Made by a program: the position numbers and the translations under genes
NCBI GenBank assembly: GCA_027077795.1
Contig: JALWTT010000006.1
Span: 62,001 to 126,000, forward strand
Direction of reading: 5' to 3'
DNA: 64,000 nt
DNA from: Thermotogaceae bacterium
GTDB taxonomy: Bacteria > Thermotogota > Thermotogae > Thermotogales > Thermotogaceae
In this document: one piece after another, positions 1 through 64,000 of the stretch
How the letters are laid out: each line of letters starts with the position of its first letter
Position numbering within the stretch: position 1 is the first letter of the stretch
The notes under the pieces: generated by a model
What the model saw: the letters and a program-made list of their open reading frames with translations, nothing else
Databases searched by the model: none
Told to the model about the DNA's origin: nothing

Positions 1-817
1 ATCTGGCTCTGGAAAGACCACCATAGGAAAACTCATATTGAGGCTCATGAAACCAACTCATGGGAAGATATATTTCATGGGTGAGGAGGTGTCTAGATAC
101 AAGCCTCTGGACTATTACAAGGGTGTTCAAGGGGTGTTTCAAGATCCCTTTTCGTCGTTCAATCCGGTGTACAAGGTGGATAGGGTGTTTGAGAACGTTA
201 ACAGGTACCTTTTGGACCTTCCGAAAAGTGAATTCTGGGGAAAAGTCGAGGAATCTTTGAAAAGCGTCGGCCTGAATCCAAAGGATGTTTTCGGGAAGTA
301 TCCACATCAGATGTCGGGAGGTCAGCTTCAGAGGGTGCTTATAGCCAGGGCACTTGTGATAGGTGCAAAATTTTTGGTGGCGGATGAAATAATAAGCATG
401 CTTGATGCATCCACAAGGGTTGACGTTCTGAACATCCTCGGGGAGCTGAGAGATAACATGGGGCTTGGAATACTTTTCATAACGCACGATCTTTCACTGG
501 GATATTACATAAGCGACAGCACCGTGATAATGTACAGGGGAAGTGTTGTGGAGATGGGAGATACGGAAAAGGTGTTCAAGAATCCAATTCATCCATATAC
601 AAAGATGCTGCTTGAATCCGTTCCCACACTCGATAAGAGATGGAAGCCATCTGAAGAGATTTTCCGAGTTGAGAGTGGAGAGAGGTTTTTCACGAAAGGT
701 TGTAAGTATTACAGCAGGTGCCCGTTTAGAAGAAAAGAGTGTTTGTCATTCGATGGAAAACTGAGGAAGGTAGAGAAAAATCATTGGGTTGCTTGTATCC
801 TGACGGGAGGTGACTGA
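1..817 (+). CDS. Family-5 (oligopeptide/oligosaccharide) ABC transporter ATPase, DppF/OppF type, 5'-truncated
   Basis: The gene enters from the left edge; translation in frame from base 2 begins inside the Walker A loop (SGSGKTT), so roughly 40-50 N-terminal residues are missing. Visible motifs are the Q-loop (VFQDPFSSFNP), the signature MSGGQLQR, Walker B followed by DEIISMLD (instead of the usual DEPTSALD), and the switch His in ITHDLS. The C-terminus has the cysteine-rich tail of OppF/DppF proteins (CKYYSRCPFRRKEC). It would energise a binding-protein-dependent importer at the inner membrane face. It overlaps the GH1 glycosidase by 8 nt and is followed by a LacI regulator, so oligosaccharide rather than peptide import is likely. 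Substrate is inferred from context only. Confidence 0.93.
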   Translation, partial: SGSGKTTIGKLILRLMKPTHGKIYFMGEEVSRYKPLDYYKGVQGVFQDPFSSFNPVYKVDRVFENVNRYLLDLPKSEFWGKVEESLKSVGLNPKDVFGKYPHQMSGGQLQRVLIARALVIGAKFLVADEIISMLDASTRVDVLNILGELRDNMGLGILFITHDLSLGYYISDSTVIMYRGSVVEMGDTEKVFKNPIHPYTKMLLESVPTLDKRWKPSEEIFRVESGERFFTKGCKYYSRCPFRRKECLSFDGKLRKVEKNHWVACILTGGD

Positions 818-2282
818 GTTGTTCGGGAGGGATTTTCTATTCGGCGTGTCGCTGTCGGGTTTTCAGTTTGAAATGGGCGGTGAAGGATCTTTGGATCCCA
901 ATTCCGACTGGTTTGTCTGGGTTAGAGATGGGGTAAACGTTGCATCCGGCCTCGTCAGTGGAGATCTCCCAGAGAATGGAGCGGATTATTGGAATCTCTA
1001 CGAGAAAGACCATGAGATGATGACTGATCTTGGTATAGGAGCGATAAGGATTGGAGTGGAGTGGAGCAGGATATTTCCGAAATCCACAAAATCCATTCAG
1101 GTTGATGTCGAGAAAGATGGAGAAATTGTGAAGAAGGTTTCCATATCTCAGAAGGCTTTAAAGGAAATTGAAGGTCTGGCCAACATGAAAGCTGTGGAGC
1201 ATTACAGAAAGATTATGAAGGATATAAAGGAGAAGGGAATGTACCTCATGGTCAACCTGAACCATTTTTCCCTGCCACTGTGGATACACGATCCGATCAA
1301 AGTTAGAAGGCTTGGAGTTGAGAATGTCAAGGAGAACGGCTGGTATTCGGAAGATACCGTTGTGGAGTTCGCGAAGTTCGCCGCGTTCTGTGCCAAGCAC
1401 TTTGACGATCTCGTGGACTCTTGGGTCACGATGAACGAGCCTCAAGTGGTTTCATCCCTGGGGTATGTCCTGGTGGGTGCCGGGTTCCCACCATCATACC
1501 CGAGTTTTGAAGCGTATGTAAAAGCCTCTGTTAATCTCGCGCAGGCTCATGCAAGGGCTTATGATTCCATCAAAGCTTTATCCAGTAAAGACGTGGGGAT
1601 AATATATTCGTTCTCGCCTGCCTATTCCGCCGATGGAAAGAGTGGGGAGCATGTCGAAATCGCAAACTACCAACACAATTTCTGGTTTGTGGATATGATA
1701 ACTTTTGGAGAAATTGGGAACTTGTTTGAAGGCTTGGCTGAAGCTGAAAGGGATGACATGAAAAACAAACTGGATTTTCTCGGGGTGAATTACTACACAA
1801 GGACGGTTGTGGATAAGGGTGGACCACTCGGCTGGAGAGTTGTTGAAGGTTATGGCTATGGCTGTGAACCCTATTCGACGTCCAAAGCTGGGTATCCAGT
1901 CAGTCAGGTAGGTTGGGAAGTTTATCCAAGGGGGCTTTACGACGTTATAAAGATGCTCCATGAGAGATATAAACTGGATATGATTGTCACGGAGAACGGT
2001 ATAGCGGATCCGAAAGATATGTTGAGGCCCTATTATCTGATATCACATGTGAGCGAGGTGGAGAGGGCTTTATCTGAAGGTTACCCTATTCTTGGATACT
2101 TTCACTGGTCGTTCATGGATAACTATGAATGGGCTAAAGGGTTTGATAAGAGGTTTGGACTGGTTGAGGTGGATTTCAAGACCAAAGAGCGTCGCCCGAG
2201 ACCAAGCGCTTATGTGTACTCCCAGATGATAAGAAGGCGGACTACCAAGGGAATGGTTGAGTCCGTGCCTTATGAAATATGA
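810..2282 (+). CDS. Glycoside hydrolase family 1 beta-glycosidase (beta-glucosidase/beta-galactosidase type)
   Basis: A 490-residue intracellular GH1 enzyme (no signal peptide). The acid/base glutamate sits in TMNEP (about E210) and the nucleophile in VTENG (about E395). Length and the FLFGVSLSGFQFEMG opening resemble the archaeal LacS/CelB branch (about 490 residues) rather than the shorter bacterial BglA branch (about 450). It should release terminal beta-linked glucose or galactose from imported oligosaccharides. The GTG start at 810 lies behind GGGAGG within the end of the ATPase gene, and the 8-nt overlap indicates translational coupling. The LacI gene follows 13 nt later, so importer, hydrolase and regulator form one operon. 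Exact substrate cannot be read from sequence. Confidence 0.93.
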   Translation: MTELFGRDFLFGVSLSGFQFEMGGEGSLDPNSDWFVWVRDGVNVASGLVSGDLPENGADYWNLYEKDHEMMTDLGIGAIRIGVEWSRIFPKSTKSIQVDVEKDGEIVKKVSISQKALKEIEGLANMKAVEHYRKIMKDIKEKGMYLMVNLNHFSLPLWIHDPIKVRRLGVENVKENGWYSEDTVVEFAKFAAFCAKHFDDLVDSWVTMNEPQVVSSLGYVLVGAGFPPSYPSFEAYVKASVNLAQAHARAYDSIKALSSKDVGIIYSFSPAYSADGKSGEHVEIANYQHNFWFVDMITFGEIGNLFEGLAEAERDDMKNKLDFLGVNYYTRTVVDKGGPLGWRVVEGYGYGCEPYSTSKAGYPVSQVGWEVYPRGLYDVIKMLHERYKLDMIVTENGIADPKDMLRPYYLISHVSEVERALSEGYPILGYFHWSFMDNYEWAKGFDKRFGLVEVDFKTKERRPRPSAYVYSQMIRRRTTKGMVESVPYEI

Positions 2283-2295
2283 GGGGATGTGAGGT

Positions 2296-3291
2296 TTGAA
2301 GGTAACCATAAGGGATGTGGCGAGGGAAGCGAGGGTTTCTATAGCCACAGTTTCAAGGGTCCTCAACGGGAGTGAGAGGGTCTCCGAGGAGACAAGAAAA
2401 AGGGTGGTCAAAGCTATCAGAAAACTAGGATACAAGCCTTTAAAGATGAACAATCCGATGATGAGCTCGAAGGTCAAAGTTATAGGGATACTTGTTCCTG
2501 ATATATTTGCGTACCATTACAGCGATATAACCGAAGGCGCTGCGGAATACCTATGCCAGAATGGATACGAACCTTTCGTTTACATGTTTCACAGGAAACT
2601 GGAATCCGAGATCATGGCGATAGATTACTTTTTCATGAGCAAAGTCAATGGCCTCATAGTGTGCACATCCAGAGAAGATGATAGATATCTGAAGGTGGTG
2701 GAGGAGACTGCTATTCCAGTGGTGACGATCGATAGGGAAAACATGGATTTTCGATTTGACTCTGTGAACATAGACAATTACAAAGCGGGGAAAATGGTAG
2801 CAGAGTACCTTTTTTCAAAAGGGCACAGGAGAGCTGTTCACATAACTGGGGATATGAGCATCTATTCTGTCAGGGAAAGGGCTAAAGGCTTTGTGAAGAA
2901 AGCGAAAAGGTTGGGAATGAATGTGGAAGTTATAGAGGGATCTTTCGAGGTTGGACATGCATACAAACTGATGAGGAAGAGGATAGAAGAAGGAATTGAT
3001 TTCTCTGCTGTGTTCGCTTCAGCGGATATTCTAGCTGTTGAAGTTATAAAAGCGTTGAGCAATGCTGGATTAAAAGTCCCGGATGATGTTTCCGTGATGG
3101 GTTTTGACGATGCGTATTACTCGAAATACACAATTCCGGCTCTAACCACCGTTCGCCAACCCAGATTCGAAATGGGATTCACCGCGGCTCAACTTCTGCT
3201 TTCCAGAATGAATGCGAGTTCCCATGTTGTAACCAGAAAGATGATATTACCTGTGGAAATCGTGGAGAGAGAATCGGTTAAATCGATCTAG
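2296..3291 (+). CDS. LacI family transcriptional regulator
   Basis: 331 residues. The N-terminal helix-turn-helix (VTIRDVAREARVSIATVSRVLNG) and hinge helix are typical of LacI/GalR, followed by a periplasmic-binding-protein-like effector domain with the conserved C-terminal VMGFDDAYYSKYTIPALTTV region. It probably binds a sugar derived from substrates of the upstream importer and GH1 enzyme and represses that operon. The TTG start at 2296 follows GAGGGGATGTGAGG. The gene ends inside a strong hairpin that starts at its stop codon. Whether it also controls the pentose locus at 39.4 kb, which has a LacI-type palindrome but no regulator gene next to it, is open. Confidence 0.92.
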   Translation: MKVTIRDVAREARVSIATVSRVLNGSERVSEETRKRVVKAIRKLGYKPLKMNNPMMSSKVKVIGILVPDIFAYHYSDITEGAAEYLCQNGYEPFVYMFHRKLESEIMAIDYFFMSKVNGLIVCTSREDDRYLKVVEETAIPVVTIDRENMDFRFDSVNIDNYKAGKMVAEYLFSKGHRRAVHITGDMSIYSVRERAKGFVKKAKRLGMNVEVIEGSFEVGHAYKLMRKRIEEGIDFSAVFASADILAVEVIKALSNAGLKVPDDVSVMGFDDAYYSKYTIPALTTVRQPRFEMGFTAAQLLLSRMNASSHVVTRKMILPVEIVERESVKSI

Positions 3292-3315
3292 AAAGGGAGC
3301 CTAACCGGCTCCCTT

Positions 3316-3317
<2 letters not shown>
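3291..3317. terminator. Bidirectional intrinsic terminator between lacI-like gene and nfnB
   Basis: Perfect 10-bp inverted repeat GAAAGGGAGC / GCTCCCTTTC with a 7-nt loop. The hairpin touches the stop codons of both convergent genes and so probably ends transcription from both sides. No long T-tract is present on either side. Confidence 0.75.
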
Positions 3318-5570
<2,253 letters not shown>

Positions 5571-6501
5571 ATTCTTCCCTCCTTCTGAATATTTTCGCCA
5601 CCCTTCTTGACATCGATCTTATCCTTCTTATGTACTCCTGGCGCTGAGATACCGATATCGCATTTCTCGCATCCAGAAGGTTGAAAATGTGAGATGCTTT
5701 TATGATCTTCTCGTAAGCTGGGAGGTAGAGCTCTCTTTCGGCGAGTTTCTCGAATTCCCTGAAGTGATCCTCGAAGTGTCTGAAGAGAGTCTCAACGTCA
5801 GCCTCTTCGAAGTTGTACTTGGATTGCTGTCGCTCGTTCTCAAGAAAGACTTCTCCATAAGTCAGATTCTCGTTCCATTTGATTTCAAAAACGTTGTCAA
5901 CCTCCTGAAGGAACATCGCTATTCTCTCGATCCCGTAGGTTATCTCCAGGGGAATCTCCTTTAGACCTATCCCTCCTATCTGCTGAAAGTAGGTAAACTG
6001 GGTTATTTCCATTCCGTCGAGCCACACTTCCCATCCCACTCCCCAGGCTCCCAATGTTGGGGACTCCCAGTTGTCCTCAACGAATCTGATGTCGTGCTCT
6101 TTGGGGTTTATACCGAGGTATTCCAAAGATTTTATGTAGAGTTCCTGCGAATCTTTCGGGGAGGGTTTTATTATAACTTGGAACTGAAAGTACCTCTGAA
6201 GTCTGTTCGGGTTTTCGCCATACCTGCCGTCGGTAGGTCTTCTTGACGGTTGAACAAAAGCAACTTTCCAAGGGCTTTTTCTAAGAACACCGAAAAAAGT
6301 CGACGGGTGAAAAGTTCCAGCTCCCATCTCCATATCGTAAGGTTGGTCTATGAAACAACCGCTCTTTGACCAAAATTCCTGGAGCTTGAATATAACATCT
6401 TGAAGATACACATTCATCCCTCCTGCAAAGTTATGCTACAAAAAACTCGGGCAACTTCAAAGCGATATTTATTGTACAGCAAGAAGCTTTAAAAACAAAA
6501 A

Positions 6502-6521
6502 CCTCGCCATGTGTGGCGAGG
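6502..6521. terminator. Intrinsic terminator between lpd-like gene and glyQ
   Basis: Perfect 8-bp stem CCTCGCCA/TGGCGAGG with loop TGTG. On the minus strand it is followed by TTTTTGTTTTT, ending the dihydrolipoamide dehydrogenase transcript; a T-run (CATTTTTT) on the plus side makes it potentially bidirectional. glyQ therefore probably has its own promoter in 6418-6500. Confidence 0.85.
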
Positions 6522-6541
6522 CATTTTTTCAGATTCACAAA

Positions 6542-7897
6542 TTACAAGTGAATCGCTTTCCCTTCAGCTTCTTCAAAAGCCCCCAAGAGCGATTCGGATA
6601 TCGTCGGGTGCGGATGGATCGTCCAGGCGAGCTCATCCACCGTCAGACCATGCTTGACGGCGACTGTTCCTTCCATTATGAGCTCTGATGCGAACGGACC
6701 AACGAGCGTGACTCCAAGCACTTTGCCCGTGGATTTCTCGTAAACCACTTTTGCGAATCCTTCTCTCTCTCCCATAGCTGCAGCTCTTCCATTTGCGGAT
6801 ATTGGAAATTTCGCAGTGGCATGTCTTTCCCGATTCATATTTTTCTCCTTCAAGCCTACACATGCGAGCTCAGGACTGCTGTATATCACAGCGGGTACGC
6901 TGGAAAGATCTACCCTCCTTTCTTCACCCTTTATGTTGTACGCCGCTACTATTCCTTCGTGAAATCCAGCATGTGCGAGCATTATCCTTCCCCTGACGTC
7001 TCCCGCTGCGTAGAGCCCGTCAACTCCAGTTCTGAGATTCTCATCTGTCTCTATACCTTTTCCAACCTTGACACCGATGCTTTTCACATCTTCCTCAACG
7101 TTGGGTTTTCTTCCGACTGAGAGGAGTATCTTCTCAACATCCAAATCGAAGCTTTCATTCGGCGTTTGCACGGATACCCTGTATCCACCATCCGTCTTTT
7201 CAACGGATCTGACTTTAGAAGATTCGAATACCTCAACTTTCAATATTTTCAAAGATCTCTTTATGACTTCGACTGCGTCGTCATCTTCAGATGGGAGTAT
7301 GTGCTCCATCAGCTCTACAATACAGGTTTTCACCCCGAGCGCGGCGAAGAAGTTTGCCATCTCAACACCTACAACACCACCGCCAACTATCAATACGGAT
7401 TTTGGAAGCTCATCCATCTTGAAGACATCGTCACTTGTCCACACTCCATCAACTTCGTCAAATGGGGGAAAGATCGTCGGAACTGATCCGGTGGCTATCA
7501 GAACGTTCTTGGCTTCGTACCTCTCATCACCCAGTCTCACAATCCCAGGTTTTTCCAAAACAGCTGTGCCTTTTTTGTAATCTATTTCATTCTTCTTGAA
7601 GAGGTATTCCACCCCTTTTCTTGAAGACAATATAGCTCTTTCCATGTGCTTCTTGATCTTTTTGAAGCTATACTCCACTTTTTCCACCTCTATACCGTAT
7701 CTTCTGAACTTCTCCTTCGTGTCGTGGAAAGCATGGGCCACCACCAAAAGAGCTTTCGTCGGAATACATCCTTTGTTTGTGCAGGTTCCTCCTGCGTTTT
7801 CCTTCTCAATCACCAGAACTTTAAGCCCTAGATGAGCCATTTTTATAGCTGAGACATAACCTGCAGGTCCTGCACCTATGACTATGGCGTCGTACAT
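6542..7897 (-). CDS. lpd: Dihydrolipoamide dehydrogenase (pyridine nucleotide-disulfide oxidoreductase)
   Basis: About 451 residues. FAD fold at the N-terminus (DAIVIGAGPAGYVSA), redox-active disulfide in GGTCTNKGCIPTK, NAD fold with GGGVVGVEMANFFAALG, second FAD motif (GLYAAGDV) and the C-terminal dimerisation domain with the catalytic His-Glu in HPHPTISE. It reoxidises dihydrolipoyl groups of 2-oxoacid dehydrogenase or glycine-cleavage complexes; no E1/E2 or gcv genes lie nearby, so the partner complex is unknown. Of three in-frame ATGs, the one at 7897 is 7 nt from AAGGAGG, while ATG 7903 touches it, so MYDAIVIG is the likely N-terminus. It appears to be a single-gene unit. Confidence 0.9.
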   Translation of the reverse strand: MYDAIVIGAGPAGYVSAIKMAHLGLKVLVIEKENAGGTCTNKGCIPTKALLVVAHAFHDTKEKFRRYGIEVEKVEYSFKKIKKHMERAILSSRKGVEYLFKKNEIDYKKGTAVLEKPGIVRLGDERYEAKNVLIATGSVPTIFPPFDEVDGVWTSDDVFKMDELPKSVLIVGGGVVGVEMANFFAALGVKTCIVELMEHILPSEDDDAVEVIKRSLKILKVEVFESSKVRSVEKTDGGYRVSVQTPNESFDLDVEKILLSVGRKPNVEEDVKSIGVKVGKGIETDENLRTGVDGLYAAGDVRGRIMLAHAGFHEGIVAAYNIKGEERRVDLSSVPAVIYSSPELACVGLKEKNMNRERHATAKFPISANGRAAAMGEREGFAKVVYEKSTGKVLGVTLVGPFASELIMEGTVAVKHGLTVDELAWTIHPHPTISESLLGAFEEAEGKAIHL

Positions 7898-7971
7898 TCT
7901 CATCCCTCCTTGATCTTTATCATCCATTCTTTCGTGACTTCTATTTTAACAAGATACACTCCTTCCAGATC

Positions 7972-8008
7972 ATCGTTTATAACGATTTTCACATCTTTAT
8001 TTTATAAT
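7972..8008 (+). promoter_or_regulatory. Divergent regulatory region: inverted repeat plus TATAAT -10
   Basis: Between the divergent lpd and 8061 genes there is ATCGTT-TAT-AACGAT (7972-7986), a 6-bp inverted repeat, followed by a consensus TATAAT at 8003-8008 oriented towards the 8061 gene. No good -35 is seen at 17 bp. The repeat is placed where an operator or -35-region binding site would act. Confidence 0.4.
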
Positions 8009-8060
8009 CTTCTCCTGGTAAAGGGGATTTACACTAAAAAAGTTATTTGGGGGTGTGACT

Positions 8061-9518
8061 ATGTCCGCGTTGGTGGAGTTGAAACAATTTTCAGATAAGT
8101 TCGATGAAATTTCTAAGGGGAAGCCTTCGGAAGTTTTGGAGAGGATTTATGATTTGGCGAGTGCCATCAGAGTGCCATCTCCCAAGGATCAGGAAGAGGC
8201 GAAACTCATAATTCTCGAAGGAGGTAAGATAGCCTCTAAACTTTTGAAAACCTTTGCGACGAGTTTTGCGAAGGTGGAAAAGTTTGACCCGGTGAAAGCT
8301 CAAGGTTTCAGGTCTTTTCTAGATTCGATTGCGAACTTCGTTGCGGAGTTGACAAATGTTTACAAAAAAAGCCGTCGCATATCGAATAGAGTTTACTTTG
8401 AGACGAGCAAAATTAAGCTGTCTTTGAGCAGAGTGAGAGAATTGCTGTCATCTGATGAGGATATAGGCCCGGATTTAAGGAAAGAGATTTCGTATCTGGC
8501 TTCCGTTATGAAAAGCAAGATTCCTGAAATTCCTCAGGATGAAGAGGAGAAAGCGCTATATTTCAAGCAGTTCTCCGAATTTTCTGAGCTAATTCTTGAG
8601 ATACTTGAAGAGCTAGTTCAGATAAAAGAAGGCAATCGTTTGATTGCATATTTCCTTGAGGAGAAAATCAGGTTGCTTAAACCCGGAGAAGAGCTTTTGG
8701 AATCAGTTGAGAGGGAATCCCAAAGAGTCTTGGATTTGTCCACTGCGAAAACTGGAGCCGCTTGCTACATACTCTCCAAGAGACTTCCAAAACCCTTGAA
8801 CAAGGATTTTAAAGCGGCTTATGTCAACATAAAGAAAAGCCTCATATCCAACATGCAGAACCCCAAGAGGGTGAAAAGTGATCTGAAGAAATTCATAAAG
8901 GATTACAAGAGCAGGCCTCTATTAGATGCCTTGAAGGACTTCTATGAACAGATTTCTGAGATCACTGGAATTATGGATAGGCTCTCAGAGAGTATATCCA
9001 ACATGATTCACAACACTTTGGAGGCCTCTGGAAAGTTCATAAACAACTTCATAATTGGTAGTAATGAAGCGCAAAAGCTCTTGGAAGTGTACCAGCCTTT
9101 GTTCAGTCAGATGGCCGAAAAGATGTTGGAATACGACAAAGTTGCGTTTCAGAATGTGTTGAACAAGAACCATACGACCATAGATGTGGTGAATCACCAT
9201 ATAAAGATGGCTGGAAGTGAAATAGCTACGACCTTTGAGAGTTTACGTGGTAACAGAGAAATTCTGGGGATTTTGAAGAGTTTCTCGGAGGATGTACATG
9301 GTGCCCTGTTGAAATTGAAAAATGTGCGCTTAGTGTTGGAGAACGTCATAAAAGTTGGGACTATAAAGGAGGTCGCCAACAGGCTGAAGATATCCGGTGA
9401 AGAAATGGTGACGATAGCGAGTATCGTTAACAACTTCTTCTCGAAAAACTTCAGGGAGATTTATGGAGCGTATTCTGAAGTAATCAACAAGCTAGAATAT
9501 CTCAGAGAGAGAGTATAA
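8061..9518 (+). CDS. Uncharacterised large alpha-helical cytosolic protein
   Basis: 485 residues; I do not recognise a family. No signal peptide, no membrane segment, no cysteine cluster. The composition is rich in Lys/Glu/Leu with long stretches of heptad-like hydrophobic spacing throughout (for example around VELKQFSDKFDEIS and GDDIGPDLRKEISYLASV-like regions), suggesting a helical bundle or coiled-coil protein. The start is taken at ATG 8061 behind GGGGGTG; an in-frame GTG lies at 8055. It stands alone between divergent lpd and convergent argS, leaving only 8 bp before the argS stop. A structural or cytoskeletal/chromosome-associated role is possible but not supported by a motif. Confidence 0.75.
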   Translation: MSALVELKQFSDKFDEISKGKPSEVLERIYDLASAIRVPSPKDQEEAKLIILEGGKIASKLLKTFATSFAKVEKFDPVKAQGFRSFLDSIANFVAELTNVYKKSRRISNRVYFETSKIKLSLSRVRELLSSDEDIGPDLRKEISYLASVMKSKIPEIPQDEEEKALYFKQFSEFSELILEILEELVQIKEGNRLIAYFLEEKIRLLKPGEELLESVERESQRVLDLSTAKTGAACYILSKRLPKPLNKDFKAAYVNIKKSLISNMQNPKRVKSDLKKFIKDYKSRPLLDALKDFYEQISEITGIMDRLSESISNMIHNTLEASGKFINNFIIGSNEAQKLLEVYQPLFSQMAEKMLEYDKVAFQNVLNKNHTTIDVVNHHIKMAGSEIATTFESLRGNREILGILKSFSEDVHGALLKLKNVRLVLENVIKVGTIKEVANRLKISGEEMVTIASIVNNFFSKNFREIYGAYSEVINKLEYLRERV

Positions 9519-9526
9519 ACTGATTT

Positions 9527-11158
9527 TTACATCCTCTCTGGGGCACTCACCCCGAGGATGCCAAGCCCCTTTTTTATAACCAGCTGAACGGCTTTTGCCA
9601 AGTTCAGCCTTGCATTTGAGAGTTCGGGGTTTGAGATGTCTACAACAGTGTTATACGTGTAGAATATATGGAAAGAGTGCGCGAGATCCTCGAGATAGGA
9701 GGTGAGCTTGGCTGGAGAATAGGAATCCGCGGCTTCCATCAAGGTGTCCTCGAACAGGTCGAGTTTTTTCATCACGGTCCTTTCAAGCTCGCTTTCTAAA
9801 AGATCCAGATTTTCCCCTTCTTTAAATCTGAGACTTTTTTCCTCAGCTTGTTTGAAGAGAGAGCAAATTCTCGCGTGTGCATATTGGACGTAGTAAACCG
9901 GGTTGTCTGTGCTGTGCTTCACCGCCAGATCCATATCAAATTCAAGGGGTTTTGATGGGTCTATCCTTGCGAAGAAGTACCTAGTTGCATCTTTTCCAAC
10001 TTCTTTTATGAGATTGTCCAGAGTTACAAATCTACCGGCTCTTGTGGACATCCTTAGATTTTCTCCCTTTTTCTTGAGCGTCACGAATTGGTGGATTATC
10101 ACCGTTAGGAAGTCATCGGGAAATCCCAACGCTTTCATAGCGGCTTTCATCCTGGGAATATGTCCATGATGATCGCTTCCCCAAATGTCGTATACCCTTT
10201 CGAATCCCCTTCTTCTCTTGCTGTAGTGATACGCGATATCGGTCATGAAATATGTGGGTGTTCCATCCTTCCTTATGAGAACCTTATCATCCTCATCGAT
10301 AAATTCTGATACTTTGAACCAAAGCGCTCTATCTTTCTCATATACCAAATTCTTCTCTTTAAAAAGATCTAAGATTTTCTGAACCGTTCCATCTTCTATC
10401 AGGCTTTTCTCGGAGTAGTATCTGTCAAAGCGCGTTCCAAGATTTTCAAAGGTTTTTTTCATCCAATTCAACATTTCACTGACGGCGTATTCTTTGAAAA
10501 ATTTCTCAACGCTTTCGTCCCAAACTCCCTTGAATTTATCTCCCACTTCGTCCTTCAACTTCCTCGCCGTGTCGATGAGGTATTCTCCCTTGTATCCATC
10601 TTCCGGCAAATCTTTTTTTATTCCGAAAAGCTCGTTGTACCTAACCCATAGTGAGTATGCGAGAAGTGCTATCTGTCTCCCAGCGTCATTCAAATAGACC
10701 TCATTCTGAACATCGTATCCGAGCTCCTTGTAGATGTTAACCAGTGTATCTCCTATGACTATCTGCCTACCGTGTGCCACTGTGAGAGGGCCTGTGGGGT
10801 TAGCACTCGCATATTCAAACTGGATTTTCTCTCCCTTTCCCAAATCCATTTTTCCAAATTTCTCCTTCTCTGATAGAACCCTTTCCAGAGCATTCCTGAG
10901 GAGCCTCGTGGATATCCTGAAATTTATAAATCCGGGTCCTGCCAACTCCACAGTTTCAAACTCCCCTCCCTTGAGCATTTCTATCAGGTCTAGAGCCACT
11001 TCTCTGGGAGGTCTCTTGAAGTGCTTCGCTCCCACAAGAGCCACATTGGTTGAGAAATCCCCAAACTGCTCTGGAGGAACCTCCACTTTGAAATCAAATT
11101 TTTTTCCCAGATCCTTCAGGGATTTTTCTATCTTTTCTCTTATGAGACTTCTTATCAA
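9527..11158 (-). CDS. argS: Arginyl-tRNA synthetase
   Basis: 543 residues, normal for bacterial ArgRS. The class I HIGH-like motif is present in [15 protein letters not shown], and the KMSKS region has the ArgRS-typical degenerate form [14 protein letters not shown]. The N-terminal additional domain and the C-terminal DALR anticodon-binding domain ([15 protein letters not shown] ... [10 protein letters not shown]) are complete. TTG start at 11158 sits behind GGAGGTG. It is the last gene of a minus-strand unit (nucleotidylyltransferase, exported protein, argS) with a 16-nt gap to the preceding gene. Confidence 0.97.
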
Positions 11159-11174
11159 CTCTCAGCACCTCCAA

Positions 11175-11699
11175 TTATGGCATTGGTTCTAAAAGTCCTA
11201 CTCCGAATCTAAATATGCCACCTATGTAGGAAATTCCAAAGTACAGTTTATCTTTGAACCTGTATCCGCTGGGTGGCTTCAGAAAGTATCTGAACTCTGC
11301 GATTATATCCCGGGAAAAGTTGAAATTCCCATTTATAGGGTAAAGGAGTGCCAATCTGGCGTGATAATCCTCCGTCCACCTTTCTATAACTGCCCCGACC
11401 CAGGAATAATCCGTCCACTCTCCAGAGAAGTTGTGGTGAAGGTAAGCCACAACCGGCCCCACTTTGATGTCTCCCACTGGAAATATAGGTAACGAACCAT
11501 CAATGTTGAATGCAAAGCTAGTGGGAGTTCCCACTTGGAAAGTCGTCATTATGTCCGCGCCAAAGGGTATCTGGTAAAATCCCGTTCCCACTGTCCAACC
11601 ACTTATATCATTTCCGTAGGTGTATCCCATGAATAGCTCTAGATCAAATCCGAGTGTTAGAACCCCCAAAATTACTGTTGCGATGAAGATAGCCCTCAT
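11175..11699 (-). CDS. Small exported, probably beta-rich envelope protein
   Basis: About 174 residues starting at ATG 11699 behind GAGGGGTG. A Sec-type signal peptide is visible (MRAIFIATVILGVLTLGF). The mature part is rich in alternating aromatic/hydrophobic residues and glycine (FMGYTYGNDISGW, YFGISYIGGIFRFGVG), as in short outer-membrane or periplasmic beta-barrels. No known domain is recognised. It lies between the nucleotidylyltransferase (11 nt gap) and argS (16 nt gap), so it is co-transcribed with them; a surface or toga role is conjecture. Confidence 0.7.
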   Translation of the reverse strand: MRAIFIATVILGVLTLGFDLELFMGYTYGNDISGWTVGTGFYQIPFGADIMTTFQVGTPTSFAFNIDGSLPIFPVGDIKVGPVVAYLHHNFSGEWTDYSWVGAVIERWTEDYHARLALLYPINGNFNFSRDIIAEFRYFLKPPSGYRFKDKLYFGISYIGGIFRFGVGLLEPMP

Positions 11700-11710
11700 A
11701 TGATCACCCC

Positions 11711-12781
11711 TCATGGGATTTCAACGGAGCTTAGATCCCCTATTATCAGTTTTATTCCCCTTGGTTTCTCCGAGCTTTTCACAACTTTCGTCTTCTTTCC
11801 AAGTATAGAACTGTCTATTCTCTCGCTGACGTCTACCACTACACTTTCCTCCATGATGATCGAGTTTTCTATCTCACATCCGTCAACTGTCACCCTGTTT
11901 CCTACTGAAGTGTATGGACCTACATAGGAGTTCTTTATAACGGAGTTTTCCCCCACGACAACCGGTCCTCTTATTATGGAGTTCACAACTACGCTCCCTT
12001 CACCTATCTCCACGTTTCCCTGTACAGTTGATTTCTCATCGATGTTCCCGAGGATCGAAGAGCCTTTCAAGTTCTCCAGAATCTTCCTGTTGGCTTCCAG
12101 GAGGTCTTCGGGTTTTCCCGTATCCTTCCACCAACCATAGACTATATGTGCTCTCACGTCGTATCCATTTTCTATGAGATATTCTATGGCATCTGTTATT
12201 TCGAGCTCCCCTCTCCAGGAGGGTTTTATATTTTCAATCCCATCGAATATGATGGTTCTGAACATGTAAACTCCTATTATAGCGAGGTTGCTTGGAGGAA
12301 CCTTTGGCTTTTCCACGACTCTCACTATCTTTCCACCTTCCACGACGGCGACCCCAAATCTCCTAGGATCCTCAACAGGAGTTAAGAGTATTGATGCGTC
12401 CACATCGTTCTCCCTGAAATTCTCTACAAATGGTTTCAAATCTTCCATTATCATGTTGTCACCAAGGTACATTAAGAAGTCATCCTTTCCCAGGAAATCC
12501 TTTGCCACCCATACCGCGTGAGCTAGACCTTTTGGCTCTTGCTGGACAACGTAACTCACGTTGAGACCGAATTCGGAGCCGTCCCCGATAGTCTGCTCGA
12601 ATTCTTCTCTGTTGTATGGCGATACTATCAAAGCTATATCCGTTATTCCTGCTTTTTTGATGGTTTCAAGTGTATAAAATATCACCGGTCTGTTGGCAAC
12701 CGGGATCAAGTGTTTCGCGGTGGTGTGAGTGAGGGGTCTGAGCCTCGTTCCTTTTCCAGCGCATAGGACGATCGCCTTCAA
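11711..12781 (-). CDS. Sugar-1-phosphate nucleotidylyltransferase, long RmlA type with left-handed beta-helix
   Basis: 356 residues. N-terminal nucleotidyltransferase fold with the signature KAIVLCAGKGTRLRPLT, then GLAHAVWVAKDFLG, YLGDNM and the second metal-site region WWKDTGKPEDLLEAN. From about residue 240 hexapeptide-like repeats (GNVEIGEGSVVVNSIIRGPVVVG) form a left-handed beta-helix. This matches 'long form' glucose-1-phosphate thymidylyltransferases, but UDP- or GDP-sugar specificity cannot be excluded. The TTG start at 12781 lies 4-9 nt behind GGAGGTGATC. A longer open frame to 13480 exists upstream but lies antisense to the ATPase gene and is not coding. Confidence 0.88.
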   Translation of the reverse strand: MKAIVLCAGKGTRLRPLTHTTAKHLIPVANRPVIFYTLETIKKAGITDIALIVSPYNREEFEQTIGDGSEFGLNVSYVVQQEPKGLAHAVWVAKDFLGKDDFLMYLGDNMIMEDLKPFVENFRENDVDASILLTPVEDPRRFGVAVVEGGKIVRVVEKPKVPPSNLAIIGVYMFRTIIFDGIENIKPSWRGELEITDAIEYLIENGYDVRAHIVYGWWKDTGKPEDLLEANRKILENLKGSSILGNIDEKSTVQGNVEIGEGSVVVNSIIRGPVVVGENSVIKNSYVGPYTSVGNRVTVDGCEIENSIIMEESVVVDVSERIDSSILGKKTKVVKSSEKPRGIKLIIGDLSSVEIP

Positions 12782-12804
12782 CAGATCACCTCCCCATGTT
12801 GTGC

Positions 12805-12821
12805 TCTGATATTCTATCAGA
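12805..12821. promoter_or_regulatory. 7-bp inverted repeat upstream of the nucleotidylyltransferase gene
   Basis: TCTGATA-TTC-TATCAGA is a perfect inverted repeat located about 25 bp before the TTG start of the minus-strand gene; it contains TAGAAT on that strand, a possible -10. It could be an operator or a 5' UTR hairpin. Confidence 0.4.
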
Positions 12822-12846
12822 ATTTTACATCCCAGGATTGGGAGCT

Positions 12847-12875
12847 TTGCAAAATCGATTTTGTTGGGATAAAAT
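12847..12875 (+). promoter_or_regulatory. Sigma-70-type promoter of the family-5 ABC operon
   Basis: TTGCAA (12847-12852) and TAAAAT (12870-12875) with a 17-bp spacer, followed about 20 bp later by the GAAGGGGG Shine-Dalgarno of the ATPase gene. Confidence 0.6.
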
Positions 12876-12913
12876 ACTCTTCGGACTTTGTGGAAAGAAG
12901 GGGGTAGTGAGCA

Positions 12914-14098
12914 ATAGCCAAAATACTTGAAGTTAAACACTTGAAGAAGTACTTTCCTATAAGGAAAGGATTCCTTGTTAAAAAAATAGTGGGTTGGGTG
13001 AAAGCGGTGGACGACATATCTTTCGCCGTTGAGCAGGGGAGGACCTTTGCAATCGTTGGAGAGTCCGGCTGTGGAAAAACTACCACCGCTAAGACTATTC
13101 TGCGTCTTCATCAACCATCCGGTGGAAGGATATTCGTGGATGGCAAGGATACCACTTTTCTCTTCATGACTAGGCGGGAGATAAAGGAGTACATAGTGGA
13201 AGACTACGTTAAAAGGTTCAGAAAAGCACTCAACGATGGAGGAAGAGAAGTAATTCCTGAGGATGAGAAAGAGATGTTCGATCGCTTTGAAAAGCTTGGA
13301 CCTGACAAGTTCATAAACGAGATGGTGAAAGAGACATGGAAAAGCTTGAATGAGGGGGATATAAGGAAAAAGAGGCTTTCCTTCAGGAGAAACATGCAGA
13401 TAGTCTTTCAAGACCCCATGAGCTCTTTGAATCCGCGGATGACTGTTGGGGAGATCATCACGGAACCGATGCTCTTTCATGGTATTGCAAAGACGAAGAA
13501 AGAAGCCTACGACATGGCGGGAGATCTTCTAAAACAAGTTGGTCTCAAGGTCTATCACCTTGACAGATATCCACACCAATTTTCCGGAGGTCAGCGTCAG
13601 AGAATTGCCATAGCGCGTGCCGTGTCCATAAATCCCAAGATCGTCATACTGGATGAGCCCACGTCTGCCCTCGATGTTTCGGTTCAGGCTCAAATAATAA
13701 ATTTGTTCTTGGATCTCCAGAAGAACTATGGGTTCACATATCTTTTCATATCCCATGATCTGGGACTAGTGAGGTTCATATCGGAGAAGGTCGCCGTTAT
13801 GTACCTTGGAAGAATCGTCGAGATGGGTGATACCGAGGAGATATTTGAGAATCCGATACACCCGTATACCAAAGCACTTCTCTCGGCGGTTCCAGTTCCG
13901 GATCCAGAAGTTGAGAGAGCCAGAAAGAGAATTATACTCAAAGGAGGGGTTCCGAGTCCCATAAACAGGCCGATGGGATGCTTCTTCCACCCGAGATGTC
14001 CTTGGGCTATTAAGGGGAAATGTGATGAAGAGTATCCAAAGCTCATCAAAGTTAGAGAAAACCATTATGTAGCATGTTTTTTGGCTGAAAAACTCTAA
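12914..14098 (+). CDS. Family-5 ABC transporter ATPase (OppF/DppF type) with insertion and anomalous start
   Basis: About 394 residues if translation starts near 12914. Walker A GESGCGKTTT (about residues 49-58), Q-loop FQDPMSSLNPRM (from about 165), signature FSGGQRQR, Walker B IVILDEPTSALD, switch HDL and the Cys-rich OppF tail (CFFHPRCPWAIKGKC) are intact. Compared with usual OppF, about 64 extra charged residues lie between Walker A and the Q-loop (about 89-154). The first ordinary start in frame, TTG 12941, has no Shine-Dalgarno and would cut off the conserved AKILEVKH. Upstream in frame only AUA (12914), nine bases after GGGGG, precedes a stop. Alternatively a one-base indel in CCAAAA would join GTG 12907. 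It drives the importer encoded downstream; no second ATPase is present. Confidence 0.88.
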   Translation: MAKILEVKHLKKYFPIRKGFLVKKIVGWVKAVDDISFAVEQGRTFAIVGESGCGKTTTAKTILRLHQPSGGRIFVDGKDTTFLFMTRREIKEYIVEDYVKRFRKALNDGGREVIPEDEKEMFDRFEKLGPDKFINEMVKETWKSLNEGDIRKKRLSFRRNMQIVFQDPMSSLNPRMTVGEIITEPMLFHGIAKTKKEAYDMAGDLLKQVGLKVYHLDRYPHQFSGGQRQRIAIARAVSINPKIVILDEPTSALDVSVQAQIINLFLDLQKNYGFTYLFISHDLGLVRFISEKVAVMYLGRIVEMGDTEEIFENPIHPYTKALLSAVPVPDPEVERARKRIILKGGVPSPINRPMGCFFHPRCPWAIKGKCDEEYPKLIKVRENHYVACFLAEKL

Positions 14099-14113
14099 AA
14101 GGAGGTGGGGTTT

Positions 14114-15868
14114 ATGAGAAAGTTTGTCGTAGTGATTCTTGCGCTCGCCCTCGCCGTATCACTTCTCGCTCTTCCGCCGTATGCAGCTAGCGATAAGTAT
14201 CTCGGGGCGAACGCACATGGTAAGAAAGGCGGGACTCTCGTTCTTGGCACTCTGAATGGGCCAAAGACTCTGAACGATGTCGTCGCACAGGAAACGAGTT
14301 CTACCGATATCATCGCACGGTTCATGGCGTCGATGGTCGAGAGGGATAACCACGGGCTTTGGTATCCAGCGCTTGCAACGAACTGGAAGATCGAGATAAC
14401 GCCTGAGGGTAAGATGATCCTTTACTGGTACCTGAGAAAAGGCGTGAAGTGGAGTGACGGACAGCCGTTCACCGCGGATGATGTTGTCTACACCATAAAC
14501 AACATATACTTCAACAAAAACATTCCAAATGATTTCCAAAACCTCTTCCCAGAAGACAACTGGCCGAAGGCTTACAAGATCGATGACTACACGGTAAAAG
14601 TGGAGTTCAATTATCCATACAGACTTGCTTGGAGGTACATAGGTGGAACTTACATATGGCCAAAACATGTGATTGTGAAATATCTCGAGCAGGGGAAGAA
14701 ATTCAAGGAAATATGGGGAGTGGATGCCATAAACAAGCATGAAATAGTTGGCCTTGGCCCATTCATACCGGTTGAGTACAAGGAAGCTGAATATGTCAAA
14801 CTCGCTCGCAACCCATACTATTGGAAGAAAGATGCCGATGGAAAACAGCTCCCGTATCTCGACAACGTGATATTCAAGATCATACCAAATACGGATGCCA
14901 TGAGGCTTGCATTTGAAAAGGGAGAAATAGATGTCTACGGTCCAAGGGGAACCGAGTATGCTGATTTCAAGGCTAAGGCAAAGGAAAAAGGATGGATCGT
15001 TGGAACAGGCGGACCAACGTTCGGCACACAGTTTGTGACGTTCAACTGGAACTGCCCGGATCCAATCAAGAGAAAATGGTTCAGAAATGAGTACTTTAGG
15101 AAAGCGGTGGCATATGCCATCGATAAGAAGAGGATAATCGATACTCTCTACAATGGGCTCGCTGTCGAGCAGTGGGGGCCGATAAGCGCCGCCGCAAAAG
15201 AATGGTACAACGAGAAGGTCCTCACGAAATACGAGTATAACCTCGACAAGGCGAGAACGATGCTTGTCCTTGGTGGATTCAACTGGAACAACGAAGGAAA
15301 ACTCGTTGATAAGGACGGAAACGTAGTCAAATTCATCCTCACGACAAACGCCGGTAACAGGGTTCGTGAAGGAATAGGGAACATACTTGTTGAGAACCTC
15401 AAGAAGCTTGGAATGGAAGTTACATTCTCGCCAATAGATTTCAACACGCTCGTTCAAAAGCTCGTCGTTAACGGAGATTGGGAAGCGGTTATAATAGGAC
15501 TCACCGGAGGAGACGAACCGCAAGGTGGAGCAAACGTCTGGAAGGTAAAAGGTGCACTTCACTTCTGGAACTACAGCCCTGAGGTTAAGAAATTCGTTGA
15601 CCCGAAGGACTACTACTTGCCGGACTGGGAGAAAGAAATCGACGAGATATTCCAGGAAAACGTCAACTTTGCTTCCAAAGAAGATATACCGCTCGTGAAA
15701 GATATGTTCAGCAGGTACCAGGAGCTCGTTTCCGAGCACCTGCCTCTCATCTACACAACCCAGCAGCTCTTCCTCTACGCGTACACGAACAAGCTCCACA
15801 ATGTCGATCCAACAACGCTGGGTGGGATTGTTGCTTGGAACATGGACTGGATCTGGAAAGAAAAGTGA
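14114..15868 (+). CDS. Family-5 extracellular solute-binding protein
   Basis: 584 residues. N-terminal signal peptide (MRKFVVVILALALAVSLLALPPYA) without a lipobox cysteine; an SBP_bac_5/DppA-OppA fold follows, with typical motifs KGGTLVLGT, LRKGVKWSDGQPFTADDVVYT and FRKAVAYAIDKKRI. It captures peptides or, as known for many Thermotogota family-5 proteins, oligosaccharides, and delivers them to the permeases encoded downstream. ATG 14114 is 8 nt from AGGAGGT; 15 nt separate it from the ATPase gene. Its codon choice is noticeably biased, and a hairpin after the gene probably gives it higher transcript levels than the permeases. Confidence 0.93.
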   Translation: MRKFVVVILALALAVSLLALPPYAASDKYLGANAHGKKGGTLVLGTLNGPKTLNDVVAQETSSTDIIARFMASMVERDNHGLWYPALATNWKIEITPEGKMILYWYLRKGVKWSDGQPFTADDVVYTINNIYFNKNIPNDFQNLFPEDNWPKAYKIDDYTVKVEFNYPYRLAWRYIGGTYIWPKHVIVKYLEQGKKFKEIWGVDAINKHEIVGLGPFIPVEYKEAEYVKLARNPYYWKKDADGKQLPYLDNVIFKIIPNTDAMRLAFEKGEIDVYGPRGTEYADFKAKAKEKGWIVGTGGPTFGTQFVTFNWNCPDPIKRKWFRNEYFRKAVAYAIDKKRIIDTLYNGLAVEQWGPISAAAKEWYNEKVLTKYEYNLDKARTMLVLGGFNWNNEGKLVDKDGNVVKFILTTNAGNRVREGIGNILVENLKKLGMEVTFSPIDFNTLVQKLVVNGDWEAVIIGLTGGDEPQGGANVWKVKGALHFWNYSPEVKKFVDPKDYYLPDWEKEIDEIFQENVNFASKEDIPLVKDMFSRYQELVSEHLPLIYTTQQLFLYAYTNKLHNVDPTTLGGIVAWNMDWIWKEK

Positions 15869-15875
15869 CTTTTCC

Positions 15876-15899
15876 AAGGGGAGGAGTTTTCCTCCCCTT
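15876..15899 (+). terminator. Intra-operon hairpin after the solute-binding-protein gene
   Basis: Perfect 10-bp stem AAGGGGAGGA/TCCTCCCCTT with loop GTTT, ending 30 bp before the permease start. In ABC operons such hairpins usually stabilise the binding-protein mRNA and partly terminate transcription; the T-run is short (TTT CCC). Confidence 0.65.
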
Positions 15900-15928
15900 T
15901 CCCTCTATACTACTTCAGGGGTGAGAAT

Positions 15929-16894
15929 GTGCTCAAATACATAATTAGAAGATTGATAATAATGGTTCCAGAGCTTTTCGTCATTTCGTTTCTCGTCTTC
16001 ATGATAATGTGGGCTGCTCCGGGAGATTTTCTGGATCAGTATAGGATGGATCCATCTGTTTCACCACAGTTTCTTGAATCTCTCGAAAAAGAACTAGGTC
16101 TTGACAAGCCACCGATAATTCAATACAGTATCTGGCTGAAAAACATATTGGTGGGTAACTTTGGCTACTCGTTTTACTATCGTCAGCCGGTCTCTAAGCT
16201 CATATGGGGAAGGGTATTTGCAACCATCATATTATCGCTTTCTTCTTTCTTCTTCTCTTGGATACTCGGAATAATCACAGGGGTGTTCTCAGCCTTGAAG
16301 AAATACTCCATGTGGGACAAACTTTTAACGATAATCGCATTCAGTGGAATAGCCATTCCGGGGTTCTTCCTCGCTCTTCTCCTTCTTTACATAGCTGCTA
16401 ACACGGGGTGGTTCCCAATAAGCGGGATGGTTTCAATAGGACACAGCCAGATGGGTGCTGGCGAGAGGTTCAAGGATATACTGTGGCATCTCACCCTTCC
16501 AACTATAGCTTTGGGATTCGGTGGGTTTGCCACGCTGATGAGGTACATGAGAGGTTCCCTCCTTGATGTTCTTAACGAAGATTATGTAACCTTCGCTAGG
16601 GCTAAAGGCCTTCCGGAGAGAAAGGTGATATACAAACACGCTTTGAGAAACGCCATAAACCCGATGATCACATTCCTGGGATACAGTATCTCTGGTCTTC
16701 TTGGAGGTGCGGTCATAATTGAGAACATCTTCGCGTGGCCCGGAATGGGAAGACTCGTATACCAAGCTCTCATTCAGCAGGATGTTTATCTCGTTATGGC
16801 CAGTGCTGTGATATCCGCTGTCATGCTGGTTATAGGAAATTTGATAGCCGATATCCTCCTGGCAGCGGTTGATCCAAGAGTTAGGCTTGAGTGA
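15929..16894 (+). CDS. Family-5 ABC transporter permease, DppB/OppB type
   Basis: 321 residues with six predicted membrane segments and the conserved N-terminus MLKYIIRRLIIMVPELFVISFLVF. The EAA-type coupling loop is seen as DYVTFARAKGLPERKVIYKHALRNAINP, which contacts the ATPase. C-terminal VDPRVRLE is typical. GTG start 15929 lies behind CAGGGGTGA. It pairs with the adjacent C-type permease to form the translocation pathway for the substrate bound by the 14114 protein. Confidence 0.93.
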   Translation: MLKYIIRRLIIMVPELFVISFLVFMIMWAAPGDFLDQYRMDPSVSPQFLESLEKELGLDKPPIIQYSIWLKNILVGNFGYSFYYRQPVSKLIWGRVFATIILSLSSFFFSWILGIITGVFSALKKYSMWDKLLTIIAFSGIAIPGFFLALLLLYIAANTGWFPISGMVSIGHSQMGAGERFKDILWHLTLPTIALGFGGFATLMRYMRGSLLDVLNEDYVTFARAKGLPERKVIYKHALRNAINPMITFLGYSISGLLGGAVIIENIFAWPGMGRLVYQALIQQDVYLVMASAVISAVMLVIGNLIADILLAAVDPRVRLE

Positions 16895-16904
16895 GGTGAG
16901 ATAT

Positions 16905-19592
16905 GTGGCTGATGATAAAAAAAACGTAACCGAAGTGGAGTTCGAGGAAACGTATCTCTCAAGACGTCAGCTCATATGGAGGGCCTTCAAGAAGCACAAG
17001 CTTGGTATGTTTGGATTGTGGGTCCTGATTGTCATGTACCTCATAGCCATCTTTGCAGACTTTCTGTCACCGCATAACCCTTATGAGCAGTCCTTAATCC
17101 ACTCTTTTGCTCCACCGACTCCCGTACACGTCAGATACAAGGGAAAAACCGTTGGACTTTATGTTCTCCCTTCGGTGAGCTTTATAGATAAATTCACCAG
17201 TGAGAGGAAGTTCTACGAAATGCTCTTTCCAAGCAGGATAGTTAACGATGGAGTGGAGTACAGAATCGGGGGAAATACAGCTGAGCTGGGTGAGAGAACT
17301 CTGAAGTTCGACCGGAAGAAAGGAGAGGAGATCTATTTCGAGTTCGTCATAGATAAGAACATTGGGGTAAAGACAAAGGGGGGAAAAGAATACTACCTTC
17401 CTTTTGAGAAGGAATACACTAAAAGACTTTTGATCGGATACAACGATTCCCTCCTCAAGCGTGGGAAAATCAGGGTGAATTTGACGTCTTCAACTGCGAA
17501 GGCAGCTGTGCTTTCGAATTTTGGGGATTTCTCCAGACGCCTCAAGGCACTTGTTGGAAATGAAGAGAATATAGATAAGCTCTGGCTCGATGAGAGTCTC
17601 GAGAGAATTGACGTGAAATGGGCGAGAACCGTATCTAAGAACGTGGATGTGAAGCTTTTTGAGGAGAGAGTTACAAAAGGTGCAGAGAATTGGATGAGAG
17701 GAGTTCTGAAACCTTTGGAGGAGGGGAAGGGAAATACAAGTGCACTTAAAGAAGTGGGAGCAGAAGTCGAGAAAATGGTCTTGGCGGATTTTGAGAGATC
17801 TCTTGATAAGGGATATATAGACGATTTGATAAACGGAAACGAATTGGCTGTGAACAGGATCGTTGCAACTTCTGGGAACCTGATAAAGCTCGGGGTTGAT
17901 GTGAAAGGAAGGCTTGAAAAGCTAGTGGCAAGGCTCTCAGAGTTAAAGGGATCAGGGGAGAACGTATCAGTCCTCAAGGATACGATCAGGGAGGAATTCT
18001 ACTCTATGGAAAGAGAAGCGGTAGAACGCATAATCTCTGGATACTCAAGTGCAACTAACAAAAAGGCTTACATAGATGGCGTTATAAGCATGCTCACAGA
18101 GGGAATACGAGATTACATAGATGTGTGCAATTCAAGGCTTGAAAAGATGGTAAAAGAGATGAGGTACGAGGAGAAAGAGGCGGAGGGAATCATAAGAGCT
18201 TGTCTGACGAACTTGATGAGATCAGAGATCTTCGGAAGCAGATACATGCCTGGAGAGACCATGGCCATAGCCAAGATGTTAGTTAGCTTTGGCCTTATAG
18301 ATGATCCAAGATTCAAGGCGGAGCTCGAGGACTATCAAAAGGTCGCTTCTTTGAAAAAGCTGTATGTGAAGCTTCAGGAGGTTCTGGGAAAGGTTGCAAG
18401 ACCGGGATACAGGCCATCCAGAGAAGAGATGGAAAAAATAGAACAGACTCTTCAGAACTTTGTGAAAGTTGCTAAGAACCTGAAGTTCTTCACGACCGCT
18501 GTGAATTCAAAGCTGAATTCCATTGTCAGAAGTGCTGAGAGCAGCCTTAGGTATCTTGAGAGGGGAAGATCGGTTTACTATTACTACCGTAGGATTTTGG
18601 AAGGCCTCAAGGATATATCATCGGCTAAAGAGATCCTGGAATCGGTTGCCGCGAAGATAGTGGGAGTCGGAGAGATTGGATTCTCCTATCCAAAGCTTGG
18701 AAGAATGGCTTTCAAGAGGTATAGGCTCGAAACCGTTAAATCTCTGGTTTTGAATGGAAAGGGTGTTCAGGATTATGATTACAAGATATACAAAGTAAGA
18801 TTTTTCCTGAAAAGCTGGGAAGGAAAATTCCTGTGGCTGTTTCCATCAAGAGTTCACCTCTTCGGTGTTGAGAATCCGGATGACAACCCATACGTGAAGA
18901 TATTCATAATGGGGGCAGACCAGTTTGGAAGGGATGTTTGGTCGAGAATCGTGTTCGCATCCAGAATTTCGCTTTCGATAGGCATAATAGGGATGATAAT
19001 AACCTTCGGACTCGCACTCGTTTTCGGTGGGATCTCGGGTTACTATGGTGGATTGATAGACGAGCTCATGATGAGGACAGCGGAGATAATAATGTCCATT
19101 CCTGGGTTCTACCTACTGATACTTCTGAGAGCTCTTCTCCCGATGGACATACCTTCTACTCAGATATACATACTCCTTGTGTTCATCTTGTCGTTCATAG
19201 GATGGGCTGGAACGAGTAGGGTGATAAGGGGAATGGTACTCTCTATAAGGAGAAGAGAATTTGTTGAGGCTGCCATAGCTATAGGTCTTCCGGACAGCAA
19301 GGTGTTGATGAGGCACGTCTTGCCAAACACCACGAGCTTCTTGATTGTCGCAGCCACGCTGAGAATTCCCGGGTACATATTGGGTGAAGCTAGTCTGAGC
19401 TACTTGGGACTCGGTATAAGAGAACCGGATGCCAGTTGGGGGCTCATGCTGGCTCAGGCGCAAGATGTCTATGTGATGCAACATGCTCCATGGCTGTTGA
19501 TACCAGGTGCATTCATATTCTTCACAGTTCTCTCGTTTAACTTCGTCGGTGATGGCCTCAGGGACGCGTTGGATCCGCGATCACTTGGATAA
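16905..19592 (+). CDS. Family-5 ABC transporter permease, DppC/OppC type, with giant extracytoplasmic insertion
   Basis: 895 residues against about 280-300 for DppC and about 400 for the longer family variant. Residues about 33-52 form the first membrane helix after YLSRRQLIWRAFKKHKLGM. The conserved permease core resumes at about 671 (ADQFGRDVWSRIVFASRISL) and carries the remaining membrane helices and the EAA loop (FVEAAIAIGLPDSKVLMRHVLPN). The intervening ~600 residues face the outside: flanks (PPTPVHVRYKGKTVGLYVLP ... YKVRFFLKSWEGKFLWLFPSRVHLFGVE) resemble the ~100-residue extension known in some DppC proteins, and nested within is ~450 residues of charged, mainly helical sequence. GTG 16905 is 6 nt from GAGGTG. 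It completes the transporter with the upstream genes. Confidence 0.92.
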   Translation: MADDKKNVTEVEFEETYLSRRQLIWRAFKKHKLGMFGLWVLIVMYLIAIFADFLSPHNPYEQSLIHSFAPPTPVHVRYKGKTVGLYVLPSVSFIDKFTSERKFYEMLFPSRIVNDGVEYRIGGNTAELGERTLKFDRKKGEEIYFEFVIDKNIGVKTKGGKEYYLPFEKEYTKRLLIGYNDSLLKRGKIRVNLTSSTAKAAVLSNFGDFSRRLKALVGNEENIDKLWLDESLERIDVKWARTVSKNVDVKLFEERVTKGAENWMRGVLKPLEEGKGNTSALKEVGAEVEKMVLADFERSLDKGYIDDLINGNELAVNRIVATSGNLIKLGVDVKGRLEKLVARLSELKGSGENVSVLKDTIREEFYSMEREAVERIISGYSSATNKKAYIDGVISMLTEGIRDYIDVCNSRLEKMVKEMRYEEKEAEGIIRACLTNLMRSEIFGSRYMPGETMAIAKMLVSFGLIDDPRFKAELEDYQKVASLKKLYVKLQEVLGKVARPGYRPSREEMEKIEQTLQNFVKVAKNLKFFTTAVNSKLNSIVRSAESSLRYLERGRSVYYYYRRILEGLKDISSAKEILESVAAKIVGVGEIGFSYPKLGRMAFKRYRLETVKSLVLNGKGVQDYDYKIYKVRFFLKSWEGKFLWLFPSRVHLFGVENPDDNPYVKIFIMGADQFGRDVWSRIVFASRISLSIGIIGMIITFGLALVFGGISGYYGGLIDELMMRTAEIIMSIPGFYLLILLRALLPMDIPSTQIYILLVFILSFIGWAGTSRVIRGMVLSIRRREFVEAAIAIGLPDSKVLMRHVLPNTTSFLIVAATLRIPGYILGEASLSYLGLGIREPDASWGLMLAQAQDVYVMQHAPWLLIPGAFIFFTVLSFNFVGDGLRDALDPRSLG

Positions 19593-19610
19593 TTAGAAGC
19601 GCTCAAGAAA

Positions 19611-19635
19611 GAAGCCGGCGCCTAGCGCCGGCTTC
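19611..19635. terminator. Bidirectional terminator between two ABC operons
   Basis: Perfect 11-bp stem GAAGCCGGCGC/GCGCCGGCTTC with a CTA loop, lying between convergent operons (stops at 19592 and 19657). T-tracts are weak on both sides, but the stem is very GC-rich. Confidence 0.85.
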
Positions 19636-19656
19636 TTGGTGGTCTAGCAGTGCTGA

Positions 19657-20904
19657 TCAGTAGTAATCATCGAGAATCTCCTGCGTTTTCCTTTGAACTT
19701 CCTTTATAACTTCGGCGGGATCCACACTGGTATCAGTCAGCACCTTCTGCCATCCATCACTTATAGTACTCAAGACTTCCCTGTAGGGTCCAAACCATGG
19801 TCTTCTCCTGGCTCTCTCTTTGAGCTGTATGTAGGTTATTCCAACCCTAGGATCTTCTTTTATGAGTTTTTGAAGCTCTGGAGAGTTGTAAGCGGACATC
19901 CTGACCGCCATGTAACCAGTGGCAAGTGCCCATTTGAGGGTGTTCTCGGGTTTCTCGACGAATTTCAGGAATTCCCAAGCTGCTTTTTTCTGCTCCTCGC
20001 TAGCCGACGCAAATATGTAAAGATTTCCTCCACCTATTGGAACAACAGCCTTTTTCTCATAGGGCATGAGAGTTGCTCCGAGGTCCCACTTCACATTCTT
20101 TCTTAGATATCCGAGGCTACCGGTTGACCTCACAACCATTCCAATATTTCCAGAAAGGTCGAGGGCATTTCCGGCTTTTCCACCACTGAAGACTGCGACT
20201 TTCTCTCTAACCATTTTTTGGAAGAATTTCCATGCTGCAAGGGTTCCTGGATTATCTATGAGCATCTTTCTTCCATCTTCGGATATGATTTTCCCTCCAA
20301 ATTGCCAAATATACGCTTCGATGAGCCAGTCTGCTGCATCAACTCTGTACCCGTAGATGTCTTTTCCAAGAGCTGAAATCTTCTTGGCGTACTCGTAAAG
20401 CTCTGACCATGTCTTTGGAGGTTTGTTGGGATCTAGTCCCGCTCTCCTGAAGAGATCCTTGTTGTAGTAAAGAATTGGAGTGCTCACGTTGAGAGGAAGG
20501 CCACAGATTTTTCCGTGATATTTACACGCTTCAAGAAGCCTTGGGAAGAAGTCCTTCAGTTGCGCTTTGAACTCTGGGTCATTCGCTATGTACTTGTCAA
20601 GGCATTCAATAGCTCCACCTTCGATGAATTGCCCAACCCTGCTTTGCTCAATCTGAGCTATCGTTGGAAGTCCGCCACCGACCATGGCAGCTAGAAGTTT
20701 TTGCATCGTGTTTGTGTAGCTTCCCGTGTAGACTGCCTCTACTTCAATTTCTCCTTTGTGTAGCTTGTTGAATTCATTCACGAGTTCCAGAAGTGTTTGC
20801 GAATATATGCCGGTTTGTGAATACCAAAGGATTACCTTGATTGGAGCTGCAACGAGAATTGCAAAGGCCAGAACGGCTATACCAAGAATGAGAAATCGTT
20901 TCAT
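19657..20904 (-). CDS. Family-1 sugar-binding protein of an ABC transporter (UgpB/MalE type)
   Basis: 415 residues with a signal peptide (MKRFLILGIAVLAFAILVAA) and no lipobox. The mature protein has SBP_bac_1 features: IKVILWYSQTGIYSQTLLELVNEFNK, GLPTIAQIEQSRVGQFIEGG, LPLNVSTPILYYNKDLFRRAGLDPNKPPKTWSEL. The arrangement is close to glycerol-3-phosphate/UgpB-like proteins, but the ligand may equally be an oligosaccharide. It is the last gene of the permease-permease-binding protein operon (42-nt gap to the second permease). Confidence 0.92.
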   Translation of the reverse strand: MKRFLILGIAVLAFAILVAAPIKVILWYSQTGIYSQTLLELVNEFNKLHKGEIEVEAVYTGSYTNTMQKLLAAMVGGGLPTIAQIEQSRVGQFIEGGAIECLDKYIANDPEFKAQLKDFFPRLLEACKYHGKICGLPLNVSTPILYYNKDLFRRAGLDPNKPPKTWSELYEYAKKISALGKDIYGYRVDAADWLIEAYIWQFGGKIISEDGRKMLIDNPGTLAAWKFFQKMVREKVAVFSGGKAGNALDLSGNIGMVVRSTGSLGYLRKNVKWDLGATLMPYEKKAVVPIGGGNLYIFASASEEQKKAAWEFLKFVEKPENTLKWALATGYMAVRMSAYNSPELQKLIKEDPRVGITYIQLKERARRRPWFGPYREVLSTISDGWQKVLTDTSVDPAEVIKEVQRKTQEILDDYY

Positions 20905-20946
20905 GTCAATCCCCCCTTAAAGTAGTTTTTAATTACACCGGGATGA

Positions 20947-21774
20947 TCACTCCTTCATCCCGGAAATACTTATCCCCTCTATGAATTGCTTCTGGACGAA
21001 GAAGAAAAACACGATGATTGGTACCACGGCAACCGTTGAAGCCGCCATTTGGAGTGTCCATTCGGTTTCCCACATACTCGCGAATTTTGAGATCCCCACC
21101 TGAATGAGTTGCTTTTGATCACTACTGATGACAACCAAAGGCCACATATAGCTGTTCCAGTGTGCTAGGAACGTGTAAAGTGCCGCTGTCCAAAGAGCTG
21201 GTTTGGACAGCGGAATGATGATGTTCCACAGGATCCTCATTCTTCCACATCCATCTATCCTAGCTGCATCTTCTAGCTCTCTTGGTATCGTCATGAAGAA
21301 CTGTCTCAGCAGAAATACTCCGAACGCACTACTCATAAACGGTATTATCAGAGCTTTGAAAGTGTTGACCATGTCCATCTTCCTCACGAGTATGTATAGC
21401 GGGACAAGGGTGACCTCCGGTGGAACCATCAGAGTACCTATTATAGCTAGAAAAACGAAAGTTCTTCCCTTGAAGTTTATTCTGGCGAGTCCGTATGCCG
21501 CCAATGTGTTGAAAACGAGCTGCAGAAACGTCACACTTAGAGCCACAATAGTGGTGTTCAGTAAGTACCTAGCTATTGGGACCACCTGGAAAGATTTCAC
21601 AAAGTTTCTGAAATCGAAAATAGTGGGATAGAATTTCGGCGGCATGCTGAAGACATCCGATTCATTTTTGAAAGCTGTGATCACCATCCAAAAGAACGGA
21701 AGATTTATCGCAATGGCTGCTATGACCAAAGTGATGTAGACGATCCATCTCACAACTGCAGGAGGCTTTTTCAT
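20947..21774 (-). CDS. Sugar ABC transporter permease, MalG/UgpE type
   Basis: 275 residues, six membrane helices, N-terminal INLPFFWMVITAFKNESDVF typical of the MalG branch, and the EAA loop ELEDAARIDGCGRMRILWNIIIPLSKPAL. Its ATG overlaps the stop of the upstream permease gene by 4 nt (translational coupling). No ATPase gene is in this operon; a shared MsmX-like ATPase elsewhere is likely. Confidence 0.93.
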   Translation of the reverse strand: MKKPPAVVRWIVYITLVIAAIAINLPFFWMVITAFKNESDVFSMPPKFYPTIFDFRNFVKSFQVVPIARYLLNTTIVALSVTFLQLVFNTLAAYGLARINFKGRTFVFLAIIGTLMVPPEVTLVPLYILVRKMDMVNTFKALIIPFMSSAFGVFLLRQFFMTIPRELEDAARIDGCGRMRILWNIIIPLSKPALWTAALYTFLAHWNSYMWPLVVISSDQKQLIQVGISKFASMWETEWTLQMAASTVAVVPIIVFFFFVQKQFIEGISISGMKE

Positions 21775-22649
21775 TGGTAAAACACCCTCCTTTTGCTAAC
21801 TTTGAACTGCACGAGTGTCAATGAGAACATGATCAGAAACATCACAACTGCTATCGTGGAAGCGTATCCCATTTTTAGATAGTTGAATGCGTTTTCGTAT
21901 AGAAAGTACGTGATGACTTCGGTACTTTTTGCGGGCCCACCCCGTGTCATGACACTCACAGATATGAACACTCTGAATGAGGCTATGAACTGTATTATTG
22001 TGACGAAAAGGGTTGTTGGAGAAAGAAGTGGAAGCGTTATGTACCAGAACCTTGGAAATGTGGTCGCTCCATCTATCATGGCGGCTTCATAGTATGTCCT
22101 TGGGATACCCTGCAGCCCTGCCAGAAAAATCACCATGTTGTACCCTATCCTTTTCCACACGCCAACTATTATCAATGCCACTATAGCCCAATGGGGGTCG
22201 TTAAGCCAGCCTTTTGGAGAAACCCCAAACAGGCTCAGTATGAAATTTACCAGTCCCACGTTTGGCTCGAACAGCCAGTTCCAAACCACCGCCGCTGCGG
22301 CCATCGCCGTTATAACCGGTATGTAAAACATCGTTCTGAAGAATCCCTTTCCTCTCACCCACCAAAGATTTAAGAGCATGGCAAGCAACAATCCAAGTAT
22401 GACTGACGTTGGAACTGTCCCGAGCACATAGATAAATGTCACGAGAAGCGAATGCCAAAAATCCCCTGAAGAAAAGAGATGAACGTAATTTTTGAAACCG
22501 ACGAATTTCATAGGCCTTATCATGTTCCATCGGTGAAAGCTGACGAATATAGCATAAGCCAAAGGAAGATACACGAAGATCATTTGAAGTAGAAATGCTG
22601 GCGTTACGAAGAGCCAACCCTCGAAATGTTCTTTCTGGGATCTCTTCAC
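21771..22649 (-). CDS. Sugar ABC transporter permease, MalF/UgpA type
   Basis: About 292 residues with six membrane helices. N-terminal FVTPAFLLQMIFVYLPLAYAIFVSFHRW and the coupling loop YYEAAMIDGATTFPRFWYITLPLLSPT are diagnostic. Start: ATG 22655 is fused to its GGGAGG site, whereas the in-frame GTG at 22649 has 6-nt spacing, so I favour the latter. First gene of a three-gene minus-strand import operon. Upstream an inverted repeat AAATCC-7 nt-GGATTT (22724-22742) could be an operator. Confidence 0.92.
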   Translation of the reverse strand: MKRSQKEHFEGWLFVTPAFLLQMIFVYLPLAYAIFVSFHRWNMIRPMKFVGFKNYVHLFSSGDFWHSLLVTFIYVLGTVPTSVILGLLLAMLLNLWWVRGKGFFRTMFYIPVITAMAAAAVVWNWLFEPNVGLVNFILSLFGVSPKGWLNDPHWAIVALIIVGVWKRIGYNMVIFLAGLQGIPRTYYEAAMIDGATTFPRFWYITLPLLSPTTLFVTIIQFIASFRVFISVSVMTRGGPAKSTEVITYFLYENAFNYLKMGYASTIAVVMFLIMFSLTLVQFKVSKRRVFYQ

Positions 22650-22776
22650 ATTCATCCTCCCTTCTTAGAAGGGTGTTCTACCTTCAAATGTTATTTTGTA
22701 TGTATTTTACAACTTCTTTTAGGAAATCCAAAAATCGGATTTGATATTCCTTATGCAGGTGCTCAGATAAAGTAGC

Positions 22777-22804
22777 TTGAAATAATTGTTCCCAATGGTA
22801 GAAT
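22777..22804 (+). promoter_or_regulatory. Promoter of the tRNA-Thr/tRNA-Tyr/rpmG unit
   Basis: TTGAAA (22777-22782), 16-bp spacer, TAGAAT (22799-22804), placing the transcription start a few bases before tRNA-Thr. Confidence 0.6.
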
Positions 22805-22815
22805 TCTCCGACGGT

Positions 22816-22888
22816 GCCAGCGTAGCTCAATTGGCAGAGCGGCTGATTTGTAATCAGCAGGTTGTGGGTTCGAGTCCCACCGCTGGCT
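22816..22888 (+). tRNA. tRNA-Thr (anticodon TGT)
   Basis: Full cloverleaf: acceptor GCCAGCG/CGCTGGC, D-arm GCTC...GAGC, anticodon stem GCTGA/TCAGC with loop TTTGTAA (anticodon TGT), T-arm GTGGG-TTCGAGT-CCCAC. CCA is not encoded. Confidence 0.97.
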
Positions 22889-22895
22889 TTGTAGT

Positions 22896-22982
22896 GGTGG
22901 GGTGCCCGAGTGGCCAAAGGGGGCGGACTGTAAATCCGCTGGCAGAATGCCTTCGGAGGTTCAAATCCTCCCCCCACCACCA
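22896..22982 (+). tRNA. tRNA-Tyr (anticodon GTA)
   Basis: Class II tRNA with long variable arm. Acceptor GGTGGGG/CCCCACC, anticodon stem GCGGA/TCCGC with loop CTGTAAA (anticodon GTA), T-arm GAGGTTCAAATCCTC, discriminator A and an encoded CCA at 22980-22982. Seven bases after tRNA-Thr. Confidence 0.97.
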
Positions 22983-23009
22983 TTTATGTTGGACAAAGGG
23001 GGAGTGAAA

Positions 23010-23162
23010 GTGCCAAGGATAAAGGTAGGACTCAAATGTCAAGAATGTGGAAGGATAAACTACTACACGACTAAGAGGAAAGACAAGAGGGCAAAAATGC
23101 AACTCAAGAAGTTTTGTCCTCACTGCAACAAGCACACCGTCCATGTCGAGGTGAAAGTTTGA
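23010..23162 (+). CDS. rpmG: 50S ribosomal protein L33
   Basis: 50 residues: [22 protein letters not shown]... with two zinc-binding CxxC pairs (CQEC and CPHC), the C+ form of L33. The start GTG 23010 is 7 nt from GGGGGAG; GTG 23004 is too close. It is co-transcribed with the two tRNAs upstream, as is common for rpmG, but the usual secE-nusG genes do not follow; tmRNA does. Confidence 0.95.
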
Positions 23163-23206
23163 ACTTCGCGTGTTCTCAACGAGTCTACTAATTGGGTCTG
23201 TGAAAT

Positions 23207-23568
23207 GGGGGCGAACGGTCTCGACGGGGATGGTGATCCCCGGGAAGCGGGTCGAGGTTCTCCCACCTCCTCGTAAAAAGGGTGGGGTATGCAAAGAAGT
23301 GCCAACGAAGCTATGCCAGTCGCTGCCTAACGGAGAATAGGCAGCCGTCCTTTCCAGAGTATGGCCAGGCTCTGGAAGAGGGCGTGATAGAACTGGCCTG
23401 TGCTCTCATCTCTTGCCTCCAGGGATGAGAGTGAGAATTTTGGAGGCTGTGTCATACCCTTGCCTGCCCGTGGGCGAGGGATGGCGAGAGACGAAACACG
23501 GGCTGCGCCCGGAGACGCCCGGGGTGATCCATCTTCGGACGGGGGTTCGAATCCCCCCGCCTCCACCA
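23207..23568 (+). ncRNA. ssrA: Transfer-messenger RNA (tmRNA)
   Basis: The 5' end GGGGGCGAACGGTCTCGACGGGGA pairs with the 3' acceptor CGCCTCC before an encoded ACCA, and a T-arm GGGGGTTCGAATCCCCC precedes it. The tag frame at 23301-23330 reads GCC AAC GAA GCT ATG CCA GTC GCT GCC TAA, giving the proteolysis tag ANEAMPVAA, close in form to the T. maritima tag (ANEPVAVAA, from memory). Pseudoknot-forming GC-rich repeats fill 23331-23520. With SmpB it rescues stalled ribosomes. Open frames on either strand here are not genes. Confidence 0.97.
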
Positions 23569-23629
23569 GATTCTTCCTCTTTAATTCGACCTTCCTAAAT
23601 GTTATACTCCCCAGAACTGGAGGGATCAT

Positions 23630-24997
23630 GTGAAGATTTATATAAAGACCTACGGTTGCCAGATGAATGAGAATGATTCTCTCTACATGATGGGAATACT
23701 GGAAAAAGAGGGACATGAGATTGTCGGGAGCATCGAGGTTGCCGATGTTGTTATCATAAACACGTGCGCTGTTAGGAAAAAAGCGGAGGAGAAGTTCTAC
23801 GGAAAATTGGGAGAAGCTCTTCATCTGAAAAAGAATAAAAGGGATATGCTGATCGGAGTAGGAGGGTGCTTGGCGGAGAAAGAGAGAGAGAAGCTTCTGG
23901 AAAAGGGCGCGGATTTTGTCTTTGGAACGAGGAGCTACCCTAGGATATCAGAGCTAGTTGAGAAAGCCACTTCCGGGGAGAAATTCACCTATTTCGAAGA
24001 TCATATAGATGAGATAGATTCAAGCACTCCCAGGCGCCTAAAAGGGCATCATGCCTGGGTGACCGTGATTTATGGCTGTGATAGGTTCTGCTCATACTGC
24101 ATAGTTCCTTACACCCGCGGAAGGGAAAAGAGTAGGCCAATGGAAGATGTCCTGAATGAGGTTAGAAACTTGGCTTTGAAGGGAGTCAGAGAGGTGACTT
24201 TTCTCGGGCAGAATGTGGACGCTTATGGAAAGGATCTGGGGGATGGCACATCTCTCGCGAAACTTTTGAGGGAGTCCTTGAAGATAGAAGGTATAGATCG
24301 GCTCTGGTTTCTAACATCTTATCCATCCGATGTGACGGATGAGCTCATAGATGTCGTGGCGTCGAGTGATAAGATATCCAAGAACTTTCATCTACCTGTT
24401 CAAGCAGGGTCTAATCAGATTCTCAAGCGGATGAGGAGGAGGTACACAAAGGAAGAGTACATCAATCTGGTTAACAGGATCAGGAATAAAGTGAAGGATG
24501 TTTCTATAAGTACGGATATAATAGTAGGTTTTCCAGGGGAAACCGAGAGGGATTTTGAAGAAACTTTGGATCTTCTGAAGACTTTGAAATTCGAAAGGGT
24601 GAACCTCGCCTTGTATTCTCCAAGGGAGGGTACACTCGCTTACAAAATTTATGAAGATGATGTTCCGAGAGAGGAGAAAATCAGGAGATTTCAGAGGCTT
24701 CTTGAAGTTCAAAAAGAGTTGAACAGAGAACTCAACGAGAGATACCGTGGAAAAGTGGTTGATGTAATAGTTGAGGCCAGAGCGAAAAGCGGCTTGATGT
24801 ACGGCAGGGATATAAGAAACAAGATAATAGCGTTCGAAGGTGATGAAAGCATGATGGGAAAGTGGGCCAAGGTCAAGGTGAGAAAGATAACAGCCGGTCC
24901 CCTTTATGGTAAACTCGTATGGTTGGAGGGATCGAAAGATGATGAGGATAAGACTTTATGGAGATCCGGTGCTCAGGCAAAAAGCGAAGAAGGTTGA
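23630..24997 (+). CDS. miaB: tRNA-2-methylthio-N6-dimethylallyladenosine synthase MiaB
   Basis: 455 residues. N-terminal methylthiotransferase domain ([16 protein letters not shown], with further Cys in INTCAVR and GVGGCLAEK holding the auxiliary cluster), radical-SAM motif [15 protein letters not shown], and a C-terminal TRAM domain ([19 protein letters not shown]). Modifies A37 of tRNAs reading U-starting codons. GTG 23630 behind GGAGGG. The last 59 bases overlap def in another frame, suggesting coupled expression. Confidence 0.95.
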
Positions 24998-25445
24998 AGT
25001 CATAGACGAGCATCTAGATGAGATTTTGGAAGATATGATAGAGACTATGTACCTCGGCGATGGAGTAGGGCTTGCGGCACCTCAGGTTGGGCTCTCTTTG
25101 AGGATGTTCGTGATGGATTATGGTGAGGGTCCGGTGAAGGTGATTAATCCTTTGATATTGGAGAAAAGCGAGGAAACTGCTGTAGAAGAGGAAGGATGCC
25201 TGTCACTTCCAGAGATTTTCGAGGATGTTGAAAGGTCCGTGTGGATAAAAGCGAAGTTTCAAAACGAGAAGGGTGAATGGATCGAGAGAGGATTCAGGGA
25301 TTACCCGGCCAGGGTGTTTCAGCATGAGTACGATCACCTCGATGGAATACTCTTCATAGACAGAATCTCCCCCGCCAAAAGAGCTCTGCTGAAGCCAAAA
25401 CTTCTAGGCCTGATCAAAATGGCAAAGAAAGGTTCCAGAGTCTGA
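24939..25445 (+). CDS. def: Peptide deformylase
   Basis: 168 residues. The three family motifs are present: [19 protein letters not shown] and QHEYDHLDG (metal ligands Cys and two His, catalytic Glu). ATG 24939 ([13 protein letters not shown]) is 9 nt after GGAGG within the end of miaB. It removes the formyl group from nascent N-termini. The 3' end overlaps the convergent SPW gene by 42 nt and is followed by a strong hairpin. Confidence 0.96.
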
Positions 25446-25814
25446 TGCACAGCGAAAGGGGGGATGTTCCCCCCTTTCGTTTTGAATCTCAGGAAATCCG
25501 GCCTTCTTTTTGTCAAAGAACGCGAATATCAAGGCAATGATACCGAAAATCAAGCCGTTCGCCAGTGCTCCACCTTTTGAGGCTGTGAGCGCTGGGATGA
25601 ATGCGGATATGACAAGCCAAATTCCAACGAGAAGCTCCGTCCAACCGGCGACTTTCGAGGTCTTGAGCATTGGGATACCAACACCGAGCAGCACCAAACC
25701 GACTATGAGAAAGTCCGTCAGGTTCGCCACTTTGCTCCCTACAATGGCTGGAATGAAGGAAGCGATGATCAACCAGATAGAGAAAATCAGTGCGGTCCAA
25801 CCCTTCCACGTCAT
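25404..25814 (-). CDS. SPW-repeat four-helix membrane protein
   Basis: 136 residues, two tandem copies of an SPW-like repeat: WTALIFSIWLIIASFIPAIVG and WTELLVGIWLVISAFIPALTA, each followed by a second hydrophobic segment, giving four membrane helices. The family has no established biochemical role. It follows an ArsR-type regulator by 16 nt and is probably its target. The C-terminal ~28 residues (after FFDKKKAGF) are hydrophilic, poorly patterned and encoded across the def terminator hairpin and the last 42 nt of def; a shortened ancestral stop is suspected. Confidence 0.8.
   Translation of the reverse strand: MTWKGWTALIFSIWLIIASFIPAIVGSKVANLTDFLIVGLVLLGVGIPMLKTSKVAGWTELLVGIWLVISAFIPALTASKGGALANGLIFGIIALIFAFFDKKKAGFPEIQNERGEHPPFRCASDSGTFLCHFDQA
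25453..25483 (+). terminator. Intrinsic terminator of miaB-def
   Basis: 12-bp perfect stem CGAAAGGGGGGA/TCCCCCCTTTCG with a TGT loop followed by TTTTG. It lies within the 3' coding end of the convergent SPW-repeat gene. Confidence 0.88.
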
Positions 25815-25830
25815 AACAACTCACCTCCCT

Positions 25831-26190
25831 TTATTTGTTGATACGCAGTACATGCTTGAACCCCTCTTTCAAAACGTTCTTCACGTGCTTGTTTTGTATG
25901 CTGTATCTCACGTACTTGCCCCGCCTTTTCGATCTCACCAATTTCAAATGCCTGAGTATTTTCAAATGCGCTGATACAGTTGATTGGTCTAACCCTAGGA
26001 TCTCCGCTATATTTCCCACACATCTGTCTTTGTTGAGAAGAATCATCATCACCCTTAACCTCGTTGGATTTGAAAACACGGAGAAGAATTGGGATAGTTC
26101 TTTTATCGTGTCTTCGTTTGTCAAGATCCACTCTTTGGTTACGAATCGATCTAGGCTGAACTCATTTTCCATTCCCAGTTCCCCATTCAT
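25831..26190 (-). CDS. ArsR/SmtB-family transcriptional regulator
   Basis: About 119 residues with a winged helix: FSVFSNPTRLRVMMILLNKDRCVGNIAEILGLDQSTVSAHLKILRHLKLVRSKRRGKYVRYSI. Only one cysteine occurs (RCVGN, where metal-sensing ArsR proteins have CVC), so arsenite/cadmium-type sensing at that site is unlikely. Start at ATG 26190 behind GAGAGGTG; GTG codons lie 6 and 9 nt upstream. It probably autoregulates through CATATG repeats in its promoter and controls the membrane protein downstream. Confidence 0.87.
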   Translation of the reverse strand: MNGELGMENEFSLDRFVTKEWILTNEDTIKELSQFFSVFSNPTRLRVMMILLNKDRCVGNIAEILGLDQSTVSAHLKILRHLKLVRSKRRGKYVRYSIQNKHVKNVLKEGFKHVLRINK

Positions 26191-26214
26191 TTTCACCACC
26201 TCTCTTCTTAAATA

Positions 26215-26256
26215 AACATATGTTCATATGCTAATCGATTCACTTGATCATATGAT
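26215..26256. promoter_or_regulatory. Putative ArsR-family operator: three CATATG palindromes
   Basis: AACATATGTT (26215-26224), CATATG (26225-26230) and ATCATATGAT (26247-26256). The last overlaps the -10 of the regulator promoter and the first two lie in its 5' leader, so bound regulator would block transcription. Confidence 0.55.
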
Positions 26257-26279
26257 AAAAATATAATACAAAAAGTCAA
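26252..26279 (-). promoter_or_regulatory. Promoter of the ArsR-SPW operon
   Basis: Minus strand TTGACT (26279-26274), 16-bp spacer, TATCAT (26257-26252). Confidence 0.65.
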
Positions 26280-26386
26280 GTGCCTTAACAAATTTGTAAC
26301 ATTTATACTGAACAATCAGCTGCTGTGAAGATATCACTTGGAAAAAGGCTCTGTTCGCTGTAATATACCCGCGAGGGGGTGTAACA

Positions 26387-28318
26387 ATGGTGAAGATAAC
26401 GCTTCCTGATGGTACTGTTAAAGAGTATGAGAAAGGCGTAACTCCTTTTGATATAGCTAGAGACATTTCAGAAGGACTTTTCAGGAGGGCTGTGGGAGCC
26501 GTTGTTAACGGTCAACTTTGGGATTTGAGCAGGCCGATAGATTTTGATGCGACTATCAAGATAGTCACTTTGGATGATGAGCTGGCTCCTGGAATATACA
26601 GGCATACTATGTCCCATATAATGGCGCAGGCCGTTATGAGGTATTTCGGACCTGATAAAGTAAAACTCGGAATAGGCCCAGTTATAGAGGATGGCTTCTA
26701 CTACGATTTTGAGGTAGAAGGCAAGAGGATAACGGAGGAGGACCTTCCGAAGATAGAAGAGATCATGAGGGAGATAATAAAAGAAGATCTCCCGATTGAG
26801 AGATTCGAGCTCCCAAAAGATGAGGCCATAAAGCTCATGGAAGAGAAGGGTCAAACTTACAAGGTAGAGCTCATAAAGGAGATAGACGATGATAAGGTTT
26901 CGTTCTACAGACAGGGTGAATTCGTGGATCTCTGCCGTGGTCCGCATCTTCCCTCAACAGGTATTGTGAAGCATTTCAAGCTTCTCTCGTTAGCCGGGGC
27001 GTATTGGAGAGGTGATGAGAGAAACCCCATGCTTCAAAGAATCTACGGAACAGCTTTTGCAAGGAAGAAAGATCTCGAAGAGCACCTAAAGATGCTTGAA
27101 GAAGCCAAGAAGAGAGATCACAGAAAGCTTGGGCCTCAGCTGGGGCTATTCATGATAGATACCGATATAGCTCCAGGTATGCCTTTCTTCTTACCAAAAG
27201 GCGCTGTGGTTCTGAACGAACTCATGGAATTCTCGAGAAAATTGCATCTGGACGACGGCTACAAAGAAGTCATCACTCCCTTGGTTATGAATGTGAAACT
27301 TTGGCATCAATCTGGACACTGGGATCACTACAAGCAGAATATGTACTTCACAGAGAAAGAAGACACAATGTACGCGATAAAGCCGATGAATTGTCCAGGC
27401 CACATAATGATATTCAAGTCCTCCACTATCTCTTACAGAGATCTACCGGTGAAGTACTTCGAGTTTGGAAAGGTTCATAGGTACGAGAGGAGCGGAGTTC
27501 TTCATGGCCTTTTAAGGGTTAGGGCTTTTACACAAGATGATGCCCACATATTCTGCAGCGAGGATCAGATAGAAGATGAAATAAAAGGGGTTATAAGGCT
27601 TATAGATAGGATATACAGTCCGTTTGGATTCACATACAGAGCGGAACTCTCCACCATGCCTGAAGACCATATGGGAGACGAGAGAGTTTGGAGGAAGGCT
27701 GAAATAGCTCTTAAAAGCGCGCTGGATAAGATAGGACTGGAATACAAAGTTGCGGAAGGTGAAGGGGCGTTTTATGGACCAAAAATAGATTTCTTGATAA
27801 AAGACTCCCTTGGAAGAGAATGGCAGTGTGCCACGGTTCAGCTGGATTTTCTAATGCCAGAAAGATTCAATGTGAACTACATAGGATCTGACAACAAAGA
27901 GCACAGGGTGGTGATGATACACAGGGCAATATTTGGATCGCTCGAAAGATTTTTTGGGATCTTGGTGGAGCACTTCGCAGGAGCTTTTCCAACTTGGCTG
28001 GCGCCAGTTCAAGTGGTACTCATCCCCATATCGGATAGGCATGTCGACTATGCTAAGGATGTTCGGAAAGAGCTCCTGTCCGCTGGAATAAGGGTGGAAA
28101 TTGACGATAGAAGGGAAACCTTGGGGTACAGAATAAGAGATAACCAGATGAAGAAGGTTCCTTACATGCTCATACTGGGTGATAGAGAAGCTCAGAATAG
28201 AAAGATATCGGTTAGAACTAGGGAAAACAGAGAATTCAAGGGTATGGAGATCGAGAAATTCGTACAGAAGATCTCTGAGGAGATTCTATCAAAAAGCAGG
28301 AAATTGTATTTCGAATGA
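26387..28318 (+). CDS. thrS: Threonyl-tRNA synthetase
   Basis: 643 residues, full length. N-terminal TGS domain ([23 protein letters not shown]), editing domain with [15 protein letters not shown] and the CRGPHLP motif, class II catalytic core ([38 protein letters not shown]) and anticodon-binding domain. ATG 26387 behind GAGGGGGTG. I see no T-box or autogenous hairpin in the ~190 bases upstream. PBP2 follows after 31 bases on the same strand. Confidence 0.98.
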
Positions 28319-28349
28319 GAAGGTATGGAGGTCCTTTTGAGGTGAAACT

Positions 28350-30029
28350 TTGAGGGGGAAGGTTCTTCTTCTGATTTTTTCTGTGGCTATTCTTTTGATA
28401 TCCATCAGGTATTTCCAAGTTCAGATTTTAGATCACAAGACTCACGAAAAGTTCTTGGAGAACGTTTCTTTCATCAAATTAAAGCTCGAGCCACCGCGTG
28501 GTGAAATACTCTCGTCGGATGGAGTGGTCCTTGCCAGGAATGAGAAATTCCTGGTGGCAAGGTTGAACGGTAGAAGATTGCCCCCGCTTTCGGATTTGGA
28601 AAACATCGTTGGGGATAAAAGAGCGATAGAGTTGATTCTTGGAAAAGATGTGAGAGTTAATCAAAGTGAAGCCGAGAGGTTAAAAGCTTTGGGAGCGGTT
28701 GTGCGTGAGGAGGTCCAGAGGATATACTCCGGTGAAGCTTCACATGTAGTTGGATATGTGAGGGAAAACAAAGGGGTGTATGGCGTTGAAAAGGAATACG
28801 ACGATTTTCTGAGGGGAAAGGCGGGAGCAAAGGTGTACGTGATAGACGCCTCTGGGAGAACCGTTGGGAATGTTCTAAGATCCCCTCCTATACCTGGTAA
28901 GAGAATAGTTCTAACGATAGATTCAAGGATTCAGAAGTTAGCCGAGGACCTTCTAAAGGGAAATAGGGGAACCATCATTGTGGAAGATCCAAGAACCGGA
29001 GATATAATTGCAATGGCCTCAAGCCCCTCTTTCGATTCGAATAAGGTCTCTTCTGGAATGTCAAGTTGGGAGTGGAAAGAGCTTTTAAACGATCCTTCAG
29101 GGGTGTTCATAAACCGTGCTGTATCTTCTAGGTACCCTCCCGGATCATCGATCAAGCCTTTCATAGCCTTAGCGTATCTCATGAAGTTTGGTTTGAAAAA
29201 TGAAACCGTGAACTGCAAGGGAAGGTATTTCTACAGGAACAAAAAAGGGCAAGTGGTAGCGGTTTACAGGGATTGGCTTTTATCGGGACATGGACTTGTG
29301 AATCTGAAAAAGGCAATAAGGGTTTCTTGCAATGTTTTCTTCTACACCATAGGGCAGGAAATAGGAATAGACTTTCTGAGTAAAGTTGCAAGTTCCCTGA
29401 AGTTCTCAAGCAAAACAGGGATAGATCTTCCCGGAGAAATTGGTGGGATATTTCCATCAAAGGAGTGGAAGAAAGCCGTGATCGGTGAAGACTGGTATCC
29501 TGGAGATACCATTTTGCTTTCAATAGGTCAAGGGTACGTTCTTTTAACGCCAATAGAGATGATAACATTTTACTCTCTTCTTGCGAACAACGGGATTTCC
29601 TATGTACCCCATGTTGTGAAAAAGGTTGGAAGTGTTGAAAGAAAGCCTAAAGAGTTCGTTCATATAAACCTTCCGGGTAAGGTGTGGAACTTTCTGAGGG
29701 AAGCAATGGTGGAGGTTACCTCTCACCCCGGGACCCTTAAAGATGAAGGGACAGCTTACAGAGTTTTCAAAGGTTTTAAGATAAAGGTAGCCGGGAAAAC
29801 CGGCACCGCGGAGGTTCCAAACAGGAAGCCTCATTCTTGGTTCATAGGTTATGCCCCGGCTTATAGCCCAAGAGTTGTTGTTCTGACCATGGTGGAAAAC
29901 AAAGGAAGCGGGAGTTCTGTGGCTGCTCCGATGGCTAGAAAGATCTTGGAAAGATATTTCTCACTTTTTCCGGCTGATGGCGGTGTAAAGGGCGGGAACG
30001 AAAAACAGAGTCAAGAAGGTGGCAACTGA
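28350..30029 (+). CDS. mrdA: Penicillin-binding protein 2 (cell-wall transpeptidase, MrdA/SpoVD class)
   Basis: 559 residues. One N-terminal membrane helix (VLLLIFSVAILLISIRYF), a class B dimerisation domain starting at PPRGEILSSDG, then the transpeptidase domain with the active serine in PPGSSIKPF, SCN and KTGTAE. It cross-links elongation peptidoglycan; its usual partner RodA is encoded at 51.1-52.2 kb. TTG 28350 behind GAGGTGA. The final 69 bases are shared with the 3' end of the convergent RND pump gene, and the corresponding tail is Gly/Gln-rich and unconserved. Confidence 0.92.
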   Translation: MRGKVLLLIFSVAILLISIRYFQVQILDHKTHEKFLENVSFIKLKLEPPRGEILSSDGVVLARNEKFLVARLNGRRLPPLSDLENIVGDKRAIELILGKDVRVNQSEAERLKALGAVVREEVQRIYSGEASHVVGYVRENKGVYGVEKEYDDFLRGKAGAKVYVIDASGRTVGNVLRSPPIPGKRIVLTIDSRIQKLAEDLLKGNRGTIIVEDPRTGDIIAMASSPSFDSNKVSSGMSSWEWKELLNDPSGVFINRAVSSRYPPGSSIKPFIALAYLMKFGLKNETVNCKGRYFYRNKKGQVVAVYRDWLLSGHGLVNLKKAIRVSCNVFFYTIGQEIGIDFLSKVASSLKFSSKTGIDLPGEIGGIFPSKEWKKAVIGEDWYPGDTILLSIGQGYVLLTPIEMITFYSLLANNGISYVPHVVKKVGSVERKPKEFVHINLPGKVWNFLREAMVEVTSHPGTLKDEGTAYRVFKGFKIKVAGKTGTAEVPNRKPHSWFIGYAPAYSPRVVVLTMVENKGSGSSVAAPMARKILERYFSLFPADGGVKGGNEKQSQEGGN

Positions 30030-33000
30030 TAAACCACCTATGACTGTGAGAGCCATGGGAACGTGGTACTCCTTCCCTTCTCCTTTGAGAATAACATCAG
30101 GTATCAGCGCCATGATGGTCGTCAGGGATGTCATCAGTATGGGCCTGAGACGCGTGGAAGCCCCATCCACCACGGCATCCTTGAGAGATAACCCTTCCCT
30201 TCTTGATCTGTTTATTCTGTCTATCATCACTATACCGTTGTTCACGACTATTCCAAAGAGCATGATTGCACCCACCAGAGAAACAACATTTAGTGGCTTT
30301 CCCAGTATGGCGTAAACCAGTGCTATTCCTATGAGACCCATTGGGACGGTGAACATAACCACAAATGGTTGTACGAATGACTCGAACTCCCCAGCCATTA
30401 TCATGTACATCAGTATGAGCCCTATGATTGTGGCGATGGCTATCCTTTTAACCTCGGTCTCGGTTGTCTCAGCTTCCCCCCTGACTTTTATCACATACCC
30501 TTCTGGAACGTCTATATCTTTGAGTTTAGCCCTGACGATCTTCAAAGCCTTGCTTTGAGATATGCCACTTATGTCCGCCGCTATCACGAAAGATTTCCTA
30601 CCATCCCTGTGAACGATCATTTGAGGTTCTTCCACTTTAACTATACTGGCAACTCTTGTCAGTGGAACTAGGGTGTATGAAAACCCGAGGAGCCCTTTTC
30701 TCATCATCGCGGGAAGTTTTATATCCTCGAGCTTTAGGTTCTTCGTCCCTTGAGGATACACGGTTATGTCGTACATCTTTCCGTCTATCATTATTGTTCC
30801 AGCACTTTTTTTGTTGTTTATGGCCGATAGCTCAGCGGCCAATTGCACAGGTGATATGTGATACTTTTTCATCATTTCATCGTTTGGTACCACTCTTGTG
30901 TTTTTCATCATTTTGTCCGTGGTGGACTGTGTATCTCTTAAAAACGGGAGGTTTTTTATCTTCTTCATGACATCTCCAGTTATTCTCTTCAGAACTTCAT
31001 CGCTATCTCCTTTAACCTCTATTTCAAGCGGTTTTCCAAAAGTCTGACTGATGTAGCTCATCGGGGTTATAACCTCCAAGTGAACACCTGGAAATTTCCT
31101 TCTCAGGCTTGGGAAGAGTTCTTTGTTCAGGATTTCTTTTATCCTGTCTATGGAAACGAGTTTCTTTTTCCTGTTCATCATTACACCCACGAATCCATTT
31201 TCATAAGCGGCATTCATGAACATAAAGTTCATGAGTCCGCTCTCGTCCATGCCGTACGAAGAAAATATGTCTTCGATGTTAAACCTCTCTTTGTTCTTCT
31301 GAAAGTAATTTTCTATGTACTTCGTTACCTCGTTTGAAACACTTGGGCTCGTTCCGGTCGGTAAGTAAAAGAGGACTCGAAAAACATAGATGGAAGCCGA
31401 CGGCATCAGAGTGAATCCGTTATCGTATAGAAACACGCTTGAGATGATAAACAGAACCAAAACAGCTGTGATAACTAGCCACTTCCAGTCGAGCATTTTA
31501 GAAAGGAGTTTTTTGTATCCCTCACGGAGTCCCTTTAACCTAACCTCTGCCTTCCTTATGAGAAATCGTGCCACAGATGGAACAAAACTCAAGGATATGA
31601 ACAAGGATGCTAGAAGTGTGTACGTAACGGTTAAAGCTACGTCTGTAAACATCCTCTCTGCGAATCCTCGCAAAAACACTATGGGTAAAAAGACGGAGAT
31701 CGTCGTGAGTGTGGAGGCTGTTATAGCTCCTCCAACTTCGCCGGATCCCTTGTAGGAAGCCACCGTGTGATCCTCACCTAGCTCATTTCTCCTGTATATG
31801 TTTTCCGTCACGACGATTGCGTTGTCTATGAGCATTCCAACTGCCAGCGTTAAACCTGCGAGTGACATGATGTTCAAAGTAATTCCGGAGAAATACATCA
31901 GAAGTAGTCCGACCATCAAGGAGAGTGGGATCGCTGAGAACACCAGAAGCACAACGCGAAAATCTCTTAAAAATAGGATCAATACTAGTAGAACTACCCC
32001 TGCTCCTATCAAGAGGTTTCTCAAGAGCGTGTTTATAGACTCGGATATGAACTCGGATTGGTCCATGACAACTTCCAAGTTGACCCCTTTTGGATCGTAA
32101 TCTTTCAGTAGCTTTTTAACAGCCTCGCACGCTTTTATCATGTTTACACCGGATCTCTTCTGAACTATCAAGGTTGTGCTGGGTTTACCGTTGAGCCTTG
32201 AGCCGGAATGGCCCTTGCTCAATCCCATCTGGATCTTTGCCACGTCCTTGACGAGGGTGTGTGGCGCACTGATGAAATTCGATAGCATTGAAAAAAGATC
32301 TACCCCACCACTGAACATCATTCCGATGTCTCCAAGCCCCATTCCGGGGGAAAGTTCCACATCCCCTACATCCTTCAAACTGCTCATCTTCCTAACGACA
32401 TTCACTGCTTGGTATTTCTTATCCCCGAATTTGATTCCTCCGGACATGAGGAAATTCCGTGACCATATGGCCGTTTGGACCATGCTCATTCCAATGTACC
32501 TCTTGATGAGCTTGTTATAATCCGCCAACACTTGGACTTCTCTCTTTCTGAGGCCCATATCTATCACATAGGATATCTCTGGAAGCCTATCTATCATTGA
32601 TTCAAGTTGCGAAACGGCGTTGTTGATATCATCCCAATTCTCTCCAGACACGGATATCATCATTATAGGCATGAGCTCTGGAGAGAATTTCATTATCATC
32701 GGCTTAATGTTCCTGGGCAAATACATAGAGGCCATATCAAGCTTCTCGGAGACATCGAGCTGGGCTTCCGCCATATTCGTTCCCCATTTGAAATTTATAG
32801 TGATCATACCGTAGCCGTTGTATGCTTTGCTTTCGATTCTTTCAACTCCTCCAACTGTTTCTAAGGCTCTTTCTGCTGGAACTATTACCTTTCCTTCAAC
32901 TTCTTCGGAAGTCATTCCGTAGGCGGGGAACATAACCATGATCGTTGGGAACTCAACGTTCGGGAGCATCGCAATGCTGAGGCTGGGAATAGATCTTATC

Positions 33001-33077
33001 CCGAGGACTACGATTATTATGGCAATTATCGTGGTCGTAACAGGTCTATCTACGAAAATTTTGGTGAACTTTTCCAT
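29961..33077 (-). CDS. RND-family efflux transporter (AcrB/SwrC-like)
   Basis: 1038 residues with the RND layout: TM1 after MEKFTKIFVDRPVTTTII, first large extracytoplasmic loop, TM2-6 with GMLIDNAIVVTENIYR (the proton-relay TM4; Asp-Asn rather than the AcrB Asp-Asp pair), TM7, second loop, and TM8-12 (GIVVNNGIVMIDRINRSRR). It would export hydrophobic compounds, lipids or drugs using the ion gradient. The ATG overlaps the MarR stop codon by one base (TAATG), so the regulator and pump are coupled. No membrane-fusion or outer-membrane factor gene is nearby, as also in single-component RND pumps of monoderms. Confidence 0.93.
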   Translation of the reverse strand: MEKFTKIFVDRPVTTTIIAIIIVVLGIRSIPSLSIAMLPNVEFPTIMVMFPAYGMTSEEVEGKVIVPAERALETVGGVERIESKAYNGYGMITINFKWGTNMAEAQLDVSEKLDMASMYLPRNIKPMIMKFSPELMPIMMISVSGENWDDINNAVSQLESMIDRLPEISYVIDMGLRKREVQVLADYNKLIKRYIGMSMVQTAIWSRNFLMSGGIKFGDKKYQAVNVVRKMSSLKDVGDVELSPGMGLGDIGMMFSGGVDLFSMLSNFISAPHTLVKDVAKIQMGLSKGHSGSRLNGKPSTTLIVQKRSGVNMIKACEAVKKLLKDYDPKGVNLEVVMDQSEFISESINTLLRNLLIGAGVVLLVLILFLRDFRVVLLVFSAIPLSLMVGLLLMYFSGITLNIMSLAGLTLAVGMLIDNAIVVTENIYRRNELGEDHTVASYKGSGEVGGAITASTLTTISVFLPIVFLRGFAERMFTDVALTVTYTLLASLFISLSFVPSVARFLIRKAEVRLKGLREGYKKLLSKMLDWKWLVITAVLVLFIISSVFLYDNGFTLMPSASIYVFRVLFYLPTGTSPSVSNEVTKYIENYFQKNKERFNIEDIFSSYGMDESGLMNFMFMNAAYENGFVGVMMNRKKKLVSIDRIKEILNKELFPSLRRKFPGVHLEVITPMSYISQTFGKPLEIEVKGDSDEVLKRITGDVMKKIKNLPFLRDTQSTTDKMMKNTRVVPNDEMMKKYHISPVQLAAELSAINNKKSAGTIMIDGKMYDITVYPQGTKNLKLEDIKLPAMMRKGLLGFSYTLVPLTRVASIVKVEEPQMIVHRDGRKSFVIAADISGISQSKALKIVRAKLKDIDVPEGYVIKVRGEAETTETEVKRIAIATIIGLILMYMIMAGEFESFVQPFVVMFTVPMGLIGIALVYAILGKPLNVVSLVGAIMLFGIVVNNGIVMIDRINRSRREGLSLKDAVVDGASTRLRPILMTSLTTIMALIPDVILKGEGKEYHVPMALTVIGGLSVATFLTLFFVPALYTAISRKK

Positions 33078-33496
33078 TAAATTTCCCCCCTGGAGAAAAG
33101 GTCGTTGAGTTTTTTGAAAACTTCTTCTAAACAGGACCGCTCTTCATCACTCAGATTGGAGAAGAGTTTCTTTTCGAGGTTTGTTACCTTCTCTTTCATG
33201 TTGCTGAAGACATCCTCAGCTTTCTTTGTTGGATAGACCCTGAGGAGCCTTCTGTCATTCTCATCAGTTCTTCGGGTTATCAGTCCGTCTTTTTCCATTC
33301 TCTTCAAGGTTATGGCAACGGTCGGAGGCTCTATGTTTAGGGCTTTCGCTATGTCTTTCTGGGATATCCCCGGACTTTTCACAACCACCAGCAAGAATGG
33401 GAACCTCTTCGGATGAAATGGGAGGTTCATGTCCTTTTTCAGCCTTTTGAAGAAGAGTTTTTGAAAATTCCATATTAGATCCATCAAGACTTTCAC
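33077..33496 (-). CDS. MarR-family transcriptional regulator
   Basis: 139 residues. Winged helix with PGISQKDIAKALNIEPPTVAITLKRMEKDGLITRRTDENDRRLLRVYPT, a near-consensus MarR wing (DENDRR). Probably represses its own operon and the RND pump until a lipophilic ligand binds. GTG 33496 lies only 2 nt from AGGAG; TTG 33484 or ATG 33481 are alternatives. Confidence 0.93.
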   Translation of the reverse strand: MKVLMDLIWNFQKLFFKRLKKDMNLPFHPKRFPFLLVVVKSPGISQKDIAKALNIEPPTVAITLKRMEKDGLITRRTDENDRRLLRVYPTKKAEDVFSNMKEKVTNLEKKLFSNLSDEERSCLEEVFKKLNDLFSRGEI

Positions 33497-33520
33497 ATCT
33501 CCTGACGATTGTTTTACATA

Positions 33521-33549
33521 AAATTATCATCGGTAGACTCAGTTGTCAA
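33521..33549 (-). promoter_or_regulatory. Promoter of the marR-RND operon
   Basis: Consensus TTGACA (33549-33544), 17-bp spacer, TAATTT (33526-33521); GATAAT two bases upstream is an alternative -10. Confidence 0.65.
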
Positions 33550-33996
33550 TCAGTAGTGGTATCTCTCTCCTCTACTTATTTTAAACCCCCTGAAAATCTG
33601 CTCCAGCAAGACCAAGAAAGCCACCTCATGGGAAAGGGTAAAATTGGAGAGTGAGATCCTGTAATCACAACTTGAGAGGAAATCCTCATCGAGTCCCAAA
33701 GGTCCTCCCACCACAAACGTGACGGATTCAAAAGTGGAGAGAAACTCAGCGAAACTTTTCGAGTCCATTTCTTTTCCTCTTCTATCCAAACACACCAGTT
33801 TTCCCTTGATTTTTCCCCTGATTTTTCTCGCTTCTCTTCTCCTCAAAATGATGGGATTCTCCCTGTTTAAATCTCCACCACTGGAGAGTGATATATGCTC
33901 CACTCTAGCAAACTTTGAGATCATCTTTGAAAAGTGCGAATAGGCCTCCTTTGCCCAAGGGGAAATCTTTCCCACTGTTATCAATCTCAGTACCAT
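33550..33996 (-). CDS. rlmH: 23S rRNA (pseudouridine1915-N3)-methyltransferase RlmH
   Basis: 148 residues, a small SPOUT methyltransferase. VVGGPLGLDEDF and the knotted C-terminus LSNFTLSHEVAFLVLLEQIFRGFKISRGERYHY are diagnostic. Last gene of the HD-GYP/engB/MBL/rlmH operon and overlaps the MBL gene by 10 nt. Confidence 0.95.
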   Translation of the reverse strand: MVLRLITVGKISPWAKEAYSHFSKMISKFARVEHISLSSGGDLNRENPIILRRREARKIRGKIKGKLVCLDRRGKEMDSKSFAEFLSTFESVTFVVGGPLGLDEDFLSSCDYRISLSNFTLSHEVAFLVLLEQIFRGFKISRGERYHY

Positions 33997-34721
33997 TCCA
34001 ACACTCTTCCAACCCCTATCTCTATGAAGTTTTCCCCATAGATTTCCTTGAGAAGTTCTCTTGCCTCATTTCCGGTGCAATGGCACGCGCCAGACCTCCT
34101 TATTCCAGATTCGACCACCTTTTTAACAGCGTCCTTCAGCTCCTGACCTTTCAGTCTGTAAAAGTGGTATCCACCTATGTACATATCTATATGATCAGAC
34201 TTTGTAAGCTCTTTGACCCTTTCTGCTATGTTCCAAACCTTTGGATGTGAGCAACCGGCTATTATGGACCATCCTTGCTGTCCTAAGAGATACAGGGAGT
34301 GTTCAGGTCTGGGGAATGCACTGACTACTCCTGTTGAGAATATGTTTAGATTTCTCGGCCCGATCGGGATTGGTTCTGAAACCACCACCACTTCCCTTCC
34401 GTATTCCTCCCTCAACTTCTCGTTTAGATCTTGGAACTCGGGGTTGTAGGGAACTAGAATAGGTGCACTGTCGTTCCTTTTCAGGAAATGCCACAAGCCT
34501 CCTATATGGTCACTGTCATAGTGAGATATGAAGAGATAATCAACATCTGATAAATTCACTCCCAGCTTTTCAATGTTATGTGCGAATATCTCGGGTTCGT
34601 TTCCAAGGTCGAAGAGTATCCGCAGACCTTCAACTTCCAGGAGTGCAGAGAAACCCCAATCAGTTTTCAAGCCTTTTTCATACTCGTAGTTATCCACTAT
34701 TATTAAGAGCTTCTTTTTCAT
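33987..34721 (-). CDS. MBL-fold metallohydrolase with modified metal motif
   Basis: 244 residues. The beta-lactamase fold is recognised from [18 protein letters not shown], the metal motif [21 protein letters not shown] and a late conserved His-Cys (CHCTGNEA). The family motif HxHxDH reads HYDSDH, so the second His is Asp. It resembles the group annotated as 7,8-dihydropterin-6-yl-methyl-4-(beta-D-ribofuranosyl)aminobenzene 5'-phosphate synthase, a name of doubtful value in bacteria. Overlaps engB by 4 nt. Substrate unknown. Confidence 0.85.
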
Positions 34722-35314
34722 CGTATCACCTCCACACTGGTGAAAATAACGTCGAGCATATCTTCCACACCCTCTTTGGTGATAGCCGAATAGGGAATGA
34801 TCTCATATTCCCCATATTCGGATAATTCCTTTCTCATGAAATCCACTCTTCTTCCCCTCTCACTCTTCTTAACTTTGTCCATCTTGGTCATAACGATGAC
34901 AAATGGAATATCGTACATTCCTATCCAAGATAAAAGTTCTCTATCGCTCTTCTGAAGCTTATGTCTCCCATCGACTAGTAGGAAGAGCATTTTCAAACTC
35001 CATCGGTTCTCAAAGTACTTCAGCACGAGGCGATCCCATCTAAGTCTCTCTTGTTTTGGTACATTGGCATAACCATATCCTGGGAGATCGACCATGTAGA
35101 ACGAAGAGTTCACCAGGTAGAAGTTTATAGATCGTGTCTTCCCGGGCCTCTTGCTCACATACGCCAGCTGTTTTCCAAACAACGTGTTCAAAAGGGTGGA
35201 TTTCCCAACGTTTGATCTTCCAACAAACGCCACATCTCCACCTCTGGGTTCAGGAAACTTATCGCTCGGTGAATAAACGGTTTTCACTAATTCTACACTT
35301 CTAATTTTCCCCAT
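34718..35314 (-). CDS. engB: Ribosome-biogenesis GTPase EngB/YsxC
   Basis: 198 residues, a TRAFAC-class GTPase with G1 GRSNVGKS, G2 [14 protein letters not shown]3 DLPGYGYA, G4 TKMDK and G5 SAIT. Assists 50S maturation. Overlaps the HD-GYP gene by 14 nt and the MBL gene by 4 nt, so expression is tightly coupled. Confidence 0.96.
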
Positions 35315-36188
35315 GAAGAACTTCCTTTCTCATCATCTCCACAAATTTCCTCGAAAGAACGGGATCCAATGATCTTCCCGCCTCGCTTTCTATTATCTCC
35401 AACGCTTCCTCTGGAGTTTTTACGTTACTCTCCCATTCTGAGGATATGAAATGCGTGAGATTATCGTAGGTGTTGCAGATGGCTATTATCCTCGCAAACA
35501 GCGGTATCTCATCTCCTTTTAAGCCATCCGGATATCCTTTCCCATCCCACCTCTCATGGTGATACCTCACACTTGGGATGATGTCCCACAGAAGTTCTAT
35601 CGTTGAAAGGTATATGGAACCAAGGATTGTATGATCCTGTGATAGATTCTCAAATATCCTTATTCTCGTCGGTGAATAGAGCATGAGCTGCTCTATCCCA
35701 ATCTTTCCTACGTCGTGTAACATAGCATGTTCCTTGAGCCTTTCAACATCTTCAGGCGAGAATTCCATGTATTCTCCAAACTTGGCCGCAAGTTGTGCAA
35801 CTCTTTGGGAATGGGAATATCCATTCTCATCCTCCACTTCCATGAGGGCGATCATTCCCTGGAGAATTCCAGAAACGATCTTTTTAGCCCAGTGCCTGCT
35901 CACTATAGACATTTTTCCATCCACAAGGGTTTTCACAAATGCCCAGAGCGATGTGAAGTAATTCTTGTGAAGATATACCTCAGCAAGAGTAAGGCTGTTT
36001 CTGTCGATCTTTGCCTTCTCTCGTTCAAACTGAACTCGAACGAGACCTTTCCTGCTTAAAACTCTATCCGGTGTACAGAAAACTACATCGGCGTCTTCCA
36101 GGCTATCTACTTCATTTTCCTGGCCTTCCATCTTTTCCACAAAAGTTGCGAAATCTTTCGGTATGTTCCCAGATATCATGAATTTCAA
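35301..36188 (-). CDS. HD-GYP domain protein (probable cyclic-di-GMP phosphodiesterase)
   Basis: 295 residues. The C-terminal two thirds hold the HD ([11 protein letters not shown]) and GYP ([20 protein letters not shown]) motifs with all metal-binding residues. The first ~100 residues form a short domain I do not recognise (a receiver-like or partner-binding fold is possible), with no membrane helix. TTG 36188 behind GGAGGTGA; ATG 36179 is an alternative. First gene of the engB-rlmH operon. Confidence 0.9.
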
Positions 36189-36218
36189 AACAGTTCACCT
36201 CCGCAGAGGCATTCTACA

Positions 36219-36247
36219 ACAAAAAACGCCCCCTGGTTAGGGGGCGT
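36219..36247 (-). terminator. Intrinsic terminator of the ferredoxin gene
   Basis: 9-bp stem ACGCCCCCT/AGGGGGCGT, loop GGTT (plus-strand notation), followed on the minus strand by TTTTTTG. Confidence 0.9.
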
Positions 36248-36261
36248 GTATCTTTCTTCTT

Positions 36262-36507
<246 letters not shown>

Positions 36508-36528
36508 TCAAAATATTCAAGAGTCACG

Positions 36529-36678
36529 TCATGTAGCTAATCTCATTTCAACAGATGATTTATTTCCTTTACTTGCATTGTATCCCTTCTTCCACTCTCT
36601 GAATTCGATCCTCGTTCTTCTGGCTGACCTACAGCAAGCTTGATAATAATTACTCAAATTTTTTGCGAATTGCTCCAT
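36529..36678 (-). CDS. Possible small basic protein (49 residues), unknown
   Basis: An open frame MEQFAKNLSNYYQACCRSAR... with ATG 36678 four bases after a run of seven G that may act as a weak Shine-Dalgarno. It is rich in Arg/Lys and has a Cys-Cys pair. It lies in the 256-base interval between the OsmC gene and the ferredoxin gene and follows a hairpin. I recognise no family; the frame could be chance or a remnant. The rest of the interval (36454-36528) shows no feature beyond the ferredoxin ribosome-binding site. Confidence 0.35.
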   Translation of the reverse strand: MEQFAKNLSNYYQACCRSARRTRIEFREWKKGYNASKGNKSSVEMRLAT

Positions 36679-36684
36679 GAAACC

Positions 36685-36702
36685 CCCCCACGGACGTGGG
36701 GG
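36685..36702 (-). terminator. GC-rich hairpin after the OsmC gene
   Basis: CCCCCAC/GTGGGGG stem with GGAC loop, seven bases past the OsmC stop codon. No proper T-run follows on the minus strand (GGTTTC), so this could be an attenuator or mRNA-end hairpin. Confidence 0.5.
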
Positions 36703-36709
36703 ATATCTC

Positions 36710-37147
36710 TCAGCCTATTTCGTTTATCTCTATATCATATTCAAAATCTGGGACGGCTTTTTTGAGCATGGCCGATGCTGGGCAATACCTTTCCTGAGAT
36801 AGAACACAAGCTTTTTCAACTTTGTCATGGGGTATGCCCTTTTCGGTTTCAAAGTAGTATATGACATGGATCTTTGTGTACACTTTTGGATGCTCTTTTG
36901 CTCTCTCGTATTCCACTTGAACTTCGAACTTCCTAACCATGTCCAGTATCTTCATCTTTCTCAGGATGGAGACGACATCCATTCCCGTGCATCCAGCTAA
37001 GGCGTGTATGAAACATTCCATCGGTCTTGGTGCTGTGTTTCTTCCCTGAAACTTCGGCTCACTGTCCATGAATATGTCATGTTCTGATAAGCTTCTGCCG
37101 TGAAACAACATCCCCTCTATGAATTCCATCGAGATCTTTTCCACCAT
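36710..37147 (-). CDS. OsmC-family peroxiredoxin-like protein
   Basis: 145 residues with the two conserved redox cysteines of OsmC/Ohr proteins (ALAGCTGMDVVSILRK and RYCPASAMLKK). These proteins reduce organic or inorganic hydroperoxides. It follows fprA by 60 nt on the same strand, consistent with an oxidative-defence operon hrb-fprA-osmC. Confidence 0.9.
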   Translation of the reverse strand: MVEKISMEFIEGMLFHGRSLSEHDIFMDSEPKFQGRNTAPRPMECFIHALAGCTGMDVVSILRKMKILDMVRKFEVQVEYERAKEHPKVYTKIHVIYYFETEKGIPHDKVEKACVLSQERYCPASAMLKKAVPDFEYDIEINEIG

Positions 37148-37207
37148 CTCACCTCCACGTTGGACTTGTCGATACCTCTCCTCTACTGAACAGTCTGCTG
37201 GCGCCGT

Positions 37208-38392
37208 TCATAAGAGCCCTAACTCTTTATGTTTTTCCACAATTCTTTCGGCAAACCCCTCTATTTTTAACAGGTCTTCTTCCTTTGGCAACCCTTTTAT
37301 GAGAAGTGGCTCTAAAAGTTCCGCTTTTAACCCCCTTATAAGAGATTTTACCTGGTCAACCATCATTCCACCCCATCCGTATGAGCCCATGATCCCGATG
37401 AGCTTTACTTTTGGTCGCAGTGCTCCTGTAAGTGCAACTGTGAAAGCTACAGCGGGATGGAGTCCTCCCAGTACCATGGGTGATGCTTCAACAAGAGTTG
37501 CCGCGTCGACCAGAGCTATCGCGTATTCACCGATGTCAGCTTCTATCATGTTGAACATCTTCACCTCAACGCCAGATTCAACCAGATAATTGTACAGGTG
37601 ATTTACCATGGTCTCGGTGCTCCCATGCATTGAAACATAGGCCACTACAACTACATTCTTAACACTATCGGAAATCCAATCTTCGTATGCAGATATTATG
37701 AACTCCGGGTTTTTGTAAACCAACCCATGACTTGGAGCTATCATCTTCGGATTTATCTTCCTCACTTTTTCCAGGTTCTTTTTTATCGATGCCCTGAAGG
37801 GCATCATTATTTCCGCGTAATACCTCTTTGCTGACTCATAAACCATATCGCTGTCGTCTGAAAATGTTCTACTACTGGCTATGTGCGCTCCAAAGAAATC
37901 ACATGTGAACAATATTTCATCCTCTATGAGATAAGTACTCATCGTCTCCGGCCAGTGCACCCAAGGGGTCATATGAAATGTAAGAGTTTTTCCTCCTAGA
38001 TCGAGCTTATCCCCTTCCTTCACTATCAAGAACTTTTCTTCCTCTATGTGAAGAAGGTCCATCAGGAGGTTCTTAGCCTTGATATTTGTAACGACTCTGG
38101 CGTTTGAATAGGCTTCAAGAATTTTTGGGATCGATCCTGAATGATCCTGCTCAGCGTGATTTGCGATGATATAATCTATGTTTTTCACTTCGAGCTTTTT
38201 CAGATTTCTCAGGAGTACATGTGTTTTCTCAGGGTCCACCGTGTCTATGAGTGCGGTCCTGTTCTTTCCAAATATCAAATAGGAGTTATAGCTGGTTCCT
38301 TCGGGAAGTGGGATGAGCTCGTCAAAGAGCCGTCTATCCCAGTGTTCAACTCCCACTTCGTACACCCCATCTGTGATCTTTTTGACTGCCAC
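37208..38392 (-). CDS. fprA: FprA-type flavodiiron protein (A-type flavoprotein)
   Basis: 394 residues. N-terminal MBL-like domain with the diiron ligands in NHAEQDHSG, an MTPWVHWPETM region and TCDFFGAH; C-terminal flavodoxin domain (VVVAYVSMHGSTETM binding FMN phosphate). Reduces O2 to water and/or NO to N2O using electrons from rubredoxin. The start GTG 38392 is 9 nt from GGAGG and gives the conserved N-terminus AVKKITDGVYEVGVEHW. Only 4 nt separate it from the upstream high-molecular-weight rubredoxin, its probable electron donor. Confidence 0.94.
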   Translation of the reverse strand: MAVKKITDGVYEVGVEHWDRRLFDELIPLPEGTSYNSYLIFGKNRTALIDTVDPEKTHVLLRNLKKLEVKNIDYIIANHAEQDHSGSIPKILEAYSNARVVTNIKAKNLLMDLLHIEEEKFLIVKEGDKLDLGGKTLTFHMTPWVHWPETMSTYLIEDEILFTCDFFGAHIASSRTFSDDSDMVYESAKRYYAEIMMPFRASIKKNLEKVRKINPKMIAPSHGLVYKNPEFIISAYEDWISDSVKNVVVVAYVSMHGSTETMVNHLYNYLVESGVEVKMFNMIEADIGEYAIALVDAATLVEASPMVLGGLHPAVAFTVALTGALRPKVKLIGIMGSYGWGGMMVDQVKSLIRGLKAELLEPLLIKGLPKEEDLLKIEGFAERIVEKHKELGLL

Positions 38393-38396
38393 GATA

Positions 38397-39077
38397 TCAC
38401 TCCTCCAGTGGTTCAAACATGTCTTTGGAAACTCCGCATATTGGACATACCCAGTCGTCTGGTATGTCTTCGAACTCCGTTCCCGGTGGTATCCCTCCGT
38501 CTGGGTCTCCCTTTTCCGGATCGTAGATGTAGCCACAGACCCTGCACCTGTAAAGCTTCCTTTTCTTCGGTTTCATAGGCTGGTATGTCGGAGCAGCCTT
38601 CGGAGCGGATCCGTTCTTAACCTGGTGATAATATTCATAGGTCATCACTTCTGCTTCCTTTATCATTTGGGCGTCTAAAACTCTTCCTATGAACAGAGAA
38701 TGTGTTCCCACGTCGATCTGCTGTTCCACTTCCGCTTCGATATACCCAACCGTGTTTTGAGTCACAACAGGAGCTCCACTCTTTCCGAACTTGTACTTCA
38801 CGTTTTCAAACTTGTTAACATCTCTACTCGATTTGAATCCAAAGACCCCTATAAGCTTTATGGGTGTGTTTTTTTCAAGGATGGAAACTGAGAAGGCTTT
38901 GCTTCTCTCTATAACCTCGTGTGTTGTGTTTTCCTTGTTTATAGATATGGCTATCTTTGGAGGCTCAGCTGTGACCTGAAAAACTGTGTTCGCTATTTGA
39001 CCGGCAAGTTCGTTTCCGTACCTCGATGATACGATGTAAATCCCATAACTAACCTTCCACAGAGCTTTTTCGTCCAT
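38397..39077 (-). CDS. hrb: High-molecular-weight rubredoxin (flavin reductase-rubredoxin fusion)
   Basis: About 226 residues. The N-terminal ~165 residues form an FMN-binding flavoredoxin/flavin-reductase domain ([16 protein letters not shown] ... [12 protein letters not shown]); after a Pro/Ala linker a complete rubredoxin follows ([18 protein letters not shown] ... [10 protein letters not shown]). In Moorella thermoacetica Hrb is the NADH:FprA oxidoreductase and lies next to fprA, as here. ATG 39077 behind GGAGGG. First gene of the operon. Confidence 0.94.
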
Positions 39078-39112
39078 GAACTTCCCTCCTCTCAATTAGG
39101 TATACCGAATTT

Positions 39113-39118
39113 ATTATA
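39113..39118 (-). promoter_or_regulatory. -10 element of the hrb-fprA operon
   Basis: Perfect TATAAT on the minus strand, about 35 bases before the hrb start. No good -35 is found at 17 bp, suggesting an activator or an alternative -35. Confidence 0.45.
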
Positions 39119-39281
39119 CACTGCTTGGCAATATAGAGTAAGCACCAATATCTATAAATTTAACGGTACTCCATTTTGAAAATAGCGCCTAATCAAGGAG
39201 ATTTTGCTAGATGTTCGGGGATATTTGAAGATATCTCTCGCTAAACCCCAAAATTTTCTGAAAGAATACATTGGAGAAAAT
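39119..39281. other. Non-coding part of the 347-bp divergent interval between hrb and the pentose operon
   Basis: No convincing open frame on either strand. It is AT-rich and contains a short inverted repeat GATAT-TTGAAG-ATATC near 39222. The useful elements are at its ends: the hrb -10 and the pentose promoter/operator listed separately. Confidence 0.5.
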
Positions 39282-39311
39282 TTGACTTGGTGTTTCCGAA
39301 AAGAGTAAACT
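39282..39311 (+). promoter_or_regulatory. Promoter of the pentose (lyxose/xylulose) operon
   Basis: TTGACT (39282-39287), 18-bp spacer, TAAACT (39306-39311). The expected transcription start (~39318) is just upstream of a 16-bp palindrome. Confidence 0.55.
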
Positions 39312-39328
39312 TTTTTGTTGGAAAGATG

Positions 39329-39344
39329 TAGAAAACGTTTTCTA
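39329..39344. promoter_or_regulatory. Perfect LacI-type operator palindrome
   Basis: TAGAAAACGTTTTCTA is a perfect 16-bp palindrome with the central CG typical of LacI/GalR/CcpA-family operators. It lies about +11 to +26 relative to the predicted start, a road-block position, and 80 bp before the solute-binding-protein gene. Confidence 0.7.
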
Positions 39345-39424
39345 AAGATCGGTCTTTATAGTCCAGAACAATTGATCACAGCGGATTTATAGCCATTAAT
39401 TTTTTCTATAGGGGGTGAGCCTTC

Positions 39425-40966
39425 ATGCGGAAATTTCTCGTGTTTTTCGCCATAGTGGCTTTAGTAGCTCTGGCTTTTGCCGCTGGAGACAGAGATTACC
39501 ATGGGATAACCATCAGAATAACGGTCAACCAGGCGGGAAAGGAAGGAGCTATATCAGGGCCACTGTACAGAGCTGCTAAAATTTGGGAGAAGGAGACGGG
39601 AGGTAAAGTTGATATCATTGAAATACCCTTCACTCAGCACTACTCCAAGATGATGGAAGATCTCATAAGTGGAGCTGGTAACTTCGACGCTTCGATCATC
39701 GGATCTTGGTGGTTTGGCGATCTGATTGCAGGAGATTTTGTTGTTCCAATTGATAAGTACTACAACAGTGGTAAGCACCCATATTGGAACAAAGACTGGT
39801 TACCACCATCTCTTCAGATCCTTCATAAATGGGGAAATACATGGTATGGGGTTCCTAACGATTCCGATGGGCAGGTTCTATACTACAGGTATGATGTACT
39901 TACGAACCCTGAATACAGGAAAAAGTTCAAGGAGAAATATGGATATGATCTGCCTGTTCCACCTAAAACTTGGGATCAGGTTCTGGATATAGCTAGGTTT
40001 TTCACTGGATGGGATTGGAATAAAGATGGCGAGCCGGATTATGGATTCGTTATGCACTTGAAAGTCGGAGGGCAAGGTATGTTCCACTTCATGTCTCTCT
40101 CAGCACCATTTGTTATAAATCCATACAATCCAAAGCTCTATTGGTTTGACCCGACAAACATGAAGCCGTTGATCAAATCACCCGGTCACAAGAAGGCTCT
40201 TGAGTTCCTCATCAAACTCATCAAAACGGGGCCAAAAGCTCAGGTATCCTGGGATCTAGGTGAAGCTTGGAACTTCTTCCTGCAGGGGAAAGCTGTGTTG
40301 ACATTCACCTGGGGAGATCTGGGTTCCTTGGCGCAGGATCCAAACAGGAGTAAGGTTAAAGGGAAACTTGGAGTTAGTGTGCTTCCCGGGACTCTGGAAT
40401 CCTATGACATAGTTCACGAAAGATGGGTAAAGTTCCCGAAAGACAAACCAAATGTTGTTGGAAATACCACGGGTGGAAGCTGGCATGGCGTCATCTTCAA
40501 ACATTCGAAACACCCAGAAGCTGTTTATGACTTCCTGTCTCTCATGGCAACGAAAGACTTTTCACTGTGGAATGTATCGAACGGCTGGACAGGTGTTGAT
40601 CCTGGTTGGAAGATTCACTTCCTCAGACCTATAGGGGAGGCTTCTATAAGGGATTATATGCATTATGGATGGGATCCAGGAGATATTGTGGAGTATCTAG
40701 CTGCCTACTATGACAACTTCTATGCCAAGCTGATTCTGCCGTATCTAATGATACCCGGAACGTTTGAGTACTGGCATGCACTAGATGTGCATCTATCCGA
40801 AGCTGTAACTGGTCAGAAGACAGTCGATCAGGCCCTCGATGCCATATACAAGGATTGGGAAAATATAACGGAATCCTATGGAAGGAAGAAACTCCTGAAG
40901 CTTTACAGGGAATCTATAGGTTGGACAGCGGCAGATGATAAAGAGTACAAGAAGTACCATCATTGA
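39425..40966 (+). CDS. Family-1 sugar-binding protein of the pentose-locus ABC importer
   Basis: 513 residues, long for SBP_bac_1 (usually 400-450). Signal peptide MRKFLVFFAIVALVALAFAA without lipobox. SBP features: ISGPLYRAAKIWEKETGGKVDIIEIPF, FDASIIGSWWFGDL, and a Trp/Tyr-rich binding region (NGWTGVDPGWKIHF). Followed by a hairpin and two MalF/MalG-type permeases, then pentose kinases and an isomerase, so a pentose or pentose-containing glycan is the likely ligand. ATG 39425 behind GGGGGTGAG. Confidence 0.92.
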   Translation: MRKFLVFFAIVALVALAFAAGDRDYHGITIRITVNQAGKEGAISGPLYRAAKIWEKETGGKVDIIEIPFTQHYSKMMEDLISGAGNFDASIIGSWWFGDLIAGDFVVPIDKYYNSGKHPYWNKDWLPPSLQILHKWGNTWYGVPNDSDGQVLYYRYDVLTNPEYRKKFKEKYGYDLPVPPKTWDQVLDIARFFTGWDWNKDGEPDYGFVMHLKVGGQGMFHFMSLSAPFVINPYNPKLYWFDPTNMKPLIKSPGHKKALEFLIKLIKTGPKAQVSWDLGEAWNFFLQGKAVLTFTWGDLGSLAQDPNRSKVKGKLGVSVLPGTLESYDIVHERWVKFPKDKPNVVGNTTGGSWHGVIFKHSKHPEAVYDFLSLMATKDFSLWNVSNGWTGVDPGWKIHFLRPIGEASIRDYMHYGWDPGDIVEYLAAYYDNFYAKLILPYLMIPGTFEYWHALDVHLSEAVTGQKTVDQALDAIYKDWENITESYGRKKLLKLYRESIGWTAADDKEYKKYHH

Positions 40967-40995
40967 TTTTTCGAGAAGATATCTTGTTGAATTTG

Positions 40996-41015
40996 TGGGC
41001 GCCTTCTGGCGCCCA
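40996..41015 (+). terminator. Intra-operon hairpin after the binding-protein gene
   Basis: TGGGCGCC/GGCGCCCA stem (8 bp) with loop TTCT, followed by ATAATTTG; probably partial termination or mRNA-end protection giving excess binding protein. Confidence 0.65.
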
Positions 41016-41062
41016 TAATTTGAAAACGATGTTTTTGCTCCACTACAAGAGGAGGGGTTAAG

Positions 41063-41920
41063 GTGAAAAGAAATTCGGCAAAGGTGTTGTTCGTCCTTCC
41101 AACTGCTCTATGGATTCTTGTCTTTACAGCGTACCCCCTAGGTTACCTTTTCTACTTGAGCTTTCACAGGTTCAGGTTCGGAAGAATCATAGGATTTGCC
41201 GGCTTCAGGAACTTTGAAAGATTCTTCACCGATGACAACGTTTTCAATTCAGTCATAGTGACTTTGATAATAATCTCAGTGGCAATCGCTACTGAGGTCT
41301 TTTTAGGCTTAATTCTCGCTTGGCTGGTGGACAAACCGCTGAGAATGAACAAATTTTTCAGAGTTATTTTTTCCCTCCCACTGTTTGCAACGCCAGTTGC
41401 AGTTGCTTTTTTGTTCATAACTATATATTACGAAGAAGGTGGCCCGATGAATTCCATATTGGGGCTTTTTGGTATACCACCCGTTCCATGGCTTTCCAAC
41501 CCGTTTTGGGCGAAAATGAGCGTGGCAGTGGTGGATATATGGCAATGGACACCCTTCTGTTTCATAGTATTTCTGGCGGGTTTTCAATCCATTCCTCAGG
41601 AGCTTTACGAGGCAGCTTACTTGGACACAAAATCCAGGTGGCAAATACTTAAGAGCGTCTCCTTTCCACTAATTTTACCCATTTTTACGATAGTTCTCAT
41701 TCTCAGGATAATGGAGGCCATAAAGATATTTGACATTCCAGCAGTTTTGACGATAGGTGGACCTGGAAGAGCCACAGAAGTGTATTCTCTTTTCACATAC
41801 AGAACAGGATTAAAGTATTTTAACTTGGGTTATGCATCGGCAATGGGGGTTGTCCTGCTACTTGTGGAGATACCACTGATAATGTTCATCGTTAAGCGTT
41901 TGAGGAAGGTGATCTCATGA
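41063..41920 (+). CDS. Sugar ABC transporter permease, MalF type
   Basis: 285 residues, six membrane helices; VLFVLPTALWILVFTAYPLGYLFYLSFHRF opening and coupling loop LYEAAYLDTKSRWQILKSVSFPLILP. GTG 41063 behind GGAGGGG. Overlaps the next permease by 4 nt (ATGA). Confidence 0.94.
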   Translation: MKRNSAKVLFVLPTALWILVFTAYPLGYLFYLSFHRFRFGRIIGFAGFRNFERFFTDDNVFNSVIVTLIIISVAIATEVFLGLILAWLVDKPLRMNKFFRVIFSLPLFATPVAVAFLFITIYYEEGGPMNSILGLFGIPPVPWLSNPFWAKMSVAVVDIWQWTPFCFIVFLAGFQSIPQELYEAAYLDTKSRWQILKSVSFPLILPIFTIVLILRIMEAIKIFDIPAVLTIGGPGRATEVYSLFTYRTGLKYFNLGYASAMGVVLLLVEIPLIMFIVKRLRKVIS

Positions 41921-42756
41921 GACTAAGGTGGTATGAAAAGCTGATAATGTACGTTATTCTAGGAGTCTTTGCTGTATGGGCTTTTTTCCCATTCTACTGG
42001 GCTTTTGTGAATTCTATAAAGATCCCGTCACAGATCTTCCAGAAGTCATGGATACCTGTGGTTCAGTTCAAGCCGACTCTTCATAACTGGAAAGTCGAAC
42101 TCAGCACTCCTATGGTGTTAGAAGCTCTTCGAAATTCAACCATCGTGGCGACGGTTTCAACTATCATAGCGGTATTCTTGGGAACACTAGTTGGATTTGC
42201 CCTAACAGTTTTCAGATACAGAGGTCCTTTCAAGAACACAGACATATATATATTCTTTCTGACCCAAAGAATTCTTCCACCGGTGGTCGTACTGATGCCC
42301 CTTTACATAATAATGAAAAATCTACATCTTTTGGATACCGTCTGGGCTCTCATAATTGTTGACTCTACCTTTAATATACCCATGGCAGTAGTTATCATGA
42401 GAGAGATGTTTAAATCGCTTCCCGAGGAAATCTTCGAAGCAGCGTTGGTTGATGGAGCAGGATGGGGAAGGATATTCACCAAAGTAGCACTTCCTCTTTC
42501 AGCACCGGGGTTGGTTGCAACGAGCATGATCATATTCTCCTATGTATGGAACGAATTTCTGTTCGCTGTGAGCTTTTCGTTCACGAAAGCTGTAACTCTT
42601 CCTGTCATAGTTGCCGGAACGCAGCAGAACAGAGGCATTGAGTTTTGGTATGTTGGGACTAGATCCTTACTAGTGATGATAATACCGGTGATCTTTTCAC
42701 TGCTATCTCAAAGGTATCTTGTGAGAGGGTTGACCTTTGGTGCGGTAAAAGGGTGA
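41917..42756 (+). CDS. Sugar ABC transporter permease, MalG type
   Basis: 279 residues; FFPFYWAFVNSIKIPSQIF near the N-terminus and coupling loop IFEAALVDGAGWGRIFTKVALPLSAPGL. Partner of the preceding MalF-type permease. No ATPase gene in the operon; a shared ATPase must be encoded elsewhere. Confidence 0.94.
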   Translation: MRLRWYEKLIMYVILGVFAVWAFFPFYWAFVNSIKIPSQIFQKSWIPVVQFKPTLHNWKVELSTPMVLEALRNSTIVATVSTIIAVFLGTLVGFALTVFRYRGPFKNTDIYIFFLTQRILPPVVVLMPLYIIMKNLHLLDTVWALIIVDSTFNIPMAVVIMREMFKSLPEEIFEAALVDGAGWGRIFTKVALPLSAPGLVATSMIIFSYVWNEFLFAVSFSFTKAVTLPVIVAGTQQNRGIEFWYVGTRSLLVMIIPVIFSLLSQRYLVRGLTFGAVKG

Positions 42757-42761
42757 TCATC

Positions 42762-44186
42762 GTGTTTCTGGGGATTGATATAGGTACAACCAGAATTAAA
42801 ACAACCTTGGTAGATAAAAACGGAAGGGTAGTCAGGATTAACTCCAAGGATATCCATCTAGAGTTTGGTAGTGGTGGGAGAGTTGAGATAGATCCGAAAA
42901 GCTGGATAATCGCTTTGAAGGATCTTCTAAAGAATCAAGATCTCGAAGGCGTGGAAGCCGTTGGACTTTCGGGACAAATGCATAGCTTGATTCTGATAGA
43001 TGAGGATAACGAACCTGTGAGAAAGGCAATTGTATGGGCTGATTCACGCGGGATTGAGGAGCAGAACTTTCTTCTACAAAATCGCTCAAAATCACTTTTG
43101 GAAAGGTGTGGCAATCTTCCAAACGTTGCGTTCACACTTGTGAAGCTACTTTATCTGATTCACAACGAGCCGGAATCAGTGAAACGGGCCAAGAAGATCT
43201 GTCTGTCCAAAGATTTTGTCGGAGGATGGTTGACGGGGAATTTTGAGACGGATTACACGGACGCATCAGCCACCCTGATGTTCAATCTCATGTCGAATAC
43301 CTGGGACGAAGAAATCTTGAGCGATCTTGGTGTACCGCGGAATCTGCTACCGGATATAAACAAATCCTTGAGCATCAGAGGATATCTCAAAAAAGATGTG
43401 GCGAACGAGGTTGGAATGAAACCAGGGATTCCCGTGATATATGGAGCAGGTGATCAGGAATCGGCTGCTTACGGATCAGGAGTGATCAAACCGGGAGATA
43501 TCATGCTGTCTGTGAGCACGGGTAGTCAGATCCTCATCCCCGTTGAATCACCAAGGATAGACCCAAAGATACACAACTTTAGGCATGTACATGGGTATCA
43601 CGTGATGGGAGCCGTTCAAAACGCGGGGCTCTTTCTGGAATGGGCCATCGAAAATTTCGGATTTTCGAGTTATGAGGAGCTCACCGAATCCGCCAAGGAA
43701 TCTCCCATGGGTTCGAATGGAGTAATCTTCCTACCTTACATAACACCTGAAAGAACCCCTTTGATGAGTCAGGAACTTTCCGGGATACTGGTTAATATGA
43801 AATCCGAAACGAGAAGATCGGACATATCAAGAGCAATGATCGAAGGTATGGTGATGAACGTCTTCGACGCATGGCTATACATGGAAAATCTGCTGGGAAT
43901 CCGTGATGGAGAGATCAAATTGCTGGGTGGGGTTTTCAAGAATGAAATAGTTGTGGATATGTTCACGCATCTTATGAATGGAAAACTCGATTTTGTGGAG
44001 AAAAGCATTGACCCTTCGAGCTTTGGCGCATCTCTCATGGCAGGGAAAGCCTTGGGGTATTTTGAGAAACTCGGTGAGGTTATTCGAAATATCGTATCTC
44101 ATTCAATCGTTGCACGTAGAGATGAGGATTATCTTGAAATTTACAGAAACTTTCTAAATGCGAGATCTAAGATCTTCAACATTTAG
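42762..44186 (+). CDS. FGGY carbohydrate kinase, xylulokinase-like (copy 1)
   Basis: 474 residues, actin/hexokinase fold with LGIDIGTTRIKTTLVD (phosphate-1), the xylulokinase substrate motif SGQMHSL, and the FGGY_C adenosine motif (LLGGVFKNEIVVDMF). Likely phosphorylates D-xylulose or a related ketopentose. GTG 42762 follows GGGTGATC; an upstream in-frame GTG at 42753 overlaps the permease stop. The D-lyxose isomerase gene follows after 19 nt. Confidence 0.88.
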   Translation: MFLGIDIGTTRIKTTLVDKNGRVVRINSKDIHLEFGSGGRVEIDPKSWIIALKDLLKNQDLEGVEAVGLSGQMHSLILIDEDNEPVRKAIVWADSRGIEEQNFLLQNRSKSLLERCGNLPNVAFTLVKLLYLIHNEPESVKRAKKICLSKDFVGGWLTGNFETDYTDASATLMFNLMSNTWDEEILSDLGVPRNLLPDINKSLSIRGYLKKDVANEVGMKPGIPVIYGAGDQESAAYGSGVIKPGDIMLSVSTGSQILIPVESPRIDPKIHNFRHVHGYHVMGAVQNAGLFLEWAIENFGFSSYEELTESAKESPMGSNGVIFLPYITPERTPLMSQELSGILVNMKSETRRSDISRAMIEGMVMNVFDAWLYMENLLGIRDGEIKLLGGVFKNEIVVDMFTHLMNGKLDFVEKSIDPSSFGASLMAGKALGYFEKLGEVIRNIVSHSIVARRDEDYLEIYRNFLNARSKIFNI

Positions 44187-44205
44187 TCGAGGAGGTGATT
44201 TTTCC

Positions 44206-44757
44206 ATGAAGAAATCCCTTCGTGATGAGCTGGCTAGAAAGGCCAAGGAGCTTCTCGATAGGGTTGGTATCGCGATCACGGAGGAGGAGTTTAAGAATAT
44301 GGATGTGTCAGATCTGGGACTTGGTAGGCCTTATGAGATAGGGAATCAGATAGTCGTTTACATCAATAACGATAGGTACTGTGCTAAAGAGATAGTGATG
44401 CTTCCCGGACAGATAGTCCCCGAACATCTTCATCCGCCCATACCCGAGAAGAATTACCCAGGGAAGATGGAAACCTTCAGATGCAGATGGGGTGAAGTCT
44501 ACCTGCATGTACCGGGAGAGGCGACCCCGAATCCAAAGGCAGTTGTTCCCGAGGACAAAAAGGAGTTTTTCACCGTGTGGCACGAGATTGTGCTTCACCC
44601 TGGGGAACAGTACACTATACCTCCTAATACCAGGCACTGGTTTCAGGCTGGCCCGAATGGGGCCATCGTGTCTGAATTTTCGTCGACAAGCTACGATGAG
44701 TACGACGTATTCACAGATCCGAACATCGTTAGGATAGTGGAGATAGAAGATGATTGA
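44206..44757 (+). CDS. D-lyxose ketol-isomerase (cupin sugar isomerase)
   Basis: 183 residues, a single cupin barrel. Metal-binding residues are visible in PEHLHPP, KMETFRCRWGEVYLH and PPNTRHWFQAGP, matching the D-lyxose/D-mannose isomerase (former DUF1498) family. It converts D-lyxose to D-xylulose, which the flanking kinases would phosphorylate to xylulose 5-phosphate for the pentose phosphate pathway. ATG 44206 is preceded by GGAGGTGA. Confidence 0.9.
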   Translation: MKKSLRDELARKAKELLDRVGIAITEEEFKNMDVSDLGLGRPYEIGNQIVVYINNDRYCAKEIVMLPGQIVPEHLHPPIPEKNYPGKMETFRCRWGEVYLHVPGEATPNPKAVVPEDKKEFFTVWHEIVLHPGEQYTIPPNTRHWFQAGPNGAIVSEFSSTSYDEYDVFTDPNIVRIVEIEDD

Positions 44758-44766
44758 GGTGATAGC

Positions 44767-46209
44767 GTGCGGTGTTTCCTGGGGCTTGATGTGGGTACCA
44801 CGAATGTGAAATTGAGTTTGTTTGATGAAAGATTCAAATTGCTCTCAAGCTTTAGCATCAGAACTCCTATATCCCATGACAAAGTTATGGGAGAGGTTAT
44901 AAGGGTGGAAAATCTTAAGGAGGTTCTCAGGACTCTTTTCTCTGGAATTTCTGAGTCTTGTGGTGGAGGAATATCGGGATTGGGTATTTCTTCCCTGGGG
45001 GAAACTGTTTTTCCAGTTGGAGCCTCGGGCGCCGTACTTGACGGGATGATATGGTATAGCTCTAAAACTCAGGAAACCTTTCAGAAGTTCTTGACGAGGA
45101 TAAACTCCAATGAACTTTTCAGGAAGACGGGTGTTCCTCCATCCTGGGTTTTCTCGTTGTTCAAGATGATGTTCGCTTATGAAAAGTTTCCAGGAGTATT
45201 GAAAGATGTCAAATGGCTGGATGTCTCCAGTTTTATCACGTACCTGCTGACTGGAGATGTGAGGATGGACAAATCTCTTTCCTCGAGAACACTTATGATG
45301 AACATTGAAAGCGGAAATTGGGATGAAGAGATTGTGAGAGCGTCGGGGATACCCAAAGATCATCTGCCTCCCATAGAGGTTTGTGGTGCTCTCAGAGGAG
45401 TTGTGAGTGAAGAGGCATCTAGAAATTTCAATATACCATCTGGGATCGTAGTTACCACCGCAGGTCAGGACCACATAGCAGCTGCCTTCGCTGCTGGCGC
45501 ACTTTCCAAAGATATCATCCTTAACTCCTCTGGAACGACAGAGGTTGTATTCTGGGGGGTGGATATCGAGACTGTGAGGAAATACATTGAAAACGGTCAG
45601 GAAGTCTTCCAAGCCGGATTCCATGCCTTAGATGGTTTCTATTATCTGCTGGCCGGCCTTCCAACTGGTGGCTTCAGTATAGAGTGGTTCGTGAAAAACG
45701 TTCTTAAACGGGATTTCGGAATCTTCAAGGATTTCAAGCACAAGAGGAATCATGTGTTCTTCTTTCCGTTTCTCAGAAATGCCTTCGCGGGTGAAAAGCC
45801 AGGTGCTGTTTTTTACAACCTGAGGGATTCAGATGGCTTGGATGAGATGATCTCAGCTGTGATGGAGGGATTGGCCTTTGAGCTTAGATACATGGTAGAA
45901 AGGCTGAGAAATTTTGGTTTGGAAGACTTCCACGTTGTTTCTGTAGGTGGGGGGACCAGGTTAAAGGAGTTCAGCAGGGTGAAATCTGAGGTTCTGGGGG
46001 TTCCGCTACAAATTCTCTCGGTTGCGGAAGCAACATCTTTAGGTGCTGCTATGATGGCTGGATACGCCTCGGGTGTGTACGAGACCCCACTGGATGCCAT
46101 GAAAGTAGGGTTGAAGTTTTCCGAAACGTTTTATCCGGCGGGTGAGGATGGTTACTTTGATCTCAAGTATCAGGACTATCTGAGGCTAAGAGAAAGACTC
46201 TATTCATGA
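44767..46209 (+). CDS. FGGY carbohydrate kinase, divergent (copy 2)
   Basis: 480 residues. Keeps LGLDVGTTNVKLSLFD and the FGGY_C motif (VVSVGGGTRLKEFSRV), but lacks the xylulokinase GQMH motif, having ISSLGETVFPVGASG, and has TAGQDHIAAAFAAGAL as in FGGY subgroups acting on other polyols or ketoses. The substrate is therefore probably not D-xylulose. GTG 44767 behind GAGGTGAT, 9 nt after the isomerase gene. Confidence 0.87.
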   Translation: MRCFLGLDVGTTNVKLSLFDERFKLLSSFSIRTPISHDKVMGEVIRVENLKEVLRTLFSGISESCGGGISGLGISSLGETVFPVGASGAVLDGMIWYSSKTQETFQKFLTRINSNELFRKTGVPPSWVFSLFKMMFAYEKFPGVLKDVKWLDVSSFITYLLTGDVRMDKSLSSRTLMMNIESGNWDEEIVRASGIPKDHLPPIEVCGALRGVVSEEASRNFNIPSGIVVTTAGQDHIAAAFAAGALSKDIILNSSGTTEVVFWGVDIETVRKYIENGQEVFQAGFHALDGFYYLLAGLPTGGFSIEWFVKNVLKRDFGIFKDFKHKRNHVFFFPFLRNAFAGEKPGAVFYNLRDSDGLDEMISAVMEGLAFELRYMVERLRNFGLEDFHVVSVGGGTRLKEFSRVKSEVLGVPLQILSVAEATSLGAAMMAGYASGVYETPLDAMKVGLKFSETFYPAGEDGYFDLKYQDYLRLRERLYS

Positions 46210-46273
46210 TTGAGGATCCCTTACAAAGGTTCAGCACCAAGGCTGTATTGGCAAGCAAAGGGGGAATTCGAGT

Positions 46274-47779
46274 ATGAGAGAATCCTTTCTTGGGCTCGAC
46301 GTTGGAACGACGAACGTGAAAGGAATTCTGGTGAACAGTGATGGTGAAATCTTGGCGGTTTCCAGCCGACCTGTTGAGGTGATAACTCCCCAACCTGGGT
46401 GGAACGAACAGAAACCAGAATGGTGGTGGAAAGCCTCTTTAAATGTCATCAAGGAGCTTTCAGAGAGAGCTGGAGAGATCGGATACAGAATTGTGTCTAT
46501 CTCAACCAGCGGTCAGATGCACAGTTTGGTCGTGTTGGATTCTCGAGGAGATGTCCTGAGGAATGCCATACTTTGGAACGATCAGAGGTCTTACAGAGAA
46601 TGTGAGGAGATCACGGATGAAGTTGGAGGGGAAGGGGAAGTTTTGAGGATAGTTGGGAACCCGATGTATCCTGGTTTCACATTGCCTAAGTTACTTTGGA
46701 TCAAGAAGATGGAGCCTGACTTGTTTGAAAAGATCCGGGTTTTTCTACTTCCAAAAGATTATGTGAATTACAGATTAACTGGAAATATCTTCACAGAGGT
46801 TTCAGACGCTTCAGGAACCGCCGCTCTCGAGTACAAGAAACTTTCCTGGGCTAATGAAATCCTAGACAGGTTGGGGATTCCCAGGGAAATTTTCCCCAAT
46901 ATTTTATCTTCTCACGAGGTGTGCTGCCAAGTCTCTAAAGAGGTTGCTTCAAGTACGGGGTTGTCCGAGGGAGTCACAATGGTTCCTGGGGGAGCAGACA
47001 ACGCATGCGCAGCACTCGGAATCGGTGTCGTGAGAGAAAGGGAAATGATGATCAGTTTGGGGACATCGGGAACCGTACTTGTCCCCACGAAGAAAAAAGC
47101 GCCGGATCCGGAAGGAAGGGTACATTTCTTCTCACATGTTGTCCCAAACACGTTCTACCACATGGGAGTTATGCTGTCAGCGGCGTTCTCGCTTGATTGG
47201 TTCAAAGATAGGTACCTCGATGAAAATTTAGAGGAGATCAATTTGAATGTTGAAGGAATATCGCCAGGCTCCAGGGGGATTATCTTCCTCCCGTATTTGA
47301 ACGGTGAAAGAACACCTCACAGAGATCCGTACGCTCGGGCGAGTTTCATTGGGATGTCTTCTTCTCATTCAAAATGGGAGATGGTTAGGGCGATATTCGA
47401 AGGAGTGGCATTCGGTATAAGGGATTCCTACGAAATAATAAAAGGTCTCAGCGGATCACCTTCAGTGATCAGGGTTGTAGGTGGGGGATCTAAGAGCTCA
47501 GTGTGGACTCGGATATTGTCCAGCGTGATAGGAAGGGATTTGGAGAAACTCCTGATAGAAGAAGGAGCGGCTTATGGAGCGGCTATTCTCGCCTTTTCCG
47601 GCTACAGTGGTGAAAACCCCATCGATGTTTCCAAGAGGTGGGTCAAGATAAAAGAGGTGGTTCAGCCTGACGACAGCACCGGGATATACGATGAAATGTA
47701 CAGGGTGTACGTTGAATCCTATAGGAGTTTGAAAGAGATTTTTCTAGAGCTGTCACGCATTCAGTCCAGGTATTCCTGA
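46274..47779 (+). CDS. xylB: Xylulokinase (FGGY kinase, copy 3)
   Basis: 501 residues, the usual XylB length. LGLDVGTTNVKGILVN, GWNEQKPEWWW, STSGQMHSLVVLD, ILWNDQRS and PGGADNACAALG are typical xylulokinase motifs. Forms D-xylulose 5-phosphate. ATG 46274 behind AAAGGGGG; a 64-base spacer separates it from copy 2. Confidence 0.92.
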   Translation: MRESFLGLDVGTTNVKGILVNSDGEILAVSSRPVEVITPQPGWNEQKPEWWWKASLNVIKELSERAGEIGYRIVSISTSGQMHSLVVLDSRGDVLRNAILWNDQRSYRECEEITDEVGGEGEVLRIVGNPMYPGFTLPKLLWIKKMEPDLFEKIRVFLLPKDYVNYRLTGNIFTEVSDASGTAALEYKKLSWANEILDRLGIPREIFPNILSSHEVCCQVSKEVASSTGLSEGVTMVPGGADNACAALGIGVVREREMMISLGTSGTVLVPTKKKAPDPEGRVHFFSHVVPNTFYHMGVMLSAAFSLDWFKDRYLDENLEEINLNVEGISPGSRGIIFLPYLNGERTPHRDPYARASFIGMSSSHSKWEMVRAIFEGVAFGIRDSYEIIKGLSGSPSVIRVVGGGSKSSVWTRILSSVIGRDLEKLLIEEGAAYGAAILAFSGYSGENPIDVSKRWVKIKEVVQPDDSTGIYDEMYRVYVESYRSLKEIFLELSRIQSRYS

Positions 47780-47794
47780 GATTTCAGCAGCTTG

Positions 47795-47814
47795 TTGCAA
47801 TCAAAATTTTGCAA
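47795..47814. promoter_or_regulatory. Imperfect palindrome upstream of the M20 hydrolase gene
   Basis: TTGCAA-TCAAAATT-TTGCAA: two TTGCAA units making an imperfect inverted repeat, in the 104-bp gap before the GTG start. Possible operator; no clear promoter seen. Confidence 0.3.
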
Positions 47815-47883
47815 GGTAGCCCCTCGAGGAGTAGAATTCTATGGCTTGTTAACCTCGGAAAGTTGCAGAAGGAGGGATGGAAA

Positions 47884-49080
47884 GTGGAGGAAGCTTTTGA
47901 AAAAGCGCAGGAGCTCAGAGGGGATATAGTTAGGTTCATGAGTGCTCTTATAAAAGCCAGGAGTCTCTCTGGACAAGAGAAGGAAGTTATCGAAGTCATA
48001 GGAAACGAGATGGAGAAGGTTGGATTTGATGAGGTTAGGGTAGACGGGCTCGGAAATATCATAGGGAGAATAGGAAACGGTAGGACGAAGATAGCAATGG
48101 ACGCACACATAGACACGGTTGATGTTGGGAATCCAGATCTATGGGACAGGGATCCGTTCAGCGGAGATTGGGATGACGAATGGGTCTACGGAAGAGGTGC
48201 ATCTGACCAGAAGGCCGGTATGGCTTCTATGGTTTACGGCATGAAGATACTCAAGGAGCTCGGACTTCTCGATGATTTCACGGTCTATATAACAGGAACA
48301 GTTATGGAAGAGACTTGTGATGGTCTTCCATGGAGGTACATAATCGAGGTTGACAAACTCAAACCCGATTTCGTTGTCATAACGGAACCGACATCCCTTA
48401 GGGTCTACAGAGGACACAGAGGGAGAATTGAGTTCAAGGTAAAGACACAAGGACTTTCAGCTCACGCAAGTGCCCCAGAGAGAGGAGATAACGCAGTTTA
48501 CAAAATGGCGAGAGTAGTCTTAGAACTCGAGAAGCTCAACGACAGACTCAAAGTTGACCCGTTTCTCGGAAAGGGAACTTTGGTCGTTTCGCAGATAGAG
48601 AGCGTTTCACCATCTGTAAATTCTGTTCCAGACAAATGCTTGATACACATAGACAGGAGGCTCACAGCCGGAGAGACGAAAGAGAGTGCACTCGAGGAGG
48701 TTAGAGATGCCATAAAGAGAGCGGAAGTTGAGGCTGAGATAATCGAACTTGAGTTCGAAGGTCATGCTTATACAGGAGAAGTTTACAAAGCCGAGAAGTA
48801 CTTCCCAACGTGGGTCTTTCCGGAAGATCACCTCGTCGTTAGAGCCGCTAAAGATGCCTACAGGAGGGTATTTGGAGAAGATCCTGTGGTTGACAAGTGG
48901 ACTTTCTCCACAAATGGAGTTGTCACGGCTGGAGTTTACAACATACCAACAGTTGGTTTCGGGCCAGGGGACGAGGAGTTTGCCCATGCACCGAACGAGA
49001 AGGTCAAAGTCGATCATTTGATAAAAGCAGCTGCGTTCTACGCTGCTTTCCCGAAAACCCTCATGGAGAATATGGATTGA
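47884..49080 (+). CDS. M20-family metallohydrolase, YgeY-like
   Basis: 398 residues from GTG 47884, 7 nt after GGAGGG. Dinuclear zinc amidohydrolase with ligands in MDAHIDTVD, GRGASDQKAGMAS, VMEETCDGLP and a late FAHAPNEKV; dimerisation lid with HRGRIEFKVKTQGLSAHAS. Best match by eye is the YgeY group ('selenium metabolism hydrolase', related to deacetylases/dipeptidases). Its codon choice is more biased than its neighbours, suggesting high expression. A terminator follows. Confidence 0.88.
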   Translation: MEEAFEKAQELRGDIVRFMSALIKARSLSGQEKEVIEVIGNEMEKVGFDEVRVDGLGNIIGRIGNGRTKIAMDAHIDTVDVGNPDLWDRDPFSGDWDDEWVYGRGASDQKAGMASMVYGMKILKELGLLDDFTVYITGTVMEETCDGLPWRYIIEVDKLKPDFVVITEPTSLRVYRGHRGRIEFKVKTQGLSAHASAPERGDNAVYKMARVVLELEKLNDRLKVDPFLGKGTLVVSQIESVSPSVNSVPDKCLIHIDRRLTAGETKESALEEVRDAIKRAEVEAEIIELEFEGHAYTGEVYKAEKYFPTWVFPEDHLVVRAAKDAYRRVFGEDPVVDKWTFSTNGVVTAGVYNIPTVGFGPGDEEFAHAPNEKVKVDHLIKAAAFYAAFPKTLMENMD

Positions 49081-49084
49081 AGAG

Positions 49085-49104
49085 AGGGGGCAATGCCCCC
49101 TTTT
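49085..49104. terminator. Intrinsic terminator after the M20 hydrolase gene
   Basis: AGGGGGC-AAT-GCCCCCT (7-bp stem) followed by TTT on the plus strand; the convergent CsgG-like gene ends at 49103. Confidence 0.75.
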
Positions 49105-50257
49105 AAAACCCCGTGTAATAGCCTACCGAAAGGGCTTGAAAACTCCCTATTCCAAAGAGGTACTTGTAATCTGCTTTGAAGAACACACCTTTTGTTGGAT
49201 CAAACTCGTACCTTCCATCCACACCTGCAGCAGCTCCAAATGTCATCCCTTTCACTCTTTCCAAATCCATATCGTATATTCCGAGAATATCTGCTCCTCC
49301 ATGGAATCCGGCGTATATCCTTCCCAACCTGATAACGTTAACTCTTAGGCCCAGTACAGCATCGAAAGGTACATAGCTAGCAACGCTTCCAACGAGGTAG
49401 GATGCTTCAGCGTAAAGTCCCTTCCAAGACGTCAATCCTATACCAAAAGCCGATACGCCCGAGTACATCAAGCCATTGTAGTAGTTTATAGAAATGGCAC
49501 CTCCTCCTCCAAAAAGTGGCATTTCCTTCGCCTGTAGTCCAGATCTGACATATCCATAAAGAACATCTGCTACAACGTATCCGTCCTCCTCGCCTTCGAC
49601 CTTGATATACCCAGCTCTTCCAAGTCCACCTTCAACCTTGAATATCATTCCAACTCTCAATAGGTTTGGATCCACGCCTTTCAGATACGCCTTTCCGTTT
49701 TCCACCTTCACTACGATGGCTTTGAGCTTGAAGAACTTTCTCATGATGGTTACAAACTGAGCATTTACATACTCAAAGAGAGCTTTTTTCGCCTCGTCAT
49801 AGCTCTTGTAGTAATTACCAGTGTTGTAATCGATGGACTTTGTAGCCACGACTTCTCCACTTGATATATCGAGTAGCCTTATGCTGAGCTGTGCTGATGC
49901 CCAGTATTTTCCATCATCGATTCCCGTGTTGAGGTTGTTCAAGGTTAGGAGTATTACGTACTGAGCTCCGGCGAGCTTTCCGAGTTTCTCCGCATCGACA
50001 TCTGTGACTCCCATCTGTGCAAGCCCTCTCTCTTTCATGATCTCCTTGACATGGCTTCTTGAATAAACTTCGAACCTTCCAAGATTTGTCATTGCTTCCT
50101 CGAGCATGGAGAGCAAAAAGTCCACGTCTGCTTTTAGCCAACTGTGGCTCACTTCAGCTGGAAGTATCACCACTTTTATCTTCTTGGATATCTCAAGGCC
50201 GGAACTCAAAGCGATTATCGAAATTAGAGTGAACAGAAAGATGGTGAATCTCTTCAC
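49103..50257 (-). CDS. CsgG/FlgT-like envelope protein with C-terminal beta-barrel-like region
   Basis: 384 residues with a signal peptide (MKRFTIFLFTLISIIALSSG). Residues ~25-170 resemble the CsgG/TolB-type domain (VVILPAEVSHSWL, LAGAQYVILLTLNNLN), ~185-250 a FlgT-C-like beta domain (LKGVDPNLLRVGMIFKVEGG), and the remainder alternates aromatic/small residues like membrane beta-strands, ending in Phe, the usual outer-membrane sorting residue. No lipobox. It is downstream of flagellar basal-body genes and could be part of a flagellar or export structure in the outer envelope; this is inference. Confidence 0.75.
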   Translation of the reverse strand: MKRFTIFLFTLISIIALSSGLEISKKIKVVILPAEVSHSWLKADVDFLLSMLEEAMTNLGRFEVYSRSHVKEIMKERGLAQMGVTDVDAEKLGKLAGAQYVILLTLNNLNTGIDDGKYWASAQLSIRLLDISSGEVVATKSIDYNTGNYYKSYDEAKKALFEYVNAQFVTIMRKFFKLKAIVVKVENGKAYLKGVDPNLLRVGMIFKVEGGLGRAGYIKVEGEEDGYVVADVLYGYVRSGLQAKEMPLFGGGGAISINYYNGLMYSGVSAFGIGLTSWKGLYAEASYLVGSVASYVPFDAVLGLRVNVIRLGRIYAGFHGGADILGIYDMDLERVKGMTFGAAAGVDGRYEFDPTKGVFFKADYKYLFGIGSFQALSVGYYTGF

Positions 50258-50263
50258 GAAGTA

Positions 50264-51109
50264 TCACCCCCTGTTTTTGTCCTCCCCCTTCTGGTAAGGA
50301 ACGGGTATGTACTGAACCGACGGACGCCTCTGTTCAGTCTGTTTATAGAGCTCCATGAGATCGTAGATTTCCTGAGGGACGTCCGTACTCACCTTTAAAC
50401 CGAGCTTTTTCGCTTCTTCCACGGTTATCGGATAGTCGTGTGTCCAGTACCCAGAGGCGAGCTTGTCAGCGAGTCCTTCCACCTTCTTTTCATCGTATTT
50501 GTCCTTCAGTAGGTCTTTTATGAAACTTTTCACCTGTCTGATTGCCTTTTCCGCCACGTCAGCCATTATCAGAGTTTGATCGTCCACCTCATTTATATCC
50601 TTCTTCTCAATCACCTTTAATATAGACGCAGCTGGAGTTGCTCCGAGTTGCGGATCGAGAGGTCCAAGAACGGCGTTCTCATCCATGATTATCTCATCAG
50701 CTGCAAGAGCTATGAGTGTTCCACCGCTCATGGCATAGTGCGGTACGAACACCGTGACTTTTCCCTTATGCTTCTTCAGAGCTCTGGCTATCTGCTCCGC
50801 GGCGAGCACAAGTCCTCCCGGCGTGTGCACTATGAAGTCTATTGGCATCTCGCTTGGCGTCATCTTTATCGCTCTTAGGACTTCCTCAGAATCTTCGATA
50901 TCTATGAACCTCCTCATGGATATTCCAAAGAAGTTCATGGATTCTTGCCTATGTATAAGCGTTATGACGCGGCTGCTTCTTTTTCTCTCTATTTCTCTTA
51001 TCACCGCGACCCTCGCACTTCTGAGAGATGATGCCTTTATCATCGGATAGAACATGCTCAGGATGAGTATCATCCAGAAGAGTTCGAAGATCCAGCCCAT
51101 CGTGCCCAT
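50264..51109 (-). CDS. Membrane-anchored serine protease of the SDH (ClpP/crotonase-fold) family
   Basis: 281 residues. N-terminal membrane helix (GWIFELFWMILILSMFYPMI), then a ClpP-like fold with HTPGGL and the nucleophile in HYAMSGGTLIAL; this is the PF01972-type 'serine dehydrogenase proteinase' family, likely acting in membrane-protein turnover. The active site would face the cytosol or outside depending on topology. ATG 51109 is 5 nt from GAGGTG; the gene overlaps rodA by 40 nt. Confidence 0.87.
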   Translation of the reverse strand: MGTMGWIFELFWMILILSMFYPMIKASSLRSARVAVIREIERKRSSRVITLIHRQESMNFFGISMRRFIDIEDSEEVLRAIKMTPSEMPIDFIVHTPGGLVLAAEQIARALKKHKGKVTVFVPHYAMSGGTLIALAADEIIMDENAVLGPLDPQLGATPAASILKVIEKKDINEVDDQTLIMADVAEKAIRQVKSFIKDLLKDKYDEKKVEGLADKLASGYWTHDYPITVEEAKKLGLKVSTDVPQEIYDLMELYKQTEQRRPSVQYIPVPYQKGEDKNRG

Positions 51110-52194
51110 TCTTTCACCTCCCGCCCGATTTGAGATACAGCATAGGCTTTCATAACCAGTCCTATCATTATACCGAATATCATGGTAGAGCTCCCTCCAT
51201 AGCTCACAAACGGGAGTGGAATTCCCGTGACAGGAGCTGATCCAACGCACATCAGCAGATTTTCCGCTATGTGAAAGAAAAACGTGGCTCCCACACCAAC
51301 GACAACTAGCTTCCAATAGTCATCGTCGATGACAGAGTATATCTTGCTCATCCTAAAGAGTACGCCAGAATAGAGGACTATCAGTGTCAGAACTCCTATG
51401 AATCCAAGCTCTTCTCCTATAACGGCGACTATGAAATCGGAATACTCCACTGGAACAAAGTTCAAGAGGTTCGCGGTACCTTTCATGTAACCTTTTCCAA
51501 GGAGTCCACCGGAACCTATGGCGTGTGTGGATTGAAGGGCGTTGTACGCCACACCTTTGGAGTATCTCTCCGGGTTTAAAAAGGCTTCGATTCTCTTTTT
51601 CTGATAATCCTTGAGTCCGAAGAAGTAAAACAAGGGAATTGCGAGAAATATCAGGAGAAGGATTATTACTACCCATTTTAGATTGGCTTTTGATGCTATG
51701 AGAATGGATAGCCATATGAATCCCAGGAGAACCGTTGTTCCAAGATCTGGCTCATACACGACGAGCCCCATGGGAAGTAAAGTTAGAGCAGAAGAGATCA
51801 ACACGTTTTTGAAGGAGGGCTTTTCGAGAAACAGTGGTATCAAGACCACGAGTGCCAACTTGGCTAGCTCGGAAGGCTGGAAGCTCAAAGGTCCAAAATC
51901 GATCCACCTTCTGGATCCCCCGACACTCATGCCCTTAAACAGCACAAATATCAGCAAAACTATGGAGAGGACGTAAACACCAAGCGCGATATCTCTGAGA
52001 AGGTTCTTACTCAGCTTCACAACTGCAAGCATCATAGCTATAGCGATGACATCCCAAAACATCTGACGAATGGGATATCCATGATGATGAACATCCCCAG
52101 CAACAGCACTCGTTATCGCTAAGATGCCGTAAACCATTATGATTACAATCAATGCGGGGATCACAAATTCCCGCTTTTTGTTCTCTTTTACCAT
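51070..52194 (-). CDS. rodA: Peptidoglycan polymerase RodA (SEDS family)
   Basis: 374 residues, about ten membrane helices. SEDS motifs: KGMSVGGSRRWIDFGPLSFQPSELAKLALVV, GFIWLSI and the C-terminal IPLPFVSYGGSS region. Glycosyltransferase partner of class B PBPs in elongation (PBP2 at 28.4 kb). It shares one base with the fliE stop codon, so its translation is coupled to a flagellar gene. Confidence 0.94.
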   Translation of the reverse strand: MVKENKKREFVIPALIVIIMVYGILAITSAVAGDVHHHGYPIRQMFWDVIAIAMMLAVVKLSKNLLRDIALGVYVLSIVLLIFVLFKGMSVGGSRRWIDFGPLSFQPSELAKLALVVLIPLFLEKPSFKNVLISSALTLLPMGLVVYEPDLGTTVLLGFIWLSILIASKANLKWVVIILLLIFLAIPLFYFFGLKDYQKKRIEAFLNPERYSKGVAYNALQSTHAIGSGGLLGKGYMKGTANLLNFVPVEYSDFIVAVIGEELGFIGVLTLIVLYSGVLFRMSKIYSVIDDDYWKLVVVGVGATFFFHIAENLLMCVGSAPVTGIPLPFVSYGGSSTMIFGIMIGLVMKAYAVSQIGREVKEWARWAGSSNSSG

Positions 52195-52484
52195 TACAGC
52201 TGCATCCTCATTATCTCTCTATAAGCCTCTACTATTCTGTTTCTAACCTCAACGGTCAGCCTCAAAGACATCGAGGCTTTTTCCGCTTCGATTATCACAT
52301 CATGAATGCTGCTTATCTTTCCAGCGGCGTAATCATCTGCCATCTTTTCAGCTTTCTGCTGCTGCTGATTGACCTTGTCTAGGGCCTCCTTCAGGACCTT
52401 TGAGAAATCTTCTCCTGCTTTCTTCTTCTTGTTCAGTTCACCTGGTGGAGTTATTCCCCCTATTCCCCGAATTTTATCTATCAT
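52194..52484 (-). CDS. fliE: Flagellar hook-basal body protein FliE
   Basis: 96 residues. [30 protein letters not shown] and [26 protein letters not shown] are FliE signatures. It joins the MS ring to the rod. Start overlaps the flgC stop by one base. Confidence 0.94.
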
Positions 52485-52900
52485 TAGGCACCCCTCCCTA
52501 TGTTCAGGGCACTGTTCACCATAGCTTTTACCGTGTTGAGCGATGCAACATTAGCCTCATATGCTCTCTGAGCACTTATGAGGTCCACCATTTCTCTGAG
52601 GACATTCACATTCGGCATTTTAACATATCCATTTTTATCGGCATCCGGATGATCCGGGTCGTAAACGAGCTTGTAACTTGGATCTTCATCTATCTTGACA
52701 ATTCTCACTCCTGCTGGCTTGTATCCTTCAAAGGTCCTTTTGAAATACTCGGAGAATATCACACGCTTTCTTTTATACGGGCCGCCTTCAGGAGTCCTCG
52801 TGGTTTCAGCATTCGCTATGTTGTCGGAGATAACGTCTATCCTCAGCCTGTTAGCCGTCATGCCACTAGCGCTTATGTTCATTATATCAAATTCCATCAT
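52484..52900 (-). CDS. flgC: Flagellar basal-body rod protein FlgC
   Basis: 138 residues with the rod-family N-terminus [38 protein letters not shown] and C-terminal [25 protein letters not shown]. Overlaps flgB by 4 nt. Confidence 0.96.
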
Positions 52901-53286
52901 CTCACACCCCTTAGAACTGTGTTGTACCTGTCTATGTTCATACTCATTAGTCTGGAAAGCACCTGATACCTCAATCCGTTTTCCACCATTTCCACAATCT
53001 CCCTGTCTATGTCCACGTTGTTCCCATCGTTTCTGTAGCTCGTTGAGTAGTCAATCTTAACGATTGGTTTCACCGGGAAGGGCTTTCCTTTCATGTGCCT
53101 TGGATCTGTCGTCTCCAGTCTTATACTTTTTTCATTCATAGCCTTCTGAAAGATGGATTCGAACACCACGTATTTCCTTTTGTATCCAGGAGTTTCAGCG
53201 TTCGCTATGTTGTGTGCATGAATTTCCTGCCTCAACATCGCGACGTCCATTGCAATCTTTAGCGTGTAAAAGTTGCTGTTGAACAT
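52897..53286 (-). CDS. flgB: Flagellar basal-body rod protein FlgB
   Basis: 129 residues; LKIAMDVAMLRQEIHAHNIANAETPGYKRKYV and the C-terminal YQVLSRLMSMNIDRYNTVL are typical of the proximal rod protein FlgB. First gene of the flgB-flgC-fliE-rodA operon; ATG 53286 behind a GGAGGATGAG site. Confidence 0.95.
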   Translation of the reverse strand: MFNSNFYTLKIAMDVAMLRQEIHAHNIANAETPGYKRKYVVFESIFQKAMNEKSIRLETTDPRHMKGKPFPVKPIVKIDYSTSYRNDGNNVDIDREIVEMVENGLRYQVLSRLMSMNIDRYNTVLRGVR

Positions 53287-53389
53287 CTCTCATCCTCCTC
53301 CGCGTATATCTTTCTTCATAACCACTTTTCTTCCCTAAAGGTGTTGCAGATCGTGATATAATGAACAGCAAGTCTATATCCTCCCGCAC

Positions 53390-53545
53390 CGTTAGGTCCT
53401 TGTGGTTAAAGGGGAAGCCGGTGGGAGTCCGGCGCGGGACCGCCACCGTAACCGGGGACGAAACTCGCAAGGTGCCACTGGGAGAAATCCTGGGAAGGCG
53501 CGAGGAGTAGGATGATCCGGAAGCCGGGAAACCCGCCTACGGTGT
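53390..53545 (+). promoter_or_regulatory. Cobalamin (B12) riboswitch aptamer
   Basis: Contains the canonical elements in order: GGT..TTAAAGGGGAAGCCGGTG..AGTCCGGCGCGGGACCGCCACCGTAA, then the B12 box GTGCCACTGGGAGAAATCCTGGGAAGGC and the closing GAAGCCGGGAAACC. It precedes the btuFCD operon and should lower its expression when adenosylcobalamin is bound. Confidence 0.95.
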
Positions 53546-53554
53546 AAGGAGGGA

Positions 53555-53593
53555 CCACCTTCCCCGGCTCGGGAAGGTGGCTGAAAATTTTTT
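53555..53593 (+). terminator. Riboswitch-controlled intrinsic terminator
   Basis: 10-bp stem CCACCTTCCC/GGGAAGGTGG, loop CGGCTC, then CTGAAAATTTTTT. It lies between the aptamer and the btuF ribosome-binding site (AGGGAGGGATC), so the switch likely acts by transcription attenuation. Confidence 0.85.
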
Positions 53594-53610
53594 CAAAGGG
53601 AGGGATCGTT

Positions 53611-54498
53611 GTGAGGAAACTTTTTGGATTTATTCTCACAGTTTTGGTGGTTTTGGTGATTTCCTACCCCATAAGTATCGTGGATGACCTGGGAAGGCTT
53701 GTGACAATTGATCATTCCCCAAAAAGAGTTGTTAGCGTTTCACCAGCGGCTACGAGATACCTGGTTTACTTGGGTCTTCAAGACAAGGTTGTTGGGGTCA
53801 CGGATTGGGATGTGCTCGCGGGAAAGGTGGAGAAGATAGGAAACATGTTTCCATTGAATGTTGAAAGAATAGTCTCTTTGAAACCTGATTTGGTATTTGC
53901 TTTCGGAGGGTTTCAGACTCCTGAGATCCCAAAGCTTGAAAAGATTGGTTTGAAGGTTGTGGCCATAAATCCACAGTCCCTCGATGGAATATTGAGATCC
54001 CTGGTGATGGTTGGGTACATATTCGGAGTGGAAGATCAGGCGGAGAGAAAAGCGGGAGAGCTAAGAGAGAAAATGCTGAACATCGCAAAAAAAGCTTACA
54101 AAGTTCCCATTAACAGACGCCCAAAAGTTTTATACCTGTCTTCCACACCCCAGCCTGGGTCAAAGGAAATATGGACAGCCTGTTCTGGATCCTATATGAA
54201 CGATCTGATAACACTCGCGGGTGGCAGAAATATCGCGGCATCTTTGGCGGGACCAAACGGATGGATACCACTCTCCATAGAATACATATACAAGGAAAAT
54301 CCGGACGTGATAATAGTGGCGAAGTTTTTTGGAAGTGATGAAGACGTGAAAAATGCGGTTGAAAACTTCGAGGCTTTCAAAGCATTGAAAGCGGTTAGAG
54401 ATAGAAAGATTCTAGTTGTGGATGGGAACATCGCCAGCCAGCCAGCTCCTCAGATATTCAACCTCCTAGAGGTGATGTACAGATTTCTAAGCAGATGA
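53611..54498 (+). CDS. btuF: Cobalamin-binding protein of ABC transporter BtuFCD
   Basis: 295 residues. Signal peptide (MRKLFGFILTVLVVLVISYP), then a two-lobed helical-backbone binding protein: VDDLGRLVTIDHSPKRVVSVSPAATRYLVYLGL, IVSLKPDLVFAFGG, DVIIVAKFFGSDED. B12 as ligand is inferred from the riboswitch. GTG 53611. Confidence 0.92.
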   Translation: MRKLFGFILTVLVVLVISYPISIVDDLGRLVTIDHSPKRVVSVSPAATRYLVYLGLQDKVVGVTDWDVLAGKVEKIGNMFPLNVERIVSLKPDLVFAFGGFQTPEIPKLEKIGLKVVAINPQSLDGILRSLVMVGYIFGVEDQAERKAGELREKMLNIAKKAYKVPINRRPKVLYLSSTPQPGSKEIWTACSGSYMNDLITLAGGRNIAASLAGPNGWIPLSIEYIYKENPDVIIVAKFFGSDEDVKNAVENFEAFKALKAVRDRKILVVDGNIASQPAPQIFNLLEVMYRFLSR

Positions 54499-55442
54499 AA
54501 TTGGGGACGTTATTATTGGTATCACTTGTGTCGATTGCGCTTGGGGTGATGTTGGGAAGTGTGTACATCTCCCCGGTAGACTGCTTTAAAGACAAGATGG
54601 CTAGAAACCTGATGTTCAATTTGAGACTCCCAAGGGTGATATCCGCCTTTTTGGTGGGAGCTGTGCTCTCAGTGGTTGGAAATTCTTATCAAGGACTCTT
54701 CAAGAATCCTCTCCTAGATCCTTACCTTCTAGGTGTATCGGCCGGGGCATCCTTTGGGGCAGCTCTCTCGCTTTCAATAGCTGAGGTCAGGGGATACACT
54801 TTTGTGATTTTGTCTCCACTGTTTGCCTTCGCTTTTTCGCTGTTTTCAGCGATTATCGCCCTTTTACTTTCAAGGAGAAGAGGAAGGATTTCCAGCACGG
54901 ACTTGGTTTTATCCGGAGCCACCATGAACATATTTTTCGGGGCTCTCACGTTGTTTTTCCTCTTCTACATAAGGAGATCTTCTCAAGGGTTTACAACTTG
55001 GATCTTCGGTAGCTTTTCAGCGACCGTTTGGAGTGATGCTACTTATGCTCTCTTCGGGTTCATCATAGCAATTCTTCCCCCTCTTTTTCTCTGGCGTTCT
55101 TTGGATGCCATGACATTTGGTGAGGACTTTGCAAAGGTCGTAGGGGTTGAAACTGAACGGGTAAAGCTCATCGTGTTTTTGAGCGGGGTTCTATCAACAT
55201 CCGTGGTGGTTTCGAGATTCGGAAGCATAGGTTTTGTGGGATTGGTCATACCCCATATAACTCGTAGGCTTTTTGGGTATTCCCACAAAACCAGCGTTCC
55301 GAGTGTGACTCTTTTAGGAGGGACTTTTCTGGTTCTTTCCGATCTCGTCTCCAGAGTAGTGGCTTCGCCATCTGAGGTACCCATAGGGGTGATAACGTCT
55401 TTTGTGGGAATTCCATTCTTTTTCTACATAATGAGGAGGTAA
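54495..55442 (+). CDS. btuC: Cobalamin ABC transporter permease
   Basis: 315 residues, FecCD/BtuC family with about ten helices. NLRLPRVISAFLVGAVLSVVGNSYQGLFKNPLLDPYLLGVSAGASFGA is a textbook FecCD motif. ATGA overlap with btuF and 3 nt to btuD. Confidence 0.94.
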   Translation: MKLGTLLLVSLVSIALGVMLGSVYISPVDCFKDKMARNLMFNLRLPRVISAFLVGAVLSVVGNSYQGLFKNPLLDPYLLGVSAGASFGAALSLSIAEVRGYTFVILSPLFAFAFSLFSAIIALLLSRRRGRISSTDLVLSGATMNIFFGALTLFFLFYIRRSSQGFTTWIFGSFSATVWSDATYALFGFIIAILPPLFLWRSLDAMTFGEDFAKVVGVETERVKLIVFLSGVLSTSVVVSRFGSIGFVGLVIPHITRRLFGYSHKTSVPSVTLLGGTFLVLSDLVSRVVASPSEVPIGVITSFVGIPFFFYIMRR

Positions 55443-55445
55443 AAG

Positions 55446-56177
55446 ATGAAGGTAGAACTGAAGGGTCTCTCGGCTGGTTACGATGGGGAAAAAGTGCTGA
55501 ACGATGTTAACCTGAATATAGAGGGAGGGTTTGTCGGTGTGCTGGGACCCAACGGATCTGGGAAGACCACTCTACTGAGGGTTATATCCGGCATCCTGAA
55601 ACCGATGTCCGGGATGGTGAGGATAAACGGTGTGGATATCCACAAGGCCAATAGAAAGACCTCGTCAAGGCTTGTAACCATGGTATCTCAGGATTTCACG
55701 CCAATGTATGAATACAGAGTGATTGAGGTGGTTAAAATGGCTTTCGCATCGGGGTCGATTTTCCCCTCTCGTGATGAAGATGAAAAAGCACTGGCTGCTT
55801 TACAATCTCTGGGGATCAAGGATCTCTCTGGAAGATTCTTCTCGGAGCTCAGCGGTGGCGAAAAGAGAATGGTAATGCTCGCAAGGGCTCTGGCTCAAGA
55901 ATCCAAAGTTATCCTGGTGGATGAATTGGAACTTCACCTTGATCCAGCTCACAAAAAGTGGATCTCCGAGATGCTCAAAAGAACAGCTGAGTCTGGGAGA
56001 ACGGTTATTGCGGTCTTTCATGATATTCAACTCGCATCGGCTTACGCCAATAGATTTGTAGGGATTCTAAATGGGAAGGTGATTTTCGATGAAAAGGATC
56101 TGAAAACGTCTGACCTTGAAAAACTGTATCTCTCGTCATTCAGAGAAGTAGATGGTGTTGTTCTTCCTTGGTACTGA
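55446..56177 (+). CDS. btuD: Cobalamin ABC transporter ATPase
   Basis: 243 residues. Walker A GPNGSGKTT, Q-loop VSQDF, signature ELSGGEKR, Walker B VILVDELELHLD (the usual DEPTSHLD has become DELELHLD; the catalytic Glu is kept) and switch FHDI. The 3' end overlaps the convergent queH gene by 38 nt. Confidence 0.93.
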   Translation: MKVELKGLSAGYDGEKVLNDVNLNIEGGFVGVLGPNGSGKTTLLRVISGILKPMSGMVRINGVDIHKANRKTSSRLVTMVSQDFTPMYEYRVIEVVKMAFASGSIFPSRDEDEKALAALQSLGIKDLSGRFFSELSGGEKRMVMLARALAQESKVILVDELELHLDPAHKKWISEMLKRTAESGRTVIAVFHDIQLASAYANRFVGILNGKVIFDEKDLKTSDLEKLYLSSFREVDGVVLPWY

Positions 56178-56970
56178 GCTTGACCTTGAACTTTCCAAAT
56201 CTTGCGTTCTTTCTTCCATTCCAGTACTTTACATAGGTTTCCTTGTCGATCAGCAATCTTCTAGGCCTGAGAAGCTTCACAATCTTTCCGAAGTTCTCCA
56301 TTCCGATCCTCTCGATGAACTCTTCATCTACTTCCATCTCCTGAGGATCCATTTCAAAATCCATGCTTATTTCAAGAGAACGGAGAAGCTCTTCGAGCTC
56401 TTTCCTCCTTCTTTTTCTGGATTCCTCCCTTTGCTTTTGTGCTTCTCGGTATGAGAATATGCATCCACAGTAGTTCTGCCTGTAGAGGCCTAAATCCCTT
56501 GAGAGCTTAACTGAGAGAGGGAAACCTCCTCCTTTTTTGAAATCTTCAACGACAAATTCAACGCCAAGCTTTCTTGATGCTTCCTCACCTGCTTCCATCA
56601 CCATCTGGAAACTTTTTTTCGGACTCGTTGGCAGAGATGTTGAGAAAGCATCATATCCAGCCTTTTTTGCCAATTCTGCCGTTTTAAACAACCTCTGCTT
56701 TATGCACAAGTAGCACCTGTAGCTCATCTCCCCAAGATTTTCGTATCCTCTAACTGCCTTGAAGAATTCTTCAGGTTCGTACTCTCCCTCTATCATTTTC
56801 ACACTCCAAATTTTTGCCAGCTTTCTCGCGGATTCTAGCCTTCTTATGTATTCGGGCCTTGGATGTATGTTGGGGTTGTAGAAGAAGAAAGTCACTTCGT
56901 GATTTTCGGAAAGACGAATGTATGCTGTCGTTGCATCAGGGGCGCAACACACGTGCATCAGGATTTTCAT
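56140..56970 (-). CDS. queH: Epoxyqueuosine reductase QueH
   Basis: 276 residues. The cysteine motifs of QueH are complete: MHVCCAPD, YRCYLCIKQRL and YCGCIFS, expected to hold a [4Fe-4S] cluster and nearby metal. Performs the last step of queuosine synthesis in tRNA, replacing the cobalamin-dependent QueG. The C-terminal ~90 residues are charged and helical. A TATAAT (minus strand, 57027-57022) lies about 55 bases upstream of ATG 56970. Confidence 0.93.
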   Translation of the reverse strand: MKILMHVCCAPDATTAYIRLSENHEVTFFFYNPNIHPRPEYIRRLESARKLAKIWSVKMIEGEYEPEEFFKAVRGYENLGEMSYRCYLCIKQRLFKTAELAKKAGYDAFSTSLPTSPKKSFQMVMEAGEEASRKLGVEFVVEDFKKGGGFPLSVKLSRDLGLYRQNYCGCIFSYREAQKQREESRKRRRKELEELLRSLEISMDFEMDPQEMEVDEEFIERIGMENFGKIVKLLRPRRLLIDKETYVKYWNGRKNARFGKFKVKLSTKEEQHHLLL

Positions 56971-57118
56971 TTTGATCCCCCTTTACCTTGGTTTCAAAGT
57001 ATATTTCACCTATCGATATAAATTATAAGACATTTTTCCAGCCTAGCCGATCATGACTTTCTGTAGGGATACTTGAATTTCTGAAATCCGCGGGTGGAAA
57101 TCGGGCCAATGTGGATAT

Positions 57119-57931
57119 CTACCACCCTCCAATCGCCGATACCATGTGAATTGACGAGGGGATCAGAAGCGCAAAAGATATCACAACGATTAGCGAAAAC
57201 GTGGTTCCTAGAGTTATCCACAGAAATTCCCTGCGCAAGTTTCTGTACCAAGGGTTCGTCCAGAAATCCCTGTATTTCATCCTGAAGAAGAGTTCTTTGA
57301 TCGAGATGGAGGGATAGTAAGGGGCTCTTGTGAAGTATCCGAACATCATCCCGGTTATGAGCCCACCTATGTGAGCTGCGTTGTTTATGCCACTACCCGG
57401 TATAAAACCGTAGACTATGTTGAAAATTATCATGGGAAGGAGGGCAGCTCCAGTATAAGGCCTCAGAAACACAGGAGTGTCGGATCTGAAGCCTGCGGTT
57501 AGTAGAACCCCAGCCAATCCGAATATGGCTCCGCTCGCTCCTAGGGATATGGAACTGCTGTAGAAGATTTGCGTTGCTATATTTCCAACCAAACCTGATG
57601 CGAAGTAGAATACGAGGAATCTCCACATTCCATATGTGTATTCAACGAGATTACCAAGGTAATATAGCGCGTACATGTTGAAGAGGAGATGAAGCAATCC
57701 ACCATGGACAAAGAGTGCTGTGAAAAGCCTGAACCATTCTCCGCATCCCGATACAATGACTCCCACCTGTGCTCCAAAGAGCAGATATTTCGCCACGGAT
57801 ATGGGTACAAGTGTTCTGCAATAAACGAAGTTCCCCACTCCTCTTGGGGCGAAGATCACCATTGCTGTGTAGAGCAATACATTCAAAATTACGAGCATAC
57901 CGCTCGCGTTTCTAAACCTGTTCAAGTTCAT
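57119..57931 (-). CDS. Rhomboid-family intramembrane serine protease
   Basis: About 270 residues with seven hydrophobic segments. Catalytic Ser in GASGAIFG and His in NNAAHIGGLITG; the HGGLLHLLFNMYALYYLG loop is typical. C-terminal region beyond the core (RDFWTNPWYRNLRREF plus a last helix) is an extension. ATG 57931 touches GGAGGG; the in-frame TTG at 57925 has better spacing and may be the true start. Its 5' end adjoins the spoVS terminator. Confidence 0.92.
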   Translation of the reverse strand: MNLNRFRNASGMLVILNVLLYTAMVIFAPRGVGNFVYCRTLVPISVAKYLLFGAQVGVIVSGCGEWFRLFTALFVHGGLLHLLFNMYALYYLGNLVEYTYGMWRFLVFYFASGLVGNIATQIFYSSSISLGASGAIFGLAGVLLTAGFRSDTPVFLRPYTGAALLPMIIFNIVYGFIPGSGINNAAHIGGLITGMMFGYFTRAPYYPSISIKELFFRMKYRDFWTNPWYRNLRREFLWITLGTTFSLIVVISFALLIPSSIHMVSAIGGW

Positions 57932-57941
57932 CCCTCCAAGT

Positions 57942-57973
57942 AAAAACCCCCGCCGGAGAAGGCGGGGGTTTTT
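57942..57973 (-). terminator. Terminator between spoVS and the rhomboid gene
   Basis: 13-bp stem AAAAACCCCCGCC/GGCGGGGGTTTTT with a GGAGAA loop; on the minus strand the stem ends in TTTTT, so it terminates the tRNA-spoVS transcript. Confidence 0.92.
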
Positions 57974-57978
57974 GTGTT

Positions 57979-58242
57979 TTACTCTCTCGGGAAAATGATG
58001 AACTTGATACCTGTCTTTTTCTCTCCGTCTATCTCGACATCCGTGAAAGCTGGCACACAAACAAGGTCAATACCACTGGGGGCTAAATATCCTCTGGCCA
58101 CCGCTATGGCTTTGATGGCTTGGTTAACCGCCCCAGCACCGATCGCCTGAAGTTCCGCTCTACCCTCTTCCCTTATGACGCCAGCAAGAGCTCCAGCTAC
58201 CTTGTTCGGGTTTGAGTTTGAAGCTACCTTGAGAACTTCCAT
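57979..58242 (-). CDS. spoVS: SpoVS/Alba-like protein
   Basis: 87 residues: MEVLKVASNSNPNKVAGALAGVIREEGRAELQAIGAGAVNQAIKAIAVARGYLAP..., typical of stage V sporulation protein S, a small Alba-fold family also present in non-sporulating thermophiles. Probably binds nucleic acid. ATG 58242 behind GGGGGT. Co-transcribed with the five tRNAs upstream. Confidence 0.95.
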   Translation of the reverse strand: MEVLKVASNSNPNKVAGALAGVIREEGRAELQAIGAGAVNQAIKAIAVARGYLAPSGIDLVCVPAFTDVEIDGEKKTGIKFIIFPRE

Positions 58243-58291
58243 GTTATTACCCCCTTCGCTGTTATGATGTTTTTCAAATGTATTGCGGGCT

Positions 58292-58368
58292 TGGCGCGCC
58301 CGGCAGGGCTCGAACCCGCAACCATCGGATCCGAAATCCGACGCTCTGTCCAGTTGAGCTACGGGCGC
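58292..58368 (-). tRNA. tRNA-Arg (anticodon TCG)
   Basis: Acceptor GCGCCCG/CGGGCGC, anticodon stem TCGGA/TCCGA with loop TTTCGGA, T-arm GCGGGTTCGAGCCCTGC, discriminator G and an encoded CCA. Confidence 0.96.
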
Positions 58369-58373
58369 ACCCC

Positions 58374-58450
58374 TGGGGTGGCCAGCGGGATTCGAACCCG
58401 CGACCACCTGATCCACAGTCAGGCGCTCTACCAGTTGAGCTATGGCCACC
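58374..58450 (-). tRNA. tRNA-His (anticodon GTG)
   Basis: Acceptor GTGGCCA/TGGCCAC with an encoded extra G(-1) opposite discriminator C, as in all tRNA-His; anticodon loop CTGTGGA; T-arm GCGGGTTCGAATCCCGC; CCA encoded. Confidence 0.96.
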
Positions 58451-58460
58451 ACGTATATAG

Positions 58461-58534
58461 CGCGCCCGGTGGGATTCGAACCCACAGCCCTCGGATTAGA
58501 AATCCGATGCTCTATCCTGTTGAGCTACGGGCGC
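58461..58534 (-). tRNA. tRNA-Arg (anticodon TCT)
   Basis: Acceptor GCGCCCG/CGGGCGC, anticodon stem TCGGA/TCCGA with loop TTTCTAA, T-arm GTGGGTTCGAATCCCAC. CCA not encoded. Its acceptor and anticodon stems match those of the TCG isoacceptor nearby. Confidence 0.96.
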
Positions 58535-58552
58535 TTCAAAGACCCATAAAAA

Positions 58553-58628
<76 letters not shown>

Positions 58629-58637
58629 CCGTCTTCT

Positions 58638-58713
58638 TGGTCGGGGCGAGAGGACTTGAACCTCCGGCCTCCTGCTCCCAAGGCAGGCGCGCTTCCACCT
58701 GCGCTACGCCCCG
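58638..58713 (-). tRNA. tRNA-Pro (anticodon TGG)
   Basis: Acceptor CGGGGCG/CGCCCCG, anticodon stem CCTGC/GCAGG with loop CTTGGGA, T-arm GGAGGTTCAAGTCCTCT, discriminator A, CCA encoded. First of the five tRNAs. Confidence 0.96.
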
Positions 58714-58726
58714 ACCTGCGTTCGGT

Positions 58727-58756
58727 ATATTACCACACCTTTTTAAAACCCGTCAA
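58727..58756 (-). promoter_or_regulatory. Promoter of the five-tRNA/spoVS unit
   Basis: Minus strand TTGACG (58756-58751), 18-bp spacer, TAATAT (58732-58727), about 14 bases before tRNA-Pro. Confidence 0.55.
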
Positions 58757-58833
58757 GATCTGGCGTTGATAGCGATATTTCCCCATGGGTTCGTGATAAA
58801 TCTGAATTGAAGAATGAAGATTCTCTCAGAAAT

Positions 58834-58863
58834 TTGACTGAATTGTGATCGAAATGCTATCGT
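58834..58863 (+). promoter_or_regulatory. Promoter-like sequence ahead of the DeoR remnant
   Basis: TTGACT (58834-58839), 18-bp spacer, TGC-TATCGT (-10 at 58858-58863, with an upstream TG). Only about ten bases before the first ATG of the remnant. Confidence 0.4.
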
Positions 58864-58872
58864 ATATGCACT

Positions 58873-59182
58873 ATGATTAGATCGAAAAAGAGCGAAATTT
58901 TCAGTGAATTGATCAAGATTGTGAAAAAAGAGGGTAGCCAAGAAAGCCGCCGAATTTGTGAAAGATGGAGATAGCATCATTGTTGATTCGGGAATAGCGA
59001 AGGTATTTCTCACAGTTGATGCTGTGGATCTCAAATCGGGTTTGACAAATTCTTCGATGTTCGAGACTTATGTGAAGGTTTCAACTGTTCAAAATGTCGA
59101 TATTTTTATAACAACAGGTGGAGTTGATAAAAGGGTTGTCGAAGAGATCGAAAAAACGGGCGTGAAGGTGATAATCGTTTAA
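58873..59182 (+). pseudogene. DeoR-family regulator remnant with internal deletions and a frameshift
   Basis: ATG 58873 opens MIRSKKSEIFSELIKIVKKEG, the start of a DeoR helix-turn-helix domain. At the A-run 58924-58929 the homology moves to another frame, KKRVAKKAAEFVKDGDSIIVDSG (start of the effector domain), then jumps to AKVFLTVDAVDLKSGLTNSSMFETYVK and again to VSTVQNVDIFITTGGVDKRVVEEIEKTGVKVIIV, the C-terminus. A normal DeoR protein has about 250 residues; about 150 are gone, including the DNA-recognition helix and the central sensor. The frame from 58925 to 59182 is still open (GTG 58958 could start 74 residues), so a residual peptide is not excluded. Family assignment is by eye. Confidence 0.7.
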
Positions 59183-59314
59183 GAAGGCTAGATCTTCGAT
59201 GAACGTTCCTACTTTTGGCAATGCTAGAAAAAACGCGGGAAAAACTTCAGCTTAAATTGTCAGGGAATAGATCTCTTCTGTTTCTCTACATCAATTTCTC
59301 CCCTCTCAATGTTA

Positions 59315-59323
59315 TGCTATACT
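59315..59323 (+). promoter_or_regulatory. Extended -10 promoter of mmtA
   Basis: TGCTATACT (TG at 59315-59316, TATACT at 59318-59323), an extended -10, about 35 bases before the mmtA start. No good -35 seen. Bases 59183-59314 hold no other recognisable element. Confidence 0.5.
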
Positions 59324-59358
59324 CACAGCGATGCACATATGCGTGCGGAGGTGGTTGT

Positions 59359-61368
59359 ATGGTGCTGAAAGAAATGGCCGATTTTTTGAAAAGCAAAAGT
59401 GGAAAGGTGAACTACGCTATTCCGAAACTATGGATACCTTTCTGGTATGAGGGAGAAGTTAAGGAAATAGAAGGGAAGTACTTCGTTGACCCCTACGACT
59501 TCTACTCGACAATCGTAGAAAAGCTCCTTAAGATGGCTGGTGATAAGGACTATTCGGGATCCATTTCCCAAATAAAAGGTGATAAGGATTCAAGTTGGAT
59601 AAAGAGGAGTAAGATGTACGCCATGTTTATCAGGAGCTCTGCCAGCTACAATCACAAGGGTTTTGGAAGGTTTGAACCTGAAGATGTTTTGGGGTACAGG
59701 GAAAGTGGGACGTTTTTGAAGGCGATAGCCATTTTGATGTATCTGAAAAGGTTGGATATAAACGCCGTCTACCTTCTTCCAGTCAGCAAAACAAGCAATG
59801 TGTTTAAGAAGGGCGAAGTAGGATCTCCCTATGCTGTCAAAAATCCAATGGAATTGGAGCCATCTTATCACGATCCGCTGCTTGAAGGTTTCACAGTTGA
59901 AGAAGAGTTCAAAGCTTTTGTTGAAGCGGCTCATATACTCGATATGAGGGTGCTCCTTGACTTCATTCCCAGAACGGCTGCTAGGGATAGTGACCTGATA
60001 AGGGAGCATCCGGATTGGTTCTATTGGATTAAAGTGGAAGATCTACCCTCTTACGAGCCCCCCAAGATCCCTGGAATGGGGTTCAAAATCCCGGAGGAGA
60101 GTGACCTGGAATACATATATTCTCTTGAGGGTGTTCAGAAGCACTTGAAAAAGTTTTCCCCAAATCCGAGGGAGTTGGATCCCCAAAAGTGGGAGAACAT
60201 TGTGAGATCAAACCCCAAGAATCTACTCGAGGAAATCGTGAAGGAATTCGGGTTGATCACACCACCTGGTTTCTCCGATTGGATAAACGATCCGCAACCG
60301 ACATGGGACGATGTGACATTTTTGAGACTCTACATGGATCCACCAAAAGCTGCTAAACGTTTCTTGGATTACGATCAGCCTCCATATATCCTGTTCGATG
60401 TGATAAAGGCTTCGCTCTTCCCGGGAGATGAAGAGAACGTGGAATTGTGGAGTTACATATCTTCCACAGTTCCATCATATCAGAAGAGGTTTGGGATAGA
60501 TGGAATAAGACTTGATATGGGGCATGCTCTCCCAAAGAAGTTGGAGAGAATGATAATGGACAAGGCTCGTGAGATAGATCCAGCGTTCGCTTTTATAGCC
60601 GAAGAGCTGGATGTCTCGAAAGGTGAAGAGGCGAAAAAATCCGGATACGATGCGATAATAGGAAACAGCTGGTGGATGATGCCCAGGGTACCGGAAAAAG
60701 CCTATGAATTCTACCAGGATGTGGCTCCAAAGCTCCCCATACCGTTCCTGGCATCTGCAGAGACTCCGGATACTCCTAGGATAAGAGCCAGGGAATTTGG
60801 AGAAGATTTGAAAAAACTCATCCCATTTTTGCTGGCCTTTGCCCCGAATGGCATATTTTTTGTGAATTCTGGTCAGGAGCTGGGAGAGATCCAGCCGATG
60901 AACCTTGGCCTGGATAACAACGATGAAGGGAAAGCGGTTTTGCCACCTTCGGATGAGTTCTTTGCAAAGCTGGCTTTCTTCGATCACTACGCCCTTCATT
61001 GGGACAAATTTGATGAGGAATCCTTGGATTTCTTGAGAAAGCTCTCCGTGGTCAAGGGAATATACTCAGATATCCTTGAAAAAGGAGAGTATCGGCCCGT
61101 GTGGTTCGATTGGCAAGATGGGAAAACGGCGAACGCATCTTTTTGGCTTGATGGAAAAGCTGTGATAGCCATAGGAAACTTGGATAGAAATCCAAGAAGC
61201 GTGAGGATAGATATGAACAACACAAAGGGAGGTGGAATATCGGTAGGGAGGATGAGGATATGGAATGGTGAGAGGTGGGAGAGCGTTCGGGACGAAAGTG
61301 GTTGGATATCTGTGACACTGGATGGGCTCTCCTTCAATCTCATCGAGGTATTCTATGAGGAGGTGTGA
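59359..61368 (+). CDS. mmtA: GH13 maltosyltransferase MmtA
   Basis: 669 residues. The sequence resembles the T. maritima maltosyltransferase almost motif for motif: YAIPKLWIP near the N-terminus, AYNHKGFGR, DFIPRTAARDSDLIREHPDWFYWIKVE, PPGFSDWINDPQPTWDDVTFLRLY, catalytic Asp in GIDGIRLDMGHALP, Glu in AEELD and Asp in ETPDTPR. The enzyme transfers maltosyl units between maltodextrins in the cytosol. ATG 59359 is 7 nt from GGAGG. About 30 residues longer than I recall for the T. maritima protein. A C-terminal beta domain ends in FNLIEVFYEEV. acpP follows after 3 nt. Confidence 0.92.
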   Translation: MVLKEMADFLKSKSGKVNYAIPKLWIPFWYEGEVKEIEGKYFVDPYDFYSTIVEKLLKMAGDKDYSGSISQIKGDKDSSWIKRSKMYAMFIRSSASYNHKGFGRFEPEDVLGYRESGTFLKAIAILMYLKRLDINAVYLLPVSKTSNVFKKGEVGSPYAVKNPMELEPSYHDPLLEGFTVEEEFKAFVEAAHILDMRVLLDFIPRTAARDSDLIREHPDWFYWIKVEDLPSYEPPKIPGMGFKIPEESDLEYIYSLEGVQKHLKKFSPNPRELDPQKWENIVRSNPKNLLEEIVKEFGLITPPGFSDWINDPQPTWDDVTFLRLYMDPPKAAKRFLDYDQPPYILFDVIKASLFPGDEENVELWSYISSTVPSYQKRFGIDGIRLDMGHALPKKLERMIMDKAREIDPAFAFIAEELDVSKGEEAKKSGYDAIIGNSWWMMPRVPEKAYEFYQDVAPKLPIPFLASAETPDTPRIRAREFGEDLKKLIPFLLAFAPNGIFFVNSGQELGEIQPMNLGLDNNDEGKAVLPPSDEFFAKLAFFDHYALHWDKFDEESLDFLRKLSVVKGIYSDILEKGEYRPVWFDWQDGKTANASFWLDGKAVIAIGNLDRNPRSVRIDMNNTKGGGISVGRMRIWNGERWESVRDESGWISVTLDGLSFNLIEVFYEEV

Positions 61369-61371
61369 ATC

Positions 61372-61611
61372 GTGAGTAGGGAGGAAATTCTCGAAAAGGT
61401 GAAGGATCTCATAGCTGATAAGCTCGGAGTGGACAAGGAAGAAGTAACCGAGAATGCTTCTTTGATAGATGACCTAGGTGCGGATTCACTCGACTTGGTT
61501 GATCTAGTGATGGTCTTCGAAGAGGAGTTCAATGTGAAGATAGAAGACGAAGAACTCGAGAATATAAAAACTGTCAAGGATGTGGTCGATGGGATAATGT
61601 CTAAGATATGA
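61372..61611 (+). CDS. acpP: Acyl carrier protein
   Basis: 79 residues, very acidic, with the phosphopantetheine serine in [12 protein letters not shown]. Carries acyl chains in fatty-acid synthesis. GTG 61372 behind GGAGGTG, 3 nt after mmtA. No fab genes are adjacent. Confidence 0.96.
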
Positions 61612-61612
61612 T

Positions 61613-61630
61613 GGGGGCATAAGCCCCCTT
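61613..61630 (+). terminator. Weak hairpin after acpP
   Basis: GGGGGC-ATAA-GCCCCC (6-bp stem) followed by TTCCTTT; probable terminator or attenuator before the next gene. Confidence 0.6.
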
Positions 61631-61653
61631 CCTTTCCCGGGAGGTGCTTTTTC

Positions 61654-64000
61654 ATGGCAAGAAGAAAGAAGAGAAGGAATCATACGGTTGAAAGTGATCG
61701 AAAAAGGAAGGAGAAGAAGGAATTAGGGGTGAAATCAAGTGTTCTGGCTATAATATTGGGCATAGTCATAATATTTGGTGTGATTCTCGCTGTCAGATCG
61801 ATGAACTTCAACATACCTCCCAGCCAACCCTATGTTAAATATCCTACGGATGGTCAAAAAAGGGTGCCGAGGAATTTAAAGCTCGAGTGGGGATGTGAGG
61901 ATCCGGATGGTGACAGATTGTCCTATGATCTCTATGTTGGTGAGGGAACACCAACACTTGTGGCAACGTCTCTCACATTTCCAGTTTATGAGTTGAAACT
62001 CCTTCCGGGAAAGGAATACAAGTGGTTGGTGGTGGCTAGGGACGGGAAAGGAGGAGTTTCCAGGAGCCCTGTCTGGAGGTTTGAAACTGCCCCAAACAGT
62101 CCTCCTAATCCTCCAAAGGCTATAAGTCCATCGCAGGGAGAAACGGTTGATTCCAGCAAGGTTGCCTTGAACTGGACTGATTCAGATCCAGATGGTGATG
62201 AGGTTTTCTACGATCTCTATGTTGATGGAATTGAAGTTGCGAAAGATTTGAAGGTACCGTCTTACACCGTGAGCGCCGTTGAAGGAGAAAAGCATCTTTG
62301 GAGAGTGGTTGCAAAGGATAAGTTCGGTGGCAGATCGGAGTCGGAATGGTGGTTTTATGTTAGAAAGCCCAACAGACCTCCAAGGGTGAGTTTAACCGCG
62401 GTGAAAGTTGGTGATGGATGGATAGAAGTTTGGTGGAAGGCAACGGATCCAGATGGCGATCCAATTAAGAGTGATCTGTTTCTAGATGGAAGAAGCGTTA
62501 AAGCAACACCTGGGAAAATGATAAAAACCGTTTATGGGAGACACAAGTTGGAGGTGGTGGTTTCCGATGGTGTGTCCGAGACTAGGGTATCAACAGAGGT
62601 GGTTGTGAAAAAGCCTCTTCCGCCTGAGAAACCTAGAATCATCGGGGCGAGGAGAACAATCTCGGGAATTTATCATGTGAAGTGGGAGGCAACGGATCCG
62701 GATAGCACGAGCTTGTCGTATGAGATCTTCCTGGATGGGAAGAAGCTAGAAGTCACAAGAAGTAAAGAACTCAACCTGAAATTACCGCCAGGAGATCACA
62801 AAATAAAGGTTGTTGCTGTCGATGAAGGTGGGAGAAAGAATGAATCTGAGATGCTTGTGAAAGTCCTATCTCCAGATTTGAATCTGTTTGTACCGGATGT
62901 TGTCTATTCCAGTTCAGTCAACGTTAAGTGGAATTTTCCGACGGAGGCCGTTTATAGCCTATATGTGGATGAAAAAAGAATGTATTCCGGGAGATCAAAA
63001 TCCGTCTCGTTGAATTTGACCCCTGGTGAACACAAGCTTAGATTGGTTGCACATGCCTTTGGCAAAAGCTTTGTAGTTGAAAAATCGGTGACTTATGAGA
63101 AACCTTACGATGTTCTCGCTCTCTCTGAAGGAGAAGGTCTGTTTCTCGTGAACGTCTCGAAGAAGATGAAAATAGTTGATGATATGGGTGGGATAGATGG
63201 CAGCAAGATGGATTATTCGAACAAAATAGCAGCAGTTGTTGGACGGACTGGAGAGGTTTACGTAATCAGCGTTGAGGACAGTTATATGGCGCTTCTTTCG
63301 ATACTTAATGAAAGTGCCTTGGACGTGGCTGTTGGAAAGGACTACGTTTACATATTGAGTGGTGAAAAGATTTTGAAGGTGGATTTCAACGGTTCAGTCA
63401 TAAACGAGAGGAATCTATCCGGGGGAACTTCACTGGATTTCGATGGAAAACTTTTTGTGGGTATGGATGGAAGGGTAATGGAGCTTGATCCAGATCTGAC
63501 TGTTCTGCGAAGTTGGAACGTCAAGGGAAAGGTCAGAAAGGTGTTTCGAGATGGCAGGAGGATCGTGGTTGTTGAAAACTGGGGAATTGAGGTGATCGGT
63601 GGAGGTTCGATAAGCCTTCCCGACCCAAGGGATGCGGTCAAAACGAAGAATGGATACGCTGTGGCAGATCAAACACTGGGAGTGGTTTTCCTGAATAGCG
63701 ATCTTCAAGTGACGGGATCTGTGGATGTTCCAGGAGCTGATTCAATATCAGTACACGGGGATGAACTAGTAGCTTTTGGCAGGGGGATCTACAGGATAAG
63801 AGAAGGAGAGGTAGTTGAAAAACTTGGAAGAGGGGAAAAGGTTCTGTCAACCTGCGACAAGTTTGTTGCTACCGATAGAGGGCTCTATTTTGGGGTTGAG
63901 AAGCTGTTTGACGGAGAAGTTAGCAAGGTTAGATGTTCAGGAAAGAAAGCCGCCTTTTCTTCTTATGGAAAGTTGTTCCTTTATGATGGAAAAGTTTATG
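61654..64000 (+). CDS. Membrane-anchored DPDGD/fibronectin-III-like repeat protein, 3'-truncated
   Basis: Open from ATG 61654 (behind GGGAGGTG) to the right edge, at least 782 residues. The N-terminus is a very basic cytosolic tail (MARRKKRRNH...) followed by one membrane helix (VLAIILGIVIIFGVILAV, about residues 35-52), so the rest lies outside. About five repeats of ~85-95 residues follow, each with a W-x-x-x-DPDGD-x-x-x-Y-DLYVDG pattern (DPDGD three times, DPDST once, then a degenerate copy): Fn3-like domains. From about residue 485 a beta-propeller-like region begins, with repeated short strand motifs (GEGLFLV, GKDYVYILSGE, GKLFVGMDG, GRGIYRI, DRGLYFG, GKLFLYDG). A surface or periplasmic binding/structural role is inferred. 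Confidence 0.85.
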   Translation, partial: MARRKKRRNHTVESDRKRKEKKELGVKSSVLAIILGIVIIFGVILAVRSMNFNIPPSQPYVKYPTDGQKRVPRNLKLEWGCEDPDGDRLSYDLYVGEGTPTLVATSLTFPVYELKLLPGKEYKWLVVARDGKGGVSRSPVWRFETAPNSPPNPPKAISPSQGETVDSSKVALNWTDSDPDGDEVFYDLYVDGIEVAKDLKVPSYTVSAVEGEKHLWRVVAKDKFGGRSESEWWFYVRKPNRPPRVSLTAVKVGDGWIEVWWKATDPDGDPIKSDLFLDGRSVKATPGKMIKTVYGRHKLEVVVSDGVSETRVSTEVVVKKPLPPEKPRIIGARRTISGIYHVKWEATDPDSTSLSYEIFLDGKKLEVTRSKELNLKLPPGDHKIKVVAVDEGGRKNESEMLVKVLSPDLNLFVPDVVYSSSVNVKWNFPTEAVYSLYVDEKRMYSGRSKSVSLNLTPGEHKLRLVAHAFGKSFVVEKSVTYEKPYDVLALSEGEGLFLVNVSKKMKIVDDMGGIDGSKMDYSNKIAAVVGRTGEVYVISVEDSYMALLSILNESALDVAVGKDYVYILSGEKILKVDFNGSVINERNLSGGTSLDFDGKLFVGMDGRVMELDPDLTVLRSWNVKGKVRKVFRDGRRIVVVENWGIEVIGGGSISLPDPRDAVKTKNGYAVADQTLGVVFLNSDLQVTGSVDVPGADSISVHGDELVAFGRGIYRIREGEVVEKLGRGEKVLSTCDKFVATDRGLYFGVEKLFDGEVSKVRCSGKKAAFSSYGKLFLYDGKVY

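Follow-up and report, generated by a model that had tools for sequence, protein, structure and literature searches.

The last gene of the operon analyzed here, in a window of 64,000 nucleotides of Thermotogaceae DNA, raises two questions: does its 895-codon frame encode a true DppC-type permease, and what may be the roughly 600 residues that an earlier note, made from the sequence alone, had placed between the first transmembrane (TM) helix and the permease core? The frame is intact and open throughout, and each of the features of a DppC/OppC protein was found: the TM1 domain OppC_N (PF12911; residues 20–71, 67.7 bits for a gathering cut-off of 23.9), the BPD_transp_1 core (PF00528; 98.2 bits for a cut-off of 26.4), an EAA motif, and an operon with an ATPase, a solute-binding protein (SBP) and DppB (table 1). 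The DppC-type assignment of the earlier note is thus borne out. Because the best score against the named NCBIfam equivalogs (Opp4C, Opp3C, NikC, DppC) was 287 bits, for Opp4C, below its curated cut-off of 350, and none of the four was reached, the permease was not filed under any of them. We preferred the GTG start to an upstream TTG at 16869 because the orthologues begin with MAE(D/K)K.

Table 1. Coordinates in the window of the operon genes and of the parts of the enlarged permease
Feature	Position	Strand	Details
OppF/DppF-type ATPase	12941..14098	+	sole ATPase gene of the operon; start uncertain
Peptide/oligosaccharide-type SBP	14105..15868	+	587 aa; closest solved structure AppA 1xoc
DppB/OppB-type permease	15929..16894	+	321 aa, normal size
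DppC/OppC-type ABC permease	16905..19592	+	895 aa, GTG start, stop at 19592
TM helix 1	16998..17066	+	residues 32–54
Base domain, N-terminal part, beta-rich, extracytoplasmic	17127..17624	+	residues ~75–240; alignment, AF2 strands, pLDDT about 86–95
Nested helical module, beta-hairpin tip	17625..18728	+	residues 241–608, 368 aa; this genus only
Base domain, C-terminal part, back to membrane	18729..18896	+	residues 609–664; contains YDYKIYKVRFFLKSWEGKFLWLFPSRVHLFGV
Permease core	18897..19589	+	residues 665–895; BPD_transp_1 705–892; EAA-type coupling motif EFVEAAIAIGLPDSKVLMRHVLPN

Genes are ordered ATPase, SBP, DppB and DppC. No ATG or GTG start is evident for the ATPase, which may begin at TTG 12941 or slightly upstream (ATA), and no lipobox was seen in the SBP. 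A single OppF-type ATPase gene in this operon was seen in the Thermotogaceae, the family of the source genome, and two ATPase genes in all but one of the eight relatives read outside that family; the missing DppD partner may be a shared DppD, or else the ATPase may form a homodimer. Further downstream, a tmRNA gene (23207–23568) adjoins tRNA-Thr and tRNA-Tyr genes.

Hydropathy places a single TM helix at residues 31–58 and the next only from about residue 680. Between TM1 and the core lie 608 residues (57–664), extracytoplasmic as judged from hydropathy and family topology; both the approximate size and the placement agree with the earlier reading. An alignment of the 62 Thermotogota orthologues that were extracted divides this segment into two layers of about 240 and 368 residues. 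The outer layer is a beta-rich base domain, present in every full-length Thermotogota orthologue examined, in which W638, P647, H651 and G654 are invariant or nearly so. The earlier note had likened these outer parts to a ~100-residue extension of thermophile DppC proteins, an idea that has to be given up for Thermotogota, where the domain measures about 215–270 residues, although many DppC proteins of other phyla do carry a shorter extension at the same site, which fits that description. The nested position of the inner layer was correctly recognized, whereas its size, put at about 450 residues, is reduced to 368 by the alignment. At the level of sequence, the comparison thus demonstrates an intact permease with two nested layers, a phylum-general base and, at one point within it, a conserved insert specific to this genus.

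The structure of the protein was predicted with AlphaFold2 in two runs, one of the full protein with 42 sequences (mean pLDDT 84.1, pTM 0.63) and one of the ectodomain with 24 sequences (81.5 and 0.62); the two share the window sequence and many loci and differ in their alignments, and do not count as independent confirmations. The base is predicted with good confidence to be beta-rich (pLDDT mostly 86–95), and the insert to be an entirely alpha-helical module that caps a long hairpin, where both models place it between strands 223–248 and 600–615. The module is also rich in charged residues (fraction 0.32 vs. 0.14 in the core), so that its description as charged and helix-rich stands. Its blocks 411–460 and 551–610 combine the highest conservation with the lowest pLDDT (Spearman −0.68, 35 blocks) and could be partner-binding surfaces, but the anticorrelation is confounded, as conserved columns of a three-sequence alignment give little covariation and neighboring blocks are non-independent. 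The protein has just two cysteines (residues 408 and 433; 18126–18128 and 18201–18203), both inside the module and kept in all three species, possibly as a disulphide or a metal site.

Two independent sister MAGs from other projects (JALVXE010000023 and WGAO01000127) encode a permease of the same build and almost equal length, and residues 219–605 (about 386 amino acids) align without a gap across the three species. In the pairs that include the window sequence, this insert is 68–69% identical in amino acids and the core 96–98%. Its synonymous sites are saturated (p 0.80–0.87) while nonsynonymous differences are about 0.20 or less; because of this, and because no gap separates the three species, the sequences indicate purifying selection on a domain that evolves faster than the core yet is constrained in length. 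As dS is saturated, dN/dS ratios were set aside, and only dN and p-distances were used.

DppC orthologues occur in nearly all Thermotogota: 100 of the 103 genomes searched have a match at E ≤ 1e−40, some of which are paralogues. A survey of lengths, as the earlier note had proposed, gave mostly 500–575 amino acids for the orthologues of this operon, 635–637 in the sister genera and 895 here. Among the 62 aligned orthologues, the extracytoplasmic segment measures 215–272 residues in most, 340–341 in two sister genera and 608 in this genus only. The extra residues all fall at one point, the predicted tip of the beta-hairpin, which holds 1–5 residues in most orthologues, 36–37 in Kosmotogaceae, 96–98 in the sister genera and 368 here; core, base segment and the gene order SBP-B-C are common to all of these and the operon of the window. 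Since this genus is sister to the genera with tips of 96–98 residues in a tree built on the shared columns (support 100/98), the simplest history is one enlargement followed by further growth. The alignment of the two kinds of tip (hhalign probability 19 percent, E 0.0013) is only suggestive of their homology. The helical module was found in the three genomes of this small, thermophilic genus, and elsewhere in the 103 genomes only four matches were obtained (E 0.006–0.009), which we took as chance matches because the two that were opened are GAPDH. As tips of 1–5, 36–37, 96–98 and 368 residues exist on one orthologous transporter, comparing or trimming them can test the benefit of a large ectodomain.

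In searches with Pfam profiles, no domain scored above its cut-off either in the whole protein between OppC_N and BPD_transp_1 or in the ectodomain (24 members), insert included. The base and module profiles gave one meaningless match among PDB sequences (E 0.28), and Foldseek of the ectodomain against PDB and viral structures gave nothing at E ≤ 0.001; with the full model, strong Foldseek matches cover the permease core only. A resemblance to 5xsj_L (XylFII-LytSN complex; prob 0.80, E 1.8, 122 aa) was set aside as a curiosity rather than evidence. The insert had no match in plasmids, and no internal duplication was found as an origin of the module. Nor did we find, in the literature consulted, an account of Thermotoga maritima TM0530–TM0533, which we take to be the corresponding locus, or a described function for such a module, in agreement with the earlier note.

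Enlargement of this kind extends to other importers. MalG-type permeases with frames of mostly 790–940 amino acids and LacG-type permeases of about 700–845 occur across the phylum, and the source genome has four permeases enlarged in the TM1–TM2 slot (895, 950, 818, and 758 aa), among whose inserts no homology is detectable (hhalign probability under 8%). The 950-aa protein is a second DppC-type permease, outside the window (G000 contig C6:189659-192508; locus L009:5660-8512), with about 640 residues after TM1; it has forms of about 330 amino acids in families f2, f4, and f8 and long frames (826–977 aa) in the Thermotogaceae (f1, three genera), f3, and f11, and its insert was undetected outside f1 by the same search. 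The MalG-type L214 (818 aa) and the LacG-type L212 (758 aa), both on contig C6, have phylum-wide inserts of about 565 and 520 residues after TM1, and hhalign shows no homology between the two, nor between either of them and the DppC insert. On contig C2, a MalF-type permease (L213:844-3066, 741 aa) carries an N-terminal region of about 400 residues with extra membrane helices and a resemblance to sensor-like ectodomains. Four inserts in the same slot, not detectably homologous, in one genome suggest a recurrent and under-studied feature of Thermotogota importers. A bolder and rather unlikely generalization is that several type I importers of this phylum independently gained large helical TM1–TM2 ectodomains in their C/G subunits as a general, unrecognized device to dock or retain SBPs, or another periplasmic partner, in an unusually wide periplasm, this DppC being a recently grown case with possible stages surviving in relatives.

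What might the segment do? Its slot matches that of MalG P1, and in the Dpp system of Escherichia coli a scoop motif on the periplasmic side of DppB fills the DppA cleft (PMC12136057). By analogy, we propose that the segment forms a platform facing the SBP, in the manner of MalF P2 and MalG P1, from which the helical module would reach out as an arm peculiar to this lineage, helping to hold or orient the SBP or else contacting another envelope partner; we give this reading a probability of about 0.42. Daus 2007 (reference 89 of PMC3150292) states in its title that MalE interacts with both MalF P2 and MalG P1. The TM1–TM2 slot of the C/G-type subunit would face the SBP, as MalG P1 and MalF P2 do in E. 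coli, and the base domain would serve as a docking or gating platform. The module would lengthen it, most likely as an arm over the translocation path and, failing that, to touch another envelope partner, and would have originated by growth of the hairpin tip, where relatives from other lineages bear insertions that differ in size. From its position, contact of the module with the SBP is plausible. The constancy of the base domain and its four conserved residues, as well as the gap-free purifying selection, speak for the SBP-facing platform. So do the placement of the segment between TM1 and the core of the C subunit, the predicted fold, and the series of tip lengths with its tree; low pLDDT in the most conserved blocks of the module would also be expected of partner-binding surfaces. 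Against the arm as an SBP contact, the length of the SBP is unchanged (complete genes encode 574–597 aa phylum-wide) and so is its rate, no co-acceleration being found (SBP/B divergence 1.42 here vs. 1.41 and 1.37); the module evolves fast and has no significant sequence or fold match; and the grip described for E. coli Dpp lies on DppB and not on DppC.

The main rival, which is serious and quite possible, is neutral growth: harmless folded insertions would pile up at a tolerant hairpin tip, and the module would be kept by folding constraint alone, without a dedicated partner. That this tip varies in size from lineage to lineage, that the module evolves fast, that the other permeases of this genome carry giant, non-homologous inserts, and that the SBP is unchanged all speak for it, whereas the absence of gaps among three species at saturated synonymous distance, the placing of well-conserved stretches away from the helices that are folded with confidence, and repeated growth in one subunit type, which suggests a use, argue in the other direction. 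A role as an accessory ectodomain for some partner other than the SBP (a polysaccharide, a surface enzyme, the outer sheath or another protein of the envelope) seems to us unlikely. The periplasm of Thermotogota is large, and the distal position of the module on the hairpin tip and its fast evolution beside an SBP that has not changed would suit such a partner, but neither sequence nor fold revealed a carbohydrate-binding or known interaction domain, and no obvious accessory gene adjoins the operon in the one sister genome read; the contacts with polysaccharide or outer sheath suggested earlier thus found no support. Finally, a frameshift, gene fusion or chimeric MAG assembly, at which the draft state of the genome (16 contigs) and the 500–575 residues of most relatives might hint, can be dismissed, as the two sister MAGs carry the same gene and the frame is open, gap-free and under purifying selection.

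The SBP-facing platform that we favor can be set against known systems. DppC and OppC of E. coli and Mycobacterium tuberculosis (8z21, 8z1w, 8j5q, 8wd9) resemble the permease in their cores (33–40 percent identity, target TM-score 0.64–0.72), but have just 287–302 amino acids and lack both the base domain and the helical module. MalF P2 and MalG P1 of E. coli are likewise extracytoplasmic, on the SBP side of a type I importer permease, a likeness by analogy only: MalF P2, of about 180 residues, lies between TM3 and TM4 (PMC2246101), whereas the DppC insert follows TM1, and the ectodomain has no significant fold match in the PDB. Thermotogales MalG proteins have about 500 hydrophilic residues of unexplained function between TM1 and TM2 (Noll et al. 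2008; PMC2246101); in MalG1 and MalG2 the insert occupies the same slot of a C/G-type subunit, at a similar size and in the same phylum. MalG, however, belongs to a carbohydrate (CUT1) transporter, its large region is phylum-wide whereas the nested module of DppC is found in one genus, and no homology between the two was detected (hhalign probability 2.0 and 0.2 percent; best hmmsearch E 0.045). The architecture is therefore not unprecedented: it extends a known habit of Thermotogota of enlarging this loop, while the 368-residue module itself is new.
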